From a virus: DNA of 24,662 nucleotides. This document shows positions 1 through 24,662 of this stretch, one piece after another. Within the stretch, counting starts at the first letter, position 1, and each line of letters opens with the position of its first letter. The translations under genes and the position numbers were made by a program. The stretch covers positions 1 through 24,662 of IMG/VR virus record IMGVR_UViG_3300021959_000369; one strand, given 5' to 3'. The notes under the pieces were generated by a model. The model was not told the origin of the DNA. It saw only the letters and a program-made list of their open reading frames with translations, and ran no database searches.

Positions 1-725
1 ATAGAATTAAATTTGACAAAATGAATGGAGTTACATCTGTTGTAGATTGGACAGGAGGAACTTCATACGATTTTATAGATTATTTTTTCAAACGCGCCAC
101 AGGCTTCTTTGATGTGGTGGCTTATACTGGTAATGGGACTGCGGGAACAACTTATACACACAATCTTAGTGTTGCGCCTGAGATGATGATTGTAAAAGTT
201 AGAAGCATAGCTGAACCGTGGGTTGTGTATCACACGGGATTAAATGGAGGTGTTACTCCTCAAAACTACCATATACGTTTAACTAACGGCGTAGAGGCAG
301 CAGACTCTGACATTTGGAACAATACTGCTCCCACCTCTAGTGTATTTACCACAGGAGGAAATGACAAAGTAAATAGAAATACAGACACTTATATAGCCTA
401 TCTTTTCGCCACACTAGCAGGAGTAAGCAAAGTAGGCAGCTACACAGGCACAGGCAGTAACGTAGACGTAGACTGCGGCTTCTCGGCAGGTGCTAGATTT
501 ATCTTAATCAAACGCACTGACTCTACAGGCGATTGGTATGTATGGGACAGCGAGAGAGGTATTGTTGCAGGTAACGACCCATACTTGCTTTTGAACTCTA
601 CAGCCGCCGAAGTCACTAGCACGGACTACATTGACCCGTTAAATGCAGGTTTTACTGTAACAAGTTCTGCACCAGCAGCATTAAATGCCAGTGGCGGAAC
701 TTATATCTTTTTAGCAATAGCATAG
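1..725 (+). CDS. Phage tail fibre / tail protein, DUF7483-like, 5' truncated
   Basis: The frame is open from the first base: codons before the ATG at 21 read on without a stop, so the true start is upstream and this is the C-terminal part of a longer tail protein. It holds two tandem beta-rich modules. The first (about residues 28-135) opens with FFDVVAYTGNGTAG, then HNLSVAPEMMIVK. The second (about residues 138-234) repeats the plan with GSYTGTGSNVDVDCGFSAG and then RFILIKRTDSTGDWYVWD. This arrangement is characteristic of DUF7483-type domains in marine phage tail fibres, which sit at the distal tail and probably contact the host surface. It is followed after 7 bases by a tail-assembly chaperone, which fits. 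Receptor specificity cannot be read. The family call rests on pattern recognition. Confidence 0.72.
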   Translation, partial: RIKFDKMNGVTSVVDWTGGTSYDFIDYFFKRATGFFDVVAYTGNGTAGTTYTHNLSVAPEMMIVKVRSIAEPWVVYHTGLNGGVTPQNYHIRLTNGVEAADSDIWNNTAPTSSVFTTGGNDKVNRNTDTYIAYLFATLAGVSKVGSYTGTGSNVDVDCGFSAGARFILIKRTDSTGDWYVWDSERGIVAGNDPYLLLNSTAAEVTSTDYIDPLNAGFTVTSSAPAALNASGGTYIFLAIA

Positions 726-732
726 GTGACTT

Positions 733-1227
733 ATGGAATTTAGAGTACGTTCAAGCGGTGAACTGAAATCACAAGGTGAAATCCGCAAACTCAATCCAAA
801 TGTTTCTTTGCCAAAGGTGTGGAATAGCAACGTCTATGACACTTTGGGCATTGACCCAGTATTAGAAACACCCAAGCCAGACACTACTGGTGACTACAAG
901 GTAGTGGTTCGTGACGGCGCAGAACAGGACGCGAATAGCAACTGGGTACAGGCGTGGATAGAGCGGGATATGTTTTCCGACACTACGGAAGACGGCGTTA
1001 CTACCACAAAGGCAGAGCATGAGACTGCTTATCAGACTAGATTGGATACAGAAGCTGCGGAGCGTGTTAGATCTGAGCGTGACCAAAAGCTAAAAGACAC
1101 AGATTGGATGGGTATGTCTGACGTTACTATGTCAGCGGATTGGGCAACCTACCGACAAGCACTGCGCGATGTGCCGGCACAGGAATCCTTTCCAACCGAC
1201 ATCACCTGGCCGACTGAGCCTGTGTAG
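733..1227 (+). CDS. Tail fibre assembly chaperone (Phage_tail_APC-like)
   Basis: 164 residues, ATG at 733 with AGGTGA 4-9 bases upstream. The C-terminal third has the hallmark layout of Phage_tail_APC proteins: RDQKLKDTDWMGMSDV (about residues 116-131), then WATYRQALRDVPAQ (138-151), then a closing block with FP and TWPTEPV. The N-terminal half is a poorly conserved small beta domain followed by a charged helix. Such proteins usually lie directly after a tail fibre gene and assist its folding or attachment; they may be absent from the mature virion. The position straight after the truncated fibre gene supports this. The chaperone role is family knowledge, not seen in the sequence. Confidence 0.75.
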   Translation: MEFRVRSSGELKSQGEIRKLNPNVSLPKVWNSNVYDTLGIDPVLETPKPDTTGDYKVVVRDGAEQDANSNWVQAWIERDMFSDTTEDGVTTTKAEHETAYQTRLDTEAAERVRSERDQKLKDTDWMGMSDVTMSADWATYRQALRDVPAQESFPTDITWPTEPV

Positions 1228-1235
1228 TATGAGCC

Positions 1236-1445
1236 GTGATACATGTCTTTATTCTCATCGTAACGATTGGCGGTGAGGTTCAGTCTGAGGTATGCACACA
1301 AGCGTTATGCTTTCGATCACTAGAAACATGCAACTGGTACGCAGACAACCTACAAAGAGGTAGATCTCCAACTACGACAAGAGTCAGCGCGTACTGTAAA
1401 CCAATCCTGGTAGACCCAGATCAAGAGGGTGTAAGAGTTTACTAA
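1236..1445 (+). CDS. Small Cys-containing phage protein with hydrophobic N-terminus
   Basis: 69 residues starting at GTG 1236, 8 bases after the chaperone stop. The first 12 residues (VFILIVTIGG core) form a short hydrophobic stretch, which could be a weak signal or anchor. The rest is small and cysteine-bearing, with CNWYADNLQRG and AYCKPILVDPD. Small proteins of this plan (hydrophobic start, a C..YA..L segment, then YCKP) recur in the tail region of marine phages, but I know of no function. The stop codon overlaps the next ATG by one base. An ATG at 1229 in another frame gives no protein-like product, so the GTG frame is preferred. Confidence 0.6.
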   Translation: MIHVFILIVTIGGEVQSEVCTQALCFRSLETCNWYADNLQRGRSPTTTRVSAYCKPILVDPDQEGVRVY

Positions 1446-1921
1446 TGGCCGCTGAAATTATTGCTGCAGTATCTGCTTGTTCTAGTGCTTACAGGTTTAT
1501 CAAGAAGGCCGCAGCTGAAGGAAAAGACCTGGCCGACATGGGTAGGGCAATTGGTGCGTTTTTTGACGCCAGGGAAGAAGTCAGTATCCTTGAGCAACAG
1601 GCTACCACTAGCAGCAAAATTGGTAAGTTGTTTGGAGGAAAGTCTGTTGAGTCTATGGCTCTTCAGGCGACTCTGGAGAAAGACAAGGCTCAAAGGCTAG
1701 AGCGAGAACTGAAGGATATTTTCTTATGGAGTGGGCGAGGTGACCTCTGGGAAGATACCATCAGGCAGCGAGCCAGAATAAGAAATATGAAAATAGCCGA
1801 GGCTAAGGCAAAAGCTAAAGCCAGGGCAGACATGCTAGACCTGGTGGTCATAGGCGGAACATTGTTACTCATAGTGGTTATTGTTCTTTCTGTTACGAGT
1901 CTTATATTTGGTGCTGAATAG
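1445..1921 (+). CDS. Hypothetical membrane-anchored coiled-coil protein of the tail region
   Basis: 158 residues. The N-terminal part (1-60) has small helices with GKDLADMGRAIGAFFDAREE. The middle (60-130) is a charged helix likely to form a coiled coil, with a Lys/Ala run AKAKAKARADM near its end. Residues about 133-154 are strongly hydrophobic (VVIGGTLLLIVVIVLSV), a single C-terminal membrane segment. The start ATG overlaps the stop of the previous gene (TAATGG? arrangement, one shared base) and the stop abuts the next gene. Proteins with this layout are common next to phage tail genes and carry no assigned role. A C-terminal anchor with a cytoplasmic coiled coil could also suit a lysis accessory protein, but the tail context argues against it. 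Confidence 0.62.
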   Translation: MAAEIIAAVSACSSAYRFIKKAAAEGKDLADMGRAIGAFFDAREEVSILEQQATTSSKIGKLFGGKSVESMALQATLEKDKAQRLERELKDIFLWSGRGDLWEDTIRQRARIRNMKIAEAKAKAKARADMLDLVVIGGTLLLIVVIVLSVTSLIFGAE

Positions 1922-3403
1922 ATGACATTAGTTAGGTTAGACATTCCGGCCGGGATTTACAGAAACGGCACCGATCTGCAATCAGAGAACAGATGGCGAG
2001 ATGCGAATCTTGTTCGCTGGATAGATAAAACCATGCGCCCGGTTGGCGGATGGCGCGTTAAGAGCGACACCGCTGCTGCGTATAAAATACGCGGAATGCT
2101 TGCCTGGAAGGATAACTCCAATTCCAGGTATATCGCTGGCGGCACATACGAGAAGCTATATGTCTGGAACCAAGGCGGCACCAGATACGACATAACACCA
2201 ACCTCATTCACTTCTGGCAGAGAAGATGCATCCGCATTCACAGGATATGGCGCGGGCCCGTATAGCTATTACGAGTACGGCACTGAGCGTCCTGATAACC
2301 TTACTATACTGCCTGCTACTACCTGGTCACTTGATACATTCGGTCAATACCTTGTTGCCTGTTCACCAGATGACGGCAAGCTATACGAGTGGCAGCTGAA
2401 CACTGGCACACCTGCCGCGCAGATTACAAATGCGCCGACTTCCTGTACCGGGCTGGTTGTAAGCGAGGAACGCTTCCTGTTTGCTCTTGGCGCGGGCGGC
2501 AATCCTAGATTGGTTCAGTGGTGCGATAAAGAAAACAACACCACTTGGACGGCGGCCGCTACGAATGAGGCAGGAGATCTAGAGCTGCAGACGGCTGGAG
2601 AGATCCAGTGTGGTATTCGGGTCCGAGGCCAGGTTCTGATACTTACTAACGTTGATGCTCATGCGGCTACCTACCAAGGACCGCCATATGTCTACGGCAT
2701 CGAGCGTGTAGGTACATCTTGCGGGATAATCAGCAGGAAGGCGGTTGCCACAACTGACCAGGGTGCTGTGTGGATGGGACGCAGATCTTTCTTTGCGTAT
2801 GGCGGCGGAGCTGTGACCAAGATGGCGAGCGATGTATCTGATTACGTTTTTTCTGATATTAACGTTTCGCAGCAGAGCAAGGTCTGGGCTGTCACTAATT
2901 CTAGGTTTGGTGAAATCTGGTGGTTCTATCCATCTGGCGGATCAACTGAGTGTGATCGGTACGTGATTTACAATTTTGCAGAAGGAACTTGGTCAATTGG
3001 CGAAATGGCTAGAACCTCTGGCATAGACCATGGCGCCTTCAGAACGCCCATATGGGCCGATGCGGACGATAAGAAGATCTATGAGCACGAGGTCGGTTTG
3101 TCCTACGGATCTCTGTCTCCGTTCGCTGAGAGCGGCCCTATCATGATTGGTAATGGCGATAACGTTGCCCAGGTTACCAAGATGATTCCTGACGAGAGAG
3201 CTCAGGGAGATGTGAATGCCACGTTCAAGACTAGATTTTATCCAAATGGCGATGAAACGACTCATGGACCTTATTCTATGTCTAATCCAACGTCTCTCAG
3301 ATTTACCGGCAGACAGATAAGGATCAGAGTAGAAGGTCAGGTGCTCTCAGATTGGCGTGTAGGCGTTAACAGGCTTGATGTAAGGCAGGGTGGCACCAGG
3401 TGA
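1922..3403 (+). CDS. gp10-like tail hub / DNA stabilisation protein (beta-propeller type)
   Basis: 493 residues, ATG directly after the previous stop. The protein is beta-rich throughout, with repeated W/Y-x-G strands and blade-like turns: RPVGGWRVKS near residue 40, MLAWKDNSN, then GRRSFFAYGGG (about 289-299) and the C-terminal RIRVEGQVLSDWRVGVNRLD. This layout fits the P22 gp10 group of packaged-DNA stabilisation or tail hub proteins (P22 gp10 has about 470 residues), which sit below the portal as part of a short tail and keep DNA inside the head. Length, position among tail genes and the conserved ending support this. I see no gp10 signature that excludes another propeller-type tail protein, so the name is an inference. 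Its stop overlaps the GTG of the next gene. Confidence 0.55.
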   Translation: MTLVRLDIPAGIYRNGTDLQSENRWRDANLVRWIDKTMRPVGGWRVKSDTAAAYKIRGMLAWKDNSNSRYIAGGTYEKLYVWNQGGTRYDITPTSFTSGREDASAFTGYGAGPYSYYEYGTERPDNLTILPATTWSLDTFGQYLVACSPDDGKLYEWQLNTGTPAAQITNAPTSCTGLVVSEERFLFALGAGGNPRLVQWCDKENNTTWTAAATNEAGDLELQTAGEIQCGIRVRGQVLILTNVDAHAATYQGPPYVYGIERVGTSCGIISRKAVATTDQGAVWMGRRSFFAYGGGAVTKMASDVSDYVFSDINVSQQSKVWAVTNSRFGEIWWFYPSGGSTECDRYVIYNFAEGTWSIGEMARTSGIDHGAFRTPIWADADDKKIYEHEVGLSYGSLSPFAESGPIMIGNGDNVAQVTKMIPDERAQGDVNATFKTRFYPNGDETTHGPYSMSNPTSLRFTGRQIRIRVEGQVLSDWRVGVNRLDVRQGGTR

Positions 3404-4056
3404 GCGAATACGTTCCAGAGCCCTCTGGAGGCGCCTGGGAGACTTGGGCAAAACGCCTGAATCAGTACCTGGCTAGAACTAGGTCCATACTCAGGCACAA
3501 GATATCTGGAGAGAGCGCGTCCGAAGACGGCATTCTCCTGTGGGATCCACAGTATAAGTATCCTGTGATCTCCAAAGACGGCGAGTATGTGCAGATAGTG
3601 CTAGAAGATGGTCATGCTAATCTATCGATTGGCTCTGACCAGACAGCCGCGGCAACTAATACTGCATATGCTCTGACTTTTGATACGCCAAGCGGTAACG
3701 TAGGCATATCACTAGGCACACCGTCTAGCAGAATAGTGTTTGATCAGGCTGGAGAGTACCTGCTGGCTTTTACAGCGCAGATAACTTCAACCTCGTCATC
3801 TACAGCTAACTTTTGGTTTTGGCCCAGAATAAACGGCACAGACGCTTCTGGGAGCACTATCAAGGCCGCTTTGCACCAGAATACGGCAACAACCGTGGTG
3901 TCCCGGTCAGCGATATTTAACATATCTGCTAATGATTACCTTGAGGCAATGTGGGCGGTAGATAACACTAACGGGTTTCTGGATAACCATGCTGCGACGG
4001 CGTTTGCACCATCAACACCTGCAGTGACACTGGCAATAACAAGAATACATGGTTGA
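3400..4056 (+). CDS. Virion fibre protein with C1q/jelly-roll-like C-terminal domain
   Basis: 218 residues from a GTG that overlaps the previous stop (GTGA). Residues 1-50 are helical and basic (WAKRLNQYLARTRSILRHK). A short linker follows (ILLWDPQYKYPVIS, about 45-60). Residues about 95-218 look like a C1q/TNF-type jelly roll: a beta strand ending IVFDQAGEYLLAFTAQI, then strand pairs with FWFWPRINGT and the final VTLAITRIHG. In phages such domains form trimeric knobs on tail or head fibres. The short N-terminal part may attach to the propeller protein encoded just upstream; that link is inference. No enzymatic motif is seen. Confidence 0.6.
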   Translation: MSEYVPEPSGGAWETWAKRLNQYLARTRSILRHKISGESASEDGILLWDPQYKYPVISKDGEYVQIVLEDGHANLSIGSDQTAAATNTAYALTFDTPSGNVGISLGTPSSRIVFDQAGEYLLAFTAQITSTSSSTANFWFWPRINGTDASGSTIKAALHQNTATTVVSRSAIFNISANDYLEAMWAVDNTNGFLDNHAATAFAPSTPAVTLAITRIHG

Positions 4057-4408
4057 TGAATTCAAAAGGTGTGAGCCTTGGATAAACGCAGCCCTTCAGT
4101 ACAGCGGCGGAACTCACGAAGTTGTTGACGTTTTTGATGGTATACTAGAGGGCAGAATGCAGTTATGGCCCGCAGAGAATAGCTGCCTGGTAACAGAAAT
4201 ATTGGCATATCCCAGGAAGAAGGTTTTGCACATATTCTTGGCTGGCGGAGATCTGGACGAGATCACCGGGATGCAAGAAGATGTTATAGCTTGGGCTAAA
4301 GGTCAAGGATGCTCTGGCCTGACACTAGCAGGGCGCCCAGGTTGGAAGAAGGCGCTAGAGAAACTTGGTTGGAAACCTACACTATTAACATTAGGTAAAG
4401 ATATATGA
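4049..4408 (+). CDS. GNAT-like phage protein of unknown role
   Basis: 119 residues, starting inside the last codons of the fibre gene (8-base overlap). The order of elements resembles a small GCN5-type acetyltransferase fold: a beta hairpin (FDGILEGRMQLWPAENS, about 29-45), a central strand pair (VTEILAYPRKKVLHIFLAGG), a helix (ITGMQEDVIAWAKGQG), a strand (LTLAGRPGW) and a last helix (KKALEKLGW). The Q/RxxGxG acetyl-CoA loop of active GNATs is not evident; AGGDLDEI stands at that place, so catalysis is doubtful. Proteins of this plan are frequent beside short-tail genes in marine phages. The function is unknown, and a structural or adaptor role is as likely as an enzymatic one. Confidence 0.55.
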   Translation: MVDEFKRCEPWINAALQYSGGTHEVVDVFDGILEGRMQLWPAENSCLVTEILAYPRKKVLHIFLAGGDLDEITGMQEDVIAWAKGQGCSGLTLAGRPGWKKALEKLGWKPTLLTLGKDI

Positions 4409-4884
4409 GTGGCGGAAAAGGCGGAAGCCAGACAACACAGGTAGAAGTACCTCAATATGTAGAGGATGCTGCACGGGCCAACCTGGCTCAAGGCCAAGAG
4501 GTCAGCAGAATCGGTTATACGCCGTATTACGGTCCCAGTGTCGCTGCTTTTAGTCCGATGCAGACGGCCGCTATGCAGAATACTGCAGATTTTGCGTCTG
4601 CTTTTGGCATGGCTCCTCAGATGGATGTCACGGCAGGTATGCCGCAGGCTGAGGAGTATGCGGGCGGGATTAGAGGTTACAGCTCGGCGCCTTTGTACGA
4701 GCAGGCAGTTGCAGAGCTCGCGGCTAGACGCCCTGCCCAGGCTGCCCTCATTGAATCCCAGTTTATTGATCCAACTGCTACAACCATGCAGCAAGGTTTG
4801 CTTAACCGAGGGTTTGATGATGCCGGCATGGACTATGGCTATGACGAGAACATGGACTACAGGTACAGCGGTTACAGACCGTAA
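4405..4884 (+). CDS. Hypothetical glycine/tyrosine-rich structural protein
   Basis: 159 residues; its ATG overlaps the previous stop (ATGA). The start MSGGKGGSQTTQVEVPQYVE is typical of phage virion proteins that lie ahead of ejection or adaptor genes. The body has PYYGPSVAAFSPMQTAAMQN (about 41-60), a motif also met at the front of large Ala/Gln-rich virion proteins, and ends in a tyrosine/aspartate-rich tail (DYGYDENMDYRYSGY). The motif is shared in style with the next gene's family, and the two may form one functional unit or be the halves of a protein that is fused in relatives. No enzymatic signature is visible. Confidence 0.6.
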   Translation: MSGGKGGSQTTQVEVPQYVEDAARANLAQGQEVSRIGYTPYYGPSVAAFSPMQTAAMQNTADFASAFGMAPQMDVTAGMPQAEEYAGGIRGYSSAPLYEQAVAELAARRPAQAALIESQFIDPTATTMQQGLLNRGFDDAGMDYGYDENMDYRYSGYRP

Positions 4885-4895
4885 GGAATATATAT

Positions 4896-6611
4896 ATGGC
4901 TGGCGCAGGCGGACAACAGCAGCAACCACAGATGATGAATGTAGGTCAGCAGCAGGCTGTGCCTACCTTTGGCTCTCCTACGGCAATTGGCCAGGCAAGC
5001 GTACCCGGAGCAATCATGCAATCAATGGGCCAAGCGGCCCAAACAGCGTCTCAGGCCACGAATTACCAGCCACAGAACGTTCAGGCTGCAATGGCTCAGG
5101 CTCAGGGCTACGATGCTGCTCAGGCTTCTGCGGAAAGAGCGATGGCAGAACGTGCGGCAGCTCAAGGCTATGAGGCTACTGCAGCGGCAGCGCAAGGATA
5201 CGAGGCAGAAAGAGCTGCGGCAGAACGCGCAGCGGCTCAAGGTTACGGAGCAGAAAGAATTGCCGGAGTTGGCCCTGTAACCGCAGAACGTGTTGCGGCG
5301 GGTCAGTTGGCCGGAACAAACCTAGATCCCTATTTCAACCCATATGAAACTCAAGTAGTCCAGCAGTCGCTGCAGGACATCGAGAGACAGAGGTTGATGC
5401 AGCAGAACCTGGGAGCAGCTCAGGCAGAGGCAGCAGGCGCCTATGGCGGATCCCGGTCCGGCATTGCTGCAGCAGAGACTAATCGAGCATTTGCTGAGCA
5501 GGCAGCGAGGACCGCGGCAGGATTGCGTCAGGCAGGATTCACTCAGGCTCAGCAAGCGGCTCAGACAGACATACAGAGAGCCCTACAAGCTAATCTGGCC
5601 AATCAGGCTACCGGGCTGCAGGCAGCTACCACTACCGCAAATCTTGGGCAGCAGGCACAGCTCGCTAACCAAGCGGCGGCCAACCAGGCAGCGCAATTTG
5701 GAGCTCAGTCTCAGAACGTGGCAGCACTGCAGAATGCCCAGCTTGGCACTCAGGCAGCTCTTGCTAATCAGGCTGCAGCTAACCAAGCTTCTCAGTTTGG
5801 CGCTCAGGCACAAAATGTTGCAGCATTGCAAAACGCAGCAGCTCAGAACCAAGCGGCACAATTCGGAGCCCAGGCTCAAAACGTAGCAGCGTTACAAAAC
5901 GCACAATTAGGCACTCAAACGGCACAACAAAACGCTCAGCTTGGCACTCAAACTGCCCTGGCAAATGCAGCGGCGCAGAATCAAGCTGGCCAATTTGGAG
6001 CTGCGGCGCAAAATCAAGCAGCTCTTGCCAACCAGCAAACAGCTATGCAGGCCCAGTTAGCTAACCAGCAGGCCGGTCTACAGGGTCAGCAGGCAAGGCT
6101 CTCAGCGGCTAACCAATTAGCCAACACTGCTAACCTTGGTTTTGGCATGGTCAGAGACGTTAGGTCTGATCTTGCCGCGGCAGGAGCTCAGCAGCAGGCA
6201 GTACAGCAGGCGCTGATTAACGCAGCTCAGCAGCAGTACGCTGGATATACTGGAGCACCACAGCAGGCTCTACAGACGCAGCTAGGCGCATTCGCGGGAT
6301 CTCAGACAGGCGAGCAGACTCAGACGGCTACACGCCAGCCTGGACTGTTTGACTACCTGTCACTAGGAGCAACAGCAGCAGCATCTGACCGTAGGCTGAA
6401 AGAGAACATCCGCCAGGTAGGCATGACTGACCGCGGCATCAATCTCTATCGATGGGATTGGAACGATGAAGGCCGCAGGGTCGCAGGCAATCAGGAGGGC
6501 TTTGGTGTAATCGCGCAAGAAGTGAAGCGCATTATCCCTGAAGCAATCTCCATGGCTGAAGATGGCTATCTGAGAGTTGACTACACCAAGATATTTCCCT
6601 GGTTACACTAA
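4896..6611 (+). CDS. Ala/Gln-rich virion protein with C-terminal Peptidase_S74 chaperone domain
   Basis: 571 residues, with AAGGA 9-13 bases before the ATG. Residues 60-135 carry four AQGY repeats in an alanine-rich helix. Residues 143-230 hold the most conserved block (YFNPYETQVVQQSLQDIERQ, then GGSRSGIAAAETNRAFAEQA). Residues 230-410 are almost pure Ala/Gln/Asn helix with three copies of QFGAQxQNVAALQN. Residues 497-571 are a Peptidase_S74 intramolecular chaperone: SDRRLKENI (cleavage expected between Ser497 and Asp498), YRWDWN, GVIAQEVKRIIPEA and DGYLRVDY. In known S74 proteins the domain drives trimer folding and then cuts itself off, usually from a fibre or spike. Here the chaperone follows a long helical rod near ejection genes, so the product is probably an oligomeric virion component. 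Its exact place is unknown. Confidence 0.78.
   Translation: MAGAGGQQQQPQMMNVGQQQAVPTFGSPTAIGQASVPGAIMQSMGQAAQTASQATNYQPQNVQAAMAQAQGYDAAQASAERAMAERAAAQGYEATAAAAQGYEAERAAAERAAAQGYGAERIAGVGPVTAERVAAGQLAGTNLDPYFNPYETQVVQQSLQDIERQRLMQQNLGAAQAEAAGAYGGSRSGIAAAETNRAFAEQAARTAAGLRQAGFTQAQQAAQTDIQRALQANLANQATGLQAATTTANLGQQAQLANQAAANQAAQFGAQSQNVAALQNAQLGTQAALANQAAANQASQFGAQAQNVAALQNAAAQNQAAQFGAQAQNVAALQNAQLGTQTAQQNAQLGTQTALANAAAQNQAGQFGAAAQNQAALANQQTAMQAQLANQQAGLQGQQARLSAANQLANTANLGFGMVRDVRSDLAAAGAQQQAVQQALINAAQQQYAGYTGAPQQALQTQLGAFAGSQTGEQTQTATRQPGLFDYLSLGATAAASDRRLKENIRQVGMTDRGINLYRWDWNDEGRRVAGNQEGFGVIAQEVKRIIPEAISMAEDGYLRVDYTKIFPWLH
5694..5903 (+). repeat. Imperfect in-frame repeats of QFGAQxQNVAALQN
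   Basis: Three near-identical 14-residue units lie in frame within the Ala/Gln-rich gene, at residues 267-280, 300-313 and 323-336, spaced 33 and 23 residues apart. They are linked by AQLGTQxA and NQAA units that also recur. The DNA copies differ mostly at third codon positions, so selection appears to hold the protein repeat and not the DNA. The repeats probably form a regular helical rod. Copy number could vary between relatives by recombination. Confidence 0.75.
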
Positions 6612-6913
6612 TGACTCCACTTGAAGCAATCATAGCATCACAACAGGCTGGCAATATGCCTACCCAGTACGCTGCTCAACTAATGCCCGTGCAGCCGGTA
6701 GATTTGCAGATGGGAATGCCTGTTGTGCCCTCTATGACAGCCGAGGAGCGCCGGGACATGTTTACTGGCTACGGGATACAACCAAACGCTAACGGCAACT
6801 ACAGCTTCGATGACAGGCTCAGGGTTGCTGGCTATAACCTTGCTAACGCACCGTTCAGGGCATACGACAACACCAGGTCTATGGCTCGCGGTCTAATGGA
6901 TCTATTTAGGTAA
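6611..6913 (+). CDS. Small hypothetical protein between virion genes
   Basis: 100 residues; the ATG shares one base with the previous stop (TAATG), so translation is probably coupled. The sequence has a Met/Pro/Gln-rich first half (IIASQQAGNMPTQYAAQLMP) and a second half with MTAEERRDMFTGYGIQPNA followed by YSFDDRLRVAGYNLANAPFR. It is helical with no membrane segment and no recognised domain. Its place between the S74 protein and the ejection-type proteins suggests a minor virion or assembly component. The function is unknown. Confidence 0.6.
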   Translation: MTPLEAIIASQQAGNMPTQYAAQLMPVQPVDLQMGMPVVPSMTAEERRDMFTGYGIQPNANGNYSFDDRLRVAGYNLANAPFRAYDNTRSMARGLMDLFR

Positions 6914-6917
6914 CACT

Positions 6918-8042
6918 ATGGCTAATGGCATAAACCCATATGCGCTACAGCAAGCTACCGGCGCGGGACCATTTACAAACCAAATGGCTAACCAGCCGAT
7001 ACCTGCGTTCCCGCCTCCAAGACAGGCTCCTGCGCCTCGTCAGGGAATGGGTGGGCGAGCGATGGGAATACTTGGGTCTATTGGTAACTTTATTCAAGAT
7101 AACCCGGCTTTGATGAACCGTCTTGCTATTGGCTTTCAGGGAATGACCTTGAATCCAAACGCTGCAATTATTAACGCTAATCAGAGGCAGTTAGAGGCCC
7201 AGCAGCAGCTGGATTTACTAAGAGATCAGGCAAACAAGACCGCAGAGTATTTGCGTCGAATGGGTTACACCACAGAAGCGGATATAGTAGAGAAAAATCC
7301 CACAATGGCTCAGGATGTGTTTAAGGCTGTTATTGGGAAAACTATAGGTACATCAGGAATAAAGACTAGCCAGGTCTATACAGACCCATCTTCTGGTCAG
7401 CAGTATGTTGTTGAAACTAACCCGAATACCGGGCAAATAGCTCGCAGAGATGTTGAGGGAGCAACAGGTCTTACTCCGCGGCAAGAGCAAGAAATGGAAA
7501 CCCAGACAGCTCTAACGCTGGCAGACAGAGAGTCTGCTCAGGCCGCCGGTCAAAGATATTACGGGCAAGCGGAATCTCTTAATACGCAGATGACTAATTT
7601 ACGAAGAGCTTATACAGCAAGCGCCGCAGGAGGTGGAAGCGGGCTTATAAGAAACTTATTGCCCGCTTTTGACGCGACTACATCTCAGTTGAGGCAAGCT
7701 GCAAATTCATTGGGTATCGATGTTATTAACTCGGCAACGTTCGGAGCACTAAGTGCGACAGAGCTGCAGTTAGCATTGAGCACCGCTATAGATATGAGCT
7801 TAGGGCCAGAAGAACTGCAAAAACAAATAACAGCGAAGTTGGCGGCTCAGGAAAAGCTATACAACGAGCTGCTTAGATCTGCTCAACTATTGTCATCAGG
7901 TAACACTGGGTACAGCACTTTCATACAGCGGCAAGAATTTATACCAGTTACTCCGCCAGCAGGAGTACCGTTAAGTGATTGGTATGGAATGGATGCTAAT
8001 CAAAAGAGACAGGCAATTGAGCTGTTTGGAGGTAACCAGTAA
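6918..8042 (+). CDS. Internal virion / ejection-type protein
   Basis: 374 residues, ATG four bases after the previous stop. Residues 1-50 are Pro/Gly-rich and disordered; a short amphipathic segment follows (GRAMGILGSIGNFIQDNPAL). Residues 85-115 form a Gln/Leu helix (RQLEAQQQLDLLRDQANKTA). Residues 130-180 have a small beta element with TSQVYTDPSSGQQYVVETNP. A long helical part closes the protein, with FGALSATELQLALSTAID (about 274-291) and QEKLYNELLRSAQLL. Proteins of this design lie next to portal genes in short-tailed phages and are thought to be stored in the capsid and ejected with the DNA. The call rests on composition and gene order, not on a specific domain. Confidence 0.6.
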   Translation: MANGINPYALQQATGAGPFTNQMANQPIPAFPPPRQAPAPRQGMGGRAMGILGSIGNFIQDNPALMNRLAIGFQGMTLNPNAAIINANQRQLEAQQQLDLLRDQANKTAEYLRRMGYTTEADIVEKNPTMAQDVFKAVIGKTIGTSGIKTSQVYTDPSSGQQYVVETNPNTGQIARRDVEGATGLTPRQEQEMETQTALTLADRESAQAAGQRYYGQAESLNTQMTNLRRAYTASAAGGGSGLIRNLLPAFDATTSQLRQAANSLGIDVINSATFGALSATELQLALSTAIDMSLGPEELQKQITAKLAAQEKLYNELLRSAQLLSSGNTGYSTFIQRQEFIPVTPPAGVPLSDWYGMDANQKRQAIELFGGNQ

Positions 8043-9979
8043 TGGAAGACGATCTTCTATTTACTCCTGAAGAGCTCTCGACACTTAACGAAGAGCAGAA
8101 AAATTTTCTTAGACCTATTAGGATGCAAAATCTGAGTGCACCAGGCCAGGCAGAGCCGTCTGGTCCCGTTGAGAAACAAAAATTTAGGACTCTCGCGCAA
8201 GGGTTGAGTTTTGGTTTTTCTGATGAGATTGAGGCTGTTATACGATCAGCTATACCTGGCGGTCCCAACTATACCGAGCTAAGAGATCAACTAAGGCAAA
8301 AGGTTTCTGATTACCAGCAGGCATATCCTGGCGAAGCAATTACCATGGAGGTAATCGGTGGTCTGGCTACAGGTCTTGTTCCTTTCGCTGGTCAAGCAAG
8401 AGCCGCTAGTACCATGGGCAGATTAATCGGCACATCTGCTGCTGAAGGAGCTCTGTACGGTCTAGGGACAAGCGAAGCTGACTTGTTTGGAGAGGGCGCC
8501 GATCCACTGCAAGCTGGCTTGGATGTTGCGGTGGGTGGTGTAACTGGAGCAGGAACAACAACTGCCGCTACCACAGCGTTTAGAGCGATAGGTGGCGTTG
8601 GATCCAAGTTTGTTAATTATGTTAGAGAAAAGTTTGGAACACGATACAGCGATGATGTGCAAGCTTATATCGGCGGTCTGGCGTCACAGTCAGGAAAGTC
8701 TGTTGATGAGATAGTTGCAGACATCGCGGAAGGCAGGGCGTTCACTGACAATGCCTCCGTAAACGCAGCTTTGAAGCAGTTTATATTAGAAGGCGGAAAG
8801 CCAGCCCAGGAGCTTTTAGAGTTTGTGCAGAACAGGGCTCAAACCCTAAGAGGTCAGGCAAGAAGCGGTCTTCAAGAGTCACTTGCGCCAGGAACTGGTG
8901 ATAACGTGCTCGATGAATTCATGACTAGAACTGAAAGGCTCAGAGGTCAAGAAAGCAGTCAATACACACAGATATTTGCTAATCATCCGTCGGTTACAAG
9001 ACCTATTGCTAATCAGGTAGAGCGGTTGCTGCAAAGATACCCTACGGTTAGAAATGAATTAGGCTCTCTTTATCAAGAAAGAAACCTGGTTCCATTATTC
9101 AAAACTACAGATGACGGAGCGGTAGAACTCGCTAGGGCTCCCTCATTAGAGGATGCTGATAATATTTACAGATTGCTGCGTGACGAGGGTCAGCAACTGT
9201 CAATTAGCGGAAGAGGTACACGGTCTGGAGTGTACAAAACCGACGCAAACAACCTAAAAACCCTTTTGGACGATACTTATACAGATCTAAGAGACGCCAG
9301 AGCAAACTACTCCGCGTCATTCTCATCATCAGAGGCTTTCGATGAAGGACTTGCGTCTCTGAACAAAAATGTCGATATGACTGCTCGAACATTTAGAGGA
9401 ATGAATGCGGATCAGCAGGCATCTTTTAGGATTGGTGTTTTTGCTGCTTTAAGAGATAAATTGAGACGTACTCCGCAAAGCACAATTGCGAAGCTTGCAG
9501 AGGAAGATCAGCAGCTTGGAGATTTGTTGCGCTTAGTTGCTCCAACAGAGTCTATTGATGACCTGGCTAGAACTTTGGGAATAGCTGCCGAAGCCGGTAG
9601 AACTTCTGCATATCTGCCGCAAAGAGCCGGGTCTCAGACCTTGCCTCTGATGATGGCTAGAGATAAAGGTATACCTGTTACAGCGCAAGATTTAACCGGA
9701 GCTGCCTCTGGCGATCCGGCTGCCATGGCAAATATTGCAAACAAGACGGTCAGAGCTCTAACTCAAGCGACTCCTCTTTCTGAGCAAGGAAGGCAAGCGG
9801 TTGTTGATATACTGACATCTCAAGATCCAAACATATGGATAAAAGCCCTGACTGATAATTCTCAGTTTGATCAGTTATCTGCCTTGATAAATAGATACGC
9901 TGCAGCAGTTGCGCCAGGAGCTAGAACCGCCCTAACACAGCAATCAGCAAGTGGTATGCAAGGTCTTCTAGGAATGTAA
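8042..9979 (+). CDS. Large internal virion / DNA ejection protein
   Basis: 645 residues; the ATG shares a base with the previous stop, and GGAGGT lies at 8028-8033, a strong ribosome site. An acidic N-terminus (1-50) is followed by GLSFGFSDEIEAVIRSA (about 58-74), a motif often seen in phage injection proteins, then YTELRDQLRQKVSDYQQAYP. Residues about 100-180 are rich in Gly/Ala with amphipathic, membrane-active-looking helices (EVIGGLATGLVPFAGQARA). The remaining 450 residues are helical and charged. The arrangement matches ejection proteins that line a channel across the cell envelope at infection. No lytic transglycosylase or peptidase motif is found, unlike some family members. It lies directly before the portal gene. 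Confidence 0.65.
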   Translation: MEDDLLFTPEELSTLNEEQKNFLRPIRMQNLSAPGQAEPSGPVEKQKFRTLAQGLSFGFSDEIEAVIRSAIPGGPNYTELRDQLRQKVSDYQQAYPGEAITMEVIGGLATGLVPFAGQARAASTMGRLIGTSAAEGALYGLGTSEADLFGEGADPLQAGLDVAVGGVTGAGTTTAATTAFRAIGGVGSKFVNYVREKFGTRYSDDVQAYIGGLASQSGKSVDEIVADIAEGRAFTDNASVNAALKQFILEGGKPAQELLEFVQNRAQTLRGQARSGLQESLAPGTGDNVLDEFMTRTERLRGQESSQYTQIFANHPSVTRPIANQVERLLQRYPTVRNELGSLYQERNLVPLFKTTDDGAVELARAPSLEDADNIYRLLRDEGQQLSISGRGTRSGVYKTDANNLKTLLDDTYTDLRDARANYSASFSSSEAFDEGLASLNKNVDMTARTFRGMNADQQASFRIGVFAALRDKLRRTPQSTIAKLAEEDQQLGDLLRLVAPTESIDDLARTLGIAAEAGRTSAYLPQRAGSQTLPLMMARDKGIPVTAQDLTGAASGDPAAMANIANKTVRALTQATPLSEQGRQAVVDILTSQDPNIWIKALTDNSQFDQLSALINRYAAAVAPGARTALTQQSASGMQGLLGM

Positions 9980-9980
9980 T

Positions 9981-12068
9981 ATGCAACCGAAAAAGATGAC
10001 AAACGACGAGATTGAAAGCACCGTTGCCAAGGCAATTCAGGATGCTGTCGATTTTGTTGAATCAGAGATATCTGAAGACCGGGTAAAGGCTCAAAGATAT
10101 TTCGATGGTGAGACTGACTTAGGTTACGAGGACGGCAGGTCTAGCGTTGTAGCAACTAAGGTCCGAGACATTATCCGTTCCATCAAGCCCAGCCTGATGC
10201 GCGTGTTCCTGAACACAGACAAGCCTGTAGAGTTTGTGCCAAAGGGTCCAGAGGACGTAGGAAACGCTGAGCAGGCGACTAGCTATGTGCATTGGAAGTT
10301 TAACGAGCTCGGCGGCTACAAGATACTGAACGACGCTTTCCATGATGCCCTGGTTAAAAAGACCGGGATTGTCAAAACCTACTGGGAAGACTACGACGAG
10401 TACGAGACATTCACTTTCACCAACCTGAGCGACACTGAGTTTTCTCTGATTGTGAACGAGGATGACATCGAGGTTATTGAGCACTCAGAAACCATTGAGA
10501 TCAGCATGGATCCGATGGGCATGGAGATGCAGGTAACCAGGCACGATATCAAGATCGTCAAGACGTTCACAAAAGGCAAGTTGTGCGTTGAGTCTGTGCC
10601 GCCGGAAGAGTTTTTTGTGGACCGCAACGCTAGATCAATTGATGACGCCTATGTGGTGTGTCACCGGGCAGAGATGCGCGTTGGTGATGTGGTTGCCATG
10701 GGCTTTGACTTTGATCAGGTTTCCGAGCTCTCAGGAATATCTGAAACAGACAGCCTGACAGACGAGGAAGAGCATGCGCGACGCGGCTACAGCCGGGACA
10801 GGATGGATGAGGACTACAATGACCCGAGCATGAAGAATGTCTTGATCACCGAGGCATACATGCGGATGGACGTTGACGGTACTGGCTACCCTATCCTCTA
10901 CAAGTTTATCCTGGGCGGATCTGGATACGAGCTGATGGATATGATGCCCTGCGACAATATTCCGTTTGCCGTGTTTGAGTGTGACCCGGAGCCACATGCT
11001 TTCTATGGTCGCTCTGTTGCCGACTTGATCATGAGTGACCAGGACGCATCTACCTCAATGTTGCGCGGTGTGCTGGATAACGTGGCCCTCACTAACAACC
11101 CACAGCTGGGAGTTATTGAGGAACTGACAAACATGGACGATCTGCTGAACAACGAGATCGGCGCCATAGTCAGGATGAAGCAGCAGGGTGCTGTGACTCC
11201 GATGTCGGTCCCGTTTGTTGCCGGCACAACTCTTCCTGCCATGCAATATATGGATCAGCAGATTGAGCAGAAGACAGGCGTCACCAGAGCCTCTATGGGA
11301 CTCGATCCAGATGCCCTACAGAACACCACTGCTACCGCGGTAAACGCCACTATGCAGGCTGCAGCTGGCCAGGTAGAGGTTATTGCCAGGAACTTTGCAG
11401 AGGGCGGCATGAAGCGCCTGTTCAAGCTGATGCTTGAGGAGTTTATCAAGAACACTGACGATGAGACCGTCATGCGCCTGAATGGCCGTTTTACGCCAAT
11501 TGACCCGCGGGTGTGGAACTCAGACATGGACCTGAGCATCAACGTAGGTCTGGGTACCGGGCAGGAAGACACCAAGATGGCCGCGCTCAACCAGGCTCTC
11601 GGAATGCAGATGCAGATCTGGAGCAACTACGGGCCCAGCAACGGTCTTGTAACAATGACACAGATACGCAATACTCTCGCCGACATGCTTGCCATGGGCG
11701 GTCTGAGGAACTCTGACAGGTACTTTATGCCCATGGATCCGCAGACAGAGCAGTTGCTTGTACAGCAGGCTGAGAAAGCGCAGCAGGCTATGGCGCAGGG
11801 TCAGGATCCGAACCAGGCATATCTGCAGGCTGAGACGATTAAGATGCAGGGCAGGCTACAAAGCGATCAGATGAAGACTCAGGCCAAGATGCAGGCAGAT
11901 ATGGCCAAGATGCAGTTTGATGCTCAGAAGGCGGCTGCAGAGGACGATCTAGAACGTGATAAAATGGATCAGCAGCTACTGGTTGATGCTGCTGATATTT
12001 ATGGCAAGTACGGCACTGCAGTTGATGTTGCCAGGATTAAAAACTTACAGAATACGCCGAGGCAGTAA
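9981..12068 (+). CDS. Portal protein (P22-type)
   Basis: 695 residues, close to the P22 portal's roughly 725. The N-terminal part has the usual helical DFVESEISEDRVKAQRYFDG (about 27-46), then DIIRSIKPSLMRVFLNTDKP (72-91) and VEFVPKGPEDVGNAEQATSY (92-111). The centre has GIVKTYWEDYDEY and VESVPPEEFFVDRNARSIDD. The stem region is FAVFECDPEPHAFYGRSVAD, then QDASTSMLRGVLDNVALTNN and GVTRASMGLDPDALQNTTAT. The C-terminal 130 residues form a Gln/Met/Lys-rich helix typical of a barrel or crown. The portal forms the dodecameric vertex through which DNA is packaged and ejected. No terminase gene precedes it: an ejection gene does, which is an unusual order. Confidence 0.88.
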   Translation: MQPKKMTNDEIESTVAKAIQDAVDFVESEISEDRVKAQRYFDGETDLGYEDGRSSVVATKVRDIIRSIKPSLMRVFLNTDKPVEFVPKGPEDVGNAEQATSYVHWKFNELGGYKILNDAFHDALVKKTGIVKTYWEDYDEYETFTFTNLSDTEFSLIVNEDDIEVIEHSETIEISMDPMGMEMQVTRHDIKIVKTFTKGKLCVESVPPEEFFVDRNARSIDDAYVVCHRAEMRVGDVVAMGFDFDQVSELSGISETDSLTDEEEHARRGYSRDRMDEDYNDPSMKNVLITEAYMRMDVDGTGYPILYKFILGGSGYELMDMMPCDNIPFAVFECDPEPHAFYGRSVADLIMSDQDASTSMLRGVLDNVALTNNPQLGVIEELTNMDDLLNNEIGAIVRMKQQGAVTPMSVPFVAGTTLPAMQYMDQQIEQKTGVTRASMGLDPDALQNTTATAVNATMQAAAGQVEVIARNFAEGGMKRLFKLMLEEFIKNTDDETVMRLNGRFTPIDPRVWNSDMDLSINVGLGTGQEDTKMAALNQALGMQMQIWSNYGPSNGLVTMTQIRNTLADMLAMGGLRNSDRYFMPMDPQTEQLLVQQAEKAQQAMAQGQDPNQAYLQAETIKMQGRLQSDQMKTQAKMQADMAKMQFDAQKAAAEDDLERDKMDQQLLVDAADIYGKYGTAVDVARIKNLQNTPRQ

Positions 12069-12302
12069 TTGAGCCAAGACATAAGGCAGAGAGCTGCCAA
12101 GGCAAGAACATTACTTGCAGATGAAACCTTCAAGGAAGCAGTACAGGACTTGAAGCAGCTGCAGGTGAATGTATTCCTGAACCCAGCGAGCACTGTTGAG
12201 GATAGGGAAGAGGCGCACCACATTGCTGGTGCATTATCTAAAATTGAGCAATATCTCCAATCCGCAGTTATGGACGAGAAAATGCTTGATAGACGAAAGT
12301 AG
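12069..12302 (+). CDS. Small head-region protein, TTG start
   Basis: 77 residues. The frame begins at TTG 12069 immediately after the portal stop; there is no ATG early enough to give the conserved N-terminal helix, so TTG is chosen, with GAGGC about 6 bases upstream serving as a weak ribosome site. The product is all helix: RQRAAKARTLLADETFKEAV, then DREEAHHIAGALSKIEQYL. Short helical proteins of this kind often sit between portal and scaffold genes in phages of this group. I know of no established function; a portal or scaffold partner is possible from position alone. Confidence 0.62.
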   Translation: MSQDIRQRAAKARTLLADETFKEAVQDLKQLQVNVFLNPASTVEDREEAHHIAGALSKIEQYLQSAVMDEKMLDRRK

Positions 12303-12314
12303 AGGATCAGCACC

Positions 12315-13307
12315 GTGGAAACGACTGATGATGTAATGATAGGCGACGGATCAGTAGATGCCGTTGCAAACAGCCTTTTACAAGGCGCACTAACTGAAGA
12401 GCCAACTAAGGAAGCCCAGCCAGAGGAAACCTTGCAAGAGGAAACTCAGGAGGCCGAGGAGGAGGCACAAGACGTTGGAGAAGACTCTGATGAGCCGGTT
12501 CGAGAAGAGCCTGTTGATCAGGGTGAGGATGAGCAAGAAAACGCTGATGAAGCCGGTCCAGAGGAACTTTTCACGGTCAAAGTAGATGGCCAGGAAGTGG
12601 AAGTAAACCTAGAGGATCTCAAGCGATCATACAGCGGCCAAGCTTATATCCAAAAAGGAATGCAGGAAGCGGCATCGGCAAAGAAAGAAGCCGAAGGCGT
12701 TTACCAGCAGCTCCTAAACGAGCGACAGCAGATGTCAAATCTGATGGCTCAGTTGCAGTCTGGACAGGTACTTCAACCTCCACAGATGCCAGATAGGGAA
12801 ACGTTTAAAAACGATCCTATTGGCTACATGGAGGAGAAAATGAAGTACGACGAGGCGAAGGAAGCATATGACCAGCAGCAGGTTGCGGTGTATCAAGCAA
12901 CGCAACAGCAGCAACAGTCTATGCAGATGGCGCACCAGGCTCACCTGAACGATGAGATGGCGAGGCTTGCACAGATAGTCCCTGAATTTGGTGACGCCGA
13001 AAAGGCAGGCAAATTGAGAGATGAGCTTTTAAGTTACGGTACTAGACTAGGCTACTCGGAGGCAGAGATCGCAGAGGTCTCAGATCACCGGGCGATAGTT
13101 GTGCTTCAGAAGGCGATGAAATATGACCAGCTAGTGGCTGGCAAAGACAAAGCTGTTCAGAAGGCAAGTAACGCCAGGCCGGTTAATGTGAAGCCCGGAG
13201 CTAAGAAGAGCCCGACAGCCAGCAAGCAGAAAGCCAAGGCAAATGCGGTCGCTAGGATGAAGAAATCTGGCAGCGTAGATGACGTTGCTTCTTATTTACT
13301 AAGCTAA
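12315..13307 (+). CDS. Scaffolding protein
   Basis: 330 residues from GTG 12315, with GAGGA at 12302-12306. Residues 25-85 are extremely acidic and disordered (EEETQEAEEEA type). Residues 84-118 contain ELFTVKVDGQEVEVNLEDLK, a small beta element followed by a helix that recurs in phage scaffolds. Residues 118-240 are a long coiled coil rich in Gln. The C-terminus (285-320) is strongly basic (KPGAKKSPTASKQKAKANA), as expected for a capsid-binding tail. Scaffolds direct procapsid assembly with the coat protein and leave before or during packaging. The placement between portal and coat genes is canonical. No protease domain is present. Confidence 0.8.
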   Translation: METTDDVMIGDGSVDAVANSLLQGALTEEPTKEAQPEETLQEETQEAEEEAQDVGEDSDEPVREEPVDQGEDEQENADEAGPEELFTVKVDGQEVEVNLEDLKRSYSGQAYIQKGMQEAASAKKEAEGVYQQLLNERQQMSNLMAQLQSGQVLQPPQMPDRETFKNDPIGYMEEKMKYDEAKEAYDQQQVAVYQATQQQQQSMQMAHQAHLNDEMARLAQIVPEFGDAEKAGKLRDELLSYGTRLGYSEAEIAEVSDHRAIVVLQKAMKYDQLVAGKDKAVQKASNARPVNVKPGAKKSPTASKQKAKANAVARMKKSGSVDDVASYLLS

Positions 13308-13311
13308 CCGT

Positions 13312-13320
13312 GAGGTGATC
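13312..13320 (+). promoter_or_regulatory. Extended Shine-Dalgarno of the major capsid gene
   Basis: GAGGTGATC is a nine-base uninterrupted complement to the 3' end of bacterial 16S rRNA (anti-SD GATCACCTC). It stops four bases before the capsid ATG. It is the longest ribosome-binding match I see in the window, as expected for the most abundant virion protein. Confidence 0.85.
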
Positions 13321-13324
13321 TAAA

Positions 13325-14287
13325 ATGGGCGTTTCCGCTAACACTAACGAGACATATGATGTCACTACGATCCGCGAGGATCTGCAGGACGCATTGATCT
13401 CAATTTCTCCGACTGACACTCCTGTCATGTCTGCTATTGGCCGTCGCAATGTTGACAACACATTCTTTGAATGGGGTGTTGTTTCATTGGCGGCAGCCAG
13501 CAGCTCTAACCGTGTGATCGAAGGTGAAGCAGCACCTGGCAATGACGCAGCAACTAACGCTGTCCGCCAGGGTAACTACACTCAGATCTCTGACAAGGTT
13601 GTAGAAGTATCTGACACTGCTAACGCCGTTAATGGCGCTGGCGATGCTCAGACTACTGCCAAGCAGGTTGCGTACAAGCTCAAAGAGCTCAAGCGCGACA
13701 TGGAAACCATGATCTGTGACAACGTTGCAGGTAGTGCTGGTGCTTCTGGTACTGCTCGCGCATCTGCAGGTCTTCCTGCTCACTTGCGTACCAATGCAAG
13801 CCGAGGAACTGGTGGTGCCGATGGTACTACTTCAGGCTCTGGTGATGCTGGCTACGTTGACGCAGCTGCTACCGACGGCACTACTCGTGCAGTTACTGAG
13901 TCTCTTCTGAAGGGCGTTATTGCTGACTGCTGGGATCAAGGCGCTGAGCCCTCAGTTGTTATCTGTGGATCTTCACAGAAGCAGACTATCTCTACTTTTA
14001 CTGGTAACGCTACCCGTTACAAGGAAGCAGAGGACAGCAAGCTGAATGCAGCAATCGATGTATATATCTCCGATTTCGGTGAGTTGCAGATTGTTCCATC
14101 ACGCTTTAGTCGTGCCCGTGACGTTCTGGTTCTGGACCCGAACTACGCACGAGTTGCATACCTCAAGCCTACCACTCAGAAGGAACTGGCTCGCACTGGT
14201 CACAGTGAGCGTCGGTTGATCTCTGTAGAGTACGGTGTGCAGGTAGACAACGAAGCAGCACACGGTGTTGTGGCAGACGTAAGCTAA
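13325..14287 (+). CDS. Major capsid protein (SU10 / DUF5309 type)
   Basis: 320 residues. The N-terminal arm has TTIREDLQDALISISPTDTP (about 14-33) and then FFEWGVVSLAAASSSNRVIE, matching the DUF5309/SU10 coat pattern (ISPxDTP, then W, then EG). Further marks are QISDKVVEVSDTANAVNGAG, LKELKRDMETMICDN and an Ala/Gly/Thr-rich loop (about 133-180) that may be the surface domain. The C-terminal half has FGELQIVPSRFSRARDVLVL and ends with an acidic strand. HK97-like coat proteins of this family self-assemble on the scaffold. Arg codons are nearly all CGN and Ile codons ATC/ATT, unlike the AGA/AGG/ATA-rich neighbours, consistent with high expression. No prohead protease is encoded nearby. Confidence 0.85.
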   Translation: MGVSANTNETYDVTTIREDLQDALISISPTDTPVMSAIGRRNVDNTFFEWGVVSLAAASSSNRVIEGEAAPGNDAATNAVRQGNYTQISDKVVEVSDTANAVNGAGDAQTTAKQVAYKLKELKRDMETMICDNVAGSAGASGTARASAGLPAHLRTNASRGTGGADGTTSGSGDAGYVDAAATDGTTRAVTESLLKGVIADCWDQGAEPSVVICGSSQKQTISTFTGNATRYKEAEDSKLNAAIDVYISDFGELQIVPSRFSRARDVLVLDPNYARVAYLKPTTQKELARTGHSERRLISVEYGVQVDNEAAHGVVADVS

Positions 14288-14517
14288 TGTCTGTCAAGAT
14301 ACGATGTGTATCCGAGAGGCGGCCCTGGGTTCAGGGTCGCCCTCTCTCTATTGGAGACGAGATATCTGTCGAGAAGGATGAGGCAGATGTCTTGGTTGAT
14401 TCTGGAATGTTTGAAAGGATAGCGAATGTCAGTAAAAGAAAAGATAGTGGCGGAGGACAACAAGGTACGGATAGTCCGAAGCCAAGACGTAGGCGGAATC
14501 TTAAAAGAGATTCATGA
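14287..14517 (+). CDS. Small hypothetical protein after capsid, basic tail
   Basis: 76 residues; its ATG shares a base with the capsid stop (TAATG). Residues 1-48 form a compact beta-rich domain with RRPWVQGRPLSIGDEISV and then EADVLVDSGMFERI, a layout seen in small phage head proteins encoded after the coat gene. Residues 49-76 are disordered and very basic (SPKPRRRRNLKRDS). The last 92 bases are also read in another frame by the next gene. A head-decoration or DNA-binding role is possible but not supported by a specific motif. Confidence 0.6.
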   Translation: MSVKIRCVSERRPWVQGRPLSIGDEISVEKDEADVLVDSGMFERIANVSKRKDSGGGQQGTDSPKPRRRRNLKRDS

Positions 14518-14707
14518 GCTAAAAGAAAACGTTCCAAAGACTTACGGTGACGCTAAGGTCAGATGGGCGGGCTCTATACCTTTGGTAATTGCTGAAGAGT
14601 GGGCCCGAGAATGTAATGCTCAGATAGGCACGAAAGAATACGCGGCATACGTCAAGCGTAAGCTTTCTGATCCTGATTACAAAAAGCTTTTGGTGCATGG
14701 TTACTAA
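14426..14707 (+). CDS. Small hypothetical phage protein overlapping the previous gene
   Basis: 93 residues; ATG 14426 has AAGGAT at 14415-14420, a well-placed ribosome site, so the long overlap with the upstream gene looks genuine. The chain has VRIVRSQDVGGILKEIHELK at residues 14-33, then RWAGSIPLVIAEEWARECNA (46-65) and GTKEYAAYVKRKLSDPDYKK (68-87). This order (IPLVIAxxWAxEC, then GTKEFxxYVxxKL) is familiar from small phage proteins near capsid genes; the function is unknown. A head-completion or packaging accessory role is possible by position. The stop shares a base with the next ATG. Confidence 0.65.
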   Translation: MSVKEKIVAEDNKVRIVRSQDVGGILKEIHELKENVPKTYGDAKVRWAGSIPLVIAEEWARECNAQIGTKEYAAYVKRKLSDPDYKKLLVHGY

Positions 14708-14859
14708 TGGAAGTAACAATCAGATTGACTGAATCCGATATGGAGCGATTTCTAGAGCTTGTTGACCTGATAGAAGTTTTAGAGATGTCCATCAAGGATC
14801 TCAAGGAGCTTGTAGATGTTCTCCGTGTTGAAAAGTATACAAAGCCGAAAGACTTGTAA
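14707..14859 (+). CDS. Tiny helical protein, 50 residues
   Basis: An ATG at 14707 overlaps the previous stop by one base (TAATG) and opens 50 codons to TAA 14857-14859. The product is acidic and has a long Leu-rich helix (ERFLELVDLIEVLEMSIKDL), probably a coiled coil, and a short basic end (KYTKPKDL). Coupled start, no gap and coil-like pattern support a real gene; it overlaps the next gene by 44 bases. Function unknown. Confidence 0.5.
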   Translation: MEVTIRLTESDMERFLELVDLIEVLEMSIKDLKELVDVLRVEKYTKPKDL

Positions 14860-15037
14860 GGAGTGCGGTAGCACTTTCACCTCTCAAACATCCCGTAATC
14901 TATTTTGCTGCAAAAGATGCTCTCTCCTTTACCGCAGCAGAAAAGTTGTTGGCACTGCAGCCAGCGACAAAGAGCAGAAAAAGCAACTCGATTTAAATAA
15001 CTACTGGTTTAGCGTTTGGGCTGATTGTCATGAGTAG
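14816..15037 (+). CDS. Small zinc-finger-like protein
   Basis: 73 residues; AAGGAG at 14803-14808 sits 7 bases before ATG 14816, which fixes the start. Residues 14-35 have CKECGSTFTSQTSRNLFCCK, two CxxC pairs (C14/C17 and C32/C35) about 14 residues apart, the spacing of a small zinc ribbon. A basic stretch follows (LLYRSRKVVG). Such proteins often bind DNA or RNA or act as small adaptors. It overlaps the next gene by 8 bases, within the small-gene run after the capsid gene. The zinc site is inferred from spacing only. Confidence 0.55.
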   Translation: MFSVLKSIQSRKTCKECGSTFTSQTSRNLFCCKRCSLLYRSRKVVGTAASDKEQKKQLDLNNYWFSVWADCHE

Positions 15038-16199
15038 TGAAGGTAAACAAATTAGCCGTGAAATGCTGGCCTACTGTACAACGGAAAAGCAGAGGCAGGT
15101 CATCGAGCTCTACATAGAGCATAAGTCTTCCAGAAAAGTCGGCAATATAGTTGGTTTAAAAGAAAGAAGCGTTAGAGGGATAGTTGCGCGTGTAGAGCAA
15201 AACGCAGCTAAAAAAGGCTGGAAAGGTAGAAACATAATACCTGACGGCTACAAGTTAAAAGGCAGATCTGCCCTGGTTGACGCAGATGGCGCTACTAAAA
15301 TTGAGTGGATCAAGACTGAGGTTGATAAAGAGCGCATGCTTGAAATTATGCGCGAGGCATCAGAGAGCATGGCTGATGAGGTTAAGCCTTGGCCGGCAGT
15401 TAAACCTCCGAGAGATACCGCCAAAGATCTGTGTACCGTTTACACAATCACTGACTACCACATTGGAGCCTATAGCTTTGCTGCTGAGTCTGGAGAAGAT
15501 TGGGATCTAGATATTGCAGAAAAAACTTTGTACCAGGGCGTCAATGATATGATGGCCAGGAGCCAAAATTCCGAGCAGGCTATCTTTTGCCAGATGGGCG
15601 ATTTCTTGCACTGGGACGGACTTGCCGCGGTAACACCATTGAGCAAGCATGCCCTGGACGCTGCCGGGCGGTATAGCGAGCTGGTAACACTCGCGGTGCA
15701 AACTTGTGTTAAGACCGTAGAGATGTTGCTGCATAAGCATAAAACTGTGCATGTCGTGATGTGCGAAGGAAACCATGACATTGCTGGTTCTATATGGCTG
15801 CAGTCAATCATGAAGATGGCTTTCAAAAAAAATAAGCGGGTTACCATCGATGACTCGGCTTTTCCTTATTACAGCTACAAGTTTGGCCGGGTATTCATGG
15901 GCTGGCACCATGGTCACCTGACCAAAATAAACAACCTGGCAAGCAAGTTTTTCTCTGAGCCCAGGTTCAGAGAGGATATGGGCGCGTCTGACTATATTTA
16001 CTTATCAACCGGCCATCTTCATACTAAAGAAGTCCTAGAGAGGTCTGGAGCTGTCATAGAGCGGCATCCTACCTTGAGCGCCAGGGACGCCTATGCGGCC
16101 AGAGGATTTGACCATTCACAGAGAGGAGCTCTTGCAATTACTTATCACCGGGAGAAGGGTGAGGTGAGCAGGGTAACGGTAATACCAGATGGAGACTAG
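15030..16199 (+). CDS. HTH-metallophosphoesterase fusion (calcineurin-like)
   Basis: 389 residues. Residues 15-62 form an HTH-like helix set (TTEKQRQVIELYIEHKSSRK, then GLKERSVRGIVARVEQNA). Residues 130-340 are a calcineurin-like phosphoesterase with all metal motifs: D142 and H144 in TDYHIGA, D191 in GDFLHWDG, N248/H249 in GNHD, H293/H294 in WHHGHL, and H329/H331 in STGHLH. The family uses two metal ions to cut phosphomono- or phosphodiesters. Phage proteins with this HTH-phosphoesterase design are known, but the substrate is not established; nucleic acid ends are a guess from the HTH. It separates the capsid block from the lysis block and overlaps both neighbours (8 and 11 bases). Confidence 0.82.
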   Translation: MSSEGKQISREMLAYCTTEKQRQVIELYIEHKSSRKVGNIVGLKERSVRGIVARVEQNAAKKGWKGRNIIPDGYKLKGRSALVDADGATKIEWIKTEVDKERMLEIMREASESMADEVKPWPAVKPPRDTAKDLCTVYTITDYHIGAYSFAAESGEDWDLDIAEKTLYQGVNDMMARSQNSEQAIFCQMGDFLHWDGLAAVTPLSKHALDAAGRYSELVTLAVQTCVKTVEMLLHKHKTVHVVMCEGNHDIAGSIWLQSIMKMAFKKNKRVTIDDSAFPYYSYKFGRVFMGWHHGHLTKINNLASKFFSEPRFREDMGASDYIYLSTGHLHTKEVLERSGAVIERHPTLSARDAYAARGFDHSQRGALAITYHREKGEVSRVTVIPDGD

Positions 16200-16428
16200 G
16201 CTAGAGCGGCTAGAGACCAAGATTGATGACCTGCAGGAAGCGGTGGTATCTCTGGCGCGTGTGGAGGAAAGGATTACGACTATTTTCAACAGGCAGACCA
16301 CGATTGAGCAGCGGGTAAACGATATGGATGACAAGATCCAATCCATCAGCCCTGCTGTCAGGTTTGCTGAGCGCATATTCTGGGTAGCAGTTGTAACCGG
16401 AATTTCTGTCTACTTTAAGGTTGGCTAA
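16189..16428 (+). CDS. Coiled-coil protein with C-terminal membrane segment
   Basis: 79 residues, ATG inside the end of the phosphoesterase gene. Residues 1-56 are a heptad-like coiled coil (RLERLETKIDDLQEAVVSLA, then RITTIFNRQTTIEQRVNDMD). Residues 60-79 are hydrophobic (RIFWVAVVTGISVYFKVG), one C-terminal anchor. It begins the run lipase-lipoprotein-holin-lysozyme. Small proteins of this shape are common in phage lysis regions. It might be a spanin-like or holin-regulating partner, but the usual inner-membrane spanin has an N-terminal anchor, so that label does not fit. Function unknown. Confidence 0.6.
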   Translation: METRLERLETKIDDLQEAVVSLARVEERITTIFNRQTTIEQRVNDMDDKIQSISPAVRFAERIFWVAVVTGISVYFKVG

Positions 16429-17124
16429 ATGAAAATTAAACAAAGGCTAGACCCAGTGCTGCTAAAGATGGCATGCAGTTGGTCAATAAAGGCGTACAAC
16501 GCCGAAAACCGGGATGCCATCAAGATTGAAAACAAGTGGACCTCAATGACTGCATATGTGGTCAAAAGAAAATCTATTGATGTAATCGTGTTCAGAGGCA
16601 CTCAGCAGGCCCGTGATTGGATATTTAACGCATCCGCAATACCTGTACCCTACGCAGGCAGATTGGCCCATGGTGGTTTTGCCATGGCCCATAGGTCCAT
16701 TTGGAAAAAGATCCTGCCGCACATAGATTGGAAGAAGCGTACCCTAATCTGCGGGCATAGTATGGGCGGCGCTTTGTCAGAGGTCACGGCGGCGATACTG
16801 GAGCGAGCCGGGCATAAGAATGTGAACTTGGTGGCGTTTGGAAAGCCGAACGTATGGTTCAAGGGCAGCAAGCGGCGCATGATTCTGGACAACCAAATCT
16901 CAGTGGTCAACGGCAGCGACAGCGTTGCCAAGATTCCGCGGGCTCTATATGGCCCGTCAAAGTCGCAGACCATGCTCTACTTCAGTAACACAGGTTTTGA
17001 CTGCATAGATCCGTGCCGAGACACCAGGAGAGCGGACCGCGGCAACCTGAAGGACGGGATATCTGATCACTTTATGGATGGTTACAAGAAACGACTCGAT
17101 GCATACCTGGAGGCAAACCAATGA
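16429..17124 (+). CDS. Class 3 lipase (alpha/beta hydrolase)
   Basis: 231 residues. The strand VIVFRGTQ (53-60) carries the oxyanion-loop RGT typical of Lipase_3. The nucleophile elbow is ICGHSMGG with Ser111. The next landmarks are NLVAFGKPNVW (133-143) and VVNGSDSVAKIPR with Asp164, and the catalytic His is His214 in SDHFMDGY. The full Ser-Asp-His triad is present, so the enzyme is probably active on acyl esters such as glycerophospholipids. There is no signal peptide, so it is made in the cytoplasm. It lies inside the lysis cassette and shares four bases with the lipoprotein gene, which suggests it helps damage the membrane at lysis; that role is inference. An entry role as a virion enzyme cannot be excluded. 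Confidence 0.83.
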   Translation: MKIKQRLDPVLLKMACSWSIKAYNAENRDAIKIENKWTSMTAYVVKRKSIDVIVFRGTQQARDWIFNASAIPVPYAGRLAHGGFAMAHRSIWKKILPHIDWKKRTLICGHSMGGALSEVTAAILERAGHKNVNLVAFGKPNVWFKGSKRRMILDNQISVVNGSDSVAKIPRALYGPSKSQTMLYFSNTGFDCIDPCRDTRRADRGNLKDGISDHFMDGYKKRLDAYLEANQ

Positions 17125-17354
17125 AGGCAATACTTATTATTTTACTGGCAGTGCTGGCATCAAGCTGCACGACTGTTGAACAGATCAAGCAGGCCGAAGG
17201 TCTATACTGCAGCGAAGTGTACCGCGGCATGCGGGCTGTAGGACGATCTGTGCTGACCGCAGGAGCCGGCATAGTTATCAACGATGTCTGCGACACTATT
17301 GACGATATTGTTTCGGAGGAAAACGCCGACGGCGTTGACAAAAGCGATAGCTAA
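17121..17354 (+). CDS. Small lipoprotein, possible outer-membrane spanin
   Basis: 77 residues; ATG overlaps the lipase stop (ATGA). Residues 1-16 are a signal peptide with a lipobox-like end (LAVLASSC, lipid-carrying Cys16). The mature chain is short, with YCSEVYRGMRAVGRSVLTAG and a second Cys in NDVCDTIDDIV. In a lysis cassette, a short lipoprotein is usually the outer-membrane spanin (o-spanin), which links to an inner-membrane partner and fuses the membranes. No clear inner-membrane spanin is seen, and the mature part lacks the usual proline richness, so the label is tentative. Its presence supports a Gram-negative host. Confidence 0.65.
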   Translation: MKAILIILLAVLASSCTTVEQIKQAEGLYCSEVYRGMRAVGRSVLTAGAGIVINDVCDTIDDIVSEENADGVDKSDS

Positions 17355-17375
17355 CATGCGACTGCTAATCAACCT

Positions 17376-17867
17376 ATGGCTGATGCTCAAATGAAAATAG
17401 GCGGATTACTAAAGGCTCTGGCGCCGACAATAGCCAAAACTGTTACCGCAGGTAATCCTGTCGCTGGCATGGCAGTAAACATGCTGGCGTCTAAGCTGGG
17501 CATTGATGAGAAGGATCCGGTAAAGATAGAGAAGTTTATAGAGCAGAACCCGGAGAAAATTGTCCAGGTGAAGCAGGCTGATAGGGAGTTTCAGGACAAG
17601 ATCCGCGAGATGGAGATAGATCTCGCTGCGTTTGAGGTCCAGACTAAGGACGCACAGGATGCTCGGGTTCACTTCAGCAAGGACCGCACCGCAAAGGCTT
17701 TCGCACTGATCTCTCTGATAGGGTTTCTGTTTTACTGTTTTGTGGTGACGGCCATGGGTGCGGATCACGACGCTGCCACGACTAACTTGGTCATTGGGTA
17801 CTTAGGAGGACTGGTATCCAGTGCGGCCTCCAGCTTCTACGGTGGTAACAGCAATGTCAGAAAATAA
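17376..17867 (+). CDS. Holin-like protein (3TM holin family)
   Basis: 163 residues from ATG 17376; another ATG at 17391 in the same frame is possible, and neither has a strong ribosome site. Residues 22-50 have VTAGNPVAGMAVNMLASKLG. Residues 62-105 are an amphipathic charged helix (QADREFQDKIREMEIDLAAF, then DAQDARVHF). Two membrane segments follow: about 107-127 (LISLIGFLFYCFVVTAMG) and 137-155 (TNLVIGYLGGLVSSAASSF). This matches the Holin_3TMs group, in which the first segment is weak or amphipathic and the second and third are clear. Holins make the inner-membrane holes that let the lysozyme reach the wall. Its place just before the lysozyme supports this. Confidence 0.75.
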   Translation: MADAQMKIGGLLKALAPTIAKTVTAGNPVAGMAVNMLASKLGIDEKDPVKIEKFIEQNPEKIVQVKQADREFQDKIREMEIDLAAFEVQTKDAQDARVHFSKDRTAKAFALISLIGFLFYCFVVTAMGADHDAATTNLVIGYLGGLVSSAASSFYGGNSNVRK

Positions 17868-18072
17868 TGTAGTCAACTTCCCAGACTCTTCTGCAGAGAA
17901 GCTAGAAATTATGTGCGTGGAAGCGGATCAGCAGCTATGCGATTGGGTTACCATGAAGCTAGAGGCCGGGATATCTGCATACAGCCTTCTAGGCATTATC
18001 ACTATTAACTCCAGCTGGCTGGCACAGCAGGTACTAGCAGAGCAAGAGAATTATGAGCCAGAAACTGATTGA
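17854..18072 (+). CDS. Small hypothetical protein between holin and lysozyme
   Basis: 72 residues with ATG 17854 chosen; the frame is open further upstream to a GTG at 17821, but ATG 17854 overlaps the holin end by only 14 bases and fits the local pattern of tight overlaps. The chain is acidic at the start (SENNVVNFPDSSAEKLEIMC), has one long helix (ADQQLCDWVTMKLEAGISAY) and a hydrophobic patch (SLLGIITINSSWLAQQVL) that is too polar to be a firm membrane segment. The stop overlaps the lysozyme ATG by 20 bases. It might regulate the holin or lysozyme by position only. Confidence 0.55.
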   Translation: MSENNVVNFPDSSAEKLEIMCVEADQQLCDWVTMKLEAGISAYSLLGIITINSSWLAQQVLAEQENYEPETD

Positions 18073-18481
18073 GATGCTCTCAGAGCACGAAGGCATAAAA
18101 AGCTACGCTTATACTTGCCCGGCTGGAAAAATCACGGTGGGAATAGGCAGAAACATAGACCCGGAAGGAGGTCTTGGGCTGTCACCTGACGAGATAGTCT
18201 ATTTGGTCAGGAACGACATTAAACGCTGCGAGGAAGAGCTCGGTAATGCCTTTCCCTGGTTCAATGACCTACAGGATTGCCCGAGGCGTGACGCGCTCAT
18301 AGATATTGCCTTTAATCTTGGCATCACCCGCCTGCGACTGTTTAAGAAGGCTTTGGCTTGTATGGAGAGCCAAGAGTACGCAGAGGCTGCAATCAATTTT
18401 CTAGATAGCAAATGGGCCCGCCAGGTCAAGGGCAGGGCTATCACCGTCACGGACATGATCCGCACCAATACCTACGTCTAG
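18053..18481 (+). CDS. Endolysin, T4-type lysozyme (GH24) with E-C-T triad
   Basis: 142 residues. The catalytic layout is E13 in SEHEG, then C22 in YTCPAG and T28 in KITVGIG. This is E-8aa-C-5aa-T, the GH24 layout with Cys in place of the usual Asp. The rest follows T4 lysozyme: DALIDIAFNLG (residues 82-92), then FKKALACM and SKWARQVKGRA. The enzyme cuts the peptidoglycan glycan chain between MurNAc and GlcNAc. There is no signal or SAR segment, so holin holes are needed for its release. T4 lysozyme mutants with Cys at this position keep activity, and a D/C alternative is known in the family, so activity is expected. Confidence 0.85.
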   Translation: MSQKLIEMLSEHEGIKSYAYTCPAGKITVGIGRNIDPEGGLGLSPDEIVYLVRNDIKRCEEELGNAFPWFNDLQDCPRRDALIDIAFNLGITRLRLFKKALACMESQEYAEAAINFLDSKWARQVKGRAITVTDMIRTNTYV

Positions 18482-18484
18482 TTT

Positions 18485-18506
18485 TTGGTGGGTAGGTTGG
18501 TGGGTA
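18485..18506 (+). repeat. G-rich tandem direct repeat TTGGTGGGTA x2
   Basis: Two exact 10-base copies (18485-18494 and 18497-18506) are separated by two bases, directly after the endolysin stop. The G runs GG-T-GGG-TA-GG-TT-GG-T-GGG could form a two-layer G-quadruplex. The end of the gene (18463-18475) can also pair with 18492-18502 in an 11-bp stem with a 2-base bulge and 16-base loop. There is no U-run after it, so it is not a classic terminator. It marks the end of the late block. Confidence 0.55.
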
Positions 18507-18599
18507 AATACATGCAATTACGCTAAGTTATTGTTTTTGCATAAGTAAAAAATCCTGCCGCGGTATCATGTTTTAACTACGTCGAACTACTTCTACCGC

Positions 18600-18628
18600 T
18601 TGCGTCACATTTGATGCTTTGCTACACT
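18600..18628 (+). promoter_or_regulatory. Candidate promoter of the recombination operon
   Basis: TTGCGT at 18600-18605 and TACACT at 18623-18628 stand 17 bases apart, with TG one base before the -10 (TGCTACACT), an extended -10. A short inverted repeat ACACTTGTGT (18624-18633) overlaps the -10 and may be an operator. Transcription would begin near 18635, and the leader reaches GTGGAG about 10 bases before the ATG at 18662. The match to consensus is moderate. Confidence 0.55.
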
Positions 18629-18661
18629 TGTGTTTCGTTTAACCAAGTGGAGCAATAAATT

Positions 18662-19267
18662 ATGCACGGCATAAAAACTCTGAGCGCCCAGATCTGGGAC
18701 GTTCTATCTAAAGTTGACTGCAGCGAAGCAGTTGAGAAGAAGGGTGAATTCAACTACCTGTCATGGGCAAAAGGCTGGAAGATGCTCATGCAGGCTGGGT
18801 TTACTGACGTTGACTACAATTTTGAGCTGACGCACAACCCTGACCAGACCGCACAGGTAAGGTGTACCTTCACTATTCACGTTGGTCATGATTCAGCGAC
18901 TCATCACGAGACACTTCCTGTTCTAACTTGGTCTAACAAGCCAATTGTCAATCCGAACTCAATGGACATAAACACTGCTCGCCAGAGGGTGCTTGTTAAA
19001 ACATTGGCCAGATTTGGATTGGGCATAGATGTCTATGTAGGAGAGGATCTGAATGCTTCTGCCTCCGGCAGCGATGCTGTTGGCAAGGTTGAGTATGTTG
19101 ATGCGGATTGGGTCAGCAACGTTAATAAATTTCTGAAGAGCAAAAAGATTGACGTTGAAGAGGTCAGCAAAATGCTGATGTCTGTCTACCAGATACCTAG
19201 CATTGAAAAGGTACCTGTGGCCCAGAAGGATGTAGTCGGAGACAGCATCCGGGAGCGTGGACAATGA
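18662..19267 (+). CDS. Single-strand annealing protein (DUF1071, Rad52/Sak3-like)
   Basis: 201 residues. The DUF1071 order is clear: FNYLSWAKGWKML (30-42), then LPVLTWSNKPIVNPNSMDIN (85-104) and the hallmark RVLVKTLARFGLGIDVYVGE (109-128). These correspond to the Rad52-like fold of phage Sak3-type annealing proteins. They pair complementary single strands exposed by an exonuclease during recombination-dependent replication and end repair. Its partner exonuclease is encoded next, with a 4-base overlap (ATGA). The C-terminal 60 residues are variable and helical. ATG has GTGGAG upstream at good spacing. The promoter candidate lies about 34 bases before the start. Confidence 0.8.
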   Translation: MHGIKTLSAQIWDVLSKVDCSEAVEKKGEFNYLSWAKGWKMLMQAGFTDVDYNFELTHNPDQTAQVRCTFTIHVGHDSATHHETLPVLTWSNKPIVNPNSMDINTARQRVLVKTLARFGLGIDVYVGEDLNASASGSDAVGKVEYVDADWVSNVNKFLKSKKIDVEEVSKMLMSVYQIPSIEKVPVAQKDVVGDSIRERGQ

Positions 19268-19878
19268 TAGCTGTTGACGCTGATCAGCGTTCAGACGAGT
19301 GGCATGCTGCTCGTCTGGGCATACCTACGGCTAGTAACTTCAAGAGAATTATTACTGGCACCGGCAAGGCTTCTACTCAGATTGACGATTACATGGACGA
19401 GCTCTTAACGGAGCGCCTTACTGGCAGGCGTGAAGAGATTTACGTCACCGAGGATATGCAGTACGGGATCGACAACGAGCCCAATGCTAGGGCGTGGTAT
19501 GAGTACGTCAGCGGTAATCCCGTTGAGGAGATTGGCTTGTGCCTGCACGACAGCATTAGAGCGGGCGCGTCTCCTGACGGCCTTGTAGACACAAAGGACG
19601 GCAAGGGTTGCGTCGAAATCAAGTGTCACCGCAAGCCAAAGAAAATAGTCAAGATGCACCGGGAGCAGAAGGTGCCTGTGGAGCACATACCGCAGATACA
19701 GGCGCAGCTTTGGGTGCTCGGTCCTGAATATAAATTTTGCGACTTTGTTGCATGGTCTCATGAGGTGAAACCATTCCGCATGCGTGTAGAGCGGGACGAT
19801 AAGTACATCGAGAAACTTGAGCAGCTTGTTGCTGATATGGTTGCGGATCTTGATACATGGGAGGAAAAGCTGTGCTGA
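19264..19878 (+). CDS. YqaJ / lambda-type 5'-3' exonuclease
   Basis: 204 residues with the YqaJ motifs in order: QRSDEWHAARLGIPTASNF (8-26), MQYGIDNEPNARAWYE (65-80, E72), AGASPDGLVD (100-109, D105), CVEIKCHRKPK (116-126, E118 and K120) and HIPQIQAQLWVLG (141-153). These residues give the PD-(D/E)xK metal site of lambda exonuclease relatives, which chew one strand from duplex ends to yield tails for annealing. It forms the expected two-gene pair with the annealing protein before it. Length is normal. Its stop overlaps the start of the next gene. Confidence 0.85.
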   Translation: MIAVDADQRSDEWHAARLGIPTASNFKRIITGTGKASTQIDDYMDELLTERLTGRREEIYVTEDMQYGIDNEPNARAWYEYVSGNPVEEIGLCLHDSIRAGASPDGLVDTKDGKGCVEIKCHRKPKKIVKMHREQKVPVEHIPQIQAQLWVLGPEYKFCDFVAWSHEVKPFRMRVERDDKYIEKLEQLVADMVADLDTWEEKLC

Positions 19879-20075
19879 CACTGTGTGAGCATGCGTTTAA
19901 AGAACGCTACGGAATGGAGCTCAAGAACGTTTCAGACGTAGCTAGAGATCTCTGGGTATCAGGCTGGAATGCTGGCCTGCAGCAGATGAAGAGCCAAGCA
20001 GATATACTGATTGGTGAAACTAACCGGCTCGAAGAGCCAAAGAAAGAGGAAAAGAAATATGACTTCTCAATATGA
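19872..20075 (+). CDS. Small hypothetical protein after exonuclease
   Basis: 67 residues with GTG 19872 chosen because GGGAGGA (19859-19865) lies six bases before it; an ATG at 19857 in the same frame is an alternative. The chain reads LTLCEHAFKERYGMELKNVS, then ARDLWVSGWNAGLQQM and a charged end (EEPKKEEKKYDFSI). The helix with WVSGWNAGL resembles small helper proteins that recur after phage exonucleases. No domain is recognised. The charged C-terminus might bind a partner protein. The next gene starts 17 bases before its stop. Confidence 0.55.
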   Translation: MLTLCEHAFKERYGMELKNVSDVARDLWVSGWNAGLQQMKSQADILIGETNRLEEPKKEEKKYDFSI

Positions 20076-20274
20076 CAATAAGAACAAGGGTGCTTTGTGG
20101 GTTAACCAGAACAAATCCGAAGACAAGCATCCGCATTTTACCGGCGAGATAGATGTCGAAGGCAAGGTGTACAGAATAGCTGGCTGGAAGAAGGACAATC
20201 CTTCAGGTAACCAGCCTGTAATGTCACTGCAGGTTTCAGAACCGCAAAAGAAAAATGACGGTATACCATTCTAA
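20059..20274 (+). CDS. Small OB-like protein with SSB-type C-terminal tip
   Basis: 71 residues; GAGGA (20045-20049) precedes ATG 20059 at good spacing, so this start is preferred to an upstream in-frame ATG at 20011. Residues 11-64 are beta-rich: GALWVNQNKS, then HFTGEIDVEGKVYRIAGWKK and VMSLQVSEPQ, which resembles a small OB or beta-barrel fold. The last residues are NDGIPF, strikingly like the DDDIPF tip by which bacterial SSB recruits repair enzymes. Between an annealing protein/exonuclease pair and NinB/NinG genes, a single-strand DNA-binding role is a reasonable inference, though the protein is smaller than usual SSBs and might only mimic the tip. Confidence 0.6.
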   Translation: MTSQYDNKNKGALWVNQNKSEDKHPHFTGEIDVEGKVYRIAGWKKDNPSGNQPVMSLQVSEPQKKNDGIPF

Positions 20275-20495
20275 TGTTTTCTTTAGGCGATCAATTGTAC
20301 AAGGGCCGGTTAGACGCCGGCCTGACTCAACAGCAGGCAGCCGATATCTTAGGCGTTAGCAGGCAGCAGTTTGGCAGGTGGGAGAATGCAGACGATCTCA
20401 AGGTGTCTGTGTTTATTGACTGCTGCCTGGCCATGGGTATGGATGTGGAGAGTGAATTCAATGTGGCACTCAACAGTTTGGTGGACCAACGTTAG
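20274..20495 (+). CDS. HTH transcriptional regulator, Cro/CI type
   Basis: 73 residues; ATG shares a base with the previous stop (TAATG). Residues 14-40 form a Cro/CI-type HTH: AGLTQQQAADILGVSRQQFG with RWEN just after. The remainder is a helical end (VSVFIDCCLAMGMDVESEF), too short for a separate ligand or dimerisation domain, which may serve for dimer contact. It would bind a short inverted repeat. Its place in the recombination operon, and not opposite a repressor gene, suggests autoregulation or an early/late switch. Candidate sites are the inverted repeats at 18624-18633 and 22148-22163, though their spacings differ. Confidence 0.75.
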   Translation: MFSLGDQLYKGRLDAGLTQQQAADILGVSRQQFGRWENADDLKVSVFIDCCLAMGMDVESEFNVALNSLVDQR

Positions 20496-20508
20496 TGAGG
20501 AGAATGGT

Positions 20509-20925
20509 ATGCCTCAAGGGCAATTCTGGATAGTGAATAGCGATGATGCTCTGAAGAAATTTCAGCAGCACATAGAGGAAGTTTACAAGAAGGATCGTTA
20601 CCTTACAGTAACCTGGGAGAGCGGCAAGAAGCGCAGTCTAAAGCAAAACTCTGCGCTGCATGTCTGGTGCTCTGCCCTGGCTGATACTCTGAACGAGAAG
20701 GGCTTGGACATGCGTAAGGTCATCAAGGCTGATGTGGATATTCCTTGGAATAAGCAGTCAGTCAAAGACTACATATTCAAGCCTGTTCTGGAGGCGATGA
20801 CCGGCGCCGATTCTAGTGCAGACGCGGAGAAGGTAGATTACATCAAGGTCTACGAGACGCTGAACAAGCACCTGGCTGAGAAGTTTGGTGTGCATGTTCC
20901 GTGGCCGGTCAAGAAAAATGAATAA
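20509..20925 (+). CDS. NinB-like recombination protein
   Basis: 138 residues with ATG 20509 preceded by GAGGAG (20497-20502); longer in-frame starts would run into the HTH gene and lack a ribosome site. Residues 40-51 read KKRSLKQNSALH, close to the RSLxQN block of NinB, the lambda protein (Orf) that helps single-strand DNA loading by recombinases. Residues 78-92 (DIPWNKQSVKDYIFK) and the C-terminal VYETLNKHLAEKFGVHVPWP follow. The context with NinG and the annealing pair is typical. The match is partial, so function is inferred from family likeness and operon. Confidence 0.62.
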   Translation: MPQGQFWIVNSDDALKKFQQHIEEVYKKDRYLTVTWESGKKRSLKQNSALHVWCSALADTLNEKGLDMRKVIKADVDIPWNKQSVKDYIFKPVLEAMTGADSSADAEKVDYIKVYETLNKHLAEKFGVHVPWPVKKNE

Positions 20926-21439
20926 GGTAGTGATTGAGATACCTGCTCTCTGGTGGCACATCGTTGATGAGCTGCCAGAGAAGCTATCTGAGCGATCAAT
21001 CAATTCATGGTCCAGCAAGGCTGGGATACTCGGAGAGCTCGCGGTTGTTCAATATTTCAACGCAGAGGGCATTGATTATGAGTATGTTGCCCAGGATAAC
21101 TTTTCCTGCGATCTGATCTGTAACGGCCGCAAGGTAGACGTTAAGACCACTGAGCGCCGCGGGTTTGCTAGTGACTTCAACAATGCTCTGCTCACTGATT
21201 ACCAAAAAGAGCAGGACTGCGACACCTACATTTTTACGAGCATTCCCAAAGACAAGGGACTTGTTGAGATAGTAGGCTATTGTGACAAGAAATGGTTCTG
21301 GTCAAACAACTACGCCAGAGACCTAGAGGCCGGTGAGAAGGTTGCTGTGAATGCGGTCAAGGATCCCTGCAGGATCTTGAAGTACGGTTACTTAGCTGAC
21401 ATATATCAGATAGGGAGTGTGCTGCGTGACTACCACTAG
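20918..21439 (+). CDS. PD-(D/E)xK nuclease-like protein
   Basis: 173 residues from ATG 20918, overlapping the NinB-like stop by 8 bases. Landmarks are E40 in GILGELAVVQYF, D65 in NFSCDLICNG, and D74/K76 in RKVDVKTTE, forming the E...D...(D/E)xK layout of restriction-like nucleases. A core strand (CDTYIFTSIP) and GLVEIVGYCDKKWFWSN follow. Phage enzymes of this kind act on DNA ends, branched DNA or restriction sites; nothing in the sequence defines the substrate. The neighbour NinG suggests a branch-resolving or repair role. It is not the YqaJ exonuclease, which is present as a separate gene. Confidence 0.7.
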   Translation: MNKVVIEIPALWWHIVDELPEKLSERSINSWSSKAGILGELAVVQYFNAEGIDYEYVAQDNFSCDLICNGRKVDVKTTERRGFASDFNNALLTDYQKEQDCDTYIFTSIPKDKGLVEIVGYCDKKWFWSNNYARDLEAGEKVAVNAVKDPCRILKYGYLADIYQIGSVLRDYH

Positions 21440-22004
21440 AAGATGCTCGATGTGCCGGAAGAAGGTAAACGCTGAGTGTGCGGTGTTTGCTGGGATCAAA
21501 GCGTTCTGCTGCTGGGAGCATTTATTTGAGTGGACCAAGACAGAATCTGCCAGAAAGCTTGCAGAGAAGTCTAGACGCAAAGAGATAACCGAGCAGCGCA
21601 AAAGGCTGTCTAGGCGCTCTGAGGTGCTCAAGAAGGCTCAGATGGCCTTTAACCTGTACATTCGGGTCCGAGATCAGAATAAGCCTTGTATCTGCTGCGC
21701 CAGGCCGCTAGAGGGTGATGCGATTGGCGGCAAGTATGACTGCGGGCACTACAGGTCTGTTGGCAGCTGCAACTCCCTGCGTTTCGACACCAGGAATGCC
21801 CACGGCCAGCTGAAACACTGCAATAACTATCTGGGCGGTAACGTCGTTGAATATCGCAAAGGGTTGATCAGAAGGTTTGGTCAGCAATTTGTTGAGGATC
21901 TTGAGAGCGATACGACAACGCGCAAGATGACAAAGGACTACCTGGAGCGCATAGCCAAGGTGTTTAACAAGAAAGCGCGGCTCTACCGTAGAAAATTTAG
22001 GTGA
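21426..22004 (+). CDS. ninG: NinG (Rap)-type recombination nuclease
   Basis: 192 residues with GTG 21426 chosen; GGGAG (21413-21417) lies 8 bases before it. An in-frame GTG at 21417 adds three residues and is less well placed. N-terminal Cys pairs (CSMC at 7-10) are followed by a basic helix (RKEITEQRKRLSRRSEVLKK). The NinG core is KPCICCARPLEGDAIGGKYD, then CGHYRSVGSCNSLRFDTRN and CNNYLGGNVVEYRKGLIRRF. It carries metal-binding Cys/His like HNH enzymes. In lambda, NinG (Rap) cuts Holliday junctions and displacement loops. It ends the recombination operon, with a hairpin 9 bases after its stop. Confidence 0.85.
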   Translation: MTTTRRCSMCRKKVNAECAVFAGIKAFCCWEHLFEWTKTESARKLAEKSRRKEITEQRKRLSRRSEVLKKAQMAFNLYIRVRDQNKPCICCARPLEGDAIGGKYDCGHYRSVGSCNSLRFDTRNAHGQLKHCNNYLGGNVVEYRKGLIRRFGQQFVEDLESDTTTRKMTKDYLERIAKVFNKKARLYRRKFR

Positions 22005-22012
22005 TAAAAAAA

Positions 22013-22035
22013 CCGCCTCGATACTGCTAAGGCGG
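22013..22035 (-). terminator. Hairpin reading as a terminator on the - strand
   Basis: CCGCCT (22013-22018) pairs with AGGCGG (22030-22035) across an 11-base loop. On the + strand the hairpin is preceded by seven A and not followed by T, so it is no standard terminator for ninG. On the - strand the same stem is followed by TTTTTTT, the classic intrinsic form, yet no - strand gene is seen nearby. It may block antisense transcription into ninG. Confidence 0.5.
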
Positions 22036-22064
22036 AAAGAATCTCAAGGGAAGGCTGGGCCGCT

Positions 22065-22262
22065 TTGATAGCGAGAAGCGGAAATGTCAAAGGTAGGACC
22101 AAGTGGGAGTGGAGAGACTTTGACACACCAGCCGACCAGGAGTATAACACACAACCCGGTGTGGTGAATCCTGACCGGAAAAAACTCAAGGATAATGCAG
22201 ACAGGTTGCTGAAAACCTGGATAGCAAAATGCCACGGGCGTGACGGGACCGGCCAAAGATAG
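22065..22262 (+). CDS. Doubtful small frame (65 codons, TTG start)
   Basis: The frame is open from 22008, but the first usable start is TTG 22065, with AGGGAAGG (22047-22054) about 10 bases upstream. The product reads KGRTKWEWRDFDTPADQEYN and then NPDRKKLKDNADRLLKTWIA. It is hydrophilic and lacks a recognised domain. The near-consensus promoter at 22120-22148 lies inside it, which argues that the region is regulatory. On the other hand, residues before the TTG also look protein-like (RISREGWAALIARSG). It could be a real small gene or a decayed one. Confidence 0.3.
   Translation: MIARSGNVKGRTKWEWRDFDTPADQEYNTQPGVVNPDRKKLKDNADRLLKTWIAKCHGRDGTGQR
22120..22148 (+). promoter_or_regulatory. Near-consensus sigma70 promoter upstream of helicase
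   Basis: TTGACA (22120-22125, six of six) and TATAAC (22143-22148, five of six) are separated by exactly 17 bases. Initiation is expected near 22155, giving a leader of about 275 bases for the helicase gene at 22431. This is the strongest promoter-like sequence I noticed in the window, and it implies that the helicase and the following small genes can be transcribed separately from the recombination operon. Confidence 0.7.
22148..22163 (+). promoter_or_regulatory. Inverted repeat at the promoter start site (operator candidate)
   Basis: CACAC (22148-22152) and GTGTG (22159-22163) are perfect complements with six bases between (AACCCG). The repeat begins at the last base of the -10 and covers the expected start site, where a repressor would block initiation. 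The HTH regulator of this window is one candidate ligand. A different inverted repeat, ACACTTGTGT, overlaps the promoter candidate near 18,624; the arms are similar, but the spacing differs (2 against 6). Confidence 0.45.
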
Positions 22263-22375
22263 CGAGATCTGAGGCACAAACCTGGTTAGCGGACACGATG
22301 GAGGCTCGACGCGGCTACCAATGGATGGTGAAGGCGTTCAGGCAAATTGGCATTTTTGGACTACGCAACTACTGA
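22229..22375 (+). pseudogene. Small frame interrupted by TGA at the fifth codon
   Basis: An ATG at 22229 reads four codons (MPRA), then TGA (22241-22243), and is then open to TGA 22373-22375. The 43 codons after the stop give a plausible helical product (RPKIARSEAQTWLADTMEAR, then WMVKAFRQIGIFGLRN). A change of CGA to TGA would explain the break. No strong ribosome site precedes the ATG; an internal ATG at 22298 would leave 25 codons. It may be a recently broken small gene, a chance frame, or a sequencing error. Since TGA ends many genes here, recoding is unlikely. Confidence 0.35.
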
Positions 22376-22430
22376 ATTTCACTGATGGTGTCCCTAACCG
22401 TCAAAAGACTAGTATTGCCGGGAGAAAAGT

Positions 22431-23906
22431 ATGGTCGAGCTCAGACCGCATCAGATCAAAGCTATTGAAATGATCCGCGACAGCATGAGGCGCGGCAACA
22501 AGCGAGTAGTGCTAGGAGCTGCCTGCAGCTTTGGCAAGACGCTAACCGCGGGCGCTATCGCTGAATCTGCAGTCAAGAAGGGCAAGCGGGTTCTGTTTGT
22601 CTGTGACCGGATCCAGCTAGTCAATCAGACTCTCAATGCTTTCGACAGTCAGTACCTCAGACCTGGCGTGATCCAGGGCGAGCACTGGCGCAATGACCCA
22701 GACGCATCCGTACAGATCGCAAGCGTACAGACACTGGCAAGGCGCCGGCATATGCCTAACGTCGATCTGGTGATCCAGGATGAGTGCCATGTTATGTACA
22801 AGACCATGCGGGACATCATGCAGCTCTGGGATCTGGTGAATTTCATAGGGCTCTCAGCCACGCCGATGAGCAAGGGCATGGCCGCGCCCGGCTTATGGCA
22901 AGACCTAGTGGTCCCAATCACTACCGCAGAGCTGCAGGAGCAGGGCTACCTGTGCCCGATTGAGGTCTACGGCGGCCGTCAGATTGATGTCTCGAAGGTG
23001 CGGTCAAAGGGTATTGGCACCGGAGGCAGTGACTATGACCCGGTGCAGCTCTCCGAGGCTGTCGAGCAGGATCAGGATCTTGTTGGCGATGTTGTGTCTA
23101 ACTGGCTGGCTCACTGCAAGGGTAGGCAGACAATCGCATTCTCTGCGTCTATCGCGGCGTCTAAGTCCCTGGTAGAGCTCTTCCTAAAGAATGGCATACC
23201 TGCAGCTCATATTGACGGCTATATGGACCCTAAGCTGCGTGAGGAGCTCATGCAGAAGCATGACAGCGGAGAGATCGTCATACTCAGCTGCAGCCAGCTG
23301 CTGGACACCGGGTACGACGCGCCACAGGTATCTGCCTGCATAGACCTCTATCCTACTAAGTCGATCATCCGGCATTGTCAGAAGATTGGACGCCTGGCCA
23401 GAATATGCGAGGGCAAGGAGAACGCAATCGTGCTGGACCATGCAGGCAATCACCTACGCCATGGCTTCACCGACATGATCGTCCCTAAGCGGCTTGATGA
23501 CGGCACTGGGCGCTTTGACGAGAAGAAGCAAGTCAAGAAGGAGAAGGAGCCCAAAGAGCCGCGGGAATGCCCGAGCTGCAAGAAGCAGTTTGTCGGTCTG
23601 CGCTGCAATGGTTGCGGCTACGAGATCGTGATCCGTCACGATATGCACGGAGATAAGAGCATGCTCAAGAAGCTGAACCGGGAAGACACCAGGGAGAGCA
23701 AGCAGGAGCTGTTTGCCGGGTTGCTGCATTACGCCAGGGCTCATGGATACAAGGAGGGCTATGCATCCTACGCCTATCGAGAGAAATATGGTGTCTGGCC
23801 GAACCAAATAAAACGCGGAATTAGGCCAAAACAAAGCCAAAAAGCCGACGATTGGGTAAAACACTTGAACATAAAGCGAGCAAAATCAAAGCGTTACGGC
23901 ACATAA
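22431..23906 (+). CDS. SF2 helicase with C-terminal zinc ribbon
   Basis: 491 residues, GGGAGA 5 bases before the ATG. Motifs run in order: the Q-like LRPHQIKAIEMI (4-15), motif I GAACSFGKTLTAG (29-41, K36), motif II DECH (117-120), motif III SATP (142-145), and motif VI QKIGRLARI (317-325). It is a DEAD/DEAH-type (UvsW/RecG-like in outline) translocase. Residues 380-395 carry CPSCKKQFVGLRCNGC, a four-Cys zinc ribbon, and a basic tail follows. Such phage enzymes unwind or remodel replication and recombination intermediates. It lacks a fused nuclease. With no DNA polymerase or primase seen here, it may work with host replication proteins. A UvsW-like annealing role is inference. Confidence 0.82.
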   Translation: MVELRPHQIKAIEMIRDSMRRGNKRVVLGAACSFGKTLTAGAIAESAVKKGKRVLFVCDRIQLVNQTLNAFDSQYLRPGVIQGEHWRNDPDASVQIASVQTLARRRHMPNVDLVIQDECHVMYKTMRDIMQLWDLVNFIGLSATPMSKGMAAPGLWQDLVVPITTAELQEQGYLCPIEVYGGRQIDVSKVRSKGIGTGGSDYDPVQLSEAVEQDQDLVGDVVSNWLAHCKGRQTIAFSASIAASKSLVELFLKNGIPAAHIDGYMDPKLREELMQKHDSGEIVILSCSQLLDTGYDAPQVSACIDLYPTKSIIRHCQKIGRLARICEGKENAIVLDHAGNHLRHGFTDMIVPKRLDDGTGRFDEKKQVKKEKEPKEPRECPSCKKQFVGLRCNGCGYEIVIRHDMHGDKSMLKKLNREDTRESKQELFAGLLHYARAHGYKEGYASYAYREKYGVWPNQIKRGIRPKQSQKADDWVKHLNIKRAKSKRYGT

Positions 23907-24010
23907 AAATATTTAATAAATTTGCATCAAAAAGGTTGCATAACGGGTCAGGGTTTGAGACGATACGTTTGTGGGGCGGCAACGGGCCAAACCAAAACGG
24001 AGAAAAACGA

Positions 24011-24232
24011 ATGAACTTACAAACAGCTAGACAAATTTTAGATCAACAACAAACAGAGCGTCACTCAATCGCTCGATCTGAGTCAAATAAGAATGATTGG
24101 CAAGTTTGGTGGGACGGCATAAAACTAGCTGATGGTCTGGCATCAAAAGAGTCGGCCAAAGACTGGGCAGCACAGATGGACATTGAATTCGCAAAGAATT
24201 TGATCATACCCGCCGAGCAACGGCGCTCATAA
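24011..24232 (+). CDS. Small unknown protein (accessory row, first)
   Basis: 73 residues from ATG 24011, with CGGAGAAAAACGA directly upstream as its ribosome site; a longer frame from 23852 is open but overlaps the helicase and has no ribosome site. The N-terminal helix is Gln-rich (TARQILDQQQTERHSIARSE); the centre is WQVWWDGIKLADGLASKES, and it ends in a helix (AKDWAAQMDIEFAKN). A WxVWWDG strand followed by a helix recalls small phage proteins of unknown role. The 104-base gap before it is AT-rich at its start and holds two copies of TTGCAT (23922-23927, 23936-23941). The gene has the same upstream block as the next small gene. Confidence 0.55.
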   Translation: MNLQTARQILDQQQTERHSIARSESNKNDWQVWWDGIKLADGLASKESAKDWAAQMDIEFAKNLIIPAEQRRS

Positions 24233-24240
24233 GCAAACCT

Positions 24241-24288
24241 ACAGCAAATAAAACCAGACCCGCTTAACTGCGGGTTTGGCAGTAGAAG
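24241..24288 (+). repeat. Intergenic hairpin element, copy 1
   Basis: The element is ACAGCAAAT, a variable base, then a 38-base core (24251-24288) that recurs exactly at 24562-24599. Inside is a strong hairpin: CCAGACCCGC (24254-24263), loop TTAACT, GCGGGTTTGG (24270-24279), ten pairs with one G-U. A three-T run lies inside the stem, and no T run follows, so its terminator strength is uncertain. It sits 8 bases after one small gene and upstream of the next. Confidence 0.75.
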
Positions 24289-24319
24289 TACCAACAAATC
24301 AACAACCGGAGAAAAACGA

Positions 24320-24544
24320 ATGACTAATATCGCAAAAATGAATCTCGGAGACATTGATAGATTGCTGGCAACAACTGATCTCACAGGTACTGAAGTATTT
24401 AATGCCCTGCGAGATCATTTTCGCGCAAACCCAAACAGAAACAGATTAAAAAAATGGGAGCGTTTCTTTCGGCGAAATTCAACATTGTTCGGAATGGTCA
24501 CTGATGACGATATTGATCTAATTATGGAAGTCAAACGGTCATAA
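24320..24544 (+). CDS. Small unknown protein (accessory row, second)
   Basis: 74 residues from ATG 24320, which has CCGGAGAAAAACGA upstream, the same leader as the gene before. The protein is helical and basic in its middle: LGDIDRLLATTDLTGTEVFN, then FRANPNRNRLKKWERFFRRN, then TDDDIDLIMEVKRS. The middle could bind nucleic acid or a partner. There is no similarity to its neighbour beyond size. It is flanked on both sides by the repeated hairpin element. Small genes with their own leaders at this kind of position are often early host-takeover or anti-defence genes; here that is only a guess from layout. Confidence 0.58.
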   Translation: MTNIAKMNLGDIDRLLATTDLTGTEVFNALRDHFRANPNRNRLKKWERFFRRNSTLFGMVTDDDIDLIMEVKRS

Positions 24545-24550
24545 AAACCG

Positions 24551-24599
24551 ACAGCAAATCGAAACCAGACCCGCTTAACTGCGGGTTTGGCAGTAGAAG
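24551..24599 (+). repeat. Intergenic hairpin element, copy 2
   Basis: This repeats copy 1: ACAGCAAAT, then two variable bases, then the same 38-base core (24562-24599) with an identical 10-pair hairpin (CCAGACCCGC and GCGGGTTTGG around TTAACT). The exact match of a noncoding core in two places about 310 bases apart shows recent copying or strong selection. It stands between the second small gene and a third that runs off the window. Confidence 0.75.
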
Positions 24600-24628
24600 C
24601 AACAGCAAATTAACTTAGGAGATAGCGA

Positions 24629-24662
24629 ATGAGCGCAAACATCAATTGTCACCGGGTAGTAG
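24629..24662 (+). CDS. Start of a third small accessory gene, truncated at window end
   Basis: ATG 24629 follows TAGGAGATAGCGA, a good ribosome site, and reads MSANINCHRVV before the window ends. The upstream hairpin element and leader style match the two preceding small genes, so it is probably the next member of the row. Length and product cannot be told. Confidence 0.5.
   Translation, partial: MSANINCHRVV

Follow-up and report, generated by a model that had tools for sequence, protein, structure and literature searches.

A row of gene cassettes joined by hairpin linkers

The right end of the viral contig analysed here, from a marine phage, carries a row of small genes which is best explained as a series of interchangeable cassettes, probably reshuffled by homologous recombination at the hairpin linkers between their cistrons. 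The window, that is the whole stretch of DNA under study, is an entire IMG/VR virus record and a linear fragment of 24,662 bp. It encodes a podovirus-type portal with Octadecabacter Antarctic DB virus 2 as its best match (49%), and isolated phages gave no blastn match to the region. To the right of the helicase gene lie two ORFs of 73 and 74 aa, unrelated to each other, and the beginning of a third, each with its own ribosome leader as the original prediction had described, ORFs 1 and 2 having the leader CGGAGAAAAACGAATGA in common and the third being preceded by TTAGGAGATAGCGAATGA. The predicted exact 38-nt repeat with a 10-pair hairpin is present between the ORFs at 24251-24288 and 24562-24599, and its chance expectation in the window is ~6e-15. 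Each copy closes its stem over a UUAACU loop at -19.7 kcal/mol (z ~-4.3 to -5.7), and no shuffled sequence folded as well. The compactness claimed for the rest of the window holds for most of it and fails at gaps of 426 nt (22005-22430) and 180 nt (18482-18661). The row is short, with at most three hairpins in any contig searched. Its features are as follows, contigs used for comparison being denoted by L numbers:

22431..23906, + strand: DNA helicase (phrog_16, E 2e-84; PF04851), the backbone gene left of the row
23936..23964, + strand: row promoter region (TTGCAT, 17 nt, GACGAT), from the aligned leaders of 13 arrays
23965..24010, + strand: first cassette leader, ribosome site CGGAG at 23998-24002; kept in L007, L026, L036, L040 and L076
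24011..24232, + strand: cassette gene 1, an ORF of 73 aa; identical in L005/L028, diverged homologue in L001
24251..24288, + strand: hairpin linker copy 1, 38-nt core; stem 24254-24279, loop TTAACT
24289..24319, + strand: right part of linker 1; ribosome site CGGAG at 24307-24311
24320..24544, + strand: cassette gene 2, 74 aa; homologues 81% (L026) and 84% (L027) identical
24562..24599, + strand: hairpin linker copy 2, 38-nt core; stem 24565-24590
24600..24628, + strand: right part of linker 2; ribosome site AGGAG
24629..24662, + strand: start of gene 3, ~70 aa in relatives and the backbone gene right of the row; complete in L002, L001 and L007

Gain, loss and exchange of genes between linkers

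Comparison with relatives, the check proposed in the original prediction, revealed gene gain and loss between the hairpin copies. The closest case is L005, a 35.8-kb contig whose identity to the window is 99.9% along 7,873 bp that take in the helicase and gene 1. Here gene 1 is kept and exactly gene 2 plus one repeat is missing, while the one linker that remains is flanked on its left as copy 1 is and on its right as copy 2 is. Recombination of one copy with the other would give exactly this state, or else it is that of the ancestor before the cassette was inserted, the comparison being compatible with either polarity. A single hairpin also lies between a gene 1 relative and gene 3 in L001, and the one-cassette state thus exists in a more distant relative too.

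Other relatives differ by replacement at the same locus. L007 and L018 are 95% identical to the window (L007 over 5.9 kb) and carry two entirely different genes at both positions. The homology of L007 to the window ends at 24016, at the gene 1 start codon, is back at 24253-24327 (hairpin, leader and start codon), is lost again in gene 2 and returns at 24537. The pairs L036/L040 and L037/L041 show the same pattern, with a break at the first start codon and homology back at the hairpin. In L026/L035 the left break comes earlier, in the promoter region, indicating that leader and cassette were exchanged together. The place of gene 2 varies as well: it takes second place in the row of the window and first place in L026, and in L027 gene 4 comes after it. 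Finally, L076 lacks the hairpin yet has a cassette at the same promoter and leader position, which shows that a gene can be held there without it. All of these exchanges are seen in contigs from metagenomes, and the ends of several contigs lie close to the row; the recombination behind the exchanges is deduced from such contigs rather than directly observed.

Since only 62 nt of the window contig follow the second repeat and its end falls in a variable region, the second cassette might be an artefact of assembly or strain merging and exist in no real genome. We regard this as very unlikely, because gene 2 followed by a hairpin of the same family occurs in the independent contigs L026 and L027, and comparable two-cassette rows were assembled in L007, L018 and L035. 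Gene 2 is moreover under purifying selection (dN/dS ~0.13-0.22) and is therefore a real gene with a function. The independent contig L069 begins in gene 3 at the very point (GGGTAGTAG) at which the window contig ends, a coincidence that would be expected if assemblies break at population variation. Contig ends clustered near the row (window, L006, L001, L069) fit such variation too; they were excluded as evidence because the search markers bias them.

The two halves of a linker follow different genes

The hairpin is the joint at which cassettes were connected, since the sequence on its left tracks the upstream gene and that on its right the downstream gene. Among 16 linkers, mean similarity left of the hairpin was 0.83 where the upstream gene was the same, as opposed to 0.32 otherwise (p 0.0002), and right of the hairpin it was 0.68 with the same downstream gene as opposed to 0.45 (p 0.0006), in permutation tests that treat linkers as independent, which they are not fully, and that leave relatedness uncorrected. 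Linkers with only the upstream gene in common did not exceed background similarity in their right halves (0.42), and those with only the downstream gene in common came close to background in their left halves (0.42). Linker 2 of the window illustrates the behaviour: its right part has the same sequence before gene 3 in L005 and L007, despite differing upstream genes, and a close one in L001.

Cassettes are also found in distant backbones. A gene designated A is ~89% identical between L007 and L040 (dS 0.19), and the helicases of these contigs are 98% and 46% identical, respectively, to that of the window. Similarly, the hairpin and leader of linker 1 (24251-24323) are 94.5% identical in L031, whose helicase has 42% aa identity to the window's. 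On these alignments, cassettes travel further than backbones.

An alternative reading of such joints is that the hairpins are ordinary intercistronic 3'-end elements, such as weak terminators or mRNA stabilisers, that illegitimate recombination occurs anywhere with only gene-edge products surviving, and that the likeness of the linkers reflects their function and not guidance of exchange. Clean gene-edge breakpoints can indeed result from selection against broken genes, which alone predicts them; the stem-loop without its tail is a U-tract terminator in Salmonella and Klebsiella phages; and unrelated phages show constraint on stem pairing, loop and tail. Nevertheless, we consider this explanation unlikely, given that homology returns inside the linker every time, that the end points of the L005 deletion are exactly those of a repeat-to-repeat exchange, that linkers are far more alike than backbones, and that each half of a linker goes with a different gene.

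Recombination genes and a model for cassette exchange

The window encodes a lambda-like recombination set, upstream of the row, consisting of:

18662..19267, + strand: Sak single-strand annealing protein (PF06378, E 5.3e-25; phrog_8492), candidate recombinase for the swaps
19264..19878, + strand: YqaJ/RecE-like recombination exonuclease (PF09588, E 1.5e-24; phrog_149)
20056..20274, + strand: single-strand DNA binding protein, SSB (phrog_7364, E 1e-14)
20509..20925, + strand: NinB/Orf recombination mediator (phrog_7283, E 3e-9; weak PF05772)
21417..22004, + strand: NinG/Rap junction endonuclease (PF05766, E 5e-35; phrog_171)

No tyrosine recombinase/integrase (PF00589) was found in 11 records of the group, most of which are fragments, in a search that recovered its positive controls in 14/14 control genomes. 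The 38 nt of linker identity are more than the minimum needed for pairing, which is given as 23-27 bp with Red-beta and 31-34 bp with RecA (PMC3945230). From the recombination set, the integrase result and the length of identity we infer homologous exchange or single-strand annealing. The proposed mechanism places the cassette row between two backbone parts, the helicase on the left and gene 3 or gene 4 on the right, with each cassette unit made up of a ribosome site, a small ORF and the hairpin linker after it. Near-identical linkers, across cassettes and distant phages, would let any cassette join any neighbour, and homologous recombination or annealing at these linkers would add, delete or replace whole genes and leave coding sequence uncut. 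The likeliest enzymes would be the phage's own Sak, YqaJ, NinB and NinG. The original prediction had listed recombination seeds among several possible roles of the hairpins, and this role is well supported: genes are gained or lost at strain level and swapped at the same locus, homology breaks at the start codon and the hairpin, linker halves re-assort, and the phage encodes a recombination module of its own.

Promoter-poor single-gene cassettes in a row, with a hairpin after each and precise gain and loss, are likewise what an integron-like site-specific system would produce, in which the hairpin would be the folded attachment site of an integrase. We give this possibility hardly any weight, in view of the PF00589 result and of a folded sequence in which no attC-like split arms are present.

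A hairpin family in phages and prophage-like contigs

The linker sequence can be written CCCGC-TTAAYT-GCGGG-TTTGG-YRGTRGAAR, and the hairpin family is characterized by the stem, a UUAAYU loop and a conserved RGTRNAA tail. Pattern scans across 2.9 million viral contigs returned 18 and 23 stretches with the motif, which correspond to ~22 distinct contigs beyond the window, and a similar scan of 84,980 species genomes returned one contig, from a Glaciecola MAG. With a covariance model, this MAG yielded one more copy, on another contig; the 295 further Alteromonadales genomes in the sample had none. Of the two Glaciecola contigs, one encodes a virus-type helicase and an HNH protein, and phage-like content is present on its counterpart; both are presumably prophage or phage DNA. 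Further hairpin copies thus occur beyond the window, and relatives with both cassette genes but without the hairpins were not encountered in the comparison.

The stem pair next to CCGC is C-G in 23/29 copies, G-C in 6/29 and mismatched in none (model alignment), the second pattern scan having left the 5' partner of that pair free. An additional compensatory change, from G-C to A-U, is present in L059, a second and diverged hairpin copy in the record of an unrelated phage, L045. Because stem changes are always compensated, the pairing itself is maintained. Loop UUAAYU and tail RGTRNAA are kept also in phages without detected similarity elsewhere (L044-L049, L058), and most copies have their stem 33-49 nt upstream of the following start codon. 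Rfam contained no match even at E up to 5, and none at gathering in 11 sources. Hairpins of the family were found singly, without a row, in unrelated phages and in the Glaciecola prophage-like contigs, so recombination is not the sole reason for the existence of the hairpin.

These properties bear on the idea that hairpin and tail are primarily an RNA signal, be it bound by a protein or RNA polymerase, processed, or forming a pseudoknot between loop AYU and tail RGU, and that the recombination node is a by-product of conservation. The compensatory stem changes, the retention of loop and tail in unrelated phages, the spacing to the next start codon and the position in a 5' leader behind a divergent neighbour in L044 and L058 all favour it. 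Against it, neither an Rfam family nor a partner protein was found, and loop and tail combinations all pair bar one exception, so that covariation gives no contrast. We put this explanation at somewhat below an even chance and see it as complementary to, not exclusive of, exchange by recombination at the linkers.

A small mobile repeat, REP- or MITE-like and inserted twice, could also place the same sequence in several unrelated phages. It is extremely improbable here: contigs searched hold at most three copies, all intergenic, the flanks follow the neighbouring genes and show no target duplications, and the element is nearly absent from bacterial genomes. Two further candidates were rejected. 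A short peptide TTG-GCR-GTR encoded in the tail is contradicted by L036b, L036c, L058 and L059, which lack TTG or have a shifted frame, and a CRISPR-like repeat by the ~300 nt spacing with ORFs between the copies. In the first linker of L034/L043 (L043 11271-11313) the 5' half of the hairpin is lost and CTGCGGGTTTGGCAGTAGAAG is kept, hinting that the 3' half and the tail matter on their own.

Transcription of the row and a possible role of the hairpin as RNA

In 13 arrays a promoter region precedes the first cassette, and in relatives this region matches sigma-70 promoters clearly (TTGACT-16-TAGAAT in L036 and L031). The window's own copy is weak and was not called by the consensus scan. The linkers of the window, L007, L031 and L036 contained no sigma-70-like coding-strand promoter in a scan blind to phage-specific promoters. 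With a promoter before the first cassette and none in the linkers, the row is probably one operon, and the single promoter region would probably drive the whole of it.

The suggestion that the hairpins end or pause transcription is weakened by our analysis. Of the features of an intrinsic terminator, the G+C-rich hairpin is present and a U-tract directly after the stem is absent, and a strand-aware terminator scan was silent on the coding strand. In both window copies, T makes up 3/8 of the bases after GCGG and 1/8 of those after the 10-pair stem. The two Glaciecola contigs, L044 and L058, also count against termination, as the same element there lies in a 5' leader behind a divergent gene. 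Both contigs have GGTTGGCACTTAAATCATAACACAGG in common directly upstream of the hairpin; this is probably a common promoter, which would put the hairpin at the very start of the transcript. Classical termination by the hairpin is therefore not supported and partial termination is possible; a transcript 3' end at GCGGGTTT would favour termination. As to RNA function, we favour mRNA-end stabilisation, insulation or protein binding between cistrons. The protection of RNA or binding of a regulator put forward originally thus stays among the possible roles, given the paired stem and the conserved loop and tail. More tentatively, the hairpin with its UUAAYU loop and RGTRNAA tail might serve marine phages and prophages as an undescribed regulatory RNA element that a protein or RNA polymerase recognises, and which in one phage group doubles as a dedicated linker and so creates a plug-in slot for promoterless cassettes.

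Cassette proteins and other elements

The cassette proteins tested had no match of note in Pfam, PHROGs or PADLOC, the models of the latter covering defence and not anti-defence. These searches neither support nor refute the early takeover or anti-defence roles suggested originally. The AlphaFold model of gene 2 is all-helical (mean pLDDT 76) and had no fold match with E below 1 among PDB and viral models; that of gene 1 (pLDDT 66, pTM 0.26) was too poor for use. Elsewhere in the window, 16429-17124 encodes a class 3 lipase domain protein (PF01764, E 7e-15) adjoining the phage lysis genes.

We also observed a second conserved structured non-coding RNA of ~130-170 nt, GCCAGCNGGCGGTG..GGG..CCC.GAAAACACC..GGCCCACGATACGGGCC, located at:

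L001:2115-2275, L005:9800-9995, L029:3215-3345 (- strand), L031:8462-8605, L033:228-350, L037:3622-3760 and L041:4735-4880 (- strand)

Compensatory changes occur in 9/28 of its predicted pairs, and no Rfam match was obtained in the sources scanned. In several phages it immediately precedes the cassette promoter, and in the relatives of the window it lies close to the terminase. The 426 nt at 22005-22430, between NinG and the helicase, contain no convincing gene; a counterpart of their sequence (GGTTAGCGGACACGATGGAGGCTCGACGCGG...GTGAAGGCGTTC) can be recognised in L034 ahead of the row (~9540-9700), suggesting that this may be another structured RNA. Finally, the cassette promoter and a small zinc-ribbon-like gene have a long conserved non-coding stretch ahead of them in L035 (4900-5340, reverse complement), L026, L036, L040 and L076, and this stretch had no Rfam match in L035 and L040.

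Significance and relation to known systems

The row offers a sequence-level view of accessory-gene swapping in phages: gain or loss between repeats is visible at strain level, the joints are defined, and the genes for the likely enzymes lie nearby. Exchange of whole cassettes at linkers shows how such phages could trade accessory genes unbroken. The linker further provides a handle for retrieving small cassette-borne phage genes, a natural place to seek host-takeover or counter-defence functions, and the hairpin itself, a distinct element absent from Rfam, is a possible new structured RNA family.

Several described systems resemble the row in part. The U-tract terminator of Salmonella and Klebsiella phages (AAACCCGCTTAACTGCGGGTTTT) has the same inner stem and loop, but 5-6 T in the first eight bases, compared with 3 T here (1 after the full stem) and the conserved GGYRGTRGAAR tail; these phage matches, confined to the stem-loop with its T-tract, were judged to be a different, ordinary terminator. 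Integron cassettes likewise comprise single genes with a hairpin after each and precise gain and loss. Here, however, no integrase was found in 11 records, exchange would be homology-based, and a continuous 10-pair stem with a 6-nt loop stands in place of split attC arms.

T4-type phages reportedly carry PeSLs (promoter early stem-loops), according to Arbiol 2010 and Comeau 2014. In lambdoid phages and mycobacteriophages, modules adjoin at short conserved boundary sequences, with repeat deletion in Island3/Brujita and 29-bp repeats in LRRHood (PMC3029335). The likeness lies in the joining of modules by homologous recombination at short conserved sequences and in gene gain and loss between short repeats, and the difference in a boundary that is here a structured hairpin, reused several times per row and common to distant phages. 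Relaxed homologous recombination by phage Rad52-like recombinases has been described in work with lambda Red and phi80 in E. coli (PMC3945230, PMC2327257); the window encodes a predicted Sak of the Rad52-like group as a candidate enzyme, and its repeat is longer than the minimal pairing length.

The nearest described system is the PeSL of T4-type phages (cited in PMC4503421), reportedly a conserved stem-loop motif in the gaps between small uncharacterized genes, by which modules are shuffled. In both cases a stem-loop lies between neighbouring small genes and gene content between the motifs varies among relatives. The present row belongs to a small podovirus-like phage with its own Sak and YqaJ, and the likeness is one of description. 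Membership among the PeSLs fails on the promoter within the motif, as no promoter was found in the linkers and one promoter region precedes the whole row, which suggests that a promoter in each linker, as in the T4 PeSLs, is not required for such shuffling.
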